A stretch of DNA of 64,000 nucleotides from Euzebyella marina. Lineage in GTDB: Bacteria; Bacteroidota; Bacteroidia; Flavobacteriales; Flavobacteriaceae. The DNA is taken from NCBI RefSeq assembly GCF_014855515.1, contig NZ_JACYFK010000001.1, forward strand, positions 1,302,001 to 1,366,000, in the 5' to 3' direction. Each line of letters begins with the position of its first letter. Position 1 is the stretch's first letter. The notes beneath the pieces are model-generated. The model did no database searches and was not told where the DNA came from. It was given only the letters and a program-made list of their open reading frames with translations. The translations under genes and the position numbers were made by a program. This document shows, one piece after another, positions 1 through 64,000 of the stretch.

Positions 1-570
1 CCTAACGGAATAGTTGCTTATTTCTACAGGGCTATCCATAAAATAATATAGGTTCGGTGCACTATAGGTGGTTCCTGACACTAAGGGTAACTGTGTGGCC
101 ACCTTCCACCCAAGGTCTTCCCGAACATTGAAATCAACCTCTATTTTTCTTTCTTTGAGGCCTGGGGCAAACATAAAAGTGGCGGGTATATTCAAATGTG
201 AATGGGTTTCATCAACTTGCGAATACGTGCCGTCTCCTCTATTCGCAAATAGAGTGTATTGAATATTGATTGTGCCATCATGGCCGCTAACCAACCACTG
301 ATAAGGGTCGGGCCGGATAACCGTTAATTCTTTTCCCGAACTGTCGGTGGCTTTAAAGCCATATACATTTTTGGCGAATTCGTGCAGGGCATATCGGCCC
401 GGAGATGTTCGGCTCATTCTTAGGGAAAGGGTGTCGTTTTCTAAGTTTGTAAATTTTGCCTGAATAGTCGCTTCATGGTGTACCGCATTTTCAAAAGAAA
501 TAGTGTAAGTGTTGGTCTGTGCAGAAACAAAGGCGGAAGCAAACAGTATCAGAAGAAGATTCAAATTCAT
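1..570 (-). CDS. M61-family (glycyl aminopeptidase-like) peptidase, N-terminal part, cut by window edge
   Basis: The minus strand is open from an ATG at 570 to the window edge, giving 190 residues with no stop. The protein begins with a signal peptide (MNLNLLLILFASAFVSAQ), so it is probably exported to the periplasm. The rest looks like the N-terminal beta-sandwich of M61 peptidases: a segment SPGRYALHEFAKNVYG near residue 60, a PYQW segment, and a VDETHSHLNIPATFMF stretch near residue 125. The catalytic HExxH region would lie beyond position 1 and cannot be checked, so activity is not established. The gene is divergent from the barrel-like gene at 696. Family assignment rests on the pattern of the N-terminal domain alone and is moderately confident. 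Confidence 0.7.
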   Translation of the reverse strand, partial: MNLNLLLILFASAFVSAQTNTYTISFENAVHHEATIQAKFTNLENDTLSLRMSRTSPGRYALHEFAKNVYGFKATDSSGKELTVIRPDPYQWLVSGHDGTINIQYTLFANRGDGTYSQVDETHSHLNIPATFMFAPGLKERKIEVDFNVREDLGWKVATQLPLVSGTTYSAPNLYYFMDSPVEISNYSVR

Positions 571-695
571 TTGAATATTTTTAGAGCTAATATAGGGTTA
601 ATAGAGTGCATACACTAAATTTGTTGTACGCTTTAATCCATTTTAAAAGCACCCGATTCGTCGGTTATTTAAACACTTTTCTATCGATTGGGTTC

Positions 696-1277
696 ATGGT
701 AAGAACTTTAGTTCAAATTCTCGTTTTCTTTTTCTCCTTATCCGTTGTAGCACAAAATGAATCGGTTTCTGAAAACCTTAATAATCAGATTTCCACTAAT
801 CTAGTTTTGCCGATAACGGGTAGTTTTGATTTGAGCTATGAACGTATTGTGGCCAATAAATGGGCTGTAGGAATAGGTGCTGCTCTCTATGGCGAAGGTT
901 TCCAAAATTTAAGTACTTACGACTCTTATTACGAGCGCATAACAAATTACGAGATTACCCCTTTTGTAAGAATCTATTTTAATGGGTCACAAAAGAGAAG
1001 TCATTTTCTAGAGGTGTTTGGGTCTTTAAGTCAGGTAGAAGAATCTGGTAGGTATTTAAGGCATGTGAATCAAGAGGGTTATGGTGTTTATTCTGTCGGT
1101 TCAAAAAGCTTTTCGGTCGGCGGGTTAGGAGTTGGTTACGGATATCGCTTTTTGTTTTACCGGAGAAAAGTAGTGTTAGAAGCGCAGATAGGATTACGAA
1201 CCAATTTTGACGTAGATTTCGTGTTCTTGAATGCTGCTTTTGTACGAACCGGAATTAAAATAGGATATCGTTTTTAG
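696..1277 (+). CDS. Predicted outer-membrane beta-barrel protein, unknown function
   Basis: I chose the ATG at 696 because a clean signal peptide starts there (MVRTLVQILVFFFSLSVVAQ); a longer reading frame back to 606 would place about 30 extra residues before it. The mature protein of about 170 residues alternates hydrophobic and polar residues and is rich in aromatics and glycine (VGGLGVGYGYRF, IGLRTNFDVDFVF), and it ends in GIKIGYRF with a C-terminal phenylalanine. That is the usual look of a small outer-membrane barrel. No specific family is recognised. The lipoprotein gene at 1287 follows after 9 nt, so the two are probably co-transcribed. Confidence 0.6.
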   Translation: MVRTLVQILVFFFSLSVVAQNESVSENLNNQISTNLVLPITGSFDLSYERIVANKWAVGIGAALYGEGFQNLSTYDSYYERITNYEITPFVRIYFNGSQKRSHFLEVFGSLSQVEESGRYLRHVNQEGYGVYSVGSKSFSVGGLGVGYGYRFLFYRRKVVLEAQIGLRTNFDVDFVFLNAAFVRTGIKIGYRF

Positions 1278-1286
1278 GTTGTAATT

Positions 1287-1853
1287 ATGAGGCTTTTCAA
1301 ATTTTTTCTATCTCTTTTCTCATCATTGTTGTTCTTGGGTTGCTTGTCAACAGATGATGATGAATATAGGCCTATCTGGTTAACGGCACAAAATGCTTTT
1401 GACTTTCCTTTGCAAAATGAGTTTTCGGTTGGCGATACACTTTATGTTGAACAATATTTTAGTAGATATCTACCGGAAGAAGGCTACGAAGAGCTGTTAG
1501 ATGTTTATGAAACTACTAAAGATGAGGAGTTTGGCTATAGCTTTCAAATAGAAAAATATTCAAATCTTTCGCAAGACTACAATTGGGTTAATCTCGACCC
1601 TCAGTTTATTTTAGGCAACAAAGATGATGGGGGCTATAATTCTCTAGAAATTTTGGCATTACTCAATTCTTCAAGAGATGCGTACGAATCAAGATTCGGA
1701 ATTGTTTTGGCTGAAGCTGGTAGCTTCAGGCTCAATCTAAGCCATGTTATCTTTCATAATGGTTATAATCAGGCCAACGAAATCTATCTTGATATTCGCC
1801 ATGAATTTTCAAATGAAGAAGAAGCGCTGTGGGAGTTTACCGTTACTGAATAA
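1287..1853 (+). CDS. Hypothetical lipoprotein
   Basis: This 188-residue protein begins with a lipoprotein signal peptide with a lipobox ending LFLGC at residues 15-19, so it should be lipidated at Cys19 and anchored in an envelope membrane. After the cysteine comes an acidic STDDDE segment, as in many Bacteroidota surface or periplasmic lipoproteins. The remainder is acidic and aromatic-rich with no motif I recognise. It starts 9 nt after the barrel-like gene, suggesting a two-gene unit in which the lipoprotein may partner the barrel; that is inference from spacing only. Confidence 0.55.
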   Translation: MRLFKFFLSLFSSLLFLGCLSTDDDEYRPIWLTAQNAFDFPLQNEFSVGDTLYVEQYFSRYLPEEGYEELLDVYETTKDEEFGYSFQIEKYSNLSQDYNWVNLDPQFILGNKDDGGYNSLEILALLNSSRDAYESRFGIVLAEAGSFRLNLSHVIFHNGYNQANEIYLDIRHEFSNEEEALWEFTVTE

Positions 1854-1953
1854 TCCAATCAAAAGTGCCTTTTGAGTGAAAATCCCTGAAAAAAGGGGTA
1901 GGTAAGAATTATTGCAGATTTAATTTTGTTCCAACAAAAGAAAAATACGCATT

Positions 1954-4518
1954 ATGATTACAACCATTAAAAAGTGCTTCTCATTATTCATTCTCTTTTT
2001 ATCGATTTATTCGAGCTACGCTCAAAATGATACTATCTATTACAGTGAGAACTGGAAGTTGGTTCAGCAGAAAGACAGTGCTTCTTTCTATCGCTTGCCA
2101 GTTACCAAAAAAGGTGACTTGTACCACATACAAGATTTCTTTATTTCAGGGAAAAAGCAAATGAAGGGCTTTTCACAATCGCCAACTAAAGAAGTATGGC
2201 AGGGTAAGGTGGTTTGGTTTAATGAAGATGGTTCTATCAAACAAGAAGGCAACTACGCCAATGGCTATCTAGATGGAGATTTTGTTACTTTTCTTAATAA
2301 GAACAAGTTGGTTGCAAAATATAAAAACGGAAAATTTATCTCGGGTGAGAGAAATACCGGTTATGGCAATAGTATGTTCTACATGCAAAAAGTAGGGGAT
2401 ACCATTCGTGAAATTATTTACCAAGATGATATAGATGGTATTAGGCAAGAGCGGGTAGGTACCAATAAAAAATATGAGCTCTATAGTAAATACTATGGGC
2501 AGGGGGGTGAATTTCTTGGAGAAAAACAACCAGGTTCTGATGGTTACACGAAGGGTGTTGAAGTAATGTATGTATACGATCCCATGAGGGTCAAAAGTAT
2601 CACCTATTACAGTAGGGGCAAGGTCTTAGGGCAGACAGATTTTTACCCTAATGGTCAGGTTCGAGCTGAATTTCTTCAAGAACCGAAATTGGCCCATGTC
2701 TATTATACGCCCAAAGGTGAAGAAATGGGAAGGGTAGAATACAAAATCGATAATTATGGTATTTTACCAAAAGAGGGTGTGGTTTTCAGGTTCGGGTATG
2801 GTGTGCATAAGAACGATTACGCCGATGAATACCGCGTAGAAAGAAAAACGGTTTATGAAAATGGTAAGGTACAAGAAGACGCAACCTATTATGAAAACGA
2901 TAAACTAAGGTCGCTTACCAAATATGAAGAAGGCAAAAAGACGCTTCAAATAAGTTATTCCGAAGACGGCACTGAATTGGCCCGAATGGAATATGAAAAT
3001 TACAGTCCGTTTAATGGTACTGAAATAAGAGAGACGGGTCGAGCCACCTATGCTAATGGCAAGCTGATCAAAGAAGAGGTTTATTTCCCGAAAACCGAAA
3101 TGGTTCAAGTCTCTAAAACTCCTGAAAAGGAAGTTTATTTTGACAGTAAGGGAGATGAGCTAGGTACGCTAACTATGGAAAATAGTGCTTCTTATCCAAA
3201 ACCATGGAAGGGTAAAAGATTTCGCTATGATTATTATGATGGTACGGTAAGTTCTATAGAAGAGTATGAAGAAGGCGCCATTGTGCAAAAAACTTCTTGG
3301 AGAAAACGAAAAATAAGCGAAGAAAATTCTGATACGTTTAAAAGAATAGAGAAATATGATGCCTCTGGTTTTAATAAAATAAATGAGATTCTTTTCTATA
3401 GTAACGGACACAAGCAAAGTGATATCACCTATAGAAATTACAAAGAGTTAAAAGGTGTCTATTATGATAAAGACGGCAAAATCATGGGCGAGTATGATTT
3501 TGAGAAAAAAGATGGCGCTAGATATCAGTTTTTTGGTGATTCAGATGAAGTTCAAGAATATGAGTTGACCAGCAATGGTAAACAGTTGGCCTTCAAAAAA
3601 TATGATTATGGTAATAATGTCTCTTATGGCAGTATAGACCCAGTTCTAGTTGAAGATTTTGATATTACTTGTTGCGCCTCTTATTATGATAGGGAGGGGA
3701 ACTTGCTGGCAGAGATACAGTTCAAAGATGAGAAACCCTGGAGCGGTGATTTGTACGACCCTGCGACAAAAGAATTATATCAAATTCAAAAAGGTAAGAA
3801 AACGGGTTGTTATAAAAAGTTCGATTACAACAAGAATGTAATTGCCGAGGGCTCTTTTGTTGATAATAAAAAAGAGGGTGTTTTCAAGACGTATACTTAT
3901 GACGGAATGGTGGTTTCAAAGGAAAACTATGCCAATGACCACCTAAATGGTAAAGCCTTTTATTACAACAATGAAGGGGATGAGATCGCTCAAATGGAGT
4001 ATAAAGAAGGTAAGCCGATGAATGGCATGCGCACGGTATCGGTCAATTATAAAAATGAAAAATCTTTACAGACCTACAAAAATGGGCAACTCATCAAAGA
4101 AGAAATTAAAACGGATGATACCTTATTGGTCAAGACGTATTTGAACGAACAAAATGTTGAATGCAAAAGCTATTATCAAGATTCTGACCAAGTAAAATAT
4201 CAATATCAGATGTTCGAGGGATATCTGAGTGGTGTAGTGGTCAAGTTCGATAAAAATGGTATTGAATTAGCTCAGGCTAATTTTGAAAGGGGTGAGCTGC
4301 AAAATGGGGTTGTTTATCTAAATAAAGGATACGGCGGTCAGAATATGAGTTATTATTCCGTCTCTAAGACCGAAAGCGAATTGATTGTCAATATTTATGG
4401 AGAAGATAATCAAGTACTTTTTACCTCTGAGGAAAACCTCTTTTTAGGTGAGCACACTTTTTTCACCAAAAGCCTGGGTCTTGAACTAGACTTTTTCAGT
4501 GAAAAAGATTTGTTTTAA
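1954..4518 (+). CDS. Exported MORN-like (YwqK-type) repeat protein, 854 aa
   Basis: An N-terminal signal peptide (residues 1-23, ending SSYAQ) precedes a long series of degenerate repeats of about 20-25 residues with the pattern Y-x-NG-x-x-x-x-x-x-Y-Y and D/G-x-x-G-x-E, for example WFNEDGSIKQEGNYANGYLDG, TYYENDKLRSLTKYEEGK and FYNEGDE-like units. This is the MORN_2/YwqK-type repeat often named toxin-antitoxin YwqK antitoxin in automatic annotation, a label not supported here because no toxin gene is adjacent. Such repeats form extended beta-hairpin arrays. The protein is much longer than typical family members, and its C-terminal 60 residues fall outside the repeat pattern. It stands alone, 21 nt before bioF. 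Function is unknown; periplasmic or surface location is predicted. Confidence 0.65.
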   Translation: MITTIKKCFSLFILFLSIYSSYAQNDTIYYSENWKLVQQKDSASFYRLPVTKKGDLYHIQDFFISGKKQMKGFSQSPTKEVWQGKVVWFNEDGSIKQEGNYANGYLDGDFVTFLNKNKLVAKYKNGKFISGERNTGYGNSMFYMQKVGDTIREIIYQDDIDGIRQERVGTNKKYELYSKYYGQGGEFLGEKQPGSDGYTKGVEVMYVYDPMRVKSITYYSRGKVLGQTDFYPNGQVRAEFLQEPKLAHVYYTPKGEEMGRVEYKIDNYGILPKEGVVFRFGYGVHKNDYADEYRVERKTVYENGKVQEDATYYENDKLRSLTKYEEGKKTLQISYSEDGTELARMEYENYSPFNGTEIRETGRATYANGKLIKEEVYFPKTEMVQVSKTPEKEVYFDSKGDELGTLTMENSASYPKPWKGKRFRYDYYDGTVSSIEEYEEGAIVQKTSWRKRKISEENSDTFKRIEKYDASGFNKINEILFYSNGHKQSDITYRNYKELKGVYYDKDGKIMGEYDFEKKDGARYQFFGDSDEVQEYELTSNGKQLAFKKYDYGNNVSYGSIDPVLVEDFDITCCASYYDREGNLLAEIQFKDEKPWSGDLYDPATKELYQIQKGKKTGCYKKFDYNKNVIAEGSFVDNKKEGVFKTYTYDGMVVSKENYANDHLNGKAFYYNNEGDEIAQMEYKEGKPMNGMRTVSVNYKNEKSLQTYKNGQLIKEEIKTDDTLLVKTYLNEQNVECKSYYQDSDQVKYQYQMFEGYLSGVVVKFDKNGIELAQANFERGELQNGVVYLNKGYGGQNMSYYSVSKTESELIVNIYGEDNQVLFTSEENLFLGEHTFFTKSLGLELDFFSEKDLF

Positions 4519-4539
4519 GAAAGGTTATATTTTTGGTCT

Positions 4540-5700
4540 GTGAAAAGTTTACCATCAAAATTGCAGCGCAAACTACTGTTGAGAAAAGAACAGGGGTCTC
4601 TTCGCCAGTTACCTTTTTCCGATGACTCCTTGATAGATTTTTCATCGAACGATTATCTGGGTCTGGCCAGTAATTTTGAGCTTTTTGATGCGGTCGGTCA
4701 ATTTTTGGCAGGCAATTATATAAACAGTAACGGCGCTACGGGTTCAAGACTCATTTCTGGTAACCATCCTCTTCATAATGAAGTAGAGAAAATGTTGGCA
4801 AACTTTCATCAAGTAGAGGCAGCATTGCTTTTCAATTCAGGGTATGATGCCAATTTAGGATTTTTTGCTTCCGTACCGCAAAGAGGCGATTTAGTGCTGT
4901 ATGATGAGTTCAGTCATGCCAGTATACGAGACGGTATCACTTTAGGAAATGCCAAAGCTCAGAAGTTTGCCCACAACAATCTAAATGACCTGTCTGTAAA
5001 ACTTGATAAATTAAAACGAACAGTGCCCAGCGATGCAGAGGTTTATGTCGTTACAGAATCTGTCTTTTCTATGGACGGAGACTCGCCTGATTTAGAGGCA
5101 ATGGTCCATTTTTGTAAAAAATACGACTTAAGGCTGGTAATCGACGAAGCCCACGCTCTCGGCGTTTACGGAGGTAATGGCGCTGGCTTGGTACAGTGTT
5201 TAGGCTTGCACGAAAAGGTGTTTGCACGGATAATGACTTTTGGCAAAGCCCTTGGTTGTCATGGTGCCGCTATATTGGGCAGTACAGAACTAAAGCAATA
5301 TTTGGTGAATTTTGCCCGTAGCTTTATCTATACTACAGGTATGCCACCCCATTCATTGGCCACTATTCTCATTGCTTATCGCTTTATGAGTCAACCGGTT
5401 GGTGATATTTTAAGGTTGCGGAATAACATTGAATTTTTTAAACTTGAAATAAAAAGATTAGGTGCTGATGACCGTTTTATAGATAGCGATTCGGCAGTTC
5501 ACTGTTTTTTGGTAGGTGATATCAAGAAAGCCAAAGAACTGTCAGGCGCTATGAAAAAGTTGGGTTTTGATATTAGGGCTATTCTTTCACCAACGGTGCC
5601 CGAGGGGCAAGAGCGATTAAGAATTTGTTTGCATAGCTACAATACCGAAGACCAAATTAAAACGATGCTTGAAAATCTGGTCGACCTATTTAAAAATTGA
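4540..5700 (+). CDS. bioF: 8-amino-7-oxononanoate synthase (BioF-type PLP enzyme)
   Basis: This enzyme would condense pimeloyl-ACP (or CoA) with L-alanine to form 8-amino-7-oxononanoate, the first step of biotin ring assembly. The 386-residue length fits the alpha-oxoamine synthase family. Visible marks are the N-terminal DFSSNDYLGLA segment, GATGSRLISG, the DEAHALGVYG cofactor motif near residue 205, and the PLP lysine in TFGKALGCHGA at about residue 236. The start is a GTG at 4540; the next gene begins immediately after the stop. Context with bioD, bioA and bioB favours BioF over its relatives KBL and serine palmitoyltransferase. A TATTTTTG box at 4528-4535 lies so close to the GTG that the transcript may be leaderless. 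Confidence 0.9.
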   Translation: MKSLPSKLQRKLLLRKEQGSLRQLPFSDDSLIDFSSNDYLGLASNFELFDAVGQFLAGNYINSNGATGSRLISGNHPLHNEVEKMLANFHQVEAALLFNSGYDANLGFFASVPQRGDLVLYDEFSHASIRDGITLGNAKAQKFAHNNLNDLSVKLDKLKRTVPSDAEVYVVTESVFSMDGDSPDLEAMVHFCKKYDLRLVIDEAHALGVYGGNGAGLVQCLGLHEKVFARIMTFGKALGCHGAAILGSTELKQYLVNFARSFIYTTGMPPHSLATILIAYRFMSQPVGDILRLRNNIEFFKLEIKRLGADDRFIDSDSAVHCFLVGDIKKAKELSGAMKKLGFDIRAILSPTVPEGQERLRICLHSYNTEDQIKTMLENLVDLFKN

Positions 5701-6090
5701 ATGGCACAAAAATTTTTCACTGTTGCTTCTTTCGAGTTTCCGGCAGATGTTCAGATTTTAAAAAGTAAGTTAGAATCTGAGGGTATTCCTGTTTTTCTGC
5801 GAGATGAAAACACCTTGAATTCCGACCCCATCATTAGCAATGCGATAGGGGGTGTAAAATTGCAGGTGTACAGTGAAGATAAAGAGTCGGCTTTAGAAAT
5901 TTACGACCAAATTAGGGCTTTCGCCATTGATGATTTGGGTAACCCTCGAACTTGCCCTAACTGTAAAGCGCAAAAATCAGAGGTTTACTACGATAGAAAG
6001 GGCGTTTTAAATAAACTTTTCCCGTTTTTTGAGAAAAGAAAATACAAATGCCTAAATTGTGGCATGATCACAAACCCAAGAGTAGTATGA
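5701..6090 (+). CDS. DUF2007-domain protein with C-terminal zinc ribbon
   Basis: The first 75 residues match the DUF2007 (putative signal-transducing) pattern: a short beta strand, a helix with ILKSKLESEGIPVFL, and LQVYSEDKESALEIY. The C-terminus carries two CxxC pairs, CPNC at about residue 83 and CLNC near residue 119, typical of a zinc ribbon. The function is not known for the family. The gene starts directly after the bioF stop and its stop overlaps the bioD start (ATGA at 6087-6090), so it is translated as part of the biotin operon. Whether it has any role in biotin synthesis cannot be told from sequence. Confidence 0.75.
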   Translation: MAQKFFTVASFEFPADVQILKSKLESEGIPVFLRDENTLNSDPIISNAIGGVKLQVYSEDKESALEIYDQIRAFAIDDLGNPRTCPNCKAQKSEVYYDRKGVLNKLFPFFEKRKYKCLNCGMITNPRVV

Positions 6091-6704
6091 CACAATTTTT
6101 CGTAACTGGAATTTCTACGGAAGTAGGCAAAACAATTGCTTCTGCAATCATAGCAGAAGCCATGGAAGCAGATTATTGGAAACCCGTTCAAGCAGGTGAA
6201 CTTGATAATACCGACAGTGACAAGGTCAAATCGTTGGTGTCTAACGGTAAAACGGTTATTCATAAAAGCAGTTACGAATTAAAAGAACCTATGAGCCCTC
6301 ATGCAGCGGCTGAAAACGAAGGTGTCTTAATCGATAGGGAACATATAAACGAGCCCAAGACCGATAACCATCTTGTGATAGAAGGCTGTGGGGGCATCTT
6401 AGTGCCTTTTAATAGCAGCGATACGGTACTCGATATAATTATGCCTACTTATAAGGTAATTGTGGTGTCAAGACATTATTTGGGTAGTATCAACCACACT
6501 CTGTTGACCATTAATTGGCTGTCTCAAAAGGGCTATGATGTTTCCGTATTATTTAGTGGTAATGCCAACCCTCAGACCGAGAACATAATTCTTCATAAAA
6601 CGGGCGTTTCAATGATCGGTCGAATAGACGAGGAGGAATCTTTCGATAAAGCAGTCATTAAAAAATACGCTGAAAAATTCAAACCTATTCTAGAAACCCT
6701 CTAA
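6087..6704 (+). CDS. bioD: Dethiobiotin synthetase
   Basis: BioD closes the ureido ring of 7,8-diaminononanoate using ATP and CO2. The start ATG at 6087 overlaps the stop of the preceding gene as ATGA, and places the P-loop FVTGISTEVGKT at residues 4-15, exactly where it belongs; a longer frame from 6048 has unrelated residues in front. Further marks are YWKPVQAG near residue 36 (the lysine that contacts substrate), the SPHAAAE segment, and VIEGCGGILVP near residue 100. At 205 residues it is slightly short but complete. It converges with the glycosyltransferase gene, overlapping its last 4 nt. Confidence 0.9.
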   Translation: MTQFFVTGISTEVGKTIASAIIAEAMEADYWKPVQAGELDNTDSDKVKSLVSNGKTVIHKSSYELKEPMSPHAAAENEGVLIDREHINEPKTDNHLVIEGCGGILVPFNSSDTVLDIIMPTYKVIVVSRHYLGSINHTLLTINWLSQKGYDVSVLFSGNANPQTENIILHKTGVSMIGRIDEEESFDKAVIKKYAEKFKPILETL

Positions 6705-8305
6705 TTTTCAATATAAGTAAGAACCAATTCGGTATCACCGATGTTGAAGGCCAATAGATTTTTTCTTCCTTCTAAATTGTTTTTGTTGAAAATGTAGTAG
6801 CCTGGTATTAGACATTGTTGAGTTTTTATAAGGGGTTTTTGCCGCCATAGTTCAAGGTAAGCGCCTGTTTCATAAAACCGAAAGGGTATTTGACAATGGG
6901 TTCGTGTATCTTCTTGAGAGAAAACATAAAGCGGTTCTTCGCCTATCAGGTTTTCAATTTCTACCGCATACTTTTTTTGAACGGCACTTGATGAATTTAA
7001 TGCTTTTAGTGGAAGGGCAACGTGATCAAAAATTAATCTTCCCACAATTAAAAAACATATAATGCCCAAGTGTTTGCCGTAGTCTGTGGTTTTATATGTC
7101 ATCCACAACAAAGCACCGAGAAATAGTATAAACAAGGGAGTCCATCTTATATTTGGTATTTGCTCAAAGTACGGTAGAAACGGAATTGCAATACAGCATG
7201 CTATGGCAAGGCCCATGAGTATCTTGAAGAGCAGGTGCATCAGCTTCATTTTATTGAGTTGGTTATACGCTAGGTAGGTAAGTAGAGTGATAAGCAAAGG
7301 GAAAAACATGTAAGTATATCGAATCCGTGCTCCTGGAGATACCCAATAAACCATAAAATTGGCAGTAAAGGCAATTAAAACAAAGGATAGGTACGGGTGC
7401 TTGAGTATTTTCTGAATGAATTCTTTCCGCCAGAGAAATATAAAAAGCGTTGCCGGAAAGAGAACCGCCAAAAAATTCATGGGAAAGAAAAAGAGATGGC
7501 CTATAAGCTCAAGAAAATCCCTTTCAAGTAGCGTTCGTTGACTGGTGAGTCCCCACATATCAGAAAGGTAGGTCGTTAAATCTTCATGTAGGCTGTACCA
7601 ATAAAAATAGAGCCCGACGGCTATTGCCGAGAGAAGTATAGAAGTAAAATGAGCTGGTGAAAAAAGTATTTTTAAATTTTTCTGTTGGTATAAATAGAAA
7701 AATAATGTGATGAAAAGAAAGGCGAAAGACGCGAAACCTTTGGTGAAAAAGGCTAGGGTAATAAAAAAGTACGCACCGCCAAATAATAGAAATAGCCGCT
7801 TTTTTTGGTAAAAATGAAATATGCTGAATATCGAAAGTACTACCAGTAACGAATAAAAAAGGTCAATTTCGGCGGTAACGGAAAAATAAAAATAGATGTC
7901 GGCACATACTAAATAGTACAAGCTACTCAACAAGGCGAACTTTTGGCCTATATATTTCCTGTTCATCCAATATAGTAACAGTCCGGTAAGTATCAGTGAT
8001 ACGGCCGCGGGCAATCTCAATGCAAATGCATTGCCACCGAAAAGCTTAATGCTTCCGGCAAGTATGATGTTCCACAATGGAGGGTGGTCGTAAAAGGTTT
8101 CATTGAAAATTGAGGTAACCACATAATTATTGTTGAAGAGCATTTCCATGGCTACAATGGCTCTTCTGGGTTCCTCGGTATGTATAGGTGGTACGCCGAG
8201 GTTATAGAATAGAGAAATGATATATAGCGAAAAAATGCCTATTGATAACCATTGAAGGCTTTTCGGGTTGTCAAGCTTTGAAGAATTTCTATCAATAGCA
8301 TTCAT
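6701..8305 (-). CDS. GT39/ArnT-type membrane glycosyltransferase
   Basis: This 534-residue integral membrane protein has about 10-12 hydrophobic segments. The first periplasmic loop contains EEPRR at residues 44-48, equivalent to the D/E-E-xR-Y catalytic loop of the GT-C family 39 (PMT/ArnT) enzymes, followed by a DHPPLW segment near residue 75 that is characteristic of the group. Such enzymes move a sugar from a polyprenyl-phosphate donor onto lipid A, protein or another acceptor outside the membrane; the acceptor is not deducible. The gene sits within the biotin cluster on the opposite strand, with a 75-nt divergent gap to bioA, and seems functionally unrelated to its neighbours. Confidence 0.8.
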   Translation of the reverse strand: MNAIDRNSSKLDNPKSLQWLSIGIFSLYIISLFYNLGVPPIHTEEPRRAIVAMEMLFNNNYVVTSIFNETFYDHPPLWNIILAGSIKLFGGNAFALRLPAAVSLILTGLLLYWMNRKYIGQKFALLSSLYYLVCADIYFYFSVTAEIDLFYSLLVVLSIFSIFHFYQKKRLFLLFGGAYFFITLAFFTKGFASFAFLFITLFFYLYQQKNLKILFSPAHFTSILLSAIAVGLYFYWYSLHEDLTTYLSDMWGLTSQRTLLERDFLELIGHLFFFPMNFLAVLFPATLFIFLWRKEFIQKILKHPYLSFVLIAFTANFMVYWVSPGARIRYTYMFFPLLITLLTYLAYNQLNKMKLMHLLFKILMGLAIACCIAIPFLPYFEQIPNIRWTPLFILFLGALLWMTYKTTDYGKHLGIICFLIVGRLIFDHVALPLKALNSSSAVQKKYAVEIENLIGEEPLYVFSQEDTRTHCQIPFRFYETGAYLELWRQKPLIKTQQCLIPGYYIFNKNNLEGRKNLLAFNIGDTELVLTYIEN

Positions 8306-8380
8306 GGTTTTGGTAGGTTTTCAAAGTCAAAGATGCCCAAAATCTTTATATAGAAGTCAATTATTCCTCATCTTTGCAAG

Positions 8381-9682
8381 ATGGATAATGATTTTGATTT
8401 AGGTACGATGATATCCGAAGGTATTTCCGAAAGGGATAAAAAGCACATCTGGCATCCTCTCACACAGCATAAATTACACCCTACGATGTTGGGTATAAAG
8501 AAGGCCAAAGGGGCTCTTCTTTACGACGAGTCGGGAAAGGAATATATTGATGGCATCGCTTCATGGTATACTTGTATGTACGGTCACTGCAATGATTATA
8601 TACTTGACAAGGTGCATCAACAAATGCAAAAACTGGATCAAGTGGTCTTTAGTGGATTTACCCACGAACCTGCAGTGCGCCTTTCAGAAGAGCTTATAGA
8701 TATTTTACCTGGTAATCAGCAAAAGCTATTCTTTTCGGATAATGGCTCTACAGCCACTGAAATCGGGATAAAGATGGCTTTGCAATATCACTTTAATAGA
8801 GGTGAGAAGCGTCCTGTTCTGGTAGCTTTTGAAGAAGGTTTTCATGGTGACACTTTTGGGGCCATGTCCGTTTCTGGTTTATCTGTGTACAATGGTCCGT
8901 TTGAAGATTTTTTTATAAGTGTGGAGCGGTTACCGGTGCCCAACGAAAAAAACATCGAGCATCTATTAAAATTTCTGGAGACTAGATTAGCAAAGGGCGA
9001 TATAGCTGGTTTTATATACGAGCCTTTGGTGCAAGGGGCCGCTGCCATGAAAATGCACGATGCCAAGCACCTTGATAGGATACTAGGTTTATTGAAAAAG
9101 AATGGGGTTTTGGCTATTGCCGATGAAGTGATGACGGGTTTCGGCAAAACAGGCTCTTTTTTTGCTTCAGACCGCATGCTTAACAAACCGGATATTATCT
9201 GCATGTCGAAAGCGTTGACAGCGGGTTTAATGCCCATGGCTGTCACAAGTTGTACCCAAGACGTGTATGATGCTTTTTATAGTGATGATATCGGTAAAGG
9301 GCTGTTTCATGGGCATACTTATACAGCCAATCCATTGGCGTGTACAGCAGCTTTGGCAGGAATAGAGTTGTTGAAATCGAATGAGATACAAGAGAGTATT
9401 CATCGGATTACGGAAGCCCATAAAAGTTTTGATAAAGAGATAAAAAACCATTCAAAAGTAGCTTCGACTCGTCAATGCGGAATTATTTATGCACTTGATC
9501 TCGATGTAAAAATGGAACGCTACGGAAATCTAAGGGATCAACTTTTCAAACATTTTATGGATAATGGTGTGTTTTTACGACCATTGGGCAGTACCATTTA
9601 TATTTCTGCCCCCTTTACCATTTCAGACAAACAACTTCATAAGATTTACGACACTATTAAATCGGCCCTAGAGGCACTTTAA
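8381..9682 (+). CDS. bioA: Adenosylmethionine-8-amino-7-oxononanoate aminotransferase
   Basis: BioA transfers an amino group, normally from S-adenosylmethionine, to 8-amino-7-oxononanoate. Marks of the class III aminotransferase family are HIWHPLTQH near residue 22, GIASWYTCMYGHC near residue 57, the SGSTA-like DNGSTATEIG, the DEVMTGFGKTG motif near residue 247, and the PLP lysine in CMSKALTAGLMP at about residue 277. The WHPLTQ segment with SWYT separates BioA from ornithine or GABA aminotransferases. The ATG at 8381 is the longest start; an ATG at 8408 is also possible and would remove nine poorly conserved residues. The downstream ketoacyl synthase starts 11 nt after the stop. Confidence 0.9.
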   Translation: MDNDFDLGTMISEGISERDKKHIWHPLTQHKLHPTMLGIKKAKGALLYDESGKEYIDGIASWYTCMYGHCNDYILDKVHQQMQKLDQVVFSGFTHEPAVRLSEELIDILPGNQQKLFFSDNGSTATEIGIKMALQYHFNRGEKRPVLVAFEEGFHGDTFGAMSVSGLSVYNGPFEDFFISVERLPVPNEKNIEHLLKFLETRLAKGDIAGFIYEPLVQGAAAMKMHDAKHLDRILGLLKKNGVLAIADEVMTGFGKTGSFFASDRMLNKPDIICMSKALTAGLMPMAVTSCTQDVYDAFYSDDIGKGLFHGHTYTANPLACTAALAGIELLKSNEIQESIHRITEAHKSFDKEIKNHSKVASTRQCGIIYALDLDVKMERYGNLRDQLFKHFMDNGVFLRPLGSTIYISAPFTISDKQLHKIYDTIKSALEAL

Positions 9683-9693
9683 TCATTATTTTA

Positions 9694-10860
9694 GTGAAAG
9701 AACCAATCTCTATCACCGCGGTTTCTTCAATTTCTCCATTGGGCAGTAGCCAAGAAGAAATATGGCAAGCATACCTTTCGCCCGACCATTATTTATCTAA
9801 AAGAAAGTTCAATGAAAGATGGGAGTGGGTTTCAGCTATTTCTGAAGAAAACCAAAGAGGCATTGAAAAGGTTCGTCATTCCGACCCAAAATATAAGAAT
9901 CTTGACAAAACCGTGCTTTATGCTTTGTTTGCATCTAGAAATGCCGTTGCCGATGCAGGATGGACCATAAACGACGACTTCGGAATAAATATCGGATCAT
10001 CGCGCGGGGCTACCGAACTTTTTGAAACCTATCACGAAGAATTTTTGGCGCAGGGTAAAAGTTCCACATTATCCTCACCGACCACTACATTAGGAAATAT
10101 TTCATCTTGGTTGGCACATGACCTAAAAACACATGGCCCAGAAATTTCGCATTCCATTACTTGTTCCACAGGTTTGCATGCCGTTCTTAACGGTGTAGCT
10201 TGGCTGCAAAGCGGTATGGCCGATAAGTTTTTGGTAGGTGGTAGTGAGGCACCATTGACACCTTTTACCATTTCTCAAATGAAAGCGCTAAAGGTTTATT
10301 CTAGAATAGGGTTGGATGAGGAGGTTGCCTTTCCTTGCTTGGCATTGGATATGCATAAGACCCAAAACACGATGGTGCTTGGTGAAGGAGCTTCGGTAGC
10401 ATGTCTAGAGGTTGGGCAAAAGAAAAATGCCATGGCCTTGATTTCCGGAGTGGGTTACGCTACCGAACCGTTAAAACATAATATTTCTATTTCTACGGAT
10501 GCACTTTGCTTTCAGCGTTCGATGAAAATGGCCTTGGGGGGTATTTCACCCGATGAGGTAGACGTAGTGGTGATGCATGCGCCCGGTACGATAAAGGGCG
10601 ATTCTTCTGAACTATTGGCAATAGAGAAGGTATTTGGAAATAAGATTCCGCTGATGACTTCCAATAAATGGAAATTGGGGCATACGTTTGCCAGTTCGGG
10701 GCTTTTAAGTATGGAGTTGGCTGTATTGATGCTTCAAAAACAAAAATTTATATCAACTCCCTTCAAAAACAACACTGATTTAAAGGAAATAAAGAAGGTT
10801 CTGGTAAATGCCGTTGGTTTCGGAGGTAATGCTGTCAGCGTTTTGTTGACCTTGCCATAG
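9694..10860 (+). CDS. Beta-ketoacyl-ACP synthase-like enzyme within the biotin operon
   Basis: This 388-residue protein has the KAS I/II thiolase fold: the nucleophile in TCSTGLHA (Cys157), the first histidine in MHAPGTIKGD (His295) and the second in GHTFASSG (His330), so the Cys-His-His triad is complete. The sequence is shorter than FabF (about 412 residues) and its TCSTGLHA and MHAPGT motifs diverge from the FabF forms, suggesting a specialised role. It begins at a GTG 11 nt after bioA and is followed by bioB. No bioC, bioH, bioG, bioI or bioW lies nearby. I infer it may help build the pimeloyl chain, but the substrate is unknown. Confidence 0.85.
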   Translation: MKEPISITAVSSISPLGSSQEEIWQAYLSPDHYLSKRKFNERWEWVSAISEENQRGIEKVRHSDPKYKNLDKTVLYALFASRNAVADAGWTINDDFGINIGSSRGATELFETYHEEFLAQGKSSTLSSPTTTLGNISSWLAHDLKTHGPEISHSITCSTGLHAVLNGVAWLQSGMADKFLVGGSEAPLTPFTISQMKALKVYSRIGLDEEVAFPCLALDMHKTQNTMVLGEGASVACLEVGQKKNAMALISGVGYATEPLKHNISISTDALCFQRSMKMALGGISPDEVDVVVMHAPGTIKGDSSELLAIEKVFGNKIPLMTSNKWKLGHTFASSGLLSMELAVLMLQKQKFISTPFKNNTDLKEIKKVLVNAVGFGGNAVSVLLTLP

Positions 10861-10880
10861 AACAACATTTGAAAGGCATT

Positions 10881-10913
10881 TTTGTAATTTCAATTTTTTA
10901 AAGGTTATTTTTG
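10881..10913 (+). promoter_or_regulatory. Predicted Bacteroidota-type promoter for bioB
   Basis: A TTTG at 10881-10884 and a TATTTTTG at 10906-10913 are separated by 21 nt, close to the -33/-7 arrangement known for Bacteroidota. The -7 box lies 14 nt ahead of the ATG at 10928, so bioB may have its own promoter with a very short leader in addition to read-through from the upstream genes. Confidence 0.45.
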
Positions 10914-10927
10914 ACCCAGATTTAGAT

Positions 10928-12028
10928 ATGAGTATGAGCGAACAAAAGCACGATTGGACCAAGCAGGAAATTCTAGAAATTTATAATAAGCCCCTAATGG
11001 AACTGCTTTATGAAGCAGCCACCGTTCATAGAAAGTTTCATGACCCCAATACGGTTCAAGTGTCTACGCTATTGTCTATAAAGACTGGCGGATGCCCTGA
11101 AGACTGTGGTTATTGCCCGCAAGCGGCGCGCTACCACACAGATATTGAAGGTAACGACCTAATGCAGGTTTCTCACGTAAAGGCACAAGCTTTACGTGCC
11201 AAAGCTTCCGGTAGCTCTCGTGTATGTATGGGTGCTGCTTGGCGTAATGTTAAAGATGGGCCGGAGTTCGATCAGGTTTTAGAAATGGTTCGCACCATTA
11301 ATAAATTGGATATGGAGGTTTGCTGTACATTGGGCATGTTGACCGAAAATCAGGCACAGCGTTTGGCAGAGGCAGGTCTTTACGCTTACAACCATAATTT
11401 AGACACTTCTGAAGATTATTATAAAGATGTTATTTCTACAAGGGCATTTGAAGACCGATTAGATACCATTGATAATGTTCGCAAGAGTAATGTAACCGTT
11501 TGTAGTGGCGGTATAATTGGTATGGGCGAGGCTATCGAAGACCGTGCAGGTATGCTCGTGGCTTTGGCCACCCTTAATCCTCAGCCTGAGTCGGTACCGA
11601 TCAATGCATTGGTAGCGGTCGAAGGTACACCAATGGAAGATATGGAGCCTATTTCTATTTGGGAAATGGTTCGTATGGTCGCTACTACCCGAATAGTTAT
11701 GCCCGAAACACAAGTACGGCTTTCTGCTGGCCGTACGCAAATGAGTAGAGAGGGGCAGGCCATGTGTTTCTTTGCCGGAGCCAATTCTATATTTGCAGGC
11801 GATAAATTATTGACGACTCCCAACCCCGATGTGAATGAAGATATGGAAATGTTCAAGCTTCTCGGTTTGAATCCGCAAAAGCCATTTACAAAAGTGTCAC
11901 AACCAAAAACGGTAGAAGCTTCAGAGTCGCAATTCAAAGATTTGGGCGAGAAGCCAAAGTGGACGAGGCCCGGGCATTCCATCGCTAGAAACGAAGAGGC
12001 AAAAGCAAAGTCTAAGCTCGTCGAATAG
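10928..12028 (+). CDS. bioB: Biotin synthase (radical SAM)
   Basis: BioB inserts sulfur into dethiobiotin to give biotin. The radical-SAM cluster motif CPEDCGYC occurs near residue 56, followed by QAARYHT, and the downstream SGSSRVCMGAAWRN and YNHNLDTSEDYY segments are BioB signatures. Cysteines of the second [2Fe-2S] site are visible (RVCMG, EVCCTLG, VTVCSGG). At 366 residues it carries a basic, low-complexity C-terminal tail of about 20-30 residues beyond the barrel. Two starts, ATG at 10928 and 10934, are equally plausible. It is the last gene of the biotin set, with a 78-nt gap before the cupin gene. Confidence 0.95.
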   Translation: MSMSEQKHDWTKQEILEIYNKPLMELLYEAATVHRKFHDPNTVQVSTLLSIKTGGCPEDCGYCPQAARYHTDIEGNDLMQVSHVKAQALRAKASGSSRVCMGAAWRNVKDGPEFDQVLEMVRTINKLDMEVCCTLGMLTENQAQRLAEAGLYAYNHNLDTSEDYYKDVISTRAFEDRLDTIDNVRKSNVTVCSGGIIGMGEAIEDRAGMLVALATLNPQPESVPINALVAVEGTPMEDMEPISIWEMVRMVATTRIVMPETQVRLSAGRTQMSREGQAMCFFAGANSIFAGDKLLTTPNPDVNEDMEMFKLLGLNPQKPFTKVSQPKTVEASESQFKDLGEKPKWTRPGHSIARNEEAKAKSKLVE

Positions 12029-12106
12029 GCCAATATTAGTTTTGTTTTAAGAAAATCTTTACAAAAGGTTAATTAAATTTGGTCTTTAAATTCAACCTAT
12101 ATAGTA

Positions 12107-12967
12107 TTGAAATTAGAAGCTATTCCACGGGTAAGTTCCATTACTAAGGAAGATTTCTTAGAGCACTATTTCAAGCCACAGAAGCCAGTAGTTATTGAAA
12201 GTGCAGTTGGGCATTGGCCGGCCATTAAAAAATGGAACTTGGCCTATATGCAACAGGTTGCCGGTGAGAAGACCGTACCCTTGTACGATGATAGGCCCGT
12301 TAATCATGAAGATGGGTTTAATGAGCCCCACGCCGAAATGAAAATGGCGGAATATATCGATTTGCTCAAAAGGGAACCCACCAAATACCGAATCTTTCTT
12401 TGGAATATTTTAAAGGAAGTGCCCCTACTTCAAAAAGATTATGACTTTCCTGATTTCGGGTTAAGACTGCAGAAAAGATTACCCATGTTGTTTTTTGGTG
12501 GGCGCGATTCGTACACTTTCATGCACTATGATATCGATATGGCAAATATTTTTCATTTTCATTTCGATGGAAAAAAAGATGTTATACTATTTCCGCAATC
12601 GGAAACCAAATACTTGTACAAGGTTCCACACTCGTTGATTACTCATGAAAGCATCGATTTCTCGGCCCCGGATTATAAAAAATGGCCGGCTCTAGAAAAG
12701 GTCTTGGGTTATAGAACCGAGCTTCAGCATGGTGAGGTGCTGTATATGCCCGAAGGTTACTGGCACTATATGAAATATATAACTCCAGGATTTTCAATGA
12801 GTCTAAGGTCGTGGCCAAAAAACCCGAAGAATTTCGTGCATGCCATCTATAATATTTTGGTTATGCGTAGTTTTGATGTGGCCATGCGCCGGCTTAAGGG
12901 CCAAAAATGGATAGATTATAAAAACAGTCAGGCAATCGAACGCACTAAGCGGGCGGTATTGGTTTGA
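12107..12967 (+). CDS. Cupin-like/JmjC-fold oxygenase-type protein
   Basis: This 286-residue protein resembles the cupin_8/JmjC family of 2-oxoglutarate and Fe(II) dioxygenases. The N-terminal PVVIESAVGHWPAIKKW is the usual entry segment of that family. A metal triad is visible as H-x-D in FMHYDIDMAN (near residue 142) and a distal histidine in EGYWHYM (near residue 219). Bacterial relatives hydroxylate protein or other substrates, but the substrate here is unknown. The start is a TTG at 12107, chosen because no ATG or GTG gives a complete N-terminal motif. It lies 78 nt downstream of bioB on the same strand and may be read through from it; a functional link is not evident. Confidence 0.75.
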   Translation: MKLEAIPRVSSITKEDFLEHYFKPQKPVVIESAVGHWPAIKKWNLAYMQQVAGEKTVPLYDDRPVNHEDGFNEPHAEMKMAEYIDLLKREPTKYRIFLWNILKEVPLLQKDYDFPDFGLRLQKRLPMLFFGGRDSYTFMHYDIDMANIFHFHFDGKKDVILFPQSETKYLYKVPHSLITHESIDFSAPDYKKWPALEKVLGYRTELQHGEVLYMPEGYWHYMKYITPGFSMSLRSWPKNPKNFVHAIYNILVMRSFDVAMRRLKGQKWIDYKNSQAIERTKRAVLV

Positions 12968-12983
12968 TCTTGAATAAATTGAT

Positions 12984-13484
12984 ATGAAAAAATACCTATT
13001 ACCCTTTTTAACAATATTTGTATTTACCAATTTTATGTATTCTCAAGCCTACGAAGGTAGGGGTGACCAAAAGTTTCAGGTGGGCGCCAATTTTCAAGAG
13101 AACGGTACCGGAATAACTGCTTCGTACGATTATGGTCTAGGAGAAAATATTTCGGTTGGGGCCGTTTCTACATACCTTTTGGGTATAGCAAGCGGAATTG
13201 ATGATGATACCAGAGAGCGATTCGACGCAAAGGTTCGCTTTAGCGCACATTTAGGGCCCATTATTGACGTATCGCCAGCTTTTGATATATATCCGGGATT
13301 GGATTTAGGACTTAAGAATTTCGGCTTTCATACAGGAGCGCGTTATTTCTTTTCTGAAGGGCTAGGTGTTTACACCGAATTCGGTTTTCCAATTGCTAAA
13401 TATCAGACAGAAGACCTAACGCTCTCCGATAAGTTTCACAATCAGTTCAATGTAAATATTGGGGTGTCCTTTAACTTTCTTTAA
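12984..13484 (+). CDS. Small predicted outer-membrane barrel protein
   Basis: A signal peptide (residues 1-20, ending MYSQ) precedes about 145 residues of alternating polar and hydrophobic segments: QVGANFQENGTGITASYDYG, ISVGAVSTYLLG, FDAKVRFSAHLG, FHTGARYFFSEG and a C-terminal NVNIGVSFNFL. This pattern and the terminal aromatic-leucine strand point to an eight-stranded outer-membrane barrel of the kind common in flavobacteria. It begins 16 nt after the cupin gene and converges with recX. No specific function can be given. Confidence 0.65.
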   Translation: MKKYLLPFLTIFVFTNFMYSQAYEGRGDQKFQVGANFQENGTGITASYDYGLGENISVGAVSTYLLGIASGIDDDTRERFDAKVRFSAHLGPIIDVSPAFDIYPGLDLGLKNFGFHTGARYFFSEGLGVYTEFGFPIAKYQTEDLTLSDKFHNQFNVNIGVSFNFL

Positions 13485-13503
13485 TAGGTTTTGGACAAAT
13501 TTT

Positions 13504-13971
13504 CTAAGGAATTAATTCCTTGATTTTTTCGTAAACCAGATGAGATTCCCATCCTCTGTATAAGAGATAGTCGGCCAGTTTTTTCCTTTTCTTCTGAGGG
13601 TTCTTTTCGGTAATCTGAGATAGGCGCTTTTGGGCCAAATTGTCAAGGGTTTTATAATATGCCCTATCTTCAATTTCACTAAGGGCTGTATTGATGTTAT
13701 AAGTAGAAATATTTCGAATTTTAAGTTCTCTTACAATTCGTTTTCTGCCCCAGTTTTTAATATTGAACTTACCTCTGGCAAAGCTTTGGGCAAAGCGTTC
13801 TTCGTTCAGATAATTTCCCTCTATTAAATGAACTACGATTTTGTCGATAGCTTGCGGAATCATGCGCATAGACCTCAATTTTTCAACGACCTCTTTATGG
13901 CAGCGCTCTTGATAGGCACAGTATTTTTCCATCTTGGTAGTAGCTTCTTGAAGGGTGTAGGCCTTGTTCAT
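13504..13971 (-). CDS. recX: Regulatory protein RecX
   Basis: RecX binds RecA filaments and damps recombinase activity. The 155-residue length and the three repeated helical units of the family are visible: CAYQERCHKEVVEKLRSM, EGNYLNEERFAQSFARGKFN near residue 68, and GRKRIVRELKIRNIS near residue 93. The YLNEERFA and WGRKRI segments are the typical RecX signatures. The gene is convergent with the barrel gene at 12984 and is not linked to recA here, which is normal for this phylum. Confidence 0.88.
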   Translation of the reverse strand: MNKAYTLQEATTKMEKYCAYQERCHKEVVEKLRSMRMIPQAIDKIVVHLIEGNYLNEERFAQSFARGKFNIKNWGRKRIVRELKIRNISTYNINTALSEIEDRAYYKTLDNLAQKRLSQITEKNPQKKRKKLADYLLYRGWESHLVYEKIKELIP

Positions 13972-14025
13972 GTTTGATAAGGTTTGGGCAATTTATGGCT
14001 AAGCTAGATAATATTGGAGTATAAA

Positions 14026-14058
14026 AAAAGCGGCTTCCGTTGAACGAAAGCCGCTTTT
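14026..14058 (-). terminator. Rho-independent terminator after RNase G gene
   Basis: An 11-bp stem AAGCGGCTT-type arm (14026-14036 pairing with 14048-14058), extended by three inner pairs, is followed on the minus strand by a run of T. It lies 9 nt past the stop of the RNase G gene. Confidence 0.85.
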
Positions 14059-14066
14059 ATAAGTCT

Positions 14067-15614
14067 TTAATAAATGGTTTTACCGTCTTTATCCTTAAAA
14101 CGGTATTCGAGATACGTGTACGCATCTCTAGGTTGTATTTTAATCCATTTTTTATGTTCCAAAAACCACTTGGATCTAATGGATGGAAAACCTTTCATCA
14201 AATAGGCTGCGATAAACGGGTGTATGTTTAGCGTTATTCCGTTATCTTTTTTGGGCCCTTTGAGTAACCGCTCTAAATCGGCATTTATTTTGTCGATTAA
14301 AACGATAGGCGCTTCAATCTCTTTACCGGTGCCGTTTGGGTTTTCTTCGGTTGTTTTGATATTCATTTCGGGTCTTACCCGTTGTCTAGTTATCTGAACC
14401 AGTCCGAATTTGCTCGGAGGAAGTATCTTGTGCTTCGCCCGATCATCTTTCATTTCGTCCCTTAGATGGTCATAAAGTTTTCTTCGATTGGGGGCTTTTA
14501 CCATATCTATAAAATCGACTACGATAATACCGCCCATATCTCTTAGACGCAACTGTCTGGCAATTTCTGAAGCAGCGAGGAGGTTGACCTCCAAGGCCGT
14601 TTCTTCTTGGTTCTTTGCCTTGTTAGAACGATTGCCGCTATTGACGTCGATAACATGAAGCGCTTCAGTGTGTTCTATAATTAGATAGGCGCCTTTACTC
14701 ATGCTGGCAGTACGACCAAATGAAGTTTTGATTTGTCGTTCTATGCCAAACTTTTCAAAAATGGGAACGTTAGACTTGTATAGTTTAACTATAGAATCTT
14801 TTCCAGGAGCTATTTCTTCAACATAGTCCTGAATTTGTCCATAAAGCGTTTCATCATCAACATGAATTCCTGTAAAGGTATCGTTGAAAATATCCCTAAG
14901 TATAGAAGATGCCCTATTTAGCTCGACCAATACTTTAGAGGGAGTAGGTGCTTTATATAATTTTTTACACATCGTTGACCACTTGGCCAACAGGTTTTCT
15001 AGATCTTTGTCAAGTTCCGCTACTTTTTTGCCTTCGGCAACTGTTCTAATGATGACACCAAACCCTTTAGGCTTAATACTTTTAACTAACCTTTTCAGTC
15101 TATCTTTTTCTTCGTTGCTCGCTATTTTCTGTGATACCGAGACACGGTCTGAAAAGGGTACCATAACCAAATAACGCCCAGCAATGGAAAGTTCTGAGCT
15201 GATTCTTGGTCCTTTGGTAGAAATGGGTTCTTTTACTATTTGAACCAAAATGGACTGGTTGGCTTTGACAACATCTGTTATCACGCCATTTTTGTCAATG
15301 TCTTTTTCGAATTTAAAGTTGCCAAGGGAATAGTCCTTCAATTTTCCAGTACTCACTTGTTTGATGAACTTAAGCAATGAAGACAATTGTGGCCCTAGGT
15401 CATGGTAATGTAGAAAGGCATCTTTCTCATAACCAACATTGACGAACGCGGCGTTCAAGCCGGTAACGGGTTTCCGTATTTTGGCAAGAAATATATCGCC
15501 AACGGAAAAATTATTGTTGTCTTCCTCTTTGTGCAGTTCAGTGAGCTTACCGTCTTTTAATAAGGCAAAATCAACGGCATCGGAACTAGATCTTACGATT
15601 AATTCTCTATTCAC
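14067..15614 (-). CDS. rng: Ribonuclease E/G family protein
   Basis: This 515-residue protein has an S1-like RNA-binding domain at the N-terminus (FSVGDIFLAKIRKP, NVGYEKDAFLH) and the RNase E/G catalytic centre with the two metal-binding aspartates in LHVIDVNSG and VVDFIDM. I chose the GTG at 15614 (VNRELIVRSSS) because the family begins there; an ATG at 15659 would add 15 residues. Length matches RNase G, lacking the scaffold of RNase E. The zinc-link motif CPxCxG that joins dimers in E. coli enzymes is replaced by NPNGTG. It processes rRNA and degrades mRNA. A terminator separates it from the upstream HU unit. Confidence 0.9.
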   Translation of the reverse strand: MNRELIVRSSSDAVDFALLKDGKLTELHKEEDNNNFSVGDIFLAKIRKPVTGLNAAFVNVGYEKDAFLHYHDLGPQLSSLLKFIKQVSTGKLKDYSLGNFKFEKDIDKNGVITDVVKANQSILVQIVKEPISTKGPRISSELSIAGRYLVMVPFSDRVSVSQKIASNEEKDRLKRLVKSIKPKGFGVIIRTVAEGKKVAELDKDLENLLAKWSTMCKKLYKAPTPSKVLVELNRASSILRDIFNDTFTGIHVDDETLYGQIQDYVEEIAPGKDSIVKLYKSNVPIFEKFGIERQIKTSFGRTASMSKGAYLIIEHTEALHVIDVNSGNRSNKAKNQEETALEVNLLAASEIARQLRLRDMGGIIVVDFIDMVKAPNRRKLYDHLRDEMKDDRAKHKILPPSKFGLVQITRQRVRPEMNIKTTEENPNGTGKEIEAPIVLIDKINADLERLLKGPKKDNGITLNIHPFIAAYLMKGFPSIRSKWFLEHKKWIKIQPRDAYTYLEYRFKDKDGKTIY

Positions 15615-15757
15615 CTGAATGTATTTGTATCCCGAAATGTGTCGGGATCGATTAAACAATGGTTGAAACGGATAGTAAATTACCGATCCGCCGAAATTTC
15701 TATTTGAATTTCTATGTCAATGAACGTAGGGGAAGAAAAAACAAAAGGGTTCAGCAT

Positions 15758-15786
15758 AAAAAGGGCTGAAAATCTCAGCCCTTTTT
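15758..15786 (-). terminator. Rho-independent terminator after the small basic ORF
   Basis: A perfect 12-bp stem AAAAAGGGCTGA (15758-15769) pairs with 15775-15786 around a 5-nt loop and reads into T residues on the minus strand. It ends the HU and 29-residue-ORF transcript 17 nt after its stop. Confidence 0.88.
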
Positions 15787-15802
15787 ATTTAGCCCTTACG
15801 GT

Positions 15803-15892
15803 CTATTTTTTCTTGTGTCGGTTGGCTCTCCTGCGTTTCTTACGCTTGTGGGTAGCCACCTTATGTCTTTTTCTTTTCTTACCACTCGGCAT
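15803..15892 (-). CDS. 29-residue highly basic protein, possible small ribosomal protein
   Basis: A short open frame from ATG 15892 to TAG 15803 encodes MPSGKKRKRHKVATHKRKKR and nine more residues; 17 of 29 residues are lysine or arginine, with four histidines. It follows the HU gene by 23 nt and is closed by a strong terminator, so it is well placed to be a real gene. Composition resembles very small ribosomal proteins such as bTHX, bL34 or bL36, though the sequence does not match any of those. From memory, a novel ribosomal protein (bL38) was found in the Flavobacterium johnsoniae ribosome; I cannot compare sequences. Binding to rRNA or DNA is inference from charge only. Confidence 0.65.
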   Translation of the reverse strand: MPSGKKRKRHKVATHKRKKRRRANRHKKK

Positions 15893-15915
15893 AGATTCCT
15901 ATTTAATGATTATTA

Positions 15916-16206
15916 TTATTTAACCTGTACGTTGCTTTTAACACCTTCTACAAAAACCTTAGCTGGTTTAAACGCCGGAATATTATGTGCCGGAATTTTG
16001 ATAGTGGTATTCTTGCTGATGTTTCTTCCGGTTTTTTCTGCCCTTGTCTTGATGATAAAACTACCAAAACCACGCAAGTAAACATTGTCACCACCTTCTA
16101 GGGAAGACTTCACCTCTTCCATAAAGCTCTCTACAGTCGCCTGAACATCTCCTTTTTCAATTCCCAGCTTGTCTGAGATTTTTGATACAATTTCTGCTTT
16201 CGTCAT
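15916..16206 (-). CDS. HU/IHF-family DNA-binding protein
   Basis: A 96-residue histone-like protein that bends and compacts DNA. The start ATG at 16206 gives MTKAEIVSKISDKLGIEKGD, the standard N-terminus; a frame extending back to 16266 contains unrelated residues. The GFGSFIIKTRAEKTGRN segment (residues 45-61) is the HU signature and is followed by the beta-arm region ending IPAFKPAK. It sits between mutY (divergent) and the 29-residue basic ORF. Whether it works as a homodimer HU or an IHF-like subunit cannot be decided. Confidence 0.92.
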   Translation of the reverse strand: MTKAEIVSKISDKLGIEKGDVQATVESFMEEVKSSLEGGDNVYLRGFGSFIIKTRAEKTGRNISKNTTIKIPAHNIPAFKPAKVFVEGVKSNVQVK

Positions 16207-16244
16207 TTGTCGTGTTAAATTTTCAGTATAAATTTTTTGGGATG

Positions 16245-16252
16245 CAAATATA
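16245..16252 (-). promoter_or_regulatory. Predicted -7 box (TATATTTG) for the HU gene
   Basis: On the minus strand the sequence TATATTTG at 16252-16245 matches the Bacteroidota TAnnTTTG -7 consensus, 38 nt ahead of the HU start codon. A clear -33 TTTG at the right distance is not seen. Confidence 0.45.
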
Positions 16253-16383
16253 TAAATTAAATTCATTCTTTTTCGCTAACAAACTAATTTTAAGTCGTTC
16301 AACTCTACATTTATCAATTTACCTATATAGGCTATCTGCTTTGGTTGTTAAACCTTTACTTTTGCCATCCATTTTAGAGGTAA

Positions 16384-17454
16384 ATGACTTTTGCAAATGA
16401 AATATTGGCCTGGTACGAGCGTAACAAGCGCGATTTGCCATGGCGTACAACGACAAACCCCTACAATATTTGGCTTTCCGAGATAATGTTGCAGCAAACA
16501 AGGGTGTCCCAAGGCTTGCCCTACTACCAAAAGTTTGTTGAGAATTTTCCTGCTGTGGAAGATCTGGCCGAGGCTTCCGAAGAGAAAGTTCTCAAACTCT
16601 GGCAAGGGTTGGGGTATTATTCTAGGGCCAGAAACCTACATGCGACCGCTAAAATGGTAGCCTACGAATATGATGGGCAATTTCCTGATACCTATAAAGA
16701 ACTGCTCGCGCTCAAAGGTGTGGGCGATTATACAGCAAGTGCCATAGCTTCTATCTGTTTCGGTCGACCTGAACCGGTGGTTGATGGTAACGTCTATCGC
16801 GTTCTTTCTAGATATTTCGGTGTCGACATACCTATTAATAGTACCGAAGGTGTCAAATACTTTAAACAATTGGCCCGGGAAGTTATGCACCTTGAACGAA
16901 TAAGGGATTATAATCAAGGTATAATGGAGTTCGGCGCCATGCAATGTGTGCCTCAAAGCCCGAATTGCCAGGTCTGTCCGTTAAGTTCAAGCTGTAAGGC
17001 TTTAAAAGAGGGCACTGTAGGAAGTTTGCCCGTGAAATTGAAAAAGACCAAGGTAAAAACACTTTACTTTAATTACTTGGTTCCGATATCTAAAGGTGGT
17101 TTGACTATCTTGGAACAACGAACCGATAATGGAATTTGGCGCAACCTTTGGCAGTTTCCGTTGCTCGAATCTAAAAAAGAACTTGAATTGAAAGAATTGA
17201 AAGTTCAACTTGAAGCATCTGAACATTTTTCAAAAGCATTAAATGTTTCAAGGTTCGACCCCATGTCGATTATACATAAACTGTCGCATCGCCACATTCA
17301 TACGGTATTTTGGATTATAGAATTGAACGATATTTCCAATGGAGGCATTCCTTTTGAAAAAGTTGAGCAATATCCCGTTCCTGTTTTAATAGATGAGTTC
17401 TTGAAAAGACTTAAAAATTCGTATTTTTGGCCATTAAACGACAGCAGATTATGA
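16384..17454 (+). CDS. mutY: A/G-specific adenine glycosylase
   Basis: MutY removes adenine mispaired with 8-oxoguanine. The N-terminal domain shows LPWR, WLSEIMLQQTRV (catalytic Glu near residue 37), LWQGLGYYSRARNL, the helix-hairpin-helix LKGVGDYTASAI, and VVDGNVYRVLSR with the catalytic Asp. The [4Fe-4S] cluster motif C-x6-C-x2-C-x5-C is complete near residues 189-205. The C-terminal part carries the NUDIX-like domain that reads 8-oxoG (RTDNGIWRNLWQFP). The length of 356 is typical. A TACTTTTG box at 16357-16364 may be its promoter. Its stop overlaps the ssb start as ATGA. Confidence 0.95.
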   Translation: MTFANEILAWYERNKRDLPWRTTTNPYNIWLSEIMLQQTRVSQGLPYYQKFVENFPAVEDLAEASEEKVLKLWQGLGYYSRARNLHATAKMVAYEYDGQFPDTYKELLALKGVGDYTASAIASICFGRPEPVVDGNVYRVLSRYFGVDIPINSTEGVKYFKQLAREVMHLERIRDYNQGIMEFGAMQCVPQSPNCQVCPLSSSCKALKEGTVGSLPVKLKKTKVKTLYFNYLVPISKGGLTILEQRTDNGIWRNLWQFPLLESKKELELKELKVQLEASEHFSKALNVSRFDPMSIIHKLSHRHIHTVFWIIELNDISNGGIPFEKVEQYPVPVLIDEFLKRLKNSYFWPLNDSRL

Positions 17455-17921
17455 GCGGTACATTAAACAAAGTGATGTTGATAGGGCATTTGGGCGATGA
17501 GGTTAAAATGCACTACTTTGAAGGAGGCGGATGCATCGGTAGGTTTCCGATTGCGACCAATGAAACCTATACAAATAGGCAGACGGGAGAAAAAGTGACC
17601 AACACCGATTGGCATAATGTAGTTGTGCGCAACAAAGCTGCCGAAATATGCGAGAAGTATTTGAGCAAGGGCGATAAGATATATGTTGAGGGCCGTTTAA
17701 AGAACAGGCAATGGCAGGGTGAAGATGGCAATACCCGTTATACGACTGAAGTACACGTGCAAGACTTTACTTTTTTGACCACTAAAAAGGAGAGTATGGA
17801 GAATAGCCAAAGTAATTCATCTCAACCTGTGGCACAATCAGGGGGGCAACAACCTGCACAGAGAAATACGGCTCAGCAACATACAGTCAATGAGCCGGAA
17901 GAAGATGATTTGCCGTTTTAA
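17451..17921 (+). CDS. ssb: Single-stranded DNA-binding protein
   Basis: This 156-residue SSB has the OB-fold segment LNKVMLIGHLGDEV at the start, TDWHNVVVRNKAAEICEKYL, and GDKIYVEGRLKNRQW, followed by a Q/S-rich linker and the acidic tip EEDDLPF that recruits partner proteins. The ATG at 17451 overlaps the mutY stop, and gives the conserved N-terminus; extra codons upstream (to 17427) belong to mutY sequence. It is an essential replication and repair protein. The mutY-ssb-gldE-gldD order is known from flavobacteria. Confidence 0.95.
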   Translation: MSGTLNKVMLIGHLGDEVKMHYFEGGGCIGRFPIATNETYTNRQTGEKVTNTDWHNVVVRNKAAEICEKYLSKGDKIYVEGRLKNRQWQGEDGNTRYTTEVHVQDFTFLTTKKESMENSQSNSSQPVAQSGGQQPAQRNTAQQHTVNEPEEDDLPF

Positions 17922-18034
17922 GCTATTGAAATACGCTATAAAATTAAGGTAGTGTTTTGTATATTCATATTCCATATTTAAATAACCGAATACTTATTAA
18001 TAGTAAATCGCGTTTTACAAATAAATTTTAACGA

Positions 18035-19357
18035 TTGGACCCTGACCCTCTTAGTGTTCTTCCGAATTTTATGGCCTCCGGAGGTACTTTTGCCTTCCAA
18101 ATAGCGGTTTTAATATTACTTCTTATTTGCTCAGCCCTTATTTCAGGTGCCGAAGTAGCATTTTTTGGCCTTTCCGCTACCGATTTAAAAGATATCATCG
18201 AGAAAAAAACCACTCAGGGTGGCATAATTGAAAGATTGCTCGACCGACCTAAAAAGTTGCTGGCGACAATTCTGATAGCCAATAATGCAATCAATATTGG
18301 GGTGGTTCTGCTTTTTAGCGATGTAGGCGAAACTTTGTTTGTAAATGTCGATATCGAATGGGTTCGTTTCGTGCTAGAGGTGGTGGTCGCAACTTTTTTG
18401 ATTTTGATGTTCGGTGAAATCTTGCCGAAGGTATATGCCAATAGAAACAGGGTGGCCTTTGCCCATTTCATGTCCTTTCCCTTAAAGGTCTTAGATGTGA
18501 TTTTTTCACCTTTAAGCCTGCCCATGCGGGCCGGAACGTTGTTTCTGTACAATAAATTGGGTAAGCAAAGGTCTAACCTTAGTGTTGACCATCTTTCTCA
18601 GGCTTTAGAGCTCACCGATGAAGGCGATACAACCAAAGAAGAGCAAAAAATATTAGAGGGTATCGTTTCTTTTGGTAATACCGATACCAAACAAGTTATG
18701 TGCCCTCGGATAGATATTTTTGCCTTAAGCGAAGATATGAAGTTTCCTGAGGTTATGCTCGAGGTCAAAAAGAACGGATACTCTAGAATACCGGTATTTT
18801 CTGAGAATATGGATAATGTTCTGGGAGTTTTGTATGTAAAGGATTTACTGCCCTATATCGACCGTAAAGCTTTCAATTGGATGAGTCTCATTCGTGAGCC
18901 CTTCTTTGTGCCGGAGAACAAAAAGTTAGATGATTTGCTTTTAGAGTTTCAGGAAAAAAAGAACCACTTGGCCATCGTTGTTGATGAGTATGGTGGTACC
19001 TCCGGTATTGTTACCTTAGAAGATATCATAGAGGAAATAGTCGGTGATATTACTGATGAGTTTGATGATGAAGACCTTATTTTTTCAAAACTCGACGATT
19101 ATAACTTTGTATTTGATGGCAAAACGGCGCTGAGAGATTTTTATAAGGTCACCAAAATCTTGAACGAAGATGAGTTTGAAGAGAAAAAGGGCGAAGCTGA
19201 AACCGTGGCAGGTTTTGTTCTTGAAATTGCTGGAAGTTTTCCGAAGCGAGGAGAAAAAATTGCATTTAACGACCATACCTTCATCGTTGAAAGTATGGAT
19301 AAGAAGAGACTAAAACAGATAAAGGTAACCTTGCCCAAACCCGAATCAGTTCAATAG
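18035..19357 (+). CDS. gldE: Gliding motility-associated membrane protein GldE (CNNM/CBS type)
   Basis: The 440-residue protein has a DUF21 membrane domain (about residues 15-150, with ALISGAEVAFFGLS), two CBS domains (about 205-330, with GYSRIPVF and HLAIVVDEYGGTSGIVTLED) and a C-terminal CorC/HlyC domain (345-430). This matches GldE and its hemolysin-like relatives, some of which transport divalent cations. The adjacent gldD and upstream ssb and mutY support GldE. In Flavobacterium johnsoniae GldE is linked to gliding and works with GldD. The start is a TTG at 18035 in an MDPDPLS context, as no ATG is available before the first membrane segment. Confidence 0.9.
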   Translation: MDPDPLSVLPNFMASGGTFAFQIAVLILLLICSALISGAEVAFFGLSATDLKDIIEKKTTQGGIIERLLDRPKKLLATILIANNAINIGVVLLFSDVGETLFVNVDIEWVRFVLEVVVATFLILMFGEILPKVYANRNRVAFAHFMSFPLKVLDVIFSPLSLPMRAGTLFLYNKLGKQRSNLSVDHLSQALELTDEGDTTKEEQKILEGIVSFGNTDTKQVMCPRIDIFALSEDMKFPEVMLEVKKNGYSRIPVFSENMDNVLGVLYVKDLLPYIDRKAFNWMSLIREPFFVPENKKLDDLLLEFQEKKNHLAIVVDEYGGTSGIVTLEDIIEEIVGDITDEFDDEDLIFSKLDDYNFVFDGKTALRDFYKVTKILNEDEFEEKKGEAETVAGFVLEIAGSFPKRGEKIAFNDHTFIVESMDKKRLKQIKVTLPKPESVQ

Positions 19358-19388
19358 ATATAATGGTAACTTTCAAAATCAACGTAGC

Positions 19389-19970
19389 ATGTTCTTGAAT
19401 TTTAGACAAAAACCAAGTTGGCCATTGAGATTATTGCCTTTGATGTCGGTTTTGGTCGTGCTCTCGAGTTGTAAGGAAGATGTTTTGCCAAAGCCAAAGG
19501 CAGAGTTGAGGTTAGAATACCCTAATCCTGAACCTGTGAAATTCGATACCGATTACTTCAGCTTTCGTTATAACGGGTTAGCAAAGGTGAAAAATACCAA
19601 TGCTTCTTCATTGACGTTAGAGTACCCCGAAATGAAAGGTGAAATCTTTATCAATTACAAATCGGTGGAGACAAATTTGCAAAAACTTCTATCTGACGCC
19701 CAGAAATTCAGTTACGAACATTCGGTGAAGGCAGACGGAATTCTTGAGCAACCGTTTATTAATTCTGATGATAAAGTTTACGGAATGTTCTATGAAGTAA
19801 GTGGCGATGCCGCCTCACAGGCGCAGTTTTATGTCACCGATAGTACAGAGCATTTTGTAACCGGGTCTTTGTACTTCTATACCAAGCCAAATTACGACTC
19901 GATATACCCCGCAGCGGTCTATTTAAGAAAAGATATTAGGGCGATTATGGAAAGCCTTCAATGGAAGTAG
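19389..19970 (+). CDS. gldD: Gliding motility lipoprotein GldD
   Basis: A lipoprotein signal peptide with lipobox VLSSC (Cys28) is followed by the GldD pattern: PKPKAELRLEYPNPEPVKF, FSFRYN, and a C-terminal RKDIRAIMESLQW. Length 193 fits the family. GldD is required for gliding in Flavobacterium johnsoniae; its molecular role is not settled. It lies 31 nt after gldE and converges with the small paralogue gene at 20004 with no clear terminator between them. Confidence 0.92.
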   Translation: MFLNFRQKPSWPLRLLPLMSVLVVLSSCKEDVLPKPKAELRLEYPNPEPVKFDTDYFSFRYNGLAKVKNTNASSLTLEYPEMKGEIFINYKSVETNLQKLLSDAQKFSYEHSVKADGILEQPFINSDDKVYGMFYEVSGDAASQAQFYVTDSTEHFVTGSLYFYTKPNYDSIYPAAVYLRKDIRAIMESLQWK

Positions 19971-20003
19971 ATTTAAGGCAAGATTAGTGAATAAGGCTTA
20001 CCT

Positions 20004-20429
20004 TTAATTATTAAGTATTCTTTCAGCTTGGGAAATACTTAAATCGATTTCTTCTTTTAATAAGGCAATTTTTTTCTCTTCTTCGAGAAGCCATTTTTTC
20101 TTCTCTTCTGTCAGTTGCTTGCCCTTCATCATTTCGTCTGCATCGAAACGTTCGCTAAAATTTTCCATCCAGCTTACCATAGATTGGTTGGCAGCTTTTA
20201 GATTTTTTATAGCAAGCTCATACTTTTCCTTTTTATACGAGGCATTGGCCCTAGTAGTCAGTTTATTAATGAGCTTGGATAGTTTGGGCATATCGTTCAT
20301 AACTTCGTCGTGAGAAGCCATGACCGAAATCATTTTGTTGGGTTCTTCACCACTTTCTTGCGAATGGCTTACCGAAACAAATAATGTCAACATCAAAATC
20401 AGTAGTGAGGTACGAAGGCCTTTTGTCAT
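20004..20429 (-). CDS. Small exported protein, paralogue of the next gene
   Basis: A signal peptide (ending VSHSQE) precedes about 115 helical, charged residues. It aligns with the product of 20529-20945 across its length: MASHDEVMNDMPKLSKLINKL versus MAIHDEVMPKMSQLG, SMVSWMENFSERFDADEM versus SMMDWMQNFGNRFDPDEI, and LLEEEKKIALLKEEI versus LDEEEKKVKDLKEEI. The family is often given the label viral A-type inclusion protein, which is a misnomer. It lacks a lipobox, unlike its neighbour. The long helices suggest a coiled coil. Function is unknown. Confidence 0.6.
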   Translation of the reverse strand: MTKGLRTSLLILMLTLFVSVSHSQESGEEPNKMISVMASHDEVMNDMPKLSKLINKLTTRANASYKKEKYELAIKNLKAANQSMVSWMENFSERFDADEMMKGKQLTEEKKKWLLEEEKKIALLKEEIDLSISQAERILNN

Positions 20430-20528
20430 CTTTAATGATTATTAGAAGCCGTTAAATTAATAACCGCAGGTAAGTTTTACCAAAAGCCTTCTTTAAATGA
20501 AGAGCTTAATTCGATGAACGTGTGATGA

Positions 20529-20945
20529 TTACTCCGTAATGCCAAGTAGTTCTTTGGCATTCGCGATACTGGCGTTGATTTCTTCTTTTAAATCTTTTAC
20601 TTTTTTTTCTTCCTCATCGAGCCATTCTTGTTTTTGTGCGGATAACTCTTTTCCGTTCAAGATTTCATCTGGGTCAAAACGATTTCCGAAGTTCTGCATC
20701 CAATCCATCATCGATTTGTGTGCCGATTGTAATTCTTTTCGGGCTTCCATGTATTTCAAGCCGATTTCGGTACTGTCGTTCTCCTTTGAGTTCAGTTCAC
20801 CTACCAAATCACCCAGTTGGCTCATCTTTGGCATTACTTCATCGTGTATGGCCATTACCTCTTTCATTTGGGAGGTTTCTTTCTCTTCTTTACAAGAAGA
20901 GCCAAAAAATAGCGTGAAGACTGCCAATACCATTAATATTCTCAT
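20529..20945 (-). CDS. Small lipoprotein, paralogue of the adjacent gene
   Basis: The N-terminus is a lipoprotein signal with LFFGSSC (Cys18), so the protein should be lipid-anchored, whereas its paralogue at 20004-20429 is not. The mature part is helical and acidic with HDEVMPKM near residue 33, WMQNFGNRFDPDEI near residue 81 and a C-terminal EEKKVKDLKEEINASIANA coiled-coil-like helix. The two genes lie 99 nt apart on the same strand and probably arose by duplication. No function is recognised. Confidence 0.6.
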   Translation of the reverse strand: MRILMVLAVFTLFFGSSCKEEKETSQMKEVMAIHDEVMPKMSQLGDLVGELNSKENDSTEIGLKYMEARKELQSAHKSMMDWMQNFGNRFDPDEILNGKELSAQKQEWLDEEEKKVKDLKEEINASIANAKELLGITE

Positions 20946-21037
20946 AAACCCAGATTTTATACAAAGATAGAAATTAGTCCCGTCTCGCTATTCGTCAAAG
21001 ATGTATTTAATGGGGTAAATGATTGTCAAAATAAGAT

Positions 21038-23104
21038 TTATTCAAAATCGGCATCGGTTAGGTCTTCATTGACCTTTATTTCTGAAACCTTGAATTCAAA
21101 ACTCTGCGGACCGACTGTCTGGCTTATACTAAAGGGAAAGAGAACCCCGTTCACTTCTTGATAATCATTATAATTGATGGTGCTGGTAACCGTTTGGCCA
21201 CCCATATCGCTTATGTTGACTTCCTGAACCTTAAGGCCGCTCTCTTTGTCGAAATAGAGCCATTTCTCATCGGAAACCTTCAGTTTATAGGCGGTCTTGC
21301 CATCAATGGGCTCTGCACCTTCCAACTCTAAGTTTTTCTGCAAATATTCAATTTCCGGAAATGGAGTAGCTTCTTCCTTAACCTTTATCAACTCATCATC
21401 GCCCATCTCTTTCTTTTGGCCCTGTATTACCATATAACCCTTTTCACCATCGTAAACTTGTAAACTCATTGAGTTGCCGGCAACTTTTACTTCTTGGAAA
21501 AATTGGTTCTTAGAGGTTTTTTTCATCTCAAGATTCAGTTTCATACCTTGAAGTTCGGCCTCGGCCAAAAGCGTAAAATTGTTTACTTCGTTCAGTTTTT
21601 CTTTTCCGCCTATGGCATCTATATATTTGTTCAGAATATCGTTGGAGTTTACATCTGCGGGTACTTCTGCAGAGTAATCGGGTTTTTTGACACTACGGGC
21701 GAAAGTGTCGTAATAGCTCACTGGCAAGGCCTTACCTTTAAATGTTATTTTTTCCAAGTTTTCGAGGACCTCGCTTCCTTTTCCGGCCACCACAATTCTG
21801 AGATTCGATGGTTTGAGGTATTTCTTTGCCGCTTTTTGAACGTCTTCAATAGTGATGGCATTAATTTTTTCCAGGTAAGTTTTGTAAAAATCTTTTGGAA
21901 GATTTTCAGTTTCAATATCTAAGGCATATTCAGCAATGGTCGCTGGGTCCTCTAGGGCCATTACGAACCTACCAGTATATTTAGCCTTGGTGTTTTTAAG
22001 CTCTTCCTCCGATATTGGTGCTGAATTGATTTTGTCAATTTCTTTGAGTATTTCTACCACCGAACTATCGGTAACGGCATTTCTAACACTGGCAGTGGCC
22101 CGAAATCTTGAAGGGGCATATTTATCATATCCTATTTGTGAATAAGATCCATATGTGTAACCCTTATCTTCACGAAGATTCAAGAATAAACGACCGTCGC
22201 CACCGCCCAATATTTCGTTGGCTATGACTGCTGACAGGTAATCAGGGTCGTTTTTTTTCAAATCGACCAAATTTTCGACCGTTATTTCTGACTGCACCGC
22301 ATTGGGCATGTCAATAAAATTGATTTGGGTGTATAGCGCATCGGAAGGTCTCGAAAATTGAAACGATAGTGGAGCGGCTTTGGTCCATGGCGTGAATTCT
22401 TCTTCGACCAATTCTTTTACCTGTTCAAAGTTGATGTCGCCTACTACCACCAAATAGGCATGCGCCGGCACAAAGTAATTTTCATAAAACTGAATTACAT
22501 CGGTGAGCGAAACTTTATTGACACTCTCAGCAGTAATAAATTCACCATAGGGGTGCTTTGTGGTAAAGGCCAAGGCCAAGCTCACACGTCGAGCAATGGC
22601 GGGAACATTCTTTTCACCTGCCTTGAGATTGGTCAACAACTTTTGTTTTTCCTTTTCGAATTCGTCATGCGTGAAATTGGGGTTAATGGCCGCATCTGCC
22701 ATGAGCTCCAAAATTCTCGGAAAATATTTCGAAAGTGAGGTAGCAAAGGCACTTTGAGAGCCAAAATTGATTCTTGCCCCTAGAAAATCTACCTCTTCGT
22801 TAAACTCGTCTTTAGGTATGTTTTTTGATCCCTTGCCCAGCAAACTTGCCATTAGGGAAGAAACGCCGGCGTTATCACCTTCTAAAACCGGGGGGTTATC
22901 GATTCGTAACTGTATGGAAACCCTTGGTAGTTTGTGATTTTCTACCACCAAAACTTCTAGACCGTTTTGTAGCTCGAACCGTTGGGGGTCTTGTAAATTT
23001 ATTTCGGGAGCTGGCCCTGGTTGGGGCATTTGACTTCTGTCTATCTGTGCATTAAGCCCAATGGTAATCAGCGTTATGAACAAGAGGGTAAGTGACTTTT
23101 TCAT
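21038..23104 (-). CDS. M16-family peptidase homologue, non-catalytic type, with C-terminal LolA-like domain
   Basis: The 688-residue protein begins with a signal peptide (MKKSLTLLFITLITIGLNAQ). Residues 30-455 form two M16 halves, but the inverted HxxEH zinc motif expected near residue 80 is absent (GVSSLMASLLGKGSKN), so this half looks catalytically inactive. Residues about 480-688 form a different domain, with NKYIDAIGGKEKL, a GEKGYMVIQGQ strand and FDKESGLKVQEV, resembling the LolA/outer-membrane lipoprotein-sorting fold. It is encoded 29 nt downstream of the HFFEH-containing partner, so the two probably form a catalytic plus non-catalytic periplasmic pair. Confidence 0.8.
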   Translation of the reverse strand: MKKSLTLLFITLITIGLNAQIDRSQMPQPGPAPEINLQDPQRFELQNGLEVLVVENHKLPRVSIQLRIDNPPVLEGDNAGVSSLMASLLGKGSKNIPKDEFNEEVDFLGARINFGSQSAFATSLSKYFPRILELMADAAINPNFTHDEFEKEKQKLLTNLKAGEKNVPAIARRVSLALAFTTKHPYGEFITAESVNKVSLTDVIQFYENYFVPAHAYLVVVGDINFEQVKELVEEEFTPWTKAAPLSFQFSRPSDALYTQINFIDMPNAVQSEITVENLVDLKKNDPDYLSAVIANEILGGGDGRLFLNLREDKGYTYGSYSQIGYDKYAPSRFRATASVRNAVTDSSVVEILKEIDKINSAPISEEELKNTKAKYTGRFVMALEDPATIAEYALDIETENLPKDFYKTYLEKINAITIEDVQKAAKKYLKPSNLRIVVAGKGSEVLENLEKITFKGKALPVSYYDTFARSVKKPDYSAEVPADVNSNDILNKYIDAIGGKEKLNEVNNFTLLAEAELQGMKLNLEMKKTSKNQFFQEVKVAGNSMSLQVYDGEKGYMVIQGQKKEMGDDELIKVKEEATPFPEIEYLQKNLELEGAEPIDGKTAYKLKVSDEKWLYFDKESGLKVQEVNISDMGGQTVTSTINYNDYQEVNGVLFPFSISQTVGPQSFEFKVSEIKVNEDLTDADFE

Positions 23105-23133
23105 GACTTTTATTTTGATGTATTAGGCTGTTT

Positions 23134-24456
23134 CTAGTTAGCTTGAGCCTCTTTTGGCAAATAATCGATTATCACACGTTGGTTTGGTTTGAAGTACTTA
23201 TCGGCTACTTCTTGTATCTCTTCGCGGGAAATAGAGCGGTATATTTCGATTTCTTTGTTGATGAGATCGGTATCACCGTACAAAAGGTAATTGCGCGCTA
23301 AAGAGTTGGCAATTCCTGCTACGCTTGAATTCGAGTTGACAAAACTGTTCTCAAACTTGTTGAGAAGCTTTTGATGGTCTCTTTCGGTAATGAGCTCTGT
23401 TCTTACTTTGGCTATTTCTTCTTCCATTTCGGCAATGAGCGTTTCACCTGTGGTTTCGCCAACCGGTAGGGCATAGACCAAATACATGCCGTAATCTTCT
23501 TGCCCCACATTAAAAGCACCTACTTGTACGGCCTGTTTTTGGTCGTCTACCATTTTTTTATAAAGTTTTGAGCTTTGACCATCACTCAGATAAGTTGAAA
23601 TCATATCTAAAACATAGGCATCTCTTTCTCTGAAACCGGGTGTTCTGTAGGCGATTACATAGGCGGGAATCTGAATGTTCGGATCGTAAGTTTGAATTCT
23701 TGACTCTTGGGTAATTGGGTCTTCTTTCGGATAGTTTCTTGTTACGGCTTCTCCCCGAGGTATATCACCGAAATATGCTTTGACCCATTTTTTGGTTTGT
23801 GGTATATCGATGTTGCCCGCCACTACTAACACCGCATTGTTCGGCACGTAATATTTGGCATTGTACGCAACAACATCGTTTAAGGTGGCGGCATCCAAAT
23901 CTTTCATATAGCCTATATTCGGGTCTTTGTAAGGATGTTTTTTAAACAGACTCTTACCTACCTCGATAATAAGTTGGCCATACGGGCGGTTATCATAACT
24001 GAGTCTTTTTTCCTCTTTAACAACTTCTTGCTGGGTGTCTACACCTATTTGGTCAATGACCGGATGTAACATTCGCTCTGATTCTAACCAAAGGCCCAGT
24101 TCTAAATTGTTCGATGGAAATACTTCATAATAATACGTGCGGTCTTGGGTAGTATTGGCATTATTTTGCCCGCCATTTGAGGAAACGATTTCGAACCATT
24201 TTCCCCTTTCTATGTTTTTAGAGCCTTCAAACAACAGGTGCTCGAAAAAATGGGCAAAACCCGTGCGTCCCTCGGTGCGGTCTTTTCCACCGACGTGGTA
24301 CATGACCGACGTGGTCACTAATGGAGCCGTGTCGTCATTATGTAAAATTACGTGCAGGCCATTGCTCAGATCGTACTCTTCGAAAGTTACTTCTTGGCTT
24401 ACGAGATGGGTAGCCGTTAAAAGGGCAATGAGGGCTACGAAAGCTGATTTGGTCAT
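23134..24456 (-). CDS. M16-family zinc metallopeptidase, catalytic subunit
   Basis: This 440-residue protein has a signal peptide (ending LVSQ) and the intact inverted zinc motif in GFAHFFEHLLFEGSKN (HFFEH, near residue 64), followed about 75 residues on by glutamates in LELGLWLESERM that complete the metal site. The second half keeps the M16 fold (RTPGFRERDAYVLDMIS). M16 enzymes often work as dimers of active and inactive chains, and the next gene encodes an inactive-looking chain. Substrates are probably oligopeptides in the periplasm. It is divergent from the DUF4199 gene. Confidence 0.85.
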   Translation of the reverse strand: MTKSAFVALIALLTATHLVSQEVTFEEYDLSNGLHVILHNDDTAPLVTTSVMYHVGGKDRTEGRTGFAHFFEHLLFEGSKNIERGKWFEIVSSNGGQNNANTTQDRTYYYEVFPSNNLELGLWLESERMLHPVIDQIGVDTQQEVVKEEKRLSYDNRPYGQLIIEVGKSLFKKHPYKDPNIGYMKDLDAATLNDVVAYNAKYYVPNNAVLVVAGNIDIPQTKKWVKAYFGDIPRGEAVTRNYPKEDPITQESRIQTYDPNIQIPAYVIAYRTPGFRERDAYVLDMISTYLSDGQSSKLYKKMVDDQKQAVQVGAFNVGQEDYGMYLVYALPVGETTGETLIAEMEEEIAKVRTELITERDHQKLLNKFENSFVNSNSSVAGIANSLARNYLLYGDTDLINKEIEIYRSISREEIQEVADKYFKPNQRVIIDYLPKEAQAN

Positions 24457-24623
24457 AGTAGCGTGTTTAGATACCTATTGGTAGCGATTAAGATGTTCTC
24501 GTTACAAGTTTATCGATTTTTGATAAAAATTTCTTCTGGGGTATTTCAATTTAACAAGAATTGTGAAAAATATGTTCTTAATTTTCAGTAATTTAAATGT
24601 GTGAACCTAAAAATTTTTGGATT

Positions 24624-25097
24624 ATGAAACAGTTTGCTTTACCCATTCGTTTTGGAGTAGCCACAAGTGGCTGTCTTGTTGCCTACTTTTTGATTCTATC
24701 CCTATTTGATTTGCATACCAATGTCTTTTATAGTCTTTTCAATGGCGTAATAACCGGTTTTGGAATTTACGAGGCCATTAAATACTATAAGATGGAAAAG
24801 CAGAACAGCTTTGATTATGGTAAGGGTTTTACCGCCGGTCTGGTAACCGGTTTTGTGGCCACCTTTATATTTACTTTGTTTTTTGCACTTTATGCAACCG
24901 AGATAAACATAGCATTTTTGCAAGAGCTGACTACCGTTTGGTTCAATGACTTTAAGAATTTTGAAGGTATTGTTTTCTTTACCGTAGCTATTATGGGCTT
25001 TGTAACTAGTTTGGTTTTGACTCTTTCATTCATGCAGTTGTTCAAAACAAGCAACAATATTCGAAAAAAGCCCATTTCTAACCGTATGGGGTTATAG
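24624..25097 (+). CDS. DUF4199-family membrane protein
   Basis: The 157-residue protein has four predicted membrane segments: GCLVAYFLILSLFDL, NVFYSLFNGVITGFGIYEA, AGLVTGFVATFIFTLFFAL, and IVFFTVAIMGFVTSLVLTL. The ordering and the YGKGFTAGLVTG segment fit DUF4199, a Bacteroidota family without known function. I start at the ATG at 24624 (MKQFALPIRFG) rather than 27 nt upstream, because the first helix follows directly. Nothing in its neighbourhood suggests a role. Confidence 0.7.
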   Translation: MKQFALPIRFGVATSGCLVAYFLILSLFDLHTNVFYSLFNGVITGFGIYEAIKYYKMEKQNSFDYGKGFTAGLVTGFVATFIFTLFFALYATEINIAFLQELTTVWFNDFKNFEGIVFFTVAIMGFVTSLVLTLSFMQLFKTSNNIRKKPISNRMGL

Positions 25098-25211
25098 TTC
25101 CAATGCGTTGGTAGTCAATGATAACACAAGTAATTTGGAGCGTTAGTTACTCTCTTGCTATTAAGAAGTAGTGATTGGGCGATTTTACATGCCAAAATCT
25201 AACTGATTGTG

Positions 25212-25241
25212 TTGTACATTAATGAATTAGACGTATATTTG
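25212..25241 (+). promoter_or_regulatory. Predicted promoter of rplU-rpmA
   Basis: TTG at 25212-25214 and TATATTTG at 25234-25241 are 19 nt apart, matching the Bacteroidota -33/-7 layout. The start codon of rplU follows at 25292. Confidence 0.65.
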
Positions 25242-25291
25242 CATCCGCTTATTGAAAAATAAGTGTTTGTAAAAACTAATTTATATACATT

Positions 25292-25996
25292 ATGTACGCA
25301 ATCGTAGAGATGGCAGGGCAGCAATTCAAAGTTGCGAAAGACCAGAAAGTGTATGTGCACCGTTTGCAGACCGAAGAAGGCAAGAAAGTTGTTTTTGACA
25401 ATGTTCTTCTTTTGGCAGATGGTTCTGATATCACTGTTGGCGCCCCGGCTATAGACGGCGCAGCTGTAGAGGCTAAAGTCGTGAAGCACCTGAAGGGTGA
25501 CAAGGTAATCGTCTTTAAAAAGAAAAGACGTAAAGGTTACAAAAAGAAAAATGGTCACAGACAATCGTTAACTGAGATAGTTATTGAGAGTATTGTAGCC
25601 AAAGGAGCTAAAAAGGCTGCCAAGAAAGAAGAGCCGAAAGCTGCTAAACCTGAGGCCAAAGGTAAAGATGCGAATGTAGATGTTTCTGTAGCATCAAAAC
25701 CAAAGGCTGAAAAGACAGAGGCTAAGAAAGCGGCTCCAAAGAAATCGGCTAAAGGTGATGACCTTAAGAAAGTTGAGGGTATCGGTCCGAAAATTGCCGA
25801 GACATTGGCGGAGGCAGGTATTACCACTTTCGCTGAATTGGCTGCTACAGATGCTACCAAAATCGCCGAAATCATTTCAGATGTACGTGGTAACCATGTT
25901 ACCGATACATGGCCAGCTCAAGCAAAACTCGCTGCCGAAGGTAAGTGGGATGAGCTTAAGAAATGGCAAGATGAATTGGATGGTGGTAAGGCATAA
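25292..25996 (+). CDS. rplU: Ribosomal protein bL21 with C-terminal helix-hairpin-helix extension
   Basis: Residues 1-100 are a normal bL21 (MYAIVEMAGQQFKVAKDQ, VFKKKRRKGYKKKNGHRQ). After that come a lysine/alanine-rich linker (residues about 105-150) and a second domain, DDLKKVEGIGPKIAETLAEA with TFAELAATD, which is a helix-hairpin-helix of the HhH_5 type, ending near residue 234 in WDELKKWQDEL. The whole is one open frame without signs of frameshift. Fused bL21 forms are known among Bacteroidota; what the extra domain binds is not established. Followed 71 nt later by rpmA. Confidence 0.92.
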   Translation: MYAIVEMAGQQFKVAKDQKVYVHRLQTEEGKKVVFDNVLLLADGSDITVGAPAIDGAAVEAKVVKHLKGDKVIVFKKKRRKGYKKKNGHRQSLTEIVIESIVAKGAKKAAKKEEPKAAKPEAKGKDANVDVSVASKPKAEKTEAKKAAPKKSAKGDDLKKVEGIGPKIAETLAEAGITTFAELAATDATKIAEIISDVRGNHVTDTWPAQAKLAAEGKWDELKKWQDELDGGKA

Positions 25997-26067
25997 GTTT
26001 TACGCTTGAACTAAAATTTAATCACGTGTTTGTCCGTTAAGGCCATACACAACAAAAAATAAATATC

Positions 26068-26328
26068 ATGGCACACAAAAAAGGTGTAGGTAGTTCTAAA
26101 AACGGTAGAGAATCAGAATCGAAACGCTTGGGCGTTAAGATTTTTGGTGGTCAGGCCGCTATTGCCGGAAATATCATCGTTAGACAACGTGGTACTAAGC
26201 ACAATCCTGGTGAGAATGTGTATGCCGGAAAAGACCATACTTTACATGCCCAAATAGATGGCATCGTGAAATTTGAAAAGAAAGCTGGCGGAAAGTCGTT
26301 CGTTTCAATCGAACCTTTTACTGCGTAA
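26068..26328 (+). CDS. rpmA: Ribosomal protein bL27
   Basis: The 86-residue protein has the bL27 signature [18 protein letters not shown] and begins [16 protein letters not shown]. The N-terminal tail reaches the peptidyl-transferase centre in the ribosome and starts directly with MAHKKG, so no processed N-terminal extension as in Firmicutes is present. It forms an operon with rplU and is followed by a strong terminator. Confidence 0.96.
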
Positions 26329-26347
26329 GCAAACTTTTTAAGAATTT

Positions 26348-26384
26348 AAAAAGCCCCAAGCTAAAGTTCAGCTTGGGGCTTTTT
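26348..26384 (+). terminator. Rho-independent terminator of rplU-rpmA
   Basis: A 14-bp stem AAAAGCCCCAAGCT (26349-26362) pairs with 26370-26383 and ends in a T run, 20 nt past the rpmA stop. Confidence 0.92.
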
Positions 26385-26511
26385 GGTTTCAAAAAGGCGT
26401 AATTTGTATGCTGTATTTGTTTAAATTTGTTGTCCGCTTCTTTTTTAACAACAAAGAAGGCGCCCCCATATCACTCATTTTCAACGAAGTTCAAATTAAA
26501 CATTGACCACA

Positions 26512-26679
26512 ATGGCTAAAATTGAAATTAAGGGTACGCCCGAGAAGCTTGAGCGGGTTTCTATTTTTTTAAAGACCAACAATATTGAGCACTCTATTAT
26601 TGATGACTTTGGAAACCATTCGGTAGAAGACACCGAAAAGTACAAGGCATTGATGAGAAAATATAACCAGTTGACCTAA
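26512..26679 (+). CDS. Small 55-residue protein, unknown
   Basis: An ATG at 26512 opens a 55-residue frame ending at TAA 26677-26679: MAKIEIKGTPEKLERVSIFL, then KTNNIEHSIIDDFG and a charged C-terminal helix. Codon use is ordinary and the start lies after the rpmA terminator, so it is probably a real gene. It has a beta-alpha-beta look like a small ACT-like or ferredoxin-like half-domain, but no family is recognised. Confidence 0.5.
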   Translation: MAKIEIKGTPEKLERVSIFLKTNNIEHSIIDDFGNHSVEDTEKYKALMRKYNQLT

Positions 26680-26779
26680 TTTCTTCTGAATGCTCTAATA
26701 CGCCTTCCCTGAAAGTTATTGACTTTTTGGGCACGGCTGATAAATGATTAAATCTAAAATTCAAACTACTTTCATATTT

Positions 26780-27256
26780 ATGAACTCCGCCGAAGCTGTT
26801 GACCTTAGTAAAATATATACTGAAATAGAAAATGGAAATAGAGATTGGAATCAGGTCTTGGAATCCATTATCTCTTATTTTGACTGTTCTACCGGTACTC
26901 TTCACTTTCTAAATCAAGAATCTGGACTATTAAAGTTAGAGGCACAAAAAGGTATACCCCCGTTTCTCATTCCGAAATTGGAAACTATTCCTGTTGGCAA
27001 GGGTATGGCAGGTATTGCCGCAGAAAGAAAAGAGGCCGTTGAAATGTGCAACTTGCAAACCGATGATTCCGGAGTTGCCAGGCCAGCAGCGAAAGAGACA
27101 AAGGTAGAGGGTTCAATTGCAGCCCCTATGTTGCTAAATGAAAAGCTTTACGGTACTCTAGGTGTTGCTAAACCCGTTCCTTACGATTTTACGGATAAAG
27201 AGAAAGCGGAACTTCTGAGTTTAGGTAATGCTATCAGTAAGATTTTAAGTAATTGA
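26780..27256 (+). CDS. GAF-domain protein
   Basis: About 158 residues forming a single GAF domain: ILSYF-like helix, TGTLHFLNQESGLLKLEAQKG, the PVGKGMAGIAAERKEAVEMCN segment and SIAAPMLLNEKLYGTLGVAK. GAF domains bind small ligands such as cyclic nucleotides or act as free methionine sulfoxide reductases; the cysteines of the latter are not arranged as expected. I choose the ATG at 26780 because the upstream alternative at 26744 adds 12 residues unlike the domain. Ends before a bidirectional terminator shared with ahcY. Confidence 0.75.
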   Translation: MNSAEAVDLSKIYTEIENGNRDWNQVLESIISYFDCSTGTLHFLNQESGLLKLEAQKGIPPFLIPKLETIPVGKGMAGIAAERKEAVEMCNLQTDDSGVARPAAKETKVEGSIAAPMLLNEKLYGTLGVAKPVPYDFTDKEKAELLSLGNAISKILSN

Positions 27257-27277
27257 TAAAACTTTTTAAAAAAATAA

Positions 27278-27303
27278 AAAGCCCTTGTATTTACAAGGGC
27301 TTT
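27278..27303. terminator. Bidirectional terminator between GAF gene and ahcY
   Basis: A perfect 12-bp stem AAAGCCCTTGTA (27278-27289) pairs with 27292-27303 with a 2-nt loop; both strands have flanking A/T runs, so it can serve both convergent genes. Confidence 0.85.
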
Positions 27304-27329
27304 CATTTTTATACGCGCGACATTCAGTC

Positions 27330-28646
27330 TTAGTACCTGTAATACTCAGGTTTAAACGGACCTTCTACGGTAACACCAATATATTCCGCCTGGTCTGGCT
27401 TTAGTTCGGTAAGCTCAGCTCCTAAACGAGAGAGGTGAAGGGCCGCCACTTTTTCGTCTAAATGCTTAGGAAGCATATATACTTCATTTTCGTATTTGTC
27501 ACTATGGTTCCAAAGCTCTATTTGCGCTAAGGTCTGATTGGTAAATGAATTACTCATTACAAAACTAGGGTGCCCCGTCGCACAACCTAGGTTGACCAAT
27601 CTACCTTCGGCAAGAACAATAATGTCTTTTCCGTTAATAGTATATTTATCTACTTGGGGTTTAATTTCATCTTTGGTAGCCCCAAAGTTAGAATTCAACC
27701 ACGCCATGTCTATTTCATTATCGAAGTGACCGATATTACAAACAATTGCCTTATCCTTCATGGCTTTAAAATGCTCTGCCCTAATGATATCTTTGTTACC
27801 GGTTGTAGTAATAACTATGTCGGCATTGCTGACCACCGTTTCAAGTTTTTTCACCTCATAACCATCCATACAGGCCTGTAAGGCACAGATAGGGTCAATT
27901 TCCGTAACGGTAACGATAGACCCGGCACCTCTAAAGGAGGCTGCGGTACCTTTGCCCACATCTCCATAACCACAAACTACAACTCTTTTTCCAGCAAGCA
28001 TGGTGTCGGTGGCCCTTCTAATGGCATCAACCGCACTTTCGCGACAACCGTATTTATTATCGAATTTAGATTTGGTAACCGAATCGTTTACATTGATGGC
28101 GGGCATTGGCAAAGTACCTTTTTTCATGCGCTCGTATAAACGGTGAACACCTGTAGTGGTCTCTTCCGATAGGCCTTTTACGTCTTTGGCCAATTCAGGA
28201 TATTTGTCTAACACCATATTGGTAAGGTCACCACCATCGTCTAAAATCATATTCAAAGGCTTTCTGTCTTCACCAAAGAAAAGGGTTTGCTCAATACACC
28301 AATCGAACTCTTCTTCGTTCATGCCTTTCCAAGCATACACGGGAACTCCGGCAGCGGCAATAGCAGCAGCTGCATGGTCTTGGGTAGAGAAAATATTACA
28401 TGAGCTCCAAGTAACATCGGCACCCAAGGCTACCAAGGTTTCTATAAGTACAGCGGTTTGAATTGTCATGTGAAGACAACCGGAAATTCTTGCGCCTTTC
28501 AAAGGTTGCTCGTTTCCGTATTCTTCACGAAGTGACATCAAACCGGGCATTTCGGCCTCGGCAAGTTCAATTTCTTTTCTTCCCCAATCCGCTAGTGAAA
28601 TATCTTTAACCTTATACGGTAGATAGGAAACAGTTTTGGTATCCAT
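27330..28646 (-). CDS. ahcY: Adenosylhomocysteinase
   Basis: This 438-residue enzyme hydrolyses S-adenosylhomocysteine to adenosine and homocysteine, keeping methyltransferases active. Marks are [17 protein letters not shown], the [16 protein letters not shown] segment, the NAD-binding [16 protein letters not shown] near residue 225, and the C-terminal [23 protein letters not shown] typical of the family. Length fits. The gene is divergent from the phosphopantetheinyl transferase gene with an 83-nt gap. Confidence 0.97.
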
Positions 28647-28729
28647 AGTCTTTTTTATTTTTTACTTTCGTAATACCGATACGTACTACATTTTGTGGTG
28701 GCAAAGTTAAGAAAAAGGTACAGAAAGTT

Positions 28730-29362
28730 ATGCCTATTTATAAGATACTCAAGGTAAATGCTTCGACTACGGTCTATATATGGAATGTGGTCGAAAGTGA
28801 AGCGGCGCTTGCAGAAAAAGTTACATTGACCGATCATTGCCAGAACCGCATGAACGGTATGAAGTCTGAACTTCACCGACGCGCTTTTCTCAGTATCAGG
28901 CACCTCATGGCCGAAGCAGGCTATGTTGATGCAGATTTATATTATGATGAAGTCGGTAAGCCCCATTTAAAGGATGGTAATAAAATTTCTATAACCCACT
29001 CGAACAATTTTACGGCGATTATTGTCAGTAGTACCCATGAAGTGGGCATTGATATTGAAAAACAACGTGAAAAGATTTTACGGATCGCGCATAAGTTTAC
29101 ACCGATCGAAGAATACAAAACCATCGCCAATACAGATGCTTTGATTAGAAAATTGACGATTGTTTGGGGATGCAAAGAGGCGCTCTATAAAATTTATGCA
29201 GAACCAGGTCTGAGCTTTATACATCACATAGATGTTAAAGACTTCTCTTTTGATAGTTCGGCAACCACTGCCGAAATTTTATATCATGGCGATTCTTCTT
29301 TCTATAACATCCGTTTTTTTGAATTCGAAGGTTTTACCTGTGTTTATGCACTTAGAACCTAA
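28730..29362 (+). CDS. 4'-phosphopantetheinyl transferase (Sfp/AcpT type)
   Basis: The enzyme would transfer phosphopantetheine from CoA to a carrier-protein serine. The two metal/CoA motifs are present: GIDIEKQREK near residue 105 and WGCKEALYKIY near residue 143, with GKPHLKDG and ISITHSNNF upstream. The length of 210 matches the Sfp-type single-chain enzymes rather than the small AcpS. A homologue lies near gliding genes in some flavobacteria, but its carrier partner is not determined. The YkoF-like gene follows after 49 nt. Confidence 0.85.
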   Translation: MPIYKILKVNASTTVYIWNVVESEAALAEKVTLTDHCQNRMNGMKSELHRRAFLSIRHLMAEAGYVDADLYYDEVGKPHLKDGNKISITHSNNFTAIIVSSTHEVGIDIEKQREKILRIAHKFTPIEEYKTIANTDALIRKLTIVWGCKEALYKIYAEPGLSFIHHIDVKDFSFDSSATTAEILYHGDSSFYNIRFFEFEGFTCVYALRT

Positions 29363-29411
29363 AAATATTTAATACTAGGCCCTCATTCAGGGTTCATATT
29401 CCAACCAAATA

Positions 29412-29672
29412 ATGAAAATATCAGTCGAGCTTACTTTTTCCCCTTTACAGGATGATTTTGAAGAACATATAATGAAATTCATCAAAAAGTTAAGAAGCTC
29501 TAATCTAACAGTTCTAGAAAACCCGTTGAGTACCCAGGTATATGGCGATTATGATACCGTTATGGAGGTGTTACAGAATGAAATCAAAGATGCTTTTGAA
29601 TTGATGGATAGGGGGCTTATGTACATGAAACTGGTAAAATCTGACAGAAGCGATTATGAGCCACATTTTTGA
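29412..29672 (+). CDS. YkoF/MTH1187-type thiamine-binding-like protein
   Basis: An 86-residue single-domain protein of the YkoF/MTH1187 ferredoxin-like fold: MKISVELTFSPLQDDF, a helix HIMKFIKKLRSSNLTV, NPLSTQVYGDYDTVMEVL and a C-terminal helix. Bacillus YkoF binds thiamine or its pyrimidine moiety and its gene is under a TPP riboswitch. Here the gene overlaps the PnuC-family transporter start by 17 nt (29656-29672). That pairing, with a TPP-riboswitch receptor gene 9 kb downstream, points to thiamine or HMP salvage by inference. Confidence 0.75.
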   Translation: MKISVELTFSPLQDDFEEHIMKFIKKLRSSNLTVLENPLSTQVYGDYDTVMEVLQNEIKDAFELMDRGLMYMKLVKSDRSDYEPHF

Positions 29673-30294
29673 TTGGCTTTTCGCCCAATACGAAGGAGTT
29701 CCGAATCATATTGTCGTATTAGAGCTGATCAGCGTAGTTTTTGCGCTTTTAAGTGTGGTCTACTCAAAACGGGAAAACATCTTGGTGTTTCCCACGGGTA
29801 TCGTAGGTACTGGTATCGCAGTTTATATTTTATGGATCTACGGTTTATTGGGTGATATGTTTATCAATGCCTACTACTTCATAATGAGTATTGTTGGTTG
29901 GTATGAATGGACGAGAAAAGTGGATGAAGATCATTATATTCCCGTAACGCTGACCACTTCCAAAGAAAAGCAATGGTCGGTTCTATTGTTTATAGGCACC
30001 ATAGTTTTTGTCGCCCTAGTTTATTCTTTTACTGATAGATTCAATAGCTGGACGGCTTATACCGATATTTTTACGACGGCCATATTTTTCGTCGGTATGT
30101 GGTTGATGGCCAAGAAGAAGCTAGAGAATTGGGTTTATTGGATTGTCGGTGATGTTATTACCGTTCCGCTCTATTTATATAAAGGGCTTATATTTAGTGC
30201 CATTTTATATTTTGTATTAACCATTATTGCAGTCTTCGGTTATCTGGCATGGAAGAAACGCTTAAACAAAAGCCCTCAAACCTTATTAAGGTAG
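29656..30294 (+). CDS. PnuC-family membrane transporter (nicotinamide riboside or thiamine)
   Basis: A 212-residue membrane protein with about seven hydrophobic segments and PnuC hallmarks: FALLSVVYSKRENILVFPTG, NAYYFIMSIVGWYEW with the WxxW-type pair, and the tail DVITVPLYLYKGLIFSAILY. PnuC carries nicotinamide riboside, while PnuT relatives carry thiamine. Standard annotation would be pnuC, but the YkoF-like gene overlapping its start and the TPP-regulated receptor further on favour a thiamine role. The NadR-like kinase gene overlaps its last 46 nt. The substrate remains unproven. Confidence 0.8.
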   Translation: MSHIFDWLFAQYEGVPNHIVVLELISVVFALLSVVYSKRENILVFPTGIVGTGIAVYILWIYGLLGDMFINAYYFIMSIVGWYEWTRKVDEDHYIPVTLTTSKEKQWSVLLFIGTIVFVALVYSFTDRFNSWTAYTDIFTTAIFFVGMWLMAKKKLENWVYWIVGDVITVPLYLYKGLIFSAILYFVLTIIAVFGYLAWKKRLNKSPQTLLR

Positions 30295-30815
30295 TATTAT
30301 TTGGTCCTGAATCTACAGGAAAGACCACGTTGAGCCGTCAATTGGCTGAACATTATGGCACTTTATGGGTGCCTGAGTATGCCCGCGAATATTTGCAGGA
30401 AAAGTGGAACAGAGAGCAGAAAACCTGCGAGCCGAAAGACTTAATTCCGATAGCACAGGGTCAGGTTAAGATGGAAAACGAAATGACCAAAAAAGCTACA
30501 AATCTTCTTGTTTGCGACACAGACCTTCTAGAGACTAAAGTATATTCCGAAGCTTATTATTTAGGATATTGTGACCCACTTCTTGAGAAATATGCGCTAG
30601 AGAATACGTATGATCTGTACTTGCTTACCTATATAGATGTACCGTGGGTTGCAGATGACCTGCGTGACAAACCTACTGAAAGGGAAAGAATGTATACTTA
30701 TTTTAAAGATACCTTAAAGCGCTATGAAAGGAATTTCACTATCTTGAAAGGCACTAATAGTGAACGTTTGGCTACGGCCATTGAATATATTGACCAATTA
30801 TTGAATAAGACATGA
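30249..30815 (+). CDS. NadR-like P-loop kinase
   Basis: The 188-residue protein has a P-loop FGPESTGKTTLS (residues 18-29), a WVPEYAREYLQEKW segment and an LVCDTDLLETKVYSEAYY segment, matching the ribosylnicotinamide-kinase domain of NadR. There is no N-terminal nucleotidyltransferase domain. Trapping of an imported vitamin by phosphorylation is the expected role, nicotinamide riboside for NadR or, given the neighbours, possibly thiamine. It begins inside the transporter gene (46-nt overlap) and its stop overlaps the DUF4301 start as ATGA at 30812-30815, showing tight translational coupling. Confidence 0.8.
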   Translation: MEETLKQKPSNLIKVVLFGPESTGKTTLSRQLAEHYGTLWVPEYAREYLQEKWNREQKTCEPKDLIPIAQGQVKMENEMTKKATNLLVCDTDLLETKVYSEAYYLGYCDPLLEKYALENTYDLYLLTYIDVPWVADDLRDKPTERERMYTYFKDTLKRYERNFTILKGTNSERLATAIEYIDQLLNKT

Positions 30816-32359
30816 ATTTAACTGCGAACGACTTGACATTTCTTTCTGAAAAGGGAATTTCACAAGAGAAGGTAACTCAACAAATCGAAACTTTTAAAGA
30901 GGGAATACCATTTGTACAGCTTGAAAAAGCTGTTACGGTTGGCGATGGCATATCGAAATTTACTCCCGAAGAAGAAAAGAACATGATTGGTAAGTTTGAA
31001 GAATCAGCTAAAAACGGACTTTCTCTACTGAAATTTGTACCCGCATCGGGTGCTGCGTCACGTATGTTCAAGGCTTTGTTCAATTTTCTTGACGCTTATA
31101 ATCCAAAGGAAGAATCTCTTGATGCTTACTTTGAGAGAACCGGTGATAAAGATTTAGAGGTGTTCGCAGATGGTATTACAGAATTTGCGTTTTATGATTT
31201 GGTTAAAAAAAGAATATCGGGTCAAGCAAACTCAAAAGATGAAGAAGTATACTTGTTCGTGAAAGAGATGATGTCAGAAGAAGCCTTGAATTACGGTTTC
31301 TACCCGAAGGGTCTTTTACCATTTCATAAGTATGTAGCCAATACGGCAACCCCTTTTGAAGAGCATCTTAAAGAAGCGGCCGCTTACTCAAAATCTGGTG
31401 ATACCGCCGAACTGCATTTCACTATATCGCCGCAACATGGCGATATGTTCAATTCTGAATTTGCAGCTGTAAAAGAAAGGGTTTCTTCTGAAACTAAAAC
31501 CTCGTTCAAGGTCAGCTATTCTTATCAAAAGCCATCTACCGATACCATCGCCGTAGATATGAATAATGAACCGTTCAGAAACTCAGATGGTTCTGTGTTG
31601 TTCAGACCAGGAGGGCACGGTGCGCTTATCGAAAACTTGAATGAGCAAGATGCCGATATCATCTTCATAAAAAACATCGACAATGTTACGGTGCCTAGAT
31701 ATGCCGATGAGGTTGCCGATAGCAAAAAAGTTCTCGCAGGTGTACTACTGAGTGTTCAAGAAAAGGCATTTGATTATGCCAAAAAATTAGATGATGAAGA
31801 ACTGTCTTCAGACGACTTGGCCGAGATAAGAAGCTTTCTCGAAAGTGAATTGAACGTAAAGGTATCGCAGAAATATGCCGATAGCGATTTAGAGGGACAG
31901 TTGACAATTCTAAAACAATCTATCAACAGGCCTATCAGAATATGTGGTATGGTAAAGAATGAAGGGGAACCTGGCGGTGGCCCTTTTTGGATCGATAATC
32001 GAAAAGGAAATATCTCGCTACAGATTATCGAATCGGCGCAAATAGATACCGCAGACGATGAGCAGAATAGTATTTTACAAAATGCAACACACTTTAACCC
32101 GGTAGATTTGGTCTGTGGGGTTAGAAATTATAAAGGCGAAAAATACGACCTGCTTGAATATGTAGACCCTAAGCAAGGTTTCATTACAGGAAAAACTAAG
32201 GAAGGAAGAGAATTGAAGGCACTTGAGCTACCAGGGCTATGGAACGGTGCCATGGCATTTTGGAATACCATTTTCGTAGAAGTACCTTCCATTACATTTA
32301 ACCCAGTAAAAACGGTAAATGATTTATTGAGACCTGCCCATCAAGTAAATAATAAATAG
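30812..32359 (+). CDS. DUF4301-family protein
   Basis: A 515-residue protein of the DUF4301 family, found mainly in Bacteroidota. Seen features are VPASGAASRMFKALFNFLDA near residue 70, a GDMFNSEFAAVKERV stretch, FRPGGHGALIENLNEQDADIIFIKNIDNV near residue 265 and MVKNEGEPGGGPFWI near residue 385. The glycine-rich PASGAASRMFK and RPGGHGALIENL segments suggest a nucleotide-sugar transferase-like fold, but no activity is known. Translationally coupled to the kinase gene, so it may act on the same pathway. A palindromic hairpin follows the stop. Confidence 0.8.
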   Translation: MNLTANDLTFLSEKGISQEKVTQQIETFKEGIPFVQLEKAVTVGDGISKFTPEEEKNMIGKFEESAKNGLSLLKFVPASGAASRMFKALFNFLDAYNPKEESLDAYFERTGDKDLEVFADGITEFAFYDLVKKRISGQANSKDEEVYLFVKEMMSEEALNYGFYPKGLLPFHKYVANTATPFEEHLKEAAAYSKSGDTAELHFTISPQHGDMFNSEFAAVKERVSSETKTSFKVSYSYQKPSTDTIAVDMNNEPFRNSDGSVLFRPGGHGALIENLNEQDADIIFIKNIDNVTVPRYADEVADSKKVLAGVLLSVQEKAFDYAKKLDDEELSSDDLAEIRSFLESELNVKVSQKYADSDLEGQLTILKQSINRPIRICGMVKNEGEPGGGPFWIDNRKGNISLQIIESAQIDTADDEQNSILQNATHFNPVDLVCGVRNYKGEKYDLLEYVDPKQGFITGKTKEGRELKALELPGLWNGAMAFWNTIFVEVPSITFNPVKTVNDLLRPAHQVNNK

Positions 32360-32388
32360 TAGAACAAACCTAATGCTCTTAAAGTAAT

Positions 32389-32419
32389 AAAAAAGTGTGT
32401 AAGTTTTACACACTTTTTT
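32389..32419 (+). terminator. Palindromic hairpin: terminator after DUF4301 and/or operator
   Basis: AGTGTGTAA (32394-32402) and TTACACACT (32406-32414) form a perfect inverted repeat with flanking A and T runs, so it can end transcription. The same TTACACACT word recurs at 32425-32434 and ahead of the next paralogue, so a regulatory role is also possible. Confidence 0.6.
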
Positions 32420-32424
32420 AGTTC

Positions 32425-32434
32425 GTTACACACT
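32425..32434 (+). promoter_or_regulatory. Candidate upstream activator site, paralogue 1
   Basis: GTTACACACT here is followed by gctaCTCAGTTCATTAAAAA, closely similar to the sequence after GTTTCACACT at 33905 ahead of paralogue 3. It is 96 bp ahead of the TGGCATC promoter-like sequence at 32521. A bound activator is inferred. Confidence 0.45.
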
Positions 32435-32520
32435 GCTACTCAGTTCATTAAAAATTGTTTATTTATCTAAATATATGATAATCAGTTTTTTAAACTAAAA
32501 AAAGTATACTGCGAAGCAAT

Positions 32521-32536
32521 TGGCATCTTTTTAGTT
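32521..32536 (+). promoter_or_regulatory. Sigma-54-like promoter sequence, paralogue 1
   Basis: TGGCATCTTTTTAGTT aligns to the -24/-12 consensus TGGCAyr-N4-TTGCw with a strong -24 half and two mismatches in the -12 half. An alternative reading is a non-standard -33/-7 pair, TTGG and TACTAAG at 32540-32546, 16 nt apart. The leader would be about 41 nt. Confidence 0.4.
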
Positions 32537-32587
32537 CTATACTAAGCGAATATCAAAACAAATAAATTAATCTTAACACTATTAGAA

Positions 32588-32896
32588 ATGAAAAATTTAA
32601 TGTTTGCTGCAGTATTGTCTTTAGGTACAATGACTGCTTTCGCTCAAGAAGAAGAAACAACTGTAGAAGAAGTTGCTACTGAACAAGTAGAAGCTACTCA
32701 AGATGATTACACCGAAATAGCTGCTGAAGAAGTTCCTGCTGCTATTACTGAAGCACTAGAAGCTGCTCACCCAGGTGCTACCATCTCTAAGGCTTTTATG
32801 AATGAAGAAGCTGAATATAAGCTAGAGGTTGCTAAAGAAGACGGTGAAACTGCTGAGCTATACGCTGACGCAGAAGGTAACTGGATTGAAAAGTAA
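32588..32896 (+). CDS. Small exported PepSY-like protein, paralogue 1 of 3
   Basis: The 102-residue product has a signal peptide (MKNLMFAAVLSLGTMTAFAQ), an acidic low-complexity stretch rich in Glu, Val and Thr (residues 21-45), and a C-terminal domain with VPAAITEALEAAHPGATISK, YKLEVAKEDG and YADAEGNWIE. That domain has the helix then beta-strand look of PepSY-like/BLIP-type periplasmic proteins. Its two paralogues follow in tandem, and all three share upstream elements. No function is known; periplasmic location is predicted. It is followed by its own terminator, so each copy is a separate transcript. Confidence 0.7.
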   Translation: MKNLMFAAVLSLGTMTAFAQEEETTVEEVATEQVEATQDDYTEIAAEEVPAAITEALEAAHPGATISKAFMNEEAEYKLEVAKEDGETAELYADAEGNWIEK

Positions 32897-32932
32897 TTCC
32901 TCGAGCAGATAGCCGATAATTAATCGGTGAAG

Positions 32933-32970
32933 AAAGTCCTATCAACTTTTAAAGTAGATAGGACTTTTTT
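32933..32970 (+). terminator. Rho-independent terminator after paralogue 1
   Basis: AAAGTCCTATC (32933-32943) pairs with GATAGGACTTT (32957-32967), followed by a T run. Confidence 0.85.
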
Positions 32971-33027
32971 ATTGTGCCTAATTACTCAGTTTTACCGAGT
33001 GATTCAACCTCGGCTTTATAAACCTAA

Positions 33028-33100
33028 TGTGTAACGTGTTTACTTGGTTACACACTTTTTAAATGCAGTATCCACTATTACACACATAAATATTACACGA
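33028..33100 (+). promoter_or_regulatory. Candidate upstream activator sites, paralogue 2
   Basis: TGTGTAAC (33028-33035) and GTTACACACT (33047-33056) form an inverted repeat with 11 nt between; two further half-sites are seen, ATTACACACA at 33077-33086 and ATTACACGA at 33092-33100. The GTTACACACT copy lies 102 bp ahead of the TGGTATC element at 33149. Binding is inferred. Confidence 0.45.
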
Positions 33101-33148
33101 TATTTATTAAACAACTGATTTTCAATAAATTATAAATTTTTTGATTTT

Positions 33149-33164
33149 TGGTATCATTATTTCT
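33149..33164 (+). promoter_or_regulatory. Sigma-54-like promoter sequence, paralogue 2
   Basis: TGGTATCATTATTTCT fits TGGyAyN-N4-TTGCw except T for G in the -12 TTGC. The GG and the -12 C have the required 10-11 nt spacing. The leader would be about 26 nt. No TAnnTTTG box is present. Confidence 0.45.
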
Positions 33165-33200
33165 TTACTGTAATCAGTTAATCACATAAACTCTAAGAAA

Positions 33201-33503
33201 ATGAAAAAGTTTTTTATCACCACTGTATTCGCACTAGGAACACTTACTGCTTTTGCTCAAGAAGAAGCAACTGCTGTTGAGGAAAATGCAACTGAGGCTG
33301 TAGCTCAAGATGATTTTTCAGAGGTTGCTGCTGAAGAACTACCTGAAGCTGTAACAGCTGCTGTTTCTAAAAACTATCCTACCGCGTCTATAGATAAAGC
33401 ATATGTAAACGAAGCTAAGCAATATAAACTAGAGGTTTCTCTAGAAGATGGTACTGCTGGTACTCTGTACGCTGACGAGAATGGTAACTGGATTGAAATG
33501 TAA
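33201..33503 (+). CDS. Small exported PepSY-like protein, paralogue 2 of 3
   Basis: A 100-residue protein with signal peptide MKKFFITTVFALGTLTAFAQ, an acidic spacer, and a domain with ELPEAVTAAVSKNYPTASID, YKLEVSLEDGTAG and YADENGNWIE. Residues 60-100 are nearly the same as in paralogue 3 (EVSLEDGT) and clearly related to paralogue 1. The pattern of a conserved signal peptide and C-terminal domain with a variable acidic spacer indicates tandem duplication. Location is periplasmic by prediction; role unknown. Confidence 0.7.
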   Translation: MKKFFITTVFALGTLTAFAQEEATAVEENATEAVAQDDFSEVAAEELPEAVTAAVSKNYPTASIDKAYVNEAKQYKLEVSLEDGTAGTLYADENGNWIEM

Positions 33504-33544
33504 TAACTTGAGTTATTTGTTTTGTATCAAGTTGGTTTGGTCGG

Positions 33545-33571
33545 AAAGGGATCGCTTATAGCGATCCCTTT
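33545..33571 (+). terminator. Rho-independent terminator after paralogue 2
   Basis: A perfect 12-bp stem AAAGGGATCGCT (33545-33556) with AGCGATCCCTTT (33560-33571) and a 3-nt loop lies 41 nt after the stop. Confidence 0.85.
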
Positions 33572-33875
33572 CTATTTGTAATTATTTCTTCTGTCATAAC
33601 ATTTTATCCTTCTTAGTATTAGATACTGAGATTTTAAGTTAATTGGAGAGAGGGTTCCCAAAAAGAAGAGCAGTTTAATTCCTAGATATGACTTTCCATA
33701 ATAAATAACAAAGTATCACGACACTTTTATCCTTCGCTTCAATTCCTTTAGATAATCCATCAATCGTGATGGATTTTTGCATTTAAGGGATTGGTCTTCC
33801 CGACATCTCTATTAAGTAAGGTCGTTATGCCGTTAATTACTAAGAGGGAAATATGGTTATCGGTTCCAGCTATTT
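33572..33875. other. Intergenic stretch without a recognisable gene
   Basis: About 300 nt with no convincing gene. A small hairpin ATCCATC-aatc-GTGATGGAT sits near 33757-33776. On the minus strand, between stops, one frame reads a 30-residue fragment (33715-33810 approximately) ending NPSRLMDYLKELKRRIKVS, which may be an old gene remnant or a dispersed intergenic repeat. I see no promoter here. Confidence 0.35.
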
Positions 33876-33904
33876 TTGTGAAAAAATTACCCACTCACCA
33901 TTTG

Positions 33905-33914
33905 GTTTCACACT
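33905..33914 (+). promoter_or_regulatory. Candidate upstream activator site, paralogue 3
   Basis: GTTTCACACTAATACACAG at 33905 matches GTTACACACTGCTACTCAG of paralogue 1, and a TTGTGAAA at 33876-33883 forms a partial inverted repeat with it. It is 82 bp ahead of the TGGTATC element at 33987. Binding is inferred. Confidence 0.45.
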
Positions 33915-33986
33915 AATACACAGATTAAAAATCCTTTAAAAATTTTAAGCGATTGAAAATTAGATAGTTGTGTTTTTCGTCTGTTT

Positions 33987-34002
33987 TGGTATCATATTTT
34001 CA
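33987..34002 (+). promoter_or_regulatory. Sigma-54-like promoter sequence, paralogue 3
   Basis: TGGTATCATATTTTCA matches the paralogue 2 element closely (TGGTATCAT shared, TTtC -12 half) and has the same GG-to-C spacing. The leader would be about 45 nt. TACTAAG at 34006-34012 also recurs from paralogue 1, so a different sigma factor remains possible. Confidence 0.45.
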
Positions 34003-34057
34003 ATGTACTAAGTGAATTTGATTAATAAATTATTATAATATCTAAAATTAGAACATC

Positions 34058-34366
34058 ATGAAAAAGTTATTTATCACAACCGTATTCGCTTTGGGAAGTT
34101 TAACTGCATTCGCTCAAGAAGAGCAAGCTGCTGATCAACAAGAGGCTGCTGCTACTGAAGCTGTAGCTCAAGATAGTTTTTCTGAAATTTCCCTAGAAGA
34201 AGTTCCTGAGGCTGTGACTACAATGATTGAGACCAACTATCCTGGTGCAACAATCAATAAAGCCGCTAAAAACGAAGAGAACCAATATAAAATCGAAGTT
34301 TCTCTAGAAGATGGTACTTCAGGTGCTCTTATCGTTGATGAAGAAGGTAATGCTGTAGAGCAATAA
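34058..34366 (+). CDS. Small exported PepSY-like protein, paralogue 3 of 3
   Basis: A 102-residue protein: signal peptide MKKLFITTVFALGSLTAFAQ, an acidic Gln/Ala/Glu spacer, and a C-terminal domain with EVPEAVTTMIETNYPGATIN, YKIEVSLEDGTSG and VDEEGNAVEQ. Nearly the same signal peptide as paralogue 2 shows recent duplication, while the last ten residues have diverged. It lies 177 nt ahead of the NtrC-family regulator on the same strand with a terminator between. Function unknown; periplasmic. Confidence 0.7.
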   Translation: MKKLFITTVFALGSLTAFAQEEQAADQQEAAATEAVAQDSFSEISLEEVPEAVTTMIETNYPGATINKAAKNEENQYKIEVSLEDGTSGALIVDEEGNAVEQ

Positions 34367-34403
34367 GAATAGTTAATTCTTTCTTGGGAGTAAGCTCCCG
34401 GTT

Positions 34404-34436
34404 AAAAAAGGGTCCGATTCGTTCGGGCCCTTTTTT
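34404..34436 (+). terminator. Rho-independent terminator after paralogue 3
   Basis: AAAAAAGGGTCCGA pairs (one wobble) with TCGGGCCCTTTTTT around a short loop, with a strong T run. A second small hairpin GGGAG-taag-CTCCC precedes it at 34386-34399. Confidence 0.9.
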
Positions 34437-34542
34437 ATTTTCATAGAGTTCAGGGCAGGGTATCTTTTAAGAGAAATTAAGACAGGAAACAGCTATCTTG
34501 TGTTATTTTTACGTAAATAGAAATAGAACCTATATTTCCCGT

Positions 34543-35919
34543 ATGCCAAACCTTCTTATTATTGAAGATGATGCAGCTTTTTGCCAAATGCTGCAAAAGT
34601 TTTTGACCAAACGCGGTTACGAAGTTGAGACCAGTTTCAACGCTCCTGATGCCAAGCAAAAAATTCAAAAGAGCAATTTTGATCTCATACTTACAGACCT
34701 TCGTTTGCCCGATTATGATGGCATACAACTTCTATCGGATATCAAAGCTGTAAACCCGGCTACCCAAGTAATTGTTATGACGGGCTACGCCGAGGTAGGT
34801 TCTGCGGTGAATGCCATGAAAAAGGGAGCATTCGACTACATCTCTAAACCTTTTACACCCGATGAAATAGTCATGGTCTTAGACAACGCCATGAAAGTAG
34901 AGGCGAAGATTCCTGCGAAGGTTGAAGATGATGAAGAAATTGAAGAACCTGTAAATGTGGGTGTCAGCACCCCACCGGTAAGGTCTAGAGGCTCTAAAGT
35001 GGTTAAGGGTATCAGCGATGCCTCTAAAAAATTAGATGATTACATCAAGTTGGTGGCACCGACCGATATGTCTGTTTTGATTACCGGAGAGAGCGGAACA
35101 GGTAAAGAAGTTACTGCCAAGGCGATTCACGATAACAGTAAAAGAAGAGATTTCAATTTTGTGGCCGTAGATTGTGGTGCCATTCCCAAAGAACTGGCAA
35201 CCAGTGAGTTTTTTGGCCATATTAAAGGTAGTTTTACAGGAGCTGTTGAAGATAAGGTAGGTAATTTCGAGGCTGCCAATAAGGGAACTTTGTTCTTGGA
35301 TGAGGTAGGAAATCTTAGCTACGAAAACCAAATTCAGCTTTTAAGGGCGCTTCAGGAGAGGAAGATAAAAAGAGTGGGAAGCACAAAGGAAATTAATGTA
35401 GATGTACGCATTATCACTGCCACAAATGAAGATTTGACCGATGCCGTTGAAAAAGGAAACTTCAGGGAAGATCTCTATCATAGACTTAACGAATTCTCTA
35501 TTGAAATTCCTTCTTTAGAAGACCGTTTTGAAGACTTAATGCTTTTTGCGGAGAATTTTCTTGATAAGGCTAATGCCAGTTTAGATAAGAATGTACAAGG
35601 GTTTTCAAAAGAAGTTTTAGAAGCTTTTCAGCAATATCATTGGCCAGGTAATTTACGGGAGCTTCAAAATGTTATCAAAAGGGCGGTGTTATTGACTGCC
35701 GGAAACGAGGTCGAGATTTCGGCGCTACCTAAAGAAGTCTTGCAACCACAAGAAAAAGTTACGGTGGCAGAGGGTTTTTCAAAGTCGGAGTTTGAAAAAG
35801 AAAGAATTATAAAGGCCCTGAAAAAGACGAATTTCAATAAATCGAAAGCTGCAAAATTACTGCAGGTTACCCGTAAAACGCTGTATAATAAGATTAACCA
35901 CTATAATTTGGACTTGTAG
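34543..35919 (+). CDS. NtrC-family sigma-54-dependent response regulator
   Basis: The 458-residue protein has a receiver domain (residues 1-120; acidic pocket EDD at 8-10, phospho-acceptor Asp52 in LTDLRLPD), an AAA+ sigma-54 interaction domain with Walker A GESGTGKE and the GAFTGA-loop variant GSFTGA (KGSFTGAVED), and a C-terminal Fis-type helix-turn-helix (NKSKAAKLLQVTRKTLYNKI). It should open sigma-54 promoters when phosphorylated. The ATG at 34543 gives the standard MPNLLIIEDD start. It is convergent with the hybrid kinase (26-nt overlap), a likely cognate pair, and follows the three PepSY-like genes with sigma-54-like promoters. Confidence 0.9.
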   Translation: MPNLLIIEDDAAFCQMLQKFLTKRGYEVETSFNAPDAKQKIQKSNFDLILTDLRLPDYDGIQLLSDIKAVNPATQVIVMTGYAEVGSAVNAMKKGAFDYISKPFTPDEIVMVLDNAMKVEAKIPAKVEDDEEIEEPVNVGVSTPPVRSRGSKVVKGISDASKKLDDYIKLVAPTDMSVLITGESGTGKEVTAKAIHDNSKRRDFNFVAVDCGAIPKELATSEFFGHIKGSFTGAVEDKVGNFEAANKGTLFLDEVGNLSYENQIQLLRALQERKIKRVGSTKEINVDVRIITATNEDLTDAVEKGNFREDLYHRLNEFSIEIPSLEDRFEDLMLFAENFLDKANASLDKNVQGFSKEVLEAFQQYHWPGNLRELQNVIKRAVLLTAGNEVEISALPKEVLQPQEKVTVAEGFSKSEFEKERIIKALKKTNFNKSKAAKLLQVTRKTLYNKINHYNLDL

Positions 35920-38410
35920 CCAACCGTTCTTCCAGCTCTTTGGTCAATAGGGCCACTTCCCTTTTTAATTCGGTAAAAGATTCATCCATCTCGCCCCATT
36001 CCATTTTATCAGGCTTGGCCAATTCGAGGTTCTCAAGAATGCCGACACTTTTATTCACCTTCAATTGCCTGAACATCGGCAACATACGATGGGCCACTTG
36101 ATTGACTTGAGGGTAATCTCTGTAGCTTACCGTCTGCTCTAAAAGCGACATATTGGTTTTGGTATCGCTCAAAAAAGTTGCCAATACATCAAAAATGGCA
36201 TCTTCGTTAGTGCCCAAAAATGAATGTATAATATCTAGATTGTATAGCTGTGAAGTTTCTTTTTCCTCCTTTTTAACTACAACTTCTACATTGCTTTTTG
36301 TCGATGGTTTCTCTTCAGGCTCCGTTACGATACCCATTAGTTTTAAGGTCGCAACGAGTTCGCCTTTTGAGAAAGGTTTTTGCAAAACTTGGGAGAACCC
36401 TACGCCAATATAGGCCTCTGGCCCAAGGTCTCTTCTTCCCGTCATCGCAATGATGGGTTGCTTTTTATAGTGTTTGTAGTTGCCCGATTGAAGTTTTTTC
36501 AAAACTTCAAAACCCGTAACCTGGGGCATTTGAATATCGGTAAGTACTATATCATACGCTAAATGCGAATCTTGTTCGATAGAGAGAAAATTGGTGTATG
36601 TATGAACGGTGATACCCATACTTTCGGCCAGTTCGCGTAACATATGTAGCAAAGCGGTATCGTCATCGATAATCAACATTCGTAATTTGGGCGCCATATA
36701 AGGCATAGACTTGTCGGTCTCTTTTACGGCATCCGTTATTTCTAAAGGCAGGGCAAGCGTGAAGGTGCTGCCTTTACCGACCTCACTTTCTAAAGTAAGC
36801 TTGCCTTTGAGCAGTTCTGCCAATTTTCTCGAAATGGTAAGACCGAGCCCGTAACCTCCAAATTTTTTCTCGGTGTCTTTTTCGGCCTGAGTAAATTCTT
36901 TGAATATTAAATGCTGCTTGTTTTTGGCAATTCCGATGCCCGTATCCGAAACCGATATTTTTGCCAAAATACCTCGAGCTTTGCCTTTTTCAGCAATGGC
37001 ATTCACTTTAACATGACCCTCTTCGGTAAATTTAAAAGCATTGCCCAATAGGTTCGTGAGAATCTGTCTTATACGAAAAGGGTCGCCTAAAACCGTTTTC
37101 TCGAACACGGGGTCGATATTCAAAATAAGTTTGAGTCCCTTGTCTTTGTGAATAGCCTGTAGGTTTTCCGCTGTTTCTTGAATAAGATTGGCAGGTATAA
37201 AAGGAACATTTTCTATATTGAGTTTGCCTGCTTCCAGTTTCGAGAAATCGAGCAGATCATTGACCAGGTTACCTACGTACTGAGAGGCCGATTTTACATT
37301 TTTAATGTAGCCTTTTTGTTTTTGCGAAAGCTCGGTACTTTCCAATAATTCTGAGTAACCTCCAATAGTGTTCAAGGGTGTTCTTAAATCATGGCTAACC
37401 GTTGAAATCAGCTGTTCTCTGCTTCTAAGAAGCGATTCTGAAAACTTCTTTTCTTTCTCCAATTTGGCACGATAAGTCTGTACTTTCCAATAATCGCGGG
37501 TAATCAAGAATGAGAAAATGGCAACAATAACAAAGCCAAGTAATGCGGCAAGGCCGGCAATTCGAGTGGTTCTTCTTAAGGTTTCCCTTTTTTTAAGACT
37601 ATTGTTATAACTACTTGTTATGACCTCTTGTTCGAACGCGGCAATTATGTTCTGTAACTGTTGCGAAAGTTCGAGGTCGTTGCGGCTCATTTCAATCTCT
37701 TTTAAAGCCAGCGATCGTTGCGATCGGGTGTCGGCCAACTTCGCCTTTCGGATCATCGTTTTAGAGACGTTCAATATAGAATCTACATAGGCCGCATTTT
37801 GGGTGGCATCACCATTTTGGGGGGCATTGCTGCTAATGAGCGCTGCATATTCCCTTAGCGAACGTTGTACTTGGGGCGATAACTTATCAAACTCTGAAAA
37901 AAGATTCTCGGCTGAAAATTTCCCAAAAGACTCCTCTATCTTTTCGAATTCCTTTAGGGCCTTATCCAATGAATTATTGTTGGCGCTACTCACTTTAAGC
38001 TTTCGAAGTTCACCGTTATTGGCTACTTTTTGCTTTAACAGTACTTGAAGACTGTCTAAAAGGTCTTTCTGCTCCTGGCCCAACATGAGCTGTTTGAGCG
38101 TGTCGATTTGCGTTTGAACCGAATCGATTTTTTTGGAATATGCGCTAAAAGAAAGTTGATTGCCGTTTTGAATGGCCAGTTTTGAGAGACTTTCGGCTTC
38201 GTACAAATTAGTCACCAATGAGCTGGTTCGCAAAAGCTTTTCATCATTGGTGTCATTGGTTTCGGTAGAAATATAGGTCTGTATCTCAGTATAGATAAAA
38301 TAACCGACACCTGCTGTGAGCAATGCCAAAACGAGGTAACTGGCAATGATTTTTAGGGTGAATTTATTTTTAGATCTTCCTGTTTCCGTTCCCATAGTAT
38401 TCTTTTTCAA
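35894..38410 (-). CDS. Hybrid sensor histidine kinase with receiver and Hpt domains
   Basis: An 838-residue membrane protein: TM1 near residues 20-40, a helical periplasmic sensor region (about 45-270), TM2 near 275-295, HisKA with VSHDLRTPLN (near residue 340), HATPase_c with GNAFKFTEEG, GIGIAKNK and GGYGLGLTIS, a receiver domain with IIDDD and LTDIQMPQ, and a C-terminal Hpt domain with histidine in VAHRMLPMFRQL. This gives a complete phosphorelay in one chain whose final acceptor is probably the regulator converging on it. The helical sensor region has no recognised ligand domain. The start may be the ATG at 38410 or the one five codons later. Confidence 0.88.
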   Translation of the reverse strand: MKKNTMGTETGRSKNKFTLKIIASYLVLALLTAGVGYFIYTEIQTYISTETNDTNDEKLLRTSSLVTNLYEAESLSKLAIQNGNQLSFSAYSKKIDSVQTQIDTLKQLMLGQEQKDLLDSLQVLLKQKVANNGELRKLKVSSANNNSLDKALKEFEKIEESFGKFSAENLFSEFDKLSPQVQRSLREYAALISSNAPQNGDATQNAAYVDSILNVSKTMIRKAKLADTRSQRSLALKEIEMSRNDLELSQQLQNIIAAFEQEVITSSYNNSLKKRETLRRTTRIAGLAALLGFVIVAIFSFLITRDYWKVQTYRAKLEKEKKFSESLLRSREQLISTVSHDLRTPLNTIGGYSELLESTELSQKQKGYIKNVKSASQYVGNLVNDLLDFSKLEAGKLNIENVPFIPANLIQETAENLQAIHKDKGLKLILNIDPVFEKTVLGDPFRIRQILTNLLGNAFKFTEEGHVKVNAIAEKGKARGILAKISVSDTGIGIAKNKQHLIFKEFTQAEKDTEKKFGGYGLGLTISRKLAELLKGKLTLESEVGKGSTFTLALPLEITDAVKETDKSMPYMAPKLRMLIIDDDTALLHMLRELAESMGITVHTYTNFLSIEQDSHLAYDIVLTDIQMPQVTGFEVLKKLQSGNYKHYKKQPIIAMTGRRDLGPEAYIGVGFSQVLQKPFSKGELVATLKLMGIVTEPEEKPSTKSNVEVVVKKEEKETSQLYNLDIIHSFLGTNEDAIFDVLATFLSDTKTNMSLLEQTVSYRDYPQVNQVAHRMLPMFRQLKVNKSVGILENLELAKPDKMEWGEMDESFTELKREVALLTKELEERLATSPNYSG

Positions 38411-38531
38411 AGCAGTTTCTAAAAGTACGTATATAAAGCTGTTAGGGTTTATAACGAACCGTTAATTATTTAGCTCTCAAGAGAGTTACTAAATTTTAAA
38501 CAATTTGTTATGATATTAAATAAGCCCAATT

Positions 38532-38539
38532 TATATTTG
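38532..38539 (+). promoter_or_regulatory. Predicted -7 box of the TPP-riboswitch transcript
   Basis: TATATTTG just ahead of the riboswitch fits the Bacteroidota -7 consensus; a TTTG at 38504-38507 is 24 nt upstream, a little far for a -33 box. Transcription would begin near 38546 or slightly earlier. Confidence 0.5.
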
Positions 38540-38540
38540 C

Positions 38541-38685
38541 CGCGTCTCAAAGGGGTGCTTTTTTCCCGTTAGATGCCAAGAGAAAGAGTTATATAAACTC
38601 ATATTCCTTCTCAAGGTAAAAAACTCGAAAAGGCTGAGATTATACCCAATGAACCTGGGCGGGTAATGCTGCCAAGGGAGGCGAA
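38541..38685 (+). promoter_or_regulatory. TPP (THI-box) riboswitch
   Basis: The aptamer is read from its conserved parts: GGGGTGC at 38552, GGCTGAGAT near 38631-38639 then ACCC, GAACCTG near 38651, GGGTAATGC near 38660 and CCAAGGGAG at 38672-38680. The closing stem P1 pairs CGCGTCTC (38541) with the GGGAGGCG end (38676-38683). A long variable P3 arm lies between. A hairpin GGTTTCC-tatt-GGAAACC (38711-38728) follows and may be part of the switch. Thiamine pyrophosphate binding should repress the receptor gene at 38790. Confidence 0.9.
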
Positions 38686-38789
38686 AAGTTCGCCATTTGG
38701 AATTTCCAAGGTTTCCTATTGGAAACCAAAAATCATGTTTAATCATTAGAATAATGGCCCCTTTTATTCGTAACTAATTATTAGTACGG

Positions 38790-41045
38790 ATGAAAATACC
38801 TTTTACCATTTTCAATTCTAAGCAAGCTGTTTACAACAGTGAAAAAAGACGACCAAAAACTTTTTCAAAAGGTCGCAAAAGAAATCATTTTATTTTGGCC
38901 TTGGCAGTAGGGCAGGCCTTTTATTCATTGGCCCAAGAACAGCAACCTACCGATTCTTTAGAAGGCACCAAGGTGGTGCTTGATGAAGTTTTGGTGCAAG
39001 CGGTACGGGTAACCAATGAAACGCCGGTCACCTATTCCAACCTTAAAAAGGAAGAAATCGCTCCGCGTAATCTGGGTCAAGATATACCCATTTTGATGAA
39101 TTACTTGCCTGCGGTGGTTACGACGTCCGATGCCGGAGCCGGTGTTGGTTATACCAGTATAAGGGTAAGGGGTAGCGATGCTACTCGGGTGAACGTTACC
39201 ATCAACGGAATACCTTACAACGATGCTGAGTCTCATGGTACCTTTTGGGTCAATATGCCCGATTTTGCTTCTTCGACCGAAAGCTTGCAGTTGCAGAGAG
39301 GTGTCGGTACTTCAACCAATGGAGCCGGTGCTTTTGGCGCGAGCCTTAACCTTCTGACCGACGCAGTAGCTGAACAGGCCTATGCCCAAATATCTTCATC
39401 GGTCGGTAGCTTTAATACGCTTCGTAACAATATTAAGTTTAGTACGGGGCTATTAAACGATCATGTAGAAATATCAGGTAGGTTGTCAAGAATAACCTCA
39501 GATGGATATATCGATAGGGCCTCGTCAAAACTGGAATCTTACTTCTTGCAAGCGGCTTACAAAGATGGCAATACGCTTCTGAAGGCCCTTATTTTCGGTG
39601 GGCATGAGATTACCTATCAATCATGGAACGGCATTGATGGCGAAACCCTTAAGACGGATAGAACCTATAATTCTGCGGGAGCATACACCGATGAAAACGG
39701 AAATGAGCGTTTCTATGATAAGGAAGAGGACAATTACAGACAAGATCATGCCCAGCTGCTTTGGAACCAACAACTCTCTCCGTATTGGAGTACCAATGTT
39801 GCATTGCATTTCACGAATGGCAGGGGTTATTTTGAACAGTTCAGGGAAGACGATGCTTTTTCCGACTATGGTTTTGCTCCTTTACTAGTTGATGGTGAAA
39901 CTTTGAATACGACCGATTTAGTACGCAGGAGATGGCTCGATAATGCCTTTTACGGGACGGTTTTTTCCGCTAATTATTCGAAAGATAATCTTGATATTAT
40001 TGCAGGTGGAGGATGGAATTCTTACCAAGGCGCCCATTTCGGGGAAGTTATTTGGGCGCGATATGCCTCGAATAGTGAGCTTAGGGATAGGTATTATGAT
40101 AACGATTCCAATAAGAGTGATTTTAATCTCTATGCGAAAGCCAACTATGGGCTGAATGAGAAATGGAGTTTGTTCGGTGATTTACAGTATAGAAGGGTCG
40201 GTTATTCGGCCAATGGTGAAGATACCGGTCTGGTCGATGATACTTTCCGATTTTTCAATCCTAAAGCAGGTATCGTTTTTGACCTGAACCGTAATAACAA
40301 TTTCTATTTCAGTTATGCTGTGGCCAATCGCGAGCCGAATCGCAATGATTATGAGAGTGGCAATCCAAAACCCGAACGACTGAACGATTTTGAACTGGGC
40401 TGGCGATATGTGTCACCCAAATTTCAATTGAATGCGAATACCTACTACATGCGTTATAAAGATCAATTGGTCTTAACGGGTGAATTAAATGATGTGGGTG
40501 CACCCTTGCGTGCCAATGTGGGTGATAGTTATCGCGCCGGTTTAGAGCTCGATGCCAACTTGTTGTTGAGCGATAGTTTTCGGTTGAGTCCTAACGTTGC
40601 CCTAAGCACCAATAAAAATGTCGACTTCGTATTTCAAAGAGATGGGCAATTACAAAATCTAGGTAATACAAACATCGCTTACTCACCAAATGTAGTGTTA
40701 GGCAATAGGCTAACTTACATGCCTACAGAAAATCTGCAAGCTACTTTTTTGACCAAATATGTCGGCAAGCAGTATATGGGCAATATCGACTCTGAAGATT
40801 CGACTTTAGATGCCTATACACAGTCAGATTTAAACGTACAGTATACCATAGATTTTAAATCGGTTTTAAAGAGTATCACTTTATCAGCGTTAGTTAACAA
40901 CGTTTTTGACGCTGATATTGTCTCCAACGGCTATTTCTATACCTACGATGATGATTCAACTGGGTCTGTAGTTACCTATGAAGGTGCAGGCTACTACCCT
41001 CAGGCCGGTATCAACTTTTTATTGGGAGCCACAGCGCGCTTTTAG
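38790..41045 (+). CDS. TonB-dependent outer-membrane receptor, probably for thiamine
   Basis: A 751-residue TonB-dependent receptor: an N-terminal signal region with an unusually long basic stretch (about 33 residues before the hydrophobic core FILALAVGQAFYSLAQ), a plug domain (VLDEVLVQAVRV, SIRVRGSDATRVNVTINGIP, FGASLNLLTD) and a 22-strand barrel ending LLGATARF. The TPP riboswitch directly upstream marks it as a thiamine or thiamine-phosphate uptake receptor. Its inner-membrane partner may be the PnuC-family transporter at 29656. A terminator follows. Confidence 0.88.
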   Translation: MKIPFTIFNSKQAVYNSEKRRPKTFSKGRKRNHFILALAVGQAFYSLAQEQQPTDSLEGTKVVLDEVLVQAVRVTNETPVTYSNLKKEEIAPRNLGQDIPILMNYLPAVVTTSDAGAGVGYTSIRVRGSDATRVNVTINGIPYNDAESHGTFWVNMPDFASSTESLQLQRGVGTSTNGAGAFGASLNLLTDAVAEQAYAQISSSVGSFNTLRNNIKFSTGLLNDHVEISGRLSRITSDGYIDRASSKLESYFLQAAYKDGNTLLKALIFGGHEITYQSWNGIDGETLKTDRTYNSAGAYTDENGNERFYDKEEDNYRQDHAQLLWNQQLSPYWSTNVALHFTNGRGYFEQFREDDAFSDYGFAPLLVDGETLNTTDLVRRRWLDNAFYGTVFSANYSKDNLDIIAGGGWNSYQGAHFGEVIWARYASNSELRDRYYDNDSNKSDFNLYAKANYGLNEKWSLFGDLQYRRVGYSANGEDTGLVDDTFRFFNPKAGIVFDLNRNNNFYFSYAVANREPNRNDYESGNPKPERLNDFELGWRYVSPKFQLNANTYYMRYKDQLVLTGELNDVGAPLRANVGDSYRAGLELDANLLLSDSFRLSPNVALSTNKNVDFVFQRDGQLQNLGNTNIAYSPNVVLGNRLTYMPTENLQATFLTKYVGKQYMGNIDSEDSTLDAYTQSDLNVQYTIDFKSVLKSITLSALVNNVFDADIVSNGYFYTYDDDSTGSVVTYEGAGYYPQAGINFLLGATARF

Positions 41046-41067
41046 AAGTTGACTTTTTATTAAGGTT

Positions 41068-41103
41068 GAAAGCCATCGCCATTTGGTCGGTGGCTTTCTT
41101 TTT
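41068..41103 (+). terminator. Terminator after the TonB-dependent receptor
   Basis: GAAAGCCATCG (41068-41078) pairs with CGGTGGCTTTC (41088-41098), one wobble, followed by a T run. Confidence 0.8.
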
Positions 41104-41208
41104 CTAATCCAATTAAAAAGGGAATAATACTATTGAACAGTGTTGCGGCAAGCTTCATATTTATTCCTTATTTTCAAGGAGTGAATTAATAACGGCATAA
41201 CAAAGGCT

Positions 41209-42195
41209 ATGAATAGTATGGATAAAAAAAATATACGTTGGGGAATTATTGGCTGCGGAGACGTGACGGAAGTCAAAAGTGGCCCGCCCTATCAATTGAC
41301 CGAGGGTTTTAAATTGGAAGCGGTAATGCGTCGAGATGAATCGAAGGCTGCTGATTATGCCAAAAGGCATGAAGTGCCATCTTATTACTCGAACGCCGAT
41401 CAATTGATCAACGATAACAATATAGATGCCGTGTATATCGCTACACCGCCCGATAGCCATAAGTTGTATGCCCTGAAAGTAGCTGCCGCGGGCAAACCAT
41501 GTTGTATCGAAAAGCCATTATCCCCCAGTTATGAAGAAAGCATAGCCATACATAAGGCCTTTGAAGAAAAGGGGCTTCCTCTTTTTGTTGCTTATTACCG
41601 GCGCACCCTGCCCCGCTTCTTAAAAGTTAAGCAATGGCTCGATAATGGTGCTATTGGTGAAGTTCGGCACATCAGTTGGATGTTAAGTAAAACACCTAGC
41701 AAAATTGACGTGAAAGGAGAATATAATTGGAGAACCGATGCCAGTGTTGCTCCAGGCGGTTATTTTGATGATTTGGCCAGTCATGGGCTGGATCTTTTCG
41801 GTTACTATTTTGGGGAATTTAAAGAGGTTTTCGGCATCTCTTTGAATCAACAAAATCTATATACGGCAAAAGACGCTATAACTGGTACCTGGGTACACCA
41901 GAACGGAATTACTGGTACAGGTACTTGGAATTTTGGTTGCGACCGCCGAGAAGATAAGGTTGAAATTTTTGGTAGTAAGGGTAAGATCAGCTTTGCCGTT
42001 TTTGAAGATGAAGATGTTCTATTACATAATGAGAAAGGCACTTTTAAAGAGTTTATAGCGCACCCTAAGCACGTTCAACAATTTCATGTGGCTGCCCTAA
42101 AAGAAGACCTATTTGGTGGAGATAAGCATCCGTCTACGGGAACGACCGCTTTGCACACCAGTTGGGTAATGGATAAAATTTTGGGTCACCTTTAA
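41209..42195 (+). CDS. Gfo/Idh/MocA-family NAD(P)-dependent oxidoreductase
   Basis: A 328-residue protein with an N-terminal Rossmann fold (WGIIGCGDVTEV, residues 9-20), the YIATPPDSH segment, and the conserved EKP motif in CCIEKPLSPSYEES near residue 100; the C-terminal half is the typical beta-sheet dimerisation domain with DDLASHGLDLF. The family acts on sugars, inositols and related compounds; the substrate cannot be told. Two starts, ATG at 41209 and 41218, are possible. It is followed, 84 nt later, by the barrel-type gene. Confidence 0.85.
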   Translation: MNSMDKKNIRWGIIGCGDVTEVKSGPPYQLTEGFKLEAVMRRDESKAADYAKRHEVPSYYSNADQLINDNNIDAVYIATPPDSHKLYALKVAAAGKPCCIEKPLSPSYEESIAIHKAFEEKGLPLFVAYYRRTLPRFLKVKQWLDNGAIGEVRHISWMLSKTPSKIDVKGEYNWRTDASVAPGGYFDDLASHGLDLFGYYFGEFKEVFGISLNQQNLYTAKDAITGTWVHQNGITGTGTWNFGCDRREDKVEIFGSKGKISFAVFEDEDVLLHNEKGTFKEFIAHPKHVQQFHVAALKEDLFGGDKHPSTGTTALHTSWVMDKILGHL

Positions 42196-42279
42196 TTTTT
42201 ATGACTTTCCATATCATTTTCTGAATTACTTTTAATTAAGGTCTTACAGCTTGGTGAGACCAATAAATTCAGGAAGGCT

Positions 42280-42939
42280 ATGGAAAAAATACCGGAGTTT
42301 GGCAGCAAACTGCGAAAGAATATTGTTACGGTTCCCGAAGTGATTAACACCTGCTCGGGTATCAAGGTCTTTGGGCAACTTCTCAAGTCGTTTCTTTTTA
42401 GCACCGATGTGGCCATTATCAGAAATACGAATGCCAATGCCATTATAGCCGTCTACCCCTTTACACCTCAACCTACAATATCTCAAGCTTTGATTTTGGC
42501 GGCTGATAAGCCTATTTTTTGCGGTGTAGGAGGAGGTATTACTACGGGTAACAGGTCTGTAGAATTGGCTGTTCATGCCGATTTTCAAGGTGCTTTAGGG
42601 GTGGTTCTTAATAAACCTGCGCCTAATGATTTGATTAAAAGGTTGAAGGATAAAATTGATATTCCCGTTACGGTTACCGTAGTTTCCGAAAGGGATGATA
42701 TTAAGGGAAGAATTGATGCAGGGGTCGATATTTTTAATGTTTCCGGGGCTACAAAAACATCCGATATCATAAAAAAGATTCGCGACATGAATAACGAGGT
42801 GGCCATAATTGCAACAGGAGGAAAAACGGAAGAGACCATTGCAAACGCTATCGCGGCAGGGGCCAATGCTATTTCATATACGCCACCGAGTACCGGTGAA
42901 CTTTTTAAGTCGACGATGGAGCGGTATAGAAATGAATAG
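42280..42939 (+). CDS. Beta/alpha-barrel protein, putative hydrolase
   Basis: A 219-residue TIM-barrel-like protein with glycine-rich phosphate-binding loops FCGVGGGITTGNRSV near residue 83 and IATGGKTEETIANAIAAGANAISYTPP near residue 175. The arrangement resembles small phosphate-binding barrels such as HisA or TrpF relatives. No clear catalytic set is seen and the function is unknown. It is followed by a convergent lipoprotein gene with an 11-nt gap. Confidence 0.6.
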   Translation: MEKIPEFGSKLRKNIVTVPEVINTCSGIKVFGQLLKSFLFSTDVAIIRNTNANAIIAVYPFTPQPTISQALILAADKPIFCGVGGGITTGNRSVELAVHADFQGALGVVLNKPAPNDLIKRLKDKIDIPVTVTVVSERDDIKGRIDAGVDIFNVSGATKTSDIIKKIRDMNNEVAIIATGGKTEETIANAIAAGANAISYTPPSTGELFKSTMERYRNE

Positions 42940-42949
42940 AAATAAGTGG

Positions 42950-43387
42950 TCAGTTGGTTACCACTACCACGTTACCACTTACGGTTGCCTGATACTCCAA
43001 GAGGTTGTAATAGCGTTGGCCATCATCGGGCCTATCTTTTTGTTGGCCCGTAAAAAGATAGTATTCGTAGCCTTCACAATTGCAGGTTACAATTTGTCCG
43101 TCTAACGACATCGTTGAGCACTCATTCGGAATATGATTCGGGCAACTGGCCTCAAATGCACGGTACTGGTCGAAATTCGATTTGATGACGAAAATACCTT
43201 TGATTCCGGTGCCTGGGGTATCAACAAATACAGCATTTCCCAAATTGGTCAAAGGGCTGTAAAGAGGTAGGTTAAGGTTCATATCAAAACGAAAGCCTAT
43301 TTCCTGCAAATAGGGGTTTCGCTCTCCTCGATCATTGTCACAAGAGAGTAAAAAAAGCAAAAGTAGAACACTGGTTAAACGAGGCAT
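42950..43387 (-). CDS. Rieske-like lipoprotein with altered cluster motif
   Basis: A 145-residue lipoprotein with a signal peptide and lipobox LLFLLSC (Cys16). The middle part, ASCPNHIPNECS and then VTCNCEGYEYYLFTG, follows the two-loop layout of Rieske [2Fe-2S] domains, but the motifs do not fit: the first loop is CxxH (not CxH) and the second has CNC with no histidine after it. It may be a degenerate relative or a structural homologue. The gene is transcribed away from the greA leader region. Function unknown. Confidence 0.5.
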   Translation of the reverse strand: MPRLTSVLLLLFLLSCDNDRGERNPYLQEIGFRFDMNLNLPLYSPLTNLGNAVFVDTPGTGIKGIFVIKSNFDQYRAFEASCPNHIPNECSTMSLDGQIVTCNCEGYEYYLFTGQQKDRPDDGQRYYNLLEYQATVSGNVVVVTN

Positions 43388-43437
43388 CTTACAGATTCAA
43401 AATCATCAATACAGCACAAAAGTGACTAAAATTTATG

Positions 43438-43500
43438 TATATTTGCGTTAAATCCTCTCTAAAAAAGCCGGGGTAGACTCGGAATAAGTAGAGGATTTTT
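43438..43500 (+). promoter_or_regulatory. Promoter -7 box and structured leader or small RNA before greA
   Basis: TATATTTG at 43438-43445 fits the -7 consensus. From there the sequence folds: AAATCCTCT (about 43451) pairs with AGAGGATTT (about 43491), enclosing a smaller GCCG/CGG hairpin, followed by a T-rich run. It looks like a terminator or attenuator, or a roughly 60-nt RNA. No known riboswitch class is recognised. Confidence 0.35.
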
Positions 43501-43715
43501 CTTATTTATTACTTTAATGGGTTCTGCCGCTATTGCGGCCATGAAATCGGAGCAATTTTCACGGGCACGTAGTAAACCACAAGAAATCAAGGTCTTGAAA
43601 AATCAAGGTCAGGTGTCTTCGCCCTAAATTTGCCATTTGGTGTCTTGGCAGGCTATTTTTTAGTAGCCGATTGACGCTTACTGCAGCAAGAACCCGGGTT
43701 TATAAACTGAATATT
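43501..43715 (+). other. Stretch before greA, possible 36-residue ORF
   Basis: Within 43501-43715 the only open frame of note is ATG 43517 to TAA 43627, 36 residues (MGSAAIAAMKSEQFSRARSK and more), with no support. A direct repeat AATCAAGGTC occurs twice near 43585-43610. Otherwise I see nothing identifiable before the greA start. Confidence 0.25.
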
Positions 43716-44192
43716 ATGAGTAAAGTTTCATACTATACGGCTGAAGGTCTCAAAAAATTAAGAGACGAGCTGAACCATTTAAAAGATGTTGAAAGGCCAA
43801 AGGCTTCACAGGCAATTGCCGAAGCTAGAGATAAGGGTGACCTTTCCGAAAATGCCGAATATGACGCCGCCAAAGAAGCACAGGGTCTTTTGGAGATGAA
43901 AATTTCAAAAATGGAAGATATCTTGGCCAATGCACGTTTGATTGATGAGTCGCAGTTAGATACTTCAAAGGTGTTGGTACTTTCAACGGTCAAGTTAAAG
44001 AACCAGAACAATGGTATGGAAATGAAATACACCTTGGTGGCCGAGAGTGAGGCCGATTTAAAATCGGGTAAAATATCGGTGAACTCGCCCATAGGTAAAG
44101 GCTTGTTGGGTAAAAAGGTAGGTGAAGTGGCCGAAATTACCGTTCCGAACGGGACTCTTAAATTCGATATTCTAGAAATTACCCGAAACTAG
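43716..44192 (+). CDS. greA: Transcription elongation factor GreA
   Basis: A 158-residue factor that rescues backtracked RNA polymerase. The start ATG at 43716 gives MSKVSYYTAEGLKKLRDEL, the usual N-terminus; the longer frame from 43671 adds unrelated residues. The coiled-coil tip with the acidic pair appears in EARDKGDLSENAEYDAAKE (near residue 40), and the C-terminal domain has ISVNSPIGKGLLGKKVGEVAEITVP. It is followed 13 nt later by a HIT-family gene, a common arrangement in this phylum. Confidence 0.95.
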   Translation: MSKVSYYTAEGLKKLRDELNHLKDVERPKASQAIAEARDKGDLSENAEYDAAKEAQGLLEMKISKMEDILANARLIDESQLDTSKVLVLSTVKLKNQNNGMEMKYTLVAESEADLKSGKISVNSPIGKGLLGKKVGEVAEITVPNGTLKFDILEITRN

Positions 44193-44205
44193 TAATAGTA
44201 CTTGT

Positions 44206-44595
44206 ATGGCCTCTATTTTCACGAAAATTGTCAACGGAGAAATACCTTGTTATAAGATTGCCGAAGACGAAAACTATTTCGCTTTTTTAGATATCAATCC
44301 GAATAGCAAGGGGCATACCTTGTGTATACCCAAAAAAGAAGTCGATAAGTTGACCGATTTGGATGAAGAAACCTACATGGGCCTAATGGCCTTTTCGAGA
44401 AAAGTGGCCTTGGCGATAGAGTCAGCTATCGACTGCCAACGGGTCGGTCTTACCGTTATTGGGCTTGAAGTGCCGCATGCACATGTTCACTTGATTCCAC
44501 TTAACGGCATGCAAGACGCTACCTTTCAGAAAAAAGTGAATCTTGACAAAAATGACTTCGTTGCTACAGCAGAGGCTATTCGAGCAAAGTTGTAA
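44206..44595 (+). CDS. HIT-family nucleotide hydrolase/transferase
   Basis: The 129-residue protein begins SIFTKIVNGEIPCYKIAEDE, typical of HIT proteins (PKCI-1/HINT type), and has the catalytic HxHxH triad in PHAHVHLIP near residue 100. Such enzymes cleave nucleoside phosphoramidates or dinucleotide phosphates. It closely follows greA and is probably co-transcribed with it. It converges with the zinc-finger membrane protein gene at 44605, leaving only 9 nt. Confidence 0.9.
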   Translation: MASIFTKIVNGEIPCYKIAEDENYFAFLDINPNSKGHTLCIPKKEVDKLTDLDEETYMGLMAFSRKVALAIESAIDCQRVGLTVIGLEVPHAHVHLIPLNGMQDATFQKKVNLDKNDFVATAEAIRAKL

Positions 44596-44604
44596 ATAGA
44601 TTAG

Positions 44605-44958
44605 CTATACAATTTCTTGCTGAATGAGTAGGTATACGCCTATGCCTACTACCGCTATAAGTACGAATAACAATACCCAAAAGAGAGTGGTGAGGTTTAA
44701 AGAACTTGGCTTGGGCCGAACCATTTTTTGATAGTAGTCAAAAGTGCGTTCAATATCTTCCGTCCAGCTAACGGGGTAGATATGGCATTTGCATTTATTG
44801 CAAATCAATTCATGTGTTATTTCATTGCTGGTTCTTCTTGCAAACTTGGTGTGGTAATGCTTTTGGTAAAACGATAGTTTCAAATCTTGATTAAAGCATT
44901 CTGGGCAGTTATTGGTTAAATCTGCCTCTTTTAAGAGTACTAATTTTTCCTTCGCCAT
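44605..44958 (-). CDS. Small protein with two CxxC pairs and a C-terminal membrane helix
   Basis: A 117-residue protein with CPEC (residues 18-21) and a CNKCKC cluster near residue 54, suggesting a zinc-ribbon-like fold, and one C-terminal membrane segment LFWVLLFVLIAVVGIGVYLLI. The cysteine pairs would lie in the cytoplasm if the helix is a tail anchor. No family is recognised. The histidine kinase gene lies 35 nt upstream on the same strand, so the two may be co-transcribed. Confidence 0.55.
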   Translation of the reverse strand: MAKEKLVLLKEADLTNNCPECFNQDLKLSFYQKHYHTKFARRTSNEITHELICNKCKCHIYPVSWTEDIERTFDYYQKMVRPKPSSLNLTTLFWVLLFVLIAVVGIGVYLLIQQEIV

Positions 44959-44993
44959 AATATCATTTTTAAGCGGGCACCGGGTATCCAGTG

Positions 44994-46145
44994 CTAGATA
45001 TCCATTCTTTTAAGCGATATCTGCATAACGGTGCCTTCTTTATTCGACGACAACACCTTTATTTTACCTTGGTGGTATTCTTCTATTATTCTTTTTACGA
45101 GTGATAGACCTAAGCCCCAGCCTCTTTTTTTTGAGGTTACACCGGGGTTAAAGATACTTTGAAAATCACTTTTCGGAATGCCGTGTCCGGTATCCGATAC
45201 TTGAATATGTACGTTCTTTCCATCAGGAAGGATTTTAATGCCTATTTCGCCTTTGCCCTTCATGGCATCGATTCCGTTTTTGACCAAGTTTTCAATGGTC
45301 CAGTGATATAGTGACGGATTAAGTAATACTGGGGCACTGTTTAATTGGCTATCAAAGGTAAATCGTATGAGGCTTGAGCTTCTTAATTTTAAATACTCAT
45401 AAGCTTCCTTAGTCTGTTTTACTATGTCTTGATGGTCTAGTTTTGGTAACGAACCTATTTTTGAAAATCGTTCGGTAATGGTCTCGAGTCGAGAAATATC
45501 CTTTTGAATTTCCTGTGTTATCTCTGGGTTGATGTTTTCGGCCTTTAATAATTCATTCCATCCTAAAAGAGAAGAAAGAGGAGTGCCTATTTGATGGGCG
45601 GTCTCTTTCGCCATACCTGCCCACAGTTTGTTCTGCTCAGAAGCCTTATTGGTCTTAAAAAAGAAAAATATGACCGCCCCAAAAAGAAATATAATCAATA
45701 GCAGGGCGATAGGGTAATATTTCAATTTGTTGAGCACTTCTGAATTACCGTAATACAAAGTGGCCAGATGTTCACCTTGTTGGTCAATTGAAATAGGCGT
45801 GTTTTCGTTCTCGAACTTTGAAATTCGCCGTTGTATGTATGCCGTATCGGTAATTTTATCGGCAGGCATATTGTTGGTTTTGATAGACCCGTCTTTGTTT
45901 ACCAATATCATGGGAGTTGAGGTATTGTTCTGAAATACCTTCAAATGCAAGTTACCCAAATCGGCATCCTCGGAAGACTGTTGAAACTCTGATTGGGCCG
46001 TGGCCCAAATTTCCATTTTTAGGCGTTCTTCCTCCTTGAATTTTTTGAAAAAGCTGTTCGTATTCCAAAGAATGAGACTTACGATAACAAATGACGCTAT
46101 CAGTAAAAACAGGTTTGAAGTCTTTTTTTTAGGGTTAAAGTTCAT
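44994..46145 (-). CDS. Sensor histidine kinase
   Basis: A 383-residue membrane kinase: TM1 near residues 11-30 (LFLLIASFVIVSLILW), a periplasmic loop of about 110 residues, TM2 near 145-162 (YYPIALLLIIFLFGAVIFFF), H-box ETAHQIGTPLSSLLGWNE (near residue 182) and HATPase_c motifs ENLVKNGIDAM, DTGHGIP and GWGLGLSLVKRI. It has no adjacent response regulator gene, so it is an orphan here. The small membrane protein gene downstream at 44605 may belong to the same transcript. Confidence 0.88.
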   Translation of the reverse strand: MNFNPKKKTSNLFLLIASFVIVSLILWNTNSFFKKFKEEERLKMEIWATAQSEFQQSSEDADLGNLHLKVFQNNTSTPMILVNKDGSIKTNNMPADKITDTAYIQRRISKFENENTPISIDQQGEHLATLYYGNSEVLNKLKYYPIALLLIIFLFGAVIFFFFKTNKASEQNKLWAGMAKETAHQIGTPLSSLLGWNELLKAENINPEITQEIQKDISRLETITERFSKIGSLPKLDHQDIVKQTKEAYEYLKLRSSSLIRFTFDSQLNSAPVLLNPSLYHWTIENLVKNGIDAMKGKGEIGIKILPDGKNVHIQVSDTGHGIPKSDFQSIFNPGVTSKKRGWGLGLSLVKRIIEEYHQGKIKVLSSNKEGTVMQISLKRMDI

Positions 46146-46282
46146 TCAGTGAATAGTCTTATACAACCCGTTTTTCATCTTCATAGGGTTCTCTTCAAAT
46201 ATAACGTAATTGCGGGCAAATTGGTATATGAATACCTTACGTGGGACATGGCGGGGGTTCTAAAATTTGTACCTTTAAGGGT

Positions 46283-47167
46283 ATGGCAAAAGAAATGATT
46301 TCAGTTACACCCGATGAGGTTTCTACAGGTAGGTTACATGGTTATTTGTTAGGTGCTATTGGCCCACGACCCATTGCATTTGCCAGTACGGTAGATGAAA
46401 AGGGCCGACCCAATCTTTCGCCCTTCAGTTTTTTTAACGTATTTGGTAGCAAACCGCCCATTCTTATCTTTTCTCCGGCCCGAAGGGTGCGTGATAATAC
46501 CACCAAACATACACTGCAGAATGTCTTATTGACGAAAGAAGTGGTCATCAATATCGTGAATTATAACATGGTTCAACAGATGTCGCTCTCCAGTACAGAA
46601 TATCCGAAAGGTGAAAATGAGTTTAAAAAAGCAGGACTCACCATGGTTCGGTCAGACTTGGTAAAACCGTTCAGGGTTGGTGAATCACCAGTTCAATTTG
46701 AATGTAAGGTGACGAAAGTCGAGGCATTGGGAAAAGAGGGTGGTGCCGGTAATTTGATTTTTTCGGAAGTATTGAAAGTACATATTGACAAGGCCATTTT
46801 AGATGAAGAGGGAGTTATCGACCAAGCTAAAATTGATCAAGTGGCGCGTATGGGGGGTAATTGGTACAGTCGAGCCAATATGGGTCTTTTTGAAGTAGCA
46901 AAACCTCTGTCTACCATGGGTGTTGGTGTAGACGCCTTACCGTCTCAGATAAGATTGAGCAAAGTTTTGACCGGTAATGATTTGGGTATGTTGGCCAATG
47001 TTGAAAAGATACCTTCCCAAAAGGAAGTTGATGAGTTTATCGATTCAAACATAGAAATCAGGTCAATTATCAGCGGAGGGGAAAGAAAAGATTTAGAGGT
47101 TAGGGCCCAGGAATATTTAAGGAATAATGACGTGCAGGCAGCTTTAAAAACGTTGTTGGCGCCATGA
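46283..47167 (+). CDS. Flavin reductase-like (FMN-binding) family protein
   Basis: The 294-residue protein has the flavin reductase-like FMN-binding split barrel: LLGAIGPRPIAFASTVDEKG, NLSPFSFFNVFGSKPPILIF, TKHTLQNVLLTKEVVINIV. I start at the ATG at 46283 (MAKEMISV); an ATG at 46295 is also possible. Members reduce flavins or act with a partner oxygenase; the role here is not defined. Its stop overlaps the start of the methyltransferase-like gene as ATGA at 47164-47167. Confidence 0.8.
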   Translation: MAKEMISVTPDEVSTGRLHGYLLGAIGPRPIAFASTVDEKGRPNLSPFSFFNVFGSKPPILIFSPARRVRDNTTKHTLQNVLLTKEVVINIVNYNMVQQMSLSSTEYPKGENEFKKAGLTMVRSDLVKPFRVGESPVQFECKVTKVEALGKEGGAGNLIFSEVLKVHIDKAILDEEGVIDQAKIDQVARMGGNWYSRANMGLFEVAKPLSTMGVGVDALPSQIRLSKVLTGNDLGMLANVEKIPSQKEVDEFIDSNIEIRSIISGGERKDLEVRAQEYLRNNDVQAALKTLLAP

Positions 47168-47976
47168 AAAGGGTTCAACTTTTTGAGTTCGAAGATTTGC
47201 ATTGGTTCCCTAGCTTTTTAAGAACTGGTATGACCAATTTGATAGCAGTTCTTCACCGAATGACCGGTATCCCTAGCGTACTCTCCCATCTTTTGATAGG
47301 GGTTTTACGAGAAAACCATATCAATCAGATTGTTGATTTAGGGTCAGGTTCCGGTGGCTGTATGCCCCAAGTGATGAAGGAATTGCACAAAGAACAAGAT
47401 CTTTCAGAAGTACGTTTGTTAATGACAGACCTTTTTCCCAATAAAAATGTGGTGCAGCGATTTATTGACAAAGGAGACCGTTTGATAAAATATCATCCCA
47501 AACCTATCAACGCAACAGATTTGTCAGATGTGCCTGAGGGATTAAAAACCATGGTCAATAGCTTTCACCATATGCCACCTAAAGAAGCACGGCAAATTTT
47601 AGAGACCGCAACCACCAATAAAGAACCTTTGTTGATTTATGAAATGGCAGAAAATAAGATGCCGTTACTTCTTTGGTGGCTCTTACTGCCGATTTCTTTA
47701 TTGATTTTAATAATTATGGTTTTCTTTATGACGCCCTTCGTTAAACCGCTTACGGTTAAGCAGATTATTTTTACTTATTTGATTCCTGTCATTCCCATTT
47801 GTTACGCTTGGGATGGGCAGGCTTCGCTGCCCCGAATGTATAGCATGAATGATATCGACGAACTGCTAAAAGGCCTTCATTCCAAAGAATACCTTTGGAA
47901 GAAAGGAAAAGCCTTGAAGCCGAACGGGAAAGCAATGGGCAGCTATGTTTTGGGCTTGCCAATCCGCTCAAATTGA
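47164..47976 (+). CDS. SAM-dependent methyltransferase-like protein with membrane segments
   Basis: The 270-residue protein has a motif I-like sequence IVDLGSGSGGCMPQV near residue 57 and a following acidic residue in LLMTDLFPNK, consistent with a Rossmann methyltransferase. It then has two hydrophobic stretches, LLLWWLLLPISLLILIIMVF and VKQIIFTYLIPVIPICYAW, between residues 162 and 218, so it may be membrane-attached. The gene is translationally coupled to the flavin reductase-like gene, hinting at a shared pathway. Substrate unknown. Confidence 0.65.
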   Translation: MKRVQLFEFEDLHWFPSFLRTGMTNLIAVLHRMTGIPSVLSHLLIGVLRENHINQIVDLGSGSGGCMPQVMKELHKEQDLSEVRLLMTDLFPNKNVVQRFIDKGDRLIKYHPKPINATDLSDVPEGLKTMVNSFHHMPPKEARQILETATTNKEPLLIYEMAENKMPLLLWWLLLPISLLILIIMVFFMTPFVKPLTVKQIIFTYLIPVIPICYAWDGQASLPRMYSMNDIDELLKGLHSKEYLWKKGKALKPNGKAMGSYVLGLPIRSN

Positions 47977-48103
47977 ATAGTTTAAAGGGGTGCGAGGCTA
48001 GCTTGAAAATCATTGATAACTTATGTTGTTTTTGTTAGGTGAAAACTTCTAATAACCCTACTTTTAAAAATTAAAGTATTTAGTTAACATATAATTCGTA
48101 GTC

Positions 48104-48481
48104 ATGGAAGTACAGGGAAAAATTAAGCAAATCGGGGATGTTCAAACCTTTGGTAACAATGGTTTTAGAAAGCGTGAGGTGGTGATAACGACTGAAGAAC
48201 AGTACCCACAGCATTTGATGATCGAGTTCGTTCAAGATAAAACTGACCTTTTGAACAACTACAATATAGGGCAAGATGTGAAGGTAAGCATCAATCTTCG
48301 AGGTAGGGAGTGGACCAACCCACAAGGTGAGGTTAAATACTTCAACTCTATTCAAGGTTGGCGTATCGAGAACCTTCAGCAAGAGCCAAGTGGAGGCCAA
48401 ATGCCACCGGTACCACCTATGGAAGCTTTTGCCCCAGTTGATGATTTAAACGAAGATGACCACGACGATCTACCGTTCTAG
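48104..48481 (+). CDS. DUF3127 protein (OB-fold, SSB-like tail)
   Basis: A 125-residue DUF3127 protein with an OB-fold-like pattern: EVQGKIKQIGDVQTFGNNGF, REVVITTEEQYPQHLMIEF, VSINLRGREWTNPQGEVKYF. After a short proline-rich linker the chain ends in an acidic tail with DDLPF, the same ending as the SSB protein encoded at 17451. That suggests it may use SSB-partner sites, although this is inferred from the tail only. It is followed by a terminator, with no operon partner. Confidence 0.8.
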   Translation: MEVQGKIKQIGDVQTFGNNGFRKREVVITTEEQYPQHLMIEFVQDKTDLLNNYNIGQDVKVSINLRGREWTNPQGEVKYFNSIQGWRIENLQQEPSGGQMPPVPPMEAFAPVDDLNEDDHDDLPF

Positions 48482-48503
48482 TTCAAGTGGCCGATAAAAT
48501 CGA

Positions 48504-48535
48504 AACCCGTGGCCTTTAAAGGCTACGGGTTTTTT
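48504..48535 (+). terminator. Terminator after the DUF3127 gene
   Basis: AACCCGTGGCCT (48504-48515) pairs with AGGCTACGGGTT (48520-48531), one mismatch, followed by a T run. Confidence 0.85.
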
Positions 48536-48638
48536 GTTTTCTAGATAAAAGCCTTGCCTGCCAGTACTTTCTTAGAGACTTGAACTTTAGGGCTTCTATT
48601 TTTTTGATTTTAATATTTTTGGAACAAAGACAGCGATA

Positions 48639-49292
48639 ATGTACGTAGTCGAGCAAAAATTAGAATTTCCTCCAGTGTCCGAGGCTAATAGCGAGGGATT
48701 GTTGGCCGTAGGTGGAGACCTTTCGGTAGCACGCCTTGTATTGGCCTACTCGAACGGTATTTTTCCTTGGTTCAATGATGATGCCTTAATTCTTTGGTGG
48801 TCACCTGCCAAAAGAATGGTATTGAAGCCATCTGAGGTGAAGATTTCTAAAAGTATGAGAAAGGTTCTTCGCACGGGTAATTTTAGGTTAACGAAGAATA
48901 CCTGTTTTGCCGAGGTAATGAAAAACTGTTCTAAAATAGAGCGAAAAGACCAAGACGGCACTTGGATCACCCATCGTATGCAAAAAGCCTATAGCACCCT
49001 GCACGAACAAGGTTGGGCTACTTCGTATGAAGTCTGGAACGGGGACAACCTAGTTGGTGGACTTTATGGTATCGATTTAGGACATGTTTTCTGTGGTGAG
49101 AGTATGTTTAGTAAAGAAAGCAATGCTTCAAAATACGCTTTTATAAAAATGGCGCTAGAACTCGAAGAAAAGGGCTATGAACTTATCGATTGCCAAATGT
49201 ATACCGAGCATTTGGCCAGCTTGGGGGCCAAAGAACTACCAAGAAAAGAATTTATAAAGATTCTAAAGAGAAAAAACAAGGCTGGTCAATAA
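48639..49292 (+). CDS. aat: Leucyl/phenylalanyl-tRNA-protein transferase
   Basis: Aat adds Leu or Phe to proteins with N-terminal Arg or Lys, marking them for ClpS-ClpAP. The 217-residue protein has the family signatures FPWFNDDALILWWSPAKRMVL, DGTWITHRMQKAYSTLH, GLYGIDLGHVFCGESMFS and IDCQMYTEHLASLGAKE. The ATG at 48639 gives the standard N-terminus. Its last 30 nt overlap the end of the convergent DUF2490 gene, and no terminator separates them. Confidence 0.95.
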   Translation: MYVVEQKLEFPPVSEANSEGLLAVGGDLSVARLVLAYSNGIFPWFNDDALILWWSPAKRMVLKPSEVKISKSMRKVLRTGNFRLTKNTCFAEVMKNCSKIERKDQDGTWITHRMQKAYSTLHEQGWATSYEVWNGDNLVGGLYGIDLGHVFCGESMFSKESNASKYAFIKMALELEEKGYELIDCQMYTEHLASLGAKELPRKEFIKILKRKNKAGQ

Positions 49293-49949
49293 AAGCATAA
49301 CGTATTGGGGGGTTTGACCATAGTTTTCGACACGGTATTCAAGCCCTGTCTGTAATTTGGTGTCAGGGGTCAAGAGCCAACCGATATGTCCGGTCAGTCT
49401 TTGGTCAAACTCAGGCTTGTTCCCTTGGGCAGCGCTCAAAAGACTTTCTGTTGAAGCCACTACGTACGCTTCACCTACATCAAGCTTTTCTCCGTTTAGA
49501 GGTGCATCCACAGCAAACCTGTAACGAAATCTATGAGTGGTCAATGATGGACTAATTCGTTGCTCGACCCTCAATCGGTTACCGATTCTCATATTTCTAA
49601 ATCGGTCGGTAATGTTATATTGTTCTGTAAGTCGCAATTCGTTCTCCTTATCGTTTTCGAAATTTTCTCTAAAACGGTATCTGATACCCAAAGCAATACT
49701 TTGGTCGATACCAATATTCAACTTAGAGAAATGAGTTATTTCAAGCTGCCGTACCTTATATTGAAATTCTTCATCATAGAGGTAGTTACGATTACCAATC
49801 TCAAAGTTGTGGGAATAATTAGTGGCCACTTTATAGTTGAAGGCCATGGTCGGTTCAAAATACACCACTATTCCATCTTGAGATAAAACCCGAAAAACCG
49901 AAAGAAAGCAAATAAGAAAAAGCCAGTTTTTAATAGAGTACGTGGTCAT
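49263..49949 (-). CDS. DUF2490 outer-membrane protein
   Basis: A 228-residue protein with a signal peptide (MTTYSIKNWLFLICFLSVFR, ending LSQ) and barrel-like strands: FQYKVRQLEITHFSKLNIG, QSIALGIRYRFRENF, RLRVEQRISPSLTTHRFRYR and a C-terminal YVMLLLTSLVFSL. These fit DUF2490, a family of predicted outer-membrane barrels. It is convergent with aat, overlapping 30 nt, and its start overlaps the end of the gene at 49930 by 20 nt. Confidence 0.75.
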   Translation of the reverse strand: MTTYSIKNWLFLICFLSVFRVLSQDGIVVYFEPTMAFNYKVATNYSHNFEIGNRNYLYDEEFQYKVRQLEITHFSKLNIGIDQSIALGIRYRFRENFENDKENELRLTEQYNITDRFRNMRIGNRLRVEQRISPSLTTHRFRYRFAVDAPLNGEKLDVGEAYVVASTESLLSAAQGNKPEFDQRLTGHIGWLLTPDTKLQTGLEYRVENYGQTPQYVMLLLTSLVFSL

Positions 49950-50523
49950 AGTTCGGTGGTAGCGACTTTCTTATTTTTTCAACATTGCCTTCAGCATCAA
50001 AAAGTATCTCAAACTGTTCATACCCATCGTCTTTTCTACCAGCCACTATCAACTCATATTTGATACTTGGCAGCATGAGGTTTTGAAAAGCATTTCTCAA
50101 AGTCTTCTCCACACCTTCTTTACCTACCGAATAGTGTTGCTGCATTCTTCTGATGCGGTATTTTTTAAAGGAGTTACCGAGATAGTTGGTCATTTTGGTG
50201 TATGAATCATCCGGTATATCTACAGGTTTAATAAGAATCTCAACATCCTCTAGTACGCCATTTTCATCGAACTCTATACTGTAGTGCAAACGGTCTTTTT
50301 TGAATTTGGCTTCGTAGCTCACTTTTGTGCTATCGGTTTCTTTGTAAAACTTGACGCGTTTAGCATCTTGAAGTTTTTCTGAAATCAATTGCAACGCTTC
50401 ATCAGGAAATTGTGCTTTTCTAATGCGGTGTTCCCATTCGTATTTATGTTGGGTAAAGCCCCAAGTGGTTACGAAGATTAATAGGGCCGTTAGAATGGTT
50501 TTATGATGGTTTTTACTGAACAT
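49930..50523 (-). CDS. Exported protein with PepSY-like features
   Basis: I start at the ATG at 50523 (MFSKNHHKTILTALLIF) since a signal peptide follows directly and ends WGFTQ; a longer frame to 50574 overlaps the tag gene. The 197-residue protein has two units of the pattern LHYSIEFDENGVLEDVEI and EQFEILFDAEGNVEKIRK, similar to the C-terminal strands of the PepSY-like triplet at 32588. This suggests a periplasmic PepSY-type domain. It overlaps the DUF2490 gene by 20 nt, so the two genes probably act together. Confidence 0.6.
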   Translation of the reverse strand: MFSKNHHKTILTALLIFVTTWGFTQHKYEWEHRIRKAQFPDEALQLISEKLQDAKRVKFYKETDSTKVSYEAKFKKDRLHYSIEFDENGVLEDVEILIKPVDIPDDSYTKMTNYLGNSFKKYRIRRMQQHYSVGKEGVEKTLRNAFQNLMLPSIKYELIVAGRKDDGYEQFEILFDAEGNVEKIRKSLPPNYDHVLY

Positions 50524-50533
50524 AAATAGTTGT

Positions 50534-51097
50534 TTAAACTTCGTTGTACCTGAAGCAAGAAGTTTCGTGGTCATTGACCATGCCTACTGCCTGCATAAAT
50601 GCGTAGACGATGGTGCTGCCAACAAATTTAAACCCCCGCTTTTTAAGGTCTTTGCTTATCGCGTCGGAAATAGTGGTAGTGGCAGGTGCGCTCTTATAGT
50701 TTTCCACCGAATTCTTAATAGGTTGGTGGTTGACGAAGCCCCAGATGTAATTGCTAAAACTACCAAATTCTTCTTGCACTTTCATAAAAGCTTGTGCATT
50801 GCCGACCGTTGCATTTATTTTTAGTTTGTTTCGAATGATTCCGGCGTTTTGTTGTAGCTCATCTTTTTTCTCCTGTGAATAAGTAGCGATTTTCCGGTAA
50901 TCGTAACTGTCAAAAGCGTTTTTAAAATTTTCTCTTTTTCTTAAAATGGTGATCCAACTTAATCCGGCTTGAAAAGATTCTAATAACAAAAACTCGAAAA
51001 GTGTATCATCATCTTTTACGGGAACGCCCCATTCTTGGTCGTGATATGCTTTGTATTGCTCGTCTCCGGCGCACCATCCGCAGCGGTGTTTTTCCAT
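50534..51097 (-). CDS. tag: DNA-3-methyladenine glycosylase I
   Basis: Tag removes 3-methyladenine from DNA. The 187-residue protein starts MEKHRCGWCAGDEQY with the zinc-binding cysteines, then YHDQEWGVPVKDD, FELLLLESFQAGLSW-type helix, and the C-terminal zinc ligands in VNDHETSCFRY. Length fits. It lies 10 nt upstream of the PepSY-like gene at 49930 on the same strand, so all three minus-strand genes may be one transcript. Confidence 0.93.
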   Translation of the reverse strand: MEKHRCGWCAGDEQYKAYHDQEWGVPVKDDDTLFEFLLLESFQAGLSWITILRKRENFKNAFDSYDYRKIATYSQEKKDELQQNAGIIRNKLKINATVGNAQAFMKVQEEFGSFSNYIWGFVNHQPIKNSVENYKSAPATTTISDAISKDLKKRGFKFVGSTIVYAFMQAVGMVNDHETSCFRYNEV

Positions 51098-51257
51098 GGG
51101 TGAATTTTTTGAATAAAGATAGGCTAAACTTTAAAAAGCCAAGGTGAATGAGAGGTCTTTCCGTTAAAGAAACTCTTATCATTTTTTATCACGGAAAGCA
51201 TTTAAGACCTTTGTAAGGTTTTTGAAATTTAATCTACCAACAAGGCAGTTAAAATAA

Positions 51258-51890
51258 ATGAGAATGTCAATATCTACCGAAAACGAAGCCCAGACCACTT
51301 TGATTAAGAAAGCCCTTTCGCAGGCCGTTTCATACCCCGATTATCGTGAGATGGTAAACCAGTTGGCTTTAGAGGGTAGGTCGACCGGCCCGAATCAAAC
51401 TGAAGCTTTGGCCAATTATACCATGTTGAACGATAGACGCATGAAGCGGTTTGATAAGACCGTTAAATTGTCGGACGAAACAATAAGCGATATCGAAAAT
51501 ATAGACAGGCCGTTGACTTTGTTGGTTTTGACCGAAAGTTGGTGTGGAGATGCGTCACCAGCCTTACCTGTTATGAACAAGGTTGCCGAGTTAAGCGATG
51601 TTGTTGATTTAAAAGTGGTATTGCGGGATGAACACCTAGAACTGATGGATGAGTTTTTGACCAATGGTGCGCGTTCGATACCGAAACTTCTTGTAATCGA
51701 TAAGAATTCAAACGAAGTGGTCGAAGAATGGGGCCCTAGGCCTGAACCGGCGGCACGAATGGTTACCGAACACAAAGAGAAATTTGGTAAAATTATGCCT
51801 GAACTCAAAGAAGAGCTTCAGCAATGGTATAATAAAGACAAAGGTCAAACTATTGCAAGGGAGGTTTTAGCGAGCCTTGCCCTGAAATAA
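51258..51890 (+). CDS. Thioredoxin-fold protein
   Basis: A 210-residue thioredoxin-like protein. The active-site region is TESWCGDASPALPVMNK, with a single cysteine (CGDA rather than CxxC), so it is probably not a classical dithiol reductase. The fold is supported by PLTLLVLTESWC, VVLRDEHLEL and ARSIPKLLVIDKN. Two starts (51258 and 51264) are possible. Its 3' end overlaps the convergent TonB-like gene by 24 nt. Function unknown; no signal peptide, so cytoplasmic. Confidence 0.75.
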   Translation: MRMSISTENEAQTTLIKKALSQAVSYPDYREMVNQLALEGRSTGPNQTEALANYTMLNDRRMKRFDKTVKLSDETISDIENIDRPLTLLVLTESWCGDASPALPVMNKVAELSDVVDLKVVLRDEHLELMDEFLTNGARSIPKLLVIDKNSNEVVEEWGPRPEPAARMVTEHKEKFGKIMPELKEELQQWYNKDKGQTIAREVLASLALK

Positions 51891-52592
51891 GTACGTGATC
51901 GTTCCTTTTTGGGAAGATTTGCTCGCCGAGCTAAACTTGGCTTTGTAGGCGTAAGCAATGGCATTATCTACTAAACAACCATTCGATGTGCCCGAGCTTT
52001 TTGAATTGAAATCGGCATCGACCACATTGCCCGCCGAATTAACCTCTATATTGATGACCACTTTGCCACCTTCGATACAAGTGTATATTGGCGGGGGTAA
52101 TCTATAACCGCTGCGCTCGACCAAAGAAAATGATACGGATGTTCTGCGCTTTGCCAGATTATTGGTGAATTCTTGCTTTTGGGCTTCCTTTTCGCCTAAC
52201 ATTTGCTCAGCTTCTTCTCTTTTTTTACGAAGTTCCTCAACGCGGGATGCATAATCAGAATCTGAAAGTTCATCGGTTGTTTCGCCCTCTTCCGAAGCTT
52301 CGCGTTCCTCTAAAATCTCTTGTAACGTTTTTAGTGGTTCTGGATTGCCATAACTGGGTTTTGCAGCTTCGTTGTAAGCCATGTGACTTTTAATAGCTTC
52401 TGCCTCAGACATTTCTTCTTCGGGCTCTTCCTCTTCAATTTCTTCCAGCTCTTCTTGGTCCAGTACCATCTCAACAACATATTCGTCTTCCTTTTCCATT
52501 CCTCCCAAATGAATATTATAGAGACAAAGCACTACGATACCCATTGAGAAAAAGGTAATTAATAACGATAACTGTTTACGGTTGAGATTCAT
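51867..52592 (-). CDS. TonB-like energy transducer protein
   Basis: A 241-residue protein with one N-terminal membrane helix (residues 9-27), a long acidic segment rich in Glu (residues 35-70), a coiled-coil-like charged region (90-140) and a C-terminal domain CIEGGKVVINIEVNSAGNVVDADF resembling the TonB C-terminal domain. It has no proline-rich linker. No ExbB or ExbD genes are near, so it may be an orphan TonB-like protein that supplies receptors such as the one at 38790. It is convergent with the thioredoxin-fold gene. Confidence 0.7.
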   Translation of the reverse strand: MNLNRKQLSLLITFFSMGIVVLCLYNIHLGGMEKEDEYVVEMVLDQEELEEIEEEEPEEEMSEAEAIKSHMAYNEAAKPSYGNPEPLKTLQEILEEREASEEGETTDELSDSDYASRVEELRKKREEAEQMLGEKEAQKQEFTNNLAKRRTSVSFSLVERSGYRLPPPIYTCIEGGKVVINIEVNSAGNVVDADFNSKSSGTSNGCLVDNAIAYAYKAKFSSASKSSQKGTITYLFQGKAR

Positions 52593-52665
52593 ACTATGTT
52601 TATAACCACAAATTTTTAAAATTATTTTGTTTTGTCGACGAACGGGAGTCCTTCCTTACATCAAA

Positions 52666-53379
52666 CTATTCCTCTTCTTGTCGGCCCAATAAATTTTCGG
52701 CAAAGCTATTGGGGTCTAGGGCTTTATTTACGTTGAAATCACCTATTTTGGTTCTTCTCAATTGACTTAAATGGCCTCCCGACCCTAACTTTTGCCCCAA
52801 ATCGTGTGCCAAACTCCGAATATAAGTACCCTTGCTGCAAACTACCCTGAATTGGAGGTTTGGCAATGCTATTTCTGTTATTTCAAATGTAGAAATATGA
52901 ACCTTTCTAGCTTTTATTTCTACATCTTGACCCTTTCTGGCATATTCGTAGAGTCGTTTGCCATCTTTTTTTATGGCCGAGAATACAGGAGGTAGTTGTT
53001 CGATTTCTCCAATAAAGCTTTGAGCCCCTTTATGTATAGAGTCTTCGGTAATATGTGAAATGGAAAAGGTTTGGTCGATTTCGGTTTCTAAATCATAAGA
53101 AGGGGTGGTGGCTCCCAACACAATTGTGCCGGTATATTCTTTTTCTTGACCCTGTAGTTCGGGAATTTCTTTAGTGAACTTACCACAACAAACAATCAAT
53201 AAACCCGTAGCCAAGGGGTCTAAAGTGCCGGCATGGCCAATCTTAATTTTTTTAAGGCCGAATTTCTTTCTGATGGCCCATTTTAATTTATTCACTGCCT
53301 GAAATGAAGACCATTTCAATGGTTTGTCAATGAGCAAAATCTGACCGCTAAGAAAATCTTCTTTGGTACGGGTATCCAT
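52666..53379 (-). CDS. truB: tRNA pseudouridine(55) synthase
   Basis: TruB makes pseudouridine 55 in the T-loop of tRNAs. The 237-residue protein has the catalytic aspartate in KIGHAGTLDPLATGLLIV (near residue 50), LPPVFSAIKKDGKRLYEYA and SKGTYIRSLAHDLG. It lacks the C-terminal PUA-type extension of E. coli TruB (314 residues), which is usual in Bacteroidota. It sits 42 nt downstream of uppP and probably belongs to the ftsX-DUF3098-uppP-truB operon. Confidence 0.95.
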   Translation of the reverse strand: MDTRTKEDFLSGQILLIDKPLKWSSFQAVNKLKWAIRKKFGLKKIKIGHAGTLDPLATGLLIVCCGKFTKEIPELQGQEKEYTGTIVLGATTPSYDLETEIDQTFSISHITEDSIHKGAQSFIGEIEQLPPVFSAIKKDGKRLYEYARKGQDVEIKARKVHISTFEITEIALPNLQFRVVCSKGTYIRSLAHDLGQKLGSGGHLSQLRRTKIGDFNVNKALDPNSFAENLLGRQEEE

Positions 53380-53421
53380 TACCTGATTGAATTATGAAAT
53401 AAATAAATGGGAAGCGGAAAA

Positions 53422-54216
53422 CTATCCCCAAAATCCGTATGCCACAGCAATAAGGCCTACGATAAGGCAGTAAATGGCAAAATACGATAGCTTACTTTTC
53501 TTGACCAATTGTATCATCCAGGTACAGGCGGCCAATCCCGCTAAAAAAGCTGCAATGAACCCAGCGCCCATGGCCATACCGCTGTTACCGCTAAAGGTAA
53601 GGTCACCGCTTAACAGGTCTTTGGCAATCTTTCCGAAAATTAACGGAACTACCATCAAAAAAGAAAAACGTGCGGCTTTGGTCTTATCGACGCCCAATAA
53701 AACGGAAGTAGAGATAGTGGCACCACTTCTTGAAATACCAGGTAGCATGGCAATTGCCTGTGATACACCGATGATGAATGCATTTGTAAAGCTCACTGTT
53801 TTATCGGTGTCTTTCGCCTTGTCGGCCAAATAAAGAAGTACTGCCGTGATCAATAGCATAAAACCGACAAAACGAATGTTGCCGCCGAAAAATGCTTCTA
53901 GCTGCTCTTCAAAAAAGAGCCCCACAAAAACAGCGGGAATCATTGAAACAATAATTTTCAATGAAAATTGGGTTTCTTCATTCCATTTAAAGCTCAAAAG
54001 ACCTTTGATAATTTCCCAAACATCTTTTCTGAAGACTACCAAGGTACTCAAGGCAGTGGCAAAATGGAGCAAAACTGTAAACAACAGACTCTCTTCGGGT
54101 ACGGAGTTGTCTCCTAAAATAGCCTTCCCCAGTTCTAAATGTCCGCTAGATGATACAGGTAAAAATTCGGTCAATCCTTGAATGATTCCGAGAATGATGG
54201 CGTCTAAAGTATCCAA
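53422..54216 (-). CDS. uppP: Undecaprenyl-diphosphate phosphatase
   Basis: UppP (BacA) recycles undecaprenyl diphosphate for cell-wall synthesis. The 264-residue membrane protein has both conserved motifs, GLTEFLPVSSSGHLEL (residues 16-31) and PGISRSGATIS (near residue 158), plus about eight membrane segments. Only 2 nt separate it from the DUF3098 gene upstream, and truB follows. Grouping with ftsX points to an envelope-division operon. Confidence 0.95.
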   Translation of the reverse strand: MDTLDAIILGIIQGLTEFLPVSSSGHLELGKAILGDNSVPEESLLFTVLLHFATALSTLVVFRKDVWEIIKGLLSFKWNEETQFSLKIIVSMIPAVFVGLFFEEQLEAFFGGNIRFVGFMLLITAVLLYLADKAKDTDKTVSFTNAFIIGVSQAIAMLPGISRSGATISTSVLLGVDKTKAARFSFLMVVPLIFGKIAKDLLSGDLTFSGNSGMAMGAGFIAAFLAGLAACTWMIQLVKKSKLSYFAIYCLIVGLIAVAYGFWG

Positions 54217-54218
54217 AG

Positions 54219-54488
54219 TTATTTTTTCTTCTTGTGCGGATTCAACAAAATGGCATAAATCTCAATGCCCAACCCGATCAATACCAGGGTAGGCGCCAAG
54301 CGTATTCTTCTAAAGCTGTAGATATCTTCGTTGAATACATTAGGGTCATCGCTGCCACCGCCACTCATAAGAATAAAGCCCAAAGCAATGAAAGCCACCC
54401 CTATGAACATAAAAGTGTAATTCTTTTTTTGGAATATAAATTCTTGACGCTGCGGTTGATTGGCCTGCTTCTGATGTTTTTTACCCAT
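54219..54488 (-). CDS. DUF3098 membrane protein
   Basis: An 89-residue protein with two membrane segments, YTFMFIGVAFIALGFILMSG and LAPTLVLIGLGIEIYAILL, and a GGGSDDPNVFNEDIYSFRRI loop, typical of DUF3098. Function is unknown, but the gene lies between ftsX and uppP, as commonly found in Bacteroidota. It may assist cell division or wall synthesis by context only. Confidence 0.85.
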   Translation of the reverse strand: MGKKHQKQANQPQRQEFIFQKKNYTFMFIGVAFIALGFILMSGGGSDDPNVFNEDIYSFRRIRLAPTLVLIGLGIEIYAILLNPHKKKK

Positions 54489-54562
54489 GCTGCAAATTTA
54501 GGGAAAAAGTTATTGGTTGTCACTTTTTATGAACTTCTTGACAATTCAGCGTACCATCGACA

Positions 54563-55441
54563 TCAATAGTAGAGTTCGTCGGTACGAAGATTGAGAAATC
54601 GCTGTGTTGCAAAAAACGTGCAGACCAGTGAAATTAGTATACCTAACAAAAAGATGGCGCCGAAAAGCATGCCAAGTATCTCCAACTCTTCAAAAAGCTG
54701 CAGCTCCGGAAAATTTTGGTCGAGATAGTACAATGAAGCGATCAGAACCCCAATGGCGATAAGTGCTCCGAGCATACCAAGTTTAACGTTCGTCCAGATG
54801 AAAGGCCGACGAATAAACATTTTGGTGGCCCCGACCATCTGCATAGTCTTGATGATAAATCTTTTTGAATAAATCGATAGACGAATCGAACTGTTGATAA
54901 GAAGAAAGGCGATGAATGTGAAAATACCACTGGCCACCAGGATCCAGAAACTGATTCTTTTCACGTTATCCGTTAGAAGACCTACCAAAGGTTTGTCATA
55001 GCTCACCTCTTCTACATAACTTTTCTCCGATAAATTTTGGGCAATTTGCTCAATTTGTTCGGGGGTAACGAAATCGGCCTTCAATTGAACGTCTATGGAA
55101 TTTTTTAAAGGGTTGTAACCTAAAAAATCCTGAAAATCTTCACCAATTTCTTCGCTGTGCTGTTCGGCGGCCTCTTCTTTTGAAACATAAATGGCCGCTT
55201 TGGTGTGTTCGGCCTGCATAAGCGTTTTTTGAAGCTGGTCGACTTCCGATTCTTTCGCCTCATCCTTTAGAAAAACAGAAATGGTAATTTGCTCTTTAAA
55301 ATGATCGGCCATCTTTTTGGTGTTGAGCACCAAAAGGCCTAGAATACCTAACAAAAACAGTACGAGCCCGATACTTAACGCCACCGAGAAGTACGATGAT
55401 ATCAATTTCTGCCTTTGATACTGTTCAAATGATTTTCCCAT
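54563..55441 (-). CDS. ftsX: FtsX-type cell division permease protein
   Basis: A 292-residue membrane protein with an N-terminal helix (residues 17-37), an extracytoplasmic domain (about 45-160, ISVFLKDEAKESEVDQL and YVEEVSYDKPL), and three C-terminal helices with the FtsX signature MVGATKMFIRRPFIWTNVKLG. FtsX works with FtsE to control peptidoglycan hydrolysis at division; no ftsE is in the window. It heads the DUF3098-uppP-truB group and is divergent from leuS, 80 nt away. Confidence 0.88.
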   Translation of the reverse strand: MGKSFEQYQRQKLISSYFSVALSIGLVLFLLGILGLLVLNTKKMADHFKEQITISVFLKDEAKESEVDQLQKTLMQAEHTKAAIYVSKEEAAEQHSEEIGEDFQDFLGYNPLKNSIDVQLKADFVTPEQIEQIAQNLSEKSYVEEVSYDKPLVGLLTDNVKRISFWILVASGIFTFIAFLLINSSIRLSIYSKRFIIKTMQMVGATKMFIRRPFIWTNVKLGMLGALIAIGVLIASLYYLDQNFPELQLFEELEILGMLFGAIFLLGILISLVCTFFATQRFLNLRTDELYY

Positions 55442-55521
55442 ACACGCCTATACAGCCGTAAATTTAGGAAAGTAAATTGAATAAACTTATTTTTGCGCGA
55501 CATAGAAAATAAAGCACACCC

Positions 55522-58500
55522 ATGCAGTACGATTTCAATAGCATAGAGAAAAAATGGCAGGAATATTGGGCCAAAAATCAAACATTTAAAGCCAGCAACG
55601 ACTCTGAGAAAGAGAAGTTTTATGTGCTTGATATGTTTCCCTATCCTTCCGGTGCAGGTCTGCATGTGGGGCACCCTTTGGGGTACATTGCCAGTGATAT
55701 TTATGCACGCTATAAAAGGCATAAGGGTTTTAACGTGCTGCACCCCATGGGCTATGACTCTTTCGGACTTCCGGCGGAGCAGTATGCCATTCAAACAGGC
55801 CAGCATCCGGCCGATACCACTCGGGTAAATATTGAAGGGGGAGTTGATAAGGAAGGAAAGAAAATTGAGGGTTACCGCAATCAATTAGACCGCATGGGCT
55901 TCTCTTTCGATTGGAGCCGTGAGGTGCGTACCTCTAACCCCGATTATTACAAATGGACGCAATGGGTGTTTATTCAATTGTTCAATTCTTGGTACAATAC
56001 CGATACCGATAAGGCCGAAGATATTTCAGATTTAATTTCTGCTTTTGAGAAGAACGGAAACACCGATATCAATGCCGTTTGCGATGAAGACACCCCTTCT
56101 TTTAGTGCAGAAGATTGGAAAGCTTTTTCAGAAAAGGAAAAACAAGAACTATTACTAAAATACCGTCTGACCTATTTGGCCGAAAGCGAAGTGAACTGGT
56201 GCCCTGCCTTGGGTACCGTGCTCGCAAATGATGAGATTGTCAATGGTGTTTCTGAGCGTGGTGGTCACCCGGTGGTTCGTAAAAAAATGACCCAATGGAG
56301 CATGCGAATTACCGCCTATGCCCAGCGATTGTTAGACGGACTTCAAAAAGTAGATTGGCCACAGCCTTTAAAAGATTCACAGACCAACTGGATTGGTCGC
56401 AGCGTTGGAGCCTCCGTAGACTTTAACTTAAAGGATTTTGAGAATACTATCTCAGTTTTTACAACAAGACCTGATACTATTTTTGGGGTAAGTTTTATGA
56501 CTCTTGCTCCCGAGCACGATTTGGTGGTAAAAATCACCACCCCTGAGCAAAAGGAGGCTGTAGATGCCTATATCGAGGCTACGGCCAAGCGAAGCGAACG
56601 CGAGCGAATGGCAGATGTAAAGACCATTTCGGGAGTATTTACCGGTGCGTATGCAGAACATCCTTTTACGAAAGAACCGATTCCTGTTTGGATTGGAGAC
56701 TATGTTTTGGCCGGTTACGGAACAGGTGCCGTGATGGCCGTGCCTTGTGGCGATCAGCGCGATTATGATTTTGCTAAGCATTTTAATATCGACATACCGA
56801 ATATTTTTGAAGGTGTTGATATTTCTGAGGAGGCGTTTGCGGACAAAGAAAATACAGTGATTGCCAATTCTGATTTCTTGAACGGATTGCCCTATAAAGA
56901 GGCGACCAAAAAAGTGATTGCCGAATTGGAGAAACTAGGCCAGGGAGAAGGCAAGGTCAATTACCGCCTTCGTGATGCCGTTTTTAGCCGTCAACGCTAT
57001 TGGGGTGAGCCTTTCCCGGTGTATTATGATGCCGATGGATTGCCGTACATGATCGAAGAAGAGTATTTGCCAATAACTTTACCGGAGGTGGATAAGTATC
57101 TGCCAACAGAAACGGGAGAACCGCCTTTGGGTAACGCCACCGAGTGGGCTTGGGATACCGTAAGCAAAAAAGTAGTGGCGAACAGTAAGATAGATAACGA
57201 AACGGTCTTCGCCTTAGATTTGAATACTATGCCTGGTTGGGCAGGTAGCTCGCAGTACTTCAATATATATATGAACGTGGACCCCAAGAATAGTCAAGAG
57301 ATTTTCTCCCAAGATGCCATTAATTATTGGCAAGATGTGGACTTGTATATTGGCGGTAGCGAGCACGCAACCGGCCATTTGTTGTATAGCCGTTTTTGGC
57401 AAAAGTTTATGTTCGATAAGGGCCTGGTGCCCAAAGACGAGTTTGCCAAAAAACTCATCAACCAGGGGATGATTACGGGGACAAGTGCCTTTGTTTATAG
57501 GTTGCCCATTACGTTAGGTTTTGATAAAGAAAACCTCGATGAGACTTATAATATTAAAAATGAAGTTCTCAATACTCAGATTTTTGTCAGTTATACCTTA
57601 GTTTCTAGTTTGGTAAAAGATGCTGACGTTGCTGCCGATTTGCAAACTTCACTCGAAGATATTTTTACAGGAAAGTATGGGAAAGGTTTTGCCAATGTAA
57701 GTTTAAGAGTTGATGATATTCAGAAAATACACGCTGATGTTTCTTTGGTAAATGCTTCGGACGAATTAGATATTGAAGGATTTAAAAAGTGGCGGCCTGA
57801 ATTCGCAGAAGCTATATTTGTAGATGATACTGGAAGGCTAATAATAGGGAAAGGAAATGGTTATATAGTTGCCCGCGAAGTAGAAAAAATGTCCAAGTCC
57901 AAATACAACGTAGTCAACCCAGATGCTATTTGTGAAGAGTTTGGGGCAGACAGCCTCCGTTTGTATGAAATGTTTTTGGGTCCGTTGGAGCAATCCAAAC
58001 CTTGGAATACAGCCGGAATCACCGGTGTTCACAGCTTCTTGAAAAAACTTTGGCGTTTGTACCATGGTGGTGTCGATGGTGCTTTTATGGTCAATGACGA
58101 AGAACCTAGTAAAGACTCTTGGAAAACGCTTCATAAAACCATTAAAAAAGTAGAGGAAGATATTGAGAACTTTAGCTTTAACACCTCGGTTTCTACCTTT
58201 ATGATTGCCGTAAACGAACTATCGTCTCAAAAATGCGCCAGTCGTCAAATTTTAGAGCCTTTGATTATTCTAGTATCGCCTTATACGCCTCATATCGCTG
58301 AAGAACTTTGGGAAAAATTGGGTCACACAGAATCTATTTCTGAGGCGCCTTTCCCTAAATTTGAGGAGAAGTACTTGGTAGAAAGTAGCAAAGAATATCC
58401 TATTTCCTTTAACGGAAAAATGCGTTTTAAACTAGAGCTTCCTTTGGATATGTCTAAAGAAGATATTGAGTCCGCTGTATTGGCCCACGAAAAAACGCAG

Positions 58501-58572
58501 CAGCAATTACAAGGGCGAACCCCCAAAAAGGTAATTGTGGTGCCCGGTAAAATCGTAAATATCGTTGGCTAA
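55522..58572 (+). CDS. leuS: Leucyl-tRNA synthetase with large leucine-specific insertion
   Basis: This 1016-residue class I synthetase has the HIGH motif as PYPSGAGLHVGHPLGY (near residue 37), the editing (CP1) domain with TTRPDTIFGVSF and GTGAVMAVPCGDQRDYDF, and the KMSKS motif as EKMSKSKYNVVNPD near residue 790. Between GTSAFVYR (near 652) and KMSKS lies an insertion of about 130 residues, longer than in most relatives I know, with lower GC content than the flanks. Remaining domains look intact, including the anticodon-binding helix bundle. The gene is divergent from ftsX and followed by a terminator. Confidence 0.95.
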   Translation: MQYDFNSIEKKWQEYWAKNQTFKASNDSEKEKFYVLDMFPYPSGAGLHVGHPLGYIASDIYARYKRHKGFNVLHPMGYDSFGLPAEQYAIQTGQHPADTTRVNIEGGVDKEGKKIEGYRNQLDRMGFSFDWSREVRTSNPDYYKWTQWVFIQLFNSWYNTDTDKAEDISDLISAFEKNGNTDINAVCDEDTPSFSAEDWKAFSEKEKQELLLKYRLTYLAESEVNWCPALGTVLANDEIVNGVSERGGHPVVRKKMTQWSMRITAYAQRLLDGLQKVDWPQPLKDSQTNWIGRSVGASVDFNLKDFENTISVFTTRPDTIFGVSFMTLAPEHDLVVKITTPEQKEAVDAYIEATAKRSERERMADVKTISGVFTGAYAEHPFTKEPIPVWIGDYVLAGYGTGAVMAVPCGDQRDYDFAKHFNIDIPNIFEGVDISEEAFADKENTVIANSDFLNGLPYKEATKKVIAELEKLGQGEGKVNYRLRDAVFSRQRYWGEPFPVYYDADGLPYMIEEEYLPITLPEVDKYLPTETGEPPLGNATEWAWDTVSKKVVANSKIDNETVFALDLNTMPGWAGSSQYFNIYMNVDPKNSQEIFSQDAINYWQDVDLYIGGSEHATGHLLYSRFWQKFMFDKGLVPKDEFAKKLINQGMITGTSAFVYRLPITLGFDKENLDETYNIKNEVLNTQIFVSYTLVSSLVKDADVAADLQTSLEDIFTGKYGKGFANVSLRVDDIQKIHADVSLVNASDELDIEGFKKWRPEFAEAIFVDDTGRLIIGKGNGYIVAREVEKMSKSKYNVVNPDAICEEFGADSLRLYEMFLGPLEQSKPWNTAGITGVHSFLKKLWRLYHGGVDGAFMVNDEEPSKDSWKTLHKTIKKVEEDIENFSFNTSVSTFMIAVNELSSQKCASRQILEPLIILVSPYTPHIAEELWEKLGHTESISEAPFPKFEEKYLVESSKEYPISFNGKMRFKLELPLDMSKEDIESAVLAHEKTQQQLQGRTPKKVIVVPGKIVNIVG

Positions 58573-58620
58573 CGGCTATTCTATTATTAGAAATTCCTAA
58601 AATATCAACTTTTGAAATTA

Positions 58621-58648
58621 ACACCCCTCTATTTTGAGGGGTGTTTTG
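58621..58648 (+). terminator. Rho-independent terminator after leuS
   Basis: ACACCCCTC (58621-58629) pairs with GAGGGGTGT (58636-58644), followed by TTTT. Confidence 0.85.
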
Positions 58649-58754
58649 TTATAAAAATGTGTTTTCTAGCCTATTAAGCATTAGTTTTTAACGACTTTGT
58701 TTTCAGTTGCCCAATTTTTATTCCAATTTTGAAGGAACTTAAAAGGCAACTCAA

Positions 58755-59855
58755 ATGAAAATAGGTGTACCAAAAGAAATCAAAAACAACGAAGGTCGAG
58801 TGGGTATGACCCCTGCCGGGGTTTACGAATTGGTAAAAAATGGCCATAGCGTTCATGTTCAATCGGGTGCCGGAGAAGGCAGTGGTTTCTACGACCACGA
58901 CTATAAAAAGGCCGGTGCTATCATTTTAGATACCATCGGGCATGTTTATGCCATGAACGAAATGATCGTGAAGGTAAAAGAGCCAATTGAAGAAGAGTAT
59001 GAGATGGTGCAGAAAGGGCAAGTAATATTTACCTATTTTCATTTTGCATCCAGTGAAGCCTTGACCAAGGCCATGATTAAGAGTGGTGCGACCTGTATTG
59101 CCTATGAAACGGTAGAAGATGAAGACGGCACCCTGCCCTTGTTGACACCGATGTCAGAGGTGGCCGGTAGAATGGCGATTCAGCAGGGAGCCAAATACCT
59201 GGAGAAACCGGCCAAGGGTAGAGGGGTACTTTTAGGTGGTGTGCCTGGGGTAGCACCTGGTAAGGTTCTGGTGTTAGGGGCGGGAGTCGTTGGTATTCAG
59301 GCTGCTAAAATGGCAGCAGGATTGGGCGCCCACGTAACCATTCTTGACATTAATTTGAAACGATTGCGCTATGTAAACGATGTTATGCCACCGCACGTAG
59401 TAACCGAGTTTTCAAATGAATTCAATATTAGAAAGCACATAAGGTCACACGACCTCATAGTTGGCGGAGTGTTGCTCAAAGGCGCAAAAGCCCCCAATCT
59501 AATCACTAGAGATATGTTGAGCGAAATGAGGCCGGGCACCGTTATCGTAGATGTAGCCGTTGACCAAGGTGGCTGTGTTGAAACTACACGGCCGACTACC
59601 CATGAAGACCCTGTTTATATAATTGATGATGTGTTGCACTACACGGTAGCCAATATGCCCGGTGCCGTGCCCTATACTTCGACTATGGCTTTGACGAATG
59701 TTACCCTGCCGTATGTTCTTAAGTTGGCCAATTTGGGTTGGCAAAAAGCCTGTGAGATGGATAGTTCTTTGCAAAAGGGACTTAATATCACCGATGGGAA
59801 GGTGGTTTATAGGGAAATTATAGAGGCCTTCAATTGGACGGGAACGAAAGCCTGA
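58755..59855 (+). CDS. ald: Alanine dehydrogenase
   Basis: This 366-residue enzyme interconverts L-alanine and pyruvate plus ammonia with NAD. Signatures are MKIGVPKEIKNNEGRVGMTP at the start, the NAD-binding GKVLVLGAGVVGIQAAKMA (near residue 170), the DINLKRLRYV segment, and VDVAVDQGGCVETT with PGAVPYTSTMALTN downstream. The fit is complete. It stands alone between two terminators. Confidence 0.96.
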   Translation: MKIGVPKEIKNNEGRVGMTPAGVYELVKNGHSVHVQSGAGEGSGFYDHDYKKAGAIILDTIGHVYAMNEMIVKVKEPIEEEYEMVQKGQVIFTYFHFASSEALTKAMIKSGATCIAYETVEDEDGTLPLLTPMSEVAGRMAIQQGAKYLEKPAKGRGVLLGGVPGVAPGKVLVLGAGVVGIQAAKMAAGLGAHVTILDINLKRLRYVNDVMPPHVVTEFSNEFNIRKHIRSHDLIVGGVLLKGAKAPNLITRDMLSEMRPGTVIVDVAVDQGGCVETTRPTTHEDPVYIIDDVLHYTVANMPGAVPYTSTMALTNVTLPYVLKLANLGWQKACEMDSSLQKGLNITDGKVVYREIIEAFNWTGTKA

Positions 59856-59880
59856 CCATGTACATTTTGTCAGTAAGGAG

Positions 59881-59908
59881 CACCCCGTTCTAATATGGCG
59901 GGGTTTTT
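59881..59908 (+). terminator. Terminator after ald
   Basis: ACCCCG (59882-59887) pairs with CGGGGT (59899-59904), followed by TTTTT; the stem is short. Confidence 0.7.
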
Positions 59909-59980
59909 GACGTTAAGTGAAGAAGGTTTCCCATTGGATGGGGAAACTTAGTATCTTTATTACGATTAAATTAGAAAATT

Positions 59981-60676
59981 ATGATGGGTTATTATATACT
60001 TATCGGAGCCATTGCCTTGGTGAGCTGGCTCGTAAGTAGCAAACTAAAAAGTAAGTTCAAGCACTATTCTAAAGTGCATTTACGAAACGGGATGAGCGGA
60101 GCCGAAATTGCCGAAAAGATGTTGGCAGACCACGGCATTCGTGATGTAAAGGTGATTTCAACTCCTGGAATGTTGACCGACCACTACAACCCGAAGAACA
60201 AAACCGTAAACTTGAGTGAGGGTGTTTATAGTCAGAGAAATGCCTCGGCGGCAGCGGTTGCGGCACACGAATGCGGCCACGCGGTACAGCATGCACAGGC
60301 CTATGAGTGGTTGACGATGAGATCTAAATTGGTGCCAATAGTTAGTGTTACTTCCAGTTTCTCGATGTGGGTTGTTTTTGGTGGATTGATGCTTGGTGCG
60401 GCAGCCGGAGTCGGTTTGGGTTTTTGGATTGCCATAGCAGGTTTGGTAATGATGGGTTTTGCCACATTGTTCAGTTTTGTGACATTGCCTGTTGAATATG
60501 ATGCCAGTAACCGTGCCCTGGCTTGGCTAAAAAACAAGAACATGGTAACCCCGGAAGAATATAAGGGTTCAGAAGATGCTTTAAAATGGGCGGCTAGAAC
60601 CTACTTGGTGGCTGCTATAGGTTCTTTGGCAACATTGGTCTATTGGGGAATGCAGGTACTTGGCGGAAGGGATTAA
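59981..60676 (+). CDS. Membrane zinc metallopeptidase (YugP-like)
   Basis: A 231-residue protein with an N-terminal membrane helix, then a zinc-binding HECGH motif in VAAHECGHAVQHAQAY near residue 97, and further hydrophobic segments (VVFGGLMLGAAAGVGLGFWI and following). It matches the neutral zinc metallopeptidase family typified by YugP. The family's substrate is unknown. It is followed by a strong terminator and has no evident operon partner. Confidence 0.85.
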   Translation: MMGYYILIGAIALVSWLVSSKLKSKFKHYSKVHLRNGMSGAEIAEKMLADHGIRDVKVISTPGMLTDHYNPKNKTVNLSEGVYSQRNASAAAVAAHECGHAVQHAQAYEWLTMRSKLVPIVSVTSSFSMWVVFGGLMLGAAAGVGLGFWIAIAGLVMMGFATLFSFVTLPVEYDASNRALAWLKNKNMVTPEEYKGSEDALKWAARTYLVAAIGSLATLVYWGMQVLGGRD

Positions 60677-60696
60677 GTTTCGTTCAGAAAAATAAA

Positions 60697-60729
60697 AAAA
60701 GACCCCGAACCATTGGTTCGGGGTCTTTT
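60697..60729 (+). terminator. Rho-independent terminator after the zinc metallopeptidase
   Basis: A 15-bp perfect stem from 60697-60711 pairs with 60715-60729 around ATT, flanked by A and T runs, so it could serve both this gene and the convergent ferritin gene. Confidence 0.92.
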
Positions 60730-60759
60730 AGTTTATAAGCTTTTTTCTTTTTGGATAAA

Positions 60760-61278
60760 TTAGTCTATCCAATCATTAATTTTGCCATCGATTATTTGTA
60801 GACCTACGCCTTCGGTGCCGGTCAACTCGATCATATCGAGAATATCGCGAATGGTGTTCTCTTCTTCCACTTGCTCCAATACGAACCAGTCTAGAAAACG
60901 CTCTGTAGCCAAATCACCCACTTCACGGGCTTTCATCACAATATTATGAATTGATTTGGTCACTCGTATTTCATGATCTAGAGCATTCTCGAAAATATCT
61001 ACAATAGAAGAATATTCATGTGAAATTCCACCTATTTCAGGCGAAATGGCATTTCCGCCGGCATCGATGACAAATTGAAAAATTTTCATCATATGCTCGC
61101 GCTCTTCTTCCGCTTGCTTATAGAAAAATTTGGCGCCGGTGAAAAATCCGTTTTGATCACACCAAGAGGCCATGGCCAAGTATGTTGCAGAGGCGTGTGC
61201 CTCCATTTTTATCTGATTGTTGAGTAGGTCCATACTTTCGACCTTTATACTCAAACTTTGTCTAGCTATATCTTTCAT
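60760..61278 (-). CDS. Ferritin
   Basis: A 172-residue non-haem ferritin that stores iron. Ferroxidase-centre residues are visible in LLNNQIKMEAHASATYLAM, EEEREHMMKIFQF (E-x-x-x-H) and EQVEEENTIRDIL. The length matches FtnA rather than bacterioferritin. Its promoter region at 61279-61381 has no clear regulatory site. It is convergent with the metallopeptidase, sharing the terminator at 60697. Confidence 0.93.
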   Translation of the reverse strand: MKDIARQSLSIKVESMDLLNNQIKMEAHASATYLAMASWCDQNGFFTGAKFFYKQAEEEREHMMKIFQFVIDAGGNAISPEIGGISHEYSSIVDIFENALDHEIRVTKSIHNIVMKAREVGDLATERFLDWFVLEQVEEENTIRDILDMIELTGTEGVGLQIIDGKINDWID

Positions 61279-61381
61279 GGTATCTAACTTTCTACACCAA
61301 AGATACCAAAGAAATAGCTATTTAGCTACTAGTCAGGCTAGTTTGTAACTGGTTTTAGATTGATTAAAAATTAGTGAAGAA

Positions 61382-61708
61382 CTAGACCCTTTGGGCTCGG
61401 GTTGAAGTAGGAACGCAGATATCGAAAAAAGAGAAAGCTCCGATAAGAAGTTCTTTAAGGTCTAAAATTTCTAAAGTATTAAGAACAAAAAGGTGTTCTT
61501 TATTACAAAGGGCTAAAATTTCGAATCCGTGGGCATTGAGTTCACCATCGAAATGGTCTTCTATACGAATGGCCCATACTTTTTGTCGTAAAGCCAACAA
61601 CTGGCAGAAAGATAGTCGTACCACCTTCTGGCCAAAATCAATATAAAAGCATCTTTCCTTATCCGATTGGAAAAAAGCGTAGTAGTTCGATGAGTGAATT
61701 AGCTCCAT
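61382..61708 (-). CDS. Hypothetical cytoplasmic protein
   Basis: A 108-residue protein from ATG 61708 (MELIHSSNYYAFFQSDKERC); a TTG three codons upstream is the other candidate. It contains FYIDFGQKVVRLSFCQLLAL and a C-terminal KEHLFVLNTLEILDLKELL segment. The alternation of strands and helices suggests a small alpha-beta domain. No signal peptide or family is recognised. It lies between the ferritin gene and the Lrp-type regulator gene on the same strand. Confidence 0.5.
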   Translation of the reverse strand: MELIHSSNYYAFFQSDKERCFYIDFGQKVVRLSFCQLLALRQKVWAIRIEDHFDGELNAHGFEILALCNKEHLFVLNTLEILDLKELLIGAFSFFDICVPTSTRAQRV

Positions 61709-61748
61709 TGAGGACAAAAATAATCCTTATTTAGATTTAATACAAATA

Positions 61749-62219
61749 TTATATCTGAATTTGTCGATCAATTTGCTGTGCGAGCGAAATAAAGGTTTCA
61801 GTTCTTGATACACCTTCAATTTGTTGGATCTCTTTATTTAAAACATGCATCAAATGCTCGTTATCCCTACAAAGCACTTTTATAAGAATCGACCAGTTGC
61901 CAGTGGTGTAATGGCATTCGAGCACCTCGGGAATTTTCTCCAGTTGCTTTACCGCTGCCGGATTGCTCATGGCCTTATCTAAATAAATGCCAATATAGGC
62001 CATCGTAGTATAGCCCATTACTTTGGGGTTGATGACAAACTTAGACCCCGATAAAAGGCCGGACGCCTCTAACTTTCGAAGACGTTGATGAATGGCCGCC
62101 CCTGAAATACCGATTTTTCGGGCTATTTCAAGAATAGGTTTACGCGCATCTTCCATGAGATATCTAAGTATTTTTTTGTCAATGCCATCTATTTTGACAT
62201 TTTCGTTATCAGATTTCAT
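61749..62219 (-). CDS. Lrp/AsnC-family transcriptional regulator
   Basis: A 156-residue regulator with an N-terminal helix-turn-helix (DGIDKKILRYLMEDARKPIL, IARKIGISGAAIHQRLRKLE) and a C-terminal RAM ligand domain (YIGIYLDKAM, LECHYTTGNWSILIKVL). Lrp-family proteins sense amino acids. The adjacent saccharopine dehydrogenase-like gene, 66 nt upstream on the same strand, is a possible target, so lysine or alanine may be the effector; this is inference. Confidence 0.9.
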   Translation of the reverse strand: MKSDNENVKIDGIDKKILRYLMEDARKPILEIARKIGISGAAIHQRLRKLEASGLLSGSKFVINPKVMGYTTMAYIGIYLDKAMSNPAAVKQLEKIPEVLECHYTTGNWSILIKVLCRDNEHLMHVLNKEIQQIEGVSRTETFISLAQQIDRQIQI

Positions 62220-62285
62220 GATTTCGTTTCAAGTTGATGTTCAAATTAACGAAAATATAGTGAATCGATAACTTGGAAGATGCTA

Positions 62286-63656
62286 TTAAACAATGAAAGT
62301 TTCAGGGTTGTAACCGAGATAGGGCACTTCGTACTCCTTAAATGCTATTCCGTATGATTTAAGTTCTGACAAAATAGGCTCATATACTTCGCTTTTAAGC
62401 GGTATTTGCACCCCGGGGGTGGTAATTTTTTTGTTTAATATGGCCAACGTTGCCATCGCAACTGGAAGGCCCACCGTTTTTGCCATGGCCGTATGTGTGC
62501 GATTTTCGCCGATAACCGCCATATTGGAGTCTATCTGATATTTTTCTCCATCAAGCTCATATCCGAATTTGTGGTACATGACTATCATATCTTTGTCAGT
62601 ATCGCTCAAAGTCCAACATGATTCTAAAATGTATTGCAACATTTGGGCGGGAGTGGCATTTTCCAAGGGAACGGTTTTTTCGGGGTTGAACAAATCTAGC
62701 TCCAGTAGCTTTTCCCACATGATATCGTCTTGATCGATTTTTAGGTAATGACGTAATTTGAGTTCAACCGAATCGGTAGGTGAATAGGGCAGAAAAAGGT
62801 TGGTGAAGTCACGGTAAGACATTCCTTCTGAGTTTTCAACTATATAGCTATCATCGGTCATGCCCAGCTGTACAAATAGGTTCCATGCTTTTGAGAAGCC
62901 GACACGCCTTAAGGTACCCCTGTATAGGGTGAGAACATCTTTGAGTCCGTAGGCTTCTCGATAGTTGAGCGAGTCGCGATTGGCGTATCCTTCAAAACGC
63001 CCATACCCCTCAATGTCAAAAAATTCGGTACGCCTGAACAAGCGGTGATACGGTATGTATTTATAGGTGCCCTCTTGAATAAATTTGGCGGTTCCGCCTT
63101 GTCCTGCAAGCACTACGTTTCTCGGGTTCCAAGTGAATTTATAGTTCCATAGGTTGTTGTCGCTCTCGGGTGCTACCAATCCTCCAGTGAAAGACTCGAA
63201 TAAAATCATTTTTCCACCTTGATTTCGAATACGGTCGATAACCTGCATGGCGCTCATATGGTCGATGCCGGGATCTAAGCCGATTTCGTTCATAAAGATC
63301 AGCCCTTTATGCTCCACATCTTTAGAAAGCTTTTTTAGTTCAGAACTGATGTATGAAGCGGTAACGAGGTGTTTGCCTTTAATGAGACAATCTTTGGCGA
63401 TAATGTAATGAAGACTTGCAGGAAGCATTGAGACTACAATATCGCTTTGGTATATCAATTGCAGACGAGATGCTTCCTCAAAAATATCTAACGAAACTAC
63501 TTCACAGGCGTGATGGTTTCTGATATGGGGAGCAATCGCTTCAGGGTGTAGGTCACCGATAGTGATTCTAATTTTTTCCGATTCAGATTTCTCCAAAAAA
63601 TAGTCAAGAAGGTAAGAAGTTGATTTGCCAGCTCCAAGGACCAATATTTTACGCAT
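62286..63656 (-). CDS. Saccharopine dehydrogenase-like NAD(P) enzyme
   Basis: This 456-residue protein begins with a Rossmann fold, ILVLGAGKSTSYLLDYF, and has VSMLPASLHYIIAKDCL and VTASYISSELKKL, then GLDPGIDHMSAMQVIDRI near residue 140, all typical of the saccharopine dehydrogenase C-terminal domain family that includes the alpha-aminoadipic semialdehyde synthase reductase part. It could act in lysine catabolism, but the substrate is not proved. The Lrp regulator gene lies immediately downstream. Divergent from the DUF423 gene. Confidence 0.85.
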   Translation of the reverse strand: MRKILVLGAGKSTSYLLDYFLEKSESEKIRITIGDLHPEAIAPHIRNHHACEVVSLDIFEEASRLQLIYQSDIVVSMLPASLHYIIAKDCLIKGKHLVTASYISSELKKLSKDVEHKGLIFMNEIGLDPGIDHMSAMQVIDRIRNQGGKMILFESFTGGLVAPESDNNLWNYKFTWNPRNVVLAGQGGTAKFIQEGTYKYIPYHRLFRRTEFFDIEGYGRFEGYANRDSLNYREAYGLKDVLTLYRGTLRRVGFSKAWNLFVQLGMTDDSYIVENSEGMSYRDFTNLFLPYSPTDSVELKLRHYLKIDQDDIMWEKLLELDLFNPEKTVPLENATPAQMLQYILESCWTLSDTDKDMIVMYHKFGYELDGEKYQIDSNMAVIGENRTHTAMAKTVGLPVAMATLAILNKKITTPGVQIPLKSEVYEPILSELKSYGIAFKEYEVPYLGYNPETFIV

Positions 63657-63734
63657 AGGCCATTATTTTTGTTCAACATTCGTACTACTAAGGTATCAAT
63701 TGTTATAAATACAAAAAAGAATATATTTGATGTT

Positions 63735-64000
63735 ATGAACAAAACAATTTGTTTGTCGGGAATCGCATTAGGAATGCTGGCCGTAATTATTGGTGCTTTT
63801 GGGGCGCACGGTCTTGAAAAGGTTTTAGACGATGGGGCTCTTCAGACTTTTGAAACAGGAGTCAAATACCAAATGTACCACGCCTTGCTCATGATTTTAG
63901 TGGCTATTATGCCTAATCTCTCCAAAAAATCTAAAATGAGCGTATTCTGGTTGCTGCTTGTTGGAATCGTATTTTTCTCCTTTTCCATTTATCTATTGGC
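63735..64000 (+). CDS. DUF423-family membrane protein, cut by window edge
   Basis: From ATG 63735 the frame is open to the window end (88 complete codons). It begins MNKTICLSGIALGMLAVIIG, followed by FGAHGLEKVL and YQMYHALLMILVAIMP, which is the DUF423 pattern, small membrane proteins of unknown function with four helices. The C-terminal part lies beyond position 64000. Confidence 0.8.
   Translation, partial: MNKTICLSGIALGMLAVIIGAFGAHGLEKVLDDGALQTFETGVKYQMYHALLMILVAIMPNLSKKSKMSVFWLLLVGIVFFSFSIYLL

Follow-up and report, generated by a model that had tools for sequence, protein, structure and literature searches.

A candidate sigma-54-dependent regulon of PepSY-like genes beside an NtrC-family activator gene in Euzebyella marina

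Related systems and the Euzebyella marina locus

The ZraSR–ZraP system of Escherichia coli and Salmonella consists of a sensor kinase and an NtrC-type activator, together with a small periplasmic protein and a sigma-54 promoter (PMC4987338). Within the Flavobacteriaceae, the −24/−12 promoters of Flavobacterium psychrophilum, which possesses one RpoN, have been mapped by 5′-end RNA sequencing as the sigma-54 (SM4) regulon, which includes skp, groES, and grpE (PMC9723704). The view taken in the sequence-only reading, that few such regulons are described in the phylum, is therefore only partly right. In the sections of that report available to us, the activators are not assigned to promoters and no module of PepSY protein, NtrC-type activator, and kinase is named (PMC9723704). 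PepSY-like (DUF2874) genes of Bacteroidia have been found near sensor kinases, namely PG0717 near PG0719–0720, and BT0922–0923; by comparison with the present locus these are tied to hemin or iron, and the available sections of the two reports describe no sigma-54 promoter (PMC3764172, PMC10434189). A non-canonical sigma-54 promoter, TGGCAG-N7-CTCTT, is known experimentally for E. coli dcuD (PMC12316311). A word search of the open-access literature returned no PepSY/NtrC/sigma-54 module in the titles or abstract beginnings among the matches listed.

The window (the whole 64,000-nucleotide stretch of E. marina DNA analyzed) contains, in tandem on the forward strand, g1 (32588–32896), encoding a small exported PepSY-like protein of 102 amino acid residues, and g2 (33201–33503) and g3 (34058–34366), encoding PepSY-like proteins of 100 and 102 residues. 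Against the PF11396 (DUF2874) profile these score 18.2, 23.0, and 23.9 bits, where the curated cut-off is 28.3; the best PDB profile matches are 3due and 3db7, and the model of g2 weakly resembles DUF2874 structures (top Foldseek E values 0.012–0.029, none reaching 0.001). Terminator-like hairpins are found on the forward strand 3′ of g2 (33543–33573) and between g3 and the activator gene (34403–34437). The latter gene (34543–35919, forward strand, 458 residues) is followed by a convergent hybrid histidine kinase gene (35894–38410, reverse strand). This arrangement of PepSY genes, promoter, half-sites, activator, and kinase is found again in related genera.

The likeness to ZraSR–ZraP lies in a kinase and an NtrC-type activator switching on a small exported protein, here from a predicted sigma-54-type promoter. 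However, the effector is PepSY-like rather than ZraP and is present in one to five copies, and the kinase is hybrid and convergently transcribed, whereas ZraPSR is a divergent, autoregulated operon. With F. psychrophilum, E. marina shares the family, a single RpoN, and −24/−12 promoters, predicted here. We surmise, with a probability of roughly 0.8, that the locus is a local two-component, sigma-54-dependent regulon in which the effectors are PepSY proteins and the −12 element is non-canonical.

Promoter-like sites and the −12 element

Each gene is preceded on the forward strand by a predicted sigma-54-type promoter: TTGGCATCTTTTTAGT at 32520–32535 for g1, TTGGTATCATTATTTC at 33148–33163 for g2, and TTGGTATCATATTTTC at 33986–34001 for g3. 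The underlying TGGCATC/TGGTATC sequences had been placed at 32521, 33149, and 33987, positions that proved correct on re-reading, and the g2 site has the same sequence in a congener. At all three, the −24 element carries GG in a TGGYA context and the distance from GG to the −12 dinucleotide is 10 bp; that dinucleotide is GT in g1, the weakest of the three, and TC in g2 and g3, so that GC is absent from each. A promoter matrix was trained on 166 orthologous sites, with the window and three further loci (L137, L138, and L190) excluded; six of the 166 lie in coding sequence, and the matrix was kept as built. Over 127,958 window positions the sites of g3, g2, and g1 ranked first, second, and fourth, with 26.6, 24.0, and 11.8 bits, any other site scoring at most 12.1. 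Thus the g2 and g3 sites stand by matrix score and that of g1 is weak; the latter draws its support mainly from its position, half-sites, and orthologues.

The search for the same motif pair in related genomes, as had been proposed, was run on 203 Flavobacteriaceae PepSY genes not situated close behind another (non-following genes). A GG-N10 promoter-like site was present at 198, a count that followed the reading of 20 regions with a doubtful TGG site or none, compared with 38/203 in the reverse-strand control; at 176/203 it was accompanied by an upstream half-site of the TTACACA/TGTGTAA type. Five genes lack the site, and 22 have it without a strict half-site. The base 5′ of GG is T in 178 of the 198 sites, C in 16, A in three, and G in one. 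These sites, like the groES and grpE controls, were chosen without scoring the −12 dinucleotide, which is TC in 139, CC in 24, CT in 18, GT in six, GC in four, and something else in seven. A 180-site set (180/226) required TGG, missing CGG sites, and favored sites whose second −12 base is C; GC stood at the −12 place in 12 of the 180 at first, and in 6/174 after removal of six sites lying inside the preceding PepSY coding sequence (non-following sites: TC 126, CC 19, CT 16, GC 6, GT 5, CG 1, AC 1), a fall that weighs slightly against the sigma-54 reading.

A stricter regular expression matched in 103 of 159 cases, in none on the reverse strand, and in a mean of 0.25 over 20 shuffles. The −24/−12 expression alone occurred at 333 places in seven genomes and its backward version at 190, an excess too modest to be taken as proof, while the composite of promoter and half-site occurred at 15 places in eight genomes, 14 of them at a PepSY cluster (backward control, three). 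The −24/−12 spacing is kept in orthologues, although it appears to be 1 bp shorter in some Arenibacter first copies.

The −12 halves had been called imperfect. This holds insofar as GC is lacking at g1–g3, but TTTC is a conserved form rather than decay, since it also occurs at skp: the −12 element is TTTC in 30/30 skp loci fetched, the mapping of skp to sigma-54 being that of F. psychrophilum, whose own skp promoter may carry the same form. Judged by sequence conservation, TTTC is an alternative common to skp and PepSY genes. Because GC is wanting (GT, TC, and TC in the window; GC in only 6/174 elsewhere), the PepSY promoters would be a non-canonical sigma-54 variant and not canonical members. 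They resemble dcuD in having a −12 element far from TTGC; promoters of the dcuD type are single exceptions, whereas here the G-less −12 is family-wide in gene classes. E. coli glnHp2 is a possible TTTC precedent, to which no weight is given.

It could be argued that TTGGYAY...TTTC has nothing to do with sigma-54. The TTG would then be the −33 box recognized by the primary sigma factor or by an ECF factor, and the conserved run of T and the C would form part of that promoter or of a repressor site. The absence of G at −12, which the groES and grpE promoters of relatives retain, speaks for this, as does the expectation of one sigma-54 motif. We regard it as very unlikely: TAnnTTTG is depleted (16/159 versus 30.8 in shuffles), GG is retained exactly 10 bp from the C, with GC occupying the −12 place in 6/174, the TTTC is shared by skp, which is mapped to sigma-54 in F. 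psychrophilum, and the neighboring gene encodes a sigma-54 activator. The housekeeping TAnnTTTG box, said to be missing from all three genes, is indeed missing from the intergenic regions of g1 and g2; one is found in that of g3 at 33871, at a distance of 187 bp from the start codon and farther upstream than the g3 half-sites.

Since groES and grpE keep G at −12 where the others have TTTC, the two classes might be served by different factors. A tentative reading, which we hold to be possible rather than probable, is that one RpoN serves two stable −12 classes: TTG-N at groES/grpE, in which G is invariant and C may vary, and TTT-C at skp/PepSY, in which C is invariant and G is mostly lacking.

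Upstream half-sites and the adjoining activator

The GTTwCACACT elements noted farther upstream had been placed correctly, GTTACACACT at 32425 and 33047 and GTTTCACACT at 33905, which is 96, 102, and 82 bp from the respective promoters. These are the only three in 64 kb, all on the forward strand and one per PepSY gene, where a first-order Markov model predicts 0.24 and the maximum over 100 simulations was two. The inverted repeats reported for two of them were likewise found, at 32396/32406 and 33028/33048. Upstream of g1, a 31-nt inverted repeat with 14-nt arms (32389–32419) encloses TGTGTAA-N3-TTACACA (32396–32412), a candidate activator site; since A6/T6 flank the repeat, it may double as the terminator of the preceding gene. 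A further TTACACA (32426–32432, forward strand) lies 95 bp 5′ of the g1 TGG. For g2, TGTGTAA (33028) and TTACACA (33048) are inverted and 20 bp apart (33028–33054), and another TTACACA (33078–33084, forward strand) is situated 71 bp 5′ of the TGG, while g3 has TTTCACA (33906) and ATACACA (33916) on the forward strand (33906–33922), 81 and 71 bp 5′ of its TGG. Each gene would possess its own sigma-54-type promoter and evenly spaced candidate activator sites.

In promoters of the family, half-sites peak at 70–73 and 92–96 bp upstream, which the 71 bp of g2 and 95 bp of g1 fit, and show a periodicity of ~10.5 bp (71, 83, 93, and, weakly, 103 and 113 bp upstream); the commonest TGTGTAW-to-WTACACA offset is 10 (35 cases). 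Phasing at 10.5 bp, with kinship ignored throughout, gave R=0.73 (n=230), R=0.74 with following genes excluded (n=229), and R=0.61 over 81 clusters sharing <10% of 8-mers, a set that possibly includes the six coding-sequence sites. Candidate activator sites are phased with the promoter and lie ~70–150 bp upstream. The tandem arrangement and the identity of g1 (58%) and g3 (67%) to g2 might suggest that the shared elements are functionless relics of recent duplication. This was rejected as scarcely credible: the elements persist across genera in those 81 clusters, whose flanks have diverged, and 23/80 activator loci have only one PepSY homologue within the sequence covered, most with a promoter-like site.

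The next gene had been read as an NtrC-family activator, and its product scores above the cut-offs for PF00072, PF00158, and PF02954 (receiver, sigma-54 AAA+, and Fis-type HTH). The kinase comprises HisKA, HATPase, and receiver domains and an N-terminal region presumed to be the sensor; a conserved His stretch at its C-terminus is, in our reading, HPt-like. The genome encodes one RpoN and seven strong AAA+ activator domains. The GAFTGA-type loop of this activator is the variant GSFTGA, with phenylalanine and threonine kept, and is found in 114/115 matches (120 loci, five without a match); five loops read among the other six strong activators are GAFTGA (three), GAFTSA, and GSFTGA. The idea that this loop accounts for the unusual −12 finds no support within the clade, because loci with GC at −12 (such as L223, L238, and L252) carry it too, and TTTC also stands at skp, whose activator may be a different one; the loop is retained only as part of the two-class reading.

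Convergence of hybrid kinase and activator is seen in 116/116 activator loci, and the activator adjoins PepSY genes in 76/80 and 36/40 loci of two sets. Among 100 genomes (kinship ignored) 36 have both activator and PepSY, two have one only, and 62 have neither, so that PepSY is present in 36 of the 37 activator-bearing genomes; the exceptions are G025 (activator without detected PepSY) and G101 (PepSY without activator). Among loci with full flanks, L161 also has an activator without detected PepSY. The exported PepSY-like family occurs in 138/395 Flavobacteriaceae genomes. Autoregulation of the activator through sigma-54, by which ZraSR–ZraP differs from this system, was rejected, the 72 activator upstreams searched yielding no promoter-like element and half-sites in one. 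Control of skp by the PepSY-linked activator is unsupported as well: 17 of 19 skp upstreams examined contain no half-site-like 6-mer, L286 one, and L289 two scattered.

The promoters might depend on sigma-54 and yet answer to one of the other six activators, with a nucleoid protein or some further regulator occupying the array. Half-sites do vary in number and arrangement, and 22 of the 203 genes lack a strict one. We consider this unlikely in view of the co-occurrence of PepSY with this one activator and their adjacency, the absence of arrays at the activator's own gene and at skp, and helical phasing at activator-like distances. Where PepSY clusters have no adjoining activator, half-sites were kept in 4/4 fetched. 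The proposal of sigma-54-type promoters served by the adjacent activator is thereby supported, as far as sequence can tell, by spacing, phasing, co-occurrence, and the single RpoN.

Proposed mechanism and significance

The direct observations are where the sites lie, their conservation and phasing, the linkage and co-occurrence of the genes, and the domain make-up; from these we infer RpoN use, activator binding, a phosphorelay, the signal, and a role for the PepSY proteins as follows. The kinase would sense an envelope or extracellular signal and phosphorylate the activator, probably via its own receiver and HPt-like tail. The activator would bind TGTGTAA/TTACACA half-sites on one face of the DNA, ~70–125 bp upstream of the promoter of each PepSY gene, and remodel RpoN polymerase held at TTGGYAY-N5-TTTC. 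Such remodeling at its own promoter would switch on each PepSY gene separately, g2 and g3 ending in the terminator-like hairpins; elsewhere, a copy situated close behind another is probably transcribed by read-through. The PepSY proteins may act as a buffer in the envelope or exert feedback on the kinase, in the manner of ZraP on ZraSR.

The analysis offers a family-wide set of activator, promoter, and target for the Bacteroidota, where activators in the mapped species were unassigned in the sections available (PMC9723704), and proposes a candidate regulator for the exported PepSY-like family. It suggests that a class of sigma-54 targets would here escape any scan that insists on a −12 TTGC, and it provides a natural setting in which to test whether the G or the C of the −12 GC is the half that counts. 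If the two-class reading is true, the classes would differ in closed-complex stability or leakiness, suiting different activators, and one sigma-54 regulon would be split into a cytoplasmic arm and an envelope arm.

The PepSY genes and their promoter-like sites

The 4.67-Mb flavobacterial genome that contains the window encodes one RpoN and seven strong sigma-54 activator domains. One sigma-54 activator of this genome, with GAFTSA in place of GAFTGA, lies approximately 6 kb from grpE (L002, C4); another, with GAFTGA, lies near groES (L007). The three tandem PepSY-like genes (g1, 32588..32896; g2, 33201..33503; g3, 34058..34366; all forward strand) specify exported-looking products of approximately 100 amino acid residues, whose PepSY_like matches fall under the family cut-off. 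The structure predicted for g2 (mean pLDDT 73.6; pTM 0.52) shows its best likeness, a weak one, to DUF2874 periplasmic proteins; the title of the paper on the first DUF2874 structure hints at a possible inhibitory role (PMC2954215). Downstream are the gene for an NtrC-type activator (34543..35919, forward strand), for which the closest relative with a species name among the loci found is from Euzebyella saccharophila (90% identity), and a convergent hybrid histidine kinase gene (35894..38410, reverse strand).

Re-reading of the window found every coordinate of the sequence-only reading to be correct, and the motif finding is real: GTTwCACACT precedes g1, g2, and g3 in the same orientation and is found nowhere else in the 64 kb (three occurrences; expected 0.24). 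The absence of the housekeeping box TAnnTTTG, also claimed, holds for g1 and g2 and fails for g3, where one lies at 33871, upstream of the half-sites. The activator palindrome at 32389-32419 is flanked by A6/T6 and could also form a terminator-like hairpin, so that one sequence may have two roles.

The -24/-12 sites (TGG at 32521, 33149, and 33987) were scored with a matrix derived from 166 orthologous sites, six of them probably false, from which the window, L137, L138, and L190 had been left out. Over 127,958 window positions the g3 (26.6 bits) and g2 (24.0 bits) sites were the two best, the next reaching 12.1 bits; the g1 site was fourth (11.8 bits), and g1 thus rests on its position, half-sites, and orthologues.

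PepSY homologues were detected in 138 of 395 Flavobacteriaceae genomes at E 1e-6, and within the stretch covered in 76 of the 80 loci found with the activator; of the other four, three (L166, L167, and L205) start less than 400 bases from the activator and one, L161, is fully flanked. A second set of 40 regions was selected around PepSY matches; 36 of them contain the activator, and at least three of the 40 duplicate loci of the first set (L232/L145, L251/L162, L255/L204). Removal of short and identical PepSY upstream regions left 226 of 232. Of the 203 genes with no other PepSY gene closely ahead of them, 198 are preceded by a GG-N10 promoter-like site (38/203 on the reverse strand under the same rule), and the motif pair described in the window, site plus half-site, recurs ahead of 176 of these homologues; 16 of 23 close followers lack the site. 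A stricter expression matched 103 of 159 regions in the first set, versus none on the reverse strand and a mean of 0.25 in 20 shuffles, while TAnnTTTG was rarer than chance there (16 versus 30.8 in shuffles). Comparison across relatives thus backs the sigma-54-type reading of the PepSY promoters. In several first PepSY copies of Arenibacter (L175, L164, L172, L181) the -24 and -12 elements seem to stand one base closer together, as in TTGGCACGATTTTGC; their spacing may therefore vary.

Phased half-sites and the activator

Upstream of TGG, the half-site WTACACA peaks at distances of 71-72, 83, 93-94, 101-105 (the weaker group), and 113-114 bp; of the 229 half-sites that precede non-following genes, these five groups hold 37, 56, 51, 20, and 50. 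The inverse form, TGTGTAW, peaks at 123-125 bp. Periodicity is best near 10.5 bp (R 0.73, n=230; 0.18 at 9 bp). It is kept in 81 upstream clusters sharing <10% of 8-mers (R 0.61, 86 half-sites), a value reached by 0 of 20,000 random placements, and 64 of these clusters have a half-site 40-140 bp upstream versus 11.5 expected. These phasing and enrichment tests account at most partly for shared descent. The composite half-site and promoter pattern occurs at 15 places in eight genomes, 14 of them at the PepSY cluster, and the backward pattern at three; in its strict form g3 alone matches in the E. marina genome, and there is no match in G028.

The -24/-12 element is present at skp promoters, but 17 of 19 examined lack a half-site-like 6-mer, and the other two have scattered ones only. 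Four fetched PepSY clusters without an adjoining activator (L224, L231, L236, L239) all keep half-sites and [T/C]GG sites, which argues for control in trans; an activator was seen elsewhere in the same genome in each of the three cases covered (G032, G098, G247; the fourth cluster is in G389). Of 100 genomes, taken as a subset of the 395, 36 have both activator and PepSY, G025 has only the activator, G101 has only PepSY, and 62 have neither (Fisher p 7e-25, phylogeny ignored). The 9 kb surrounding the G025 activator yielded no PepSY homologue. Of four further activator regions, L309, L310, and L311 have the promoter-like site in its usual form, L310 and L311 keep half-sites, and L308 has neither. 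Control of the PepSY promoters by sigma-54 and the activator is, as judged from these comparisons, a well-supported interpretation.

The kinase and comparison with ZraSR-ZraP

The kinase gene is convergent with the activator gene in all 116 loci examined (duplicates counted), the ends mostly overlapping or nearly abutting, with gaps >100 bp in three; a 20-base tail-to-tail overlap is the commonest spacing. At 35894-35919 in the window the overlap is 20 bases, stops not counted. An alignment of 113 kinases shows conservation of the HisKA histidine, the receiver region, the C-terminal stretch HrMLpMFrQL, and parts of the presumed N-terminal sensor region. We interpret the C-terminal stretch as an HPt-like domain; a Pfam search of the kinase reported no HPt domain. 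Together with the histidine and receiver, it makes a phosphorelay to the activator likely.

In its workings the module would resemble ZraSR-ZraP, in which a sensor kinase and an NtrC-type activator control a small exported effector from a sigma-54 promoter (PMC4987338). The present module is not a member of that system, since the profiles applied show no relationship for its effector, its gene order differs, and activator autoregulation was not found in 72 activator upstream regions (promoter-like element 0/72; half-sites 1/72). The PepSY proteins may feed back on the kinase or buffer the envelope.

The -12 element

Among family and order relatives, G is kept as the first -12 base at 29 of the 29 groES sites that 30 loci yielded, and at 29 of 30 grpE sites. 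At non-following PepSY sites the -12 dinucleotide is TC in 126 of 174 and GC in six. The skp -12 is TTTC, without the usual G, in 30 of 30 loci (the best 30 of 60 genomes with a match), and 28 of these 30 family loci share TTGGCAYGATATTTTC as the skp/ompH promoter sequence (L257, from E. marina; L277-L306). In six loci (L077, L079, L081, L085, L090, L102) the groES promoter is preceded, at a distance of approximately 40 bp, by another TGGCATTTTTT... stretch, after which most of them have a CTGAAAC-TTTGTCAG-like inverted sequence; this is perhaps a site of a chaperone activator.

The genes groES, grpE, and skp are in the list of sigma-54 (SM4) promoters given for F. psychrophilum from mapped 5′ ends (PMC9723704), and known exceptions in E. 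coli, dcuD among them, show that a deviant -12 is tolerated by sigma-54 (PMC12316311). A -12 element without G therefore appears compatible with sigma-54 in this family, the TTTC having been read in the 30 fetched skp loci of relatives and the mapped start being that of F. psychrophilum.
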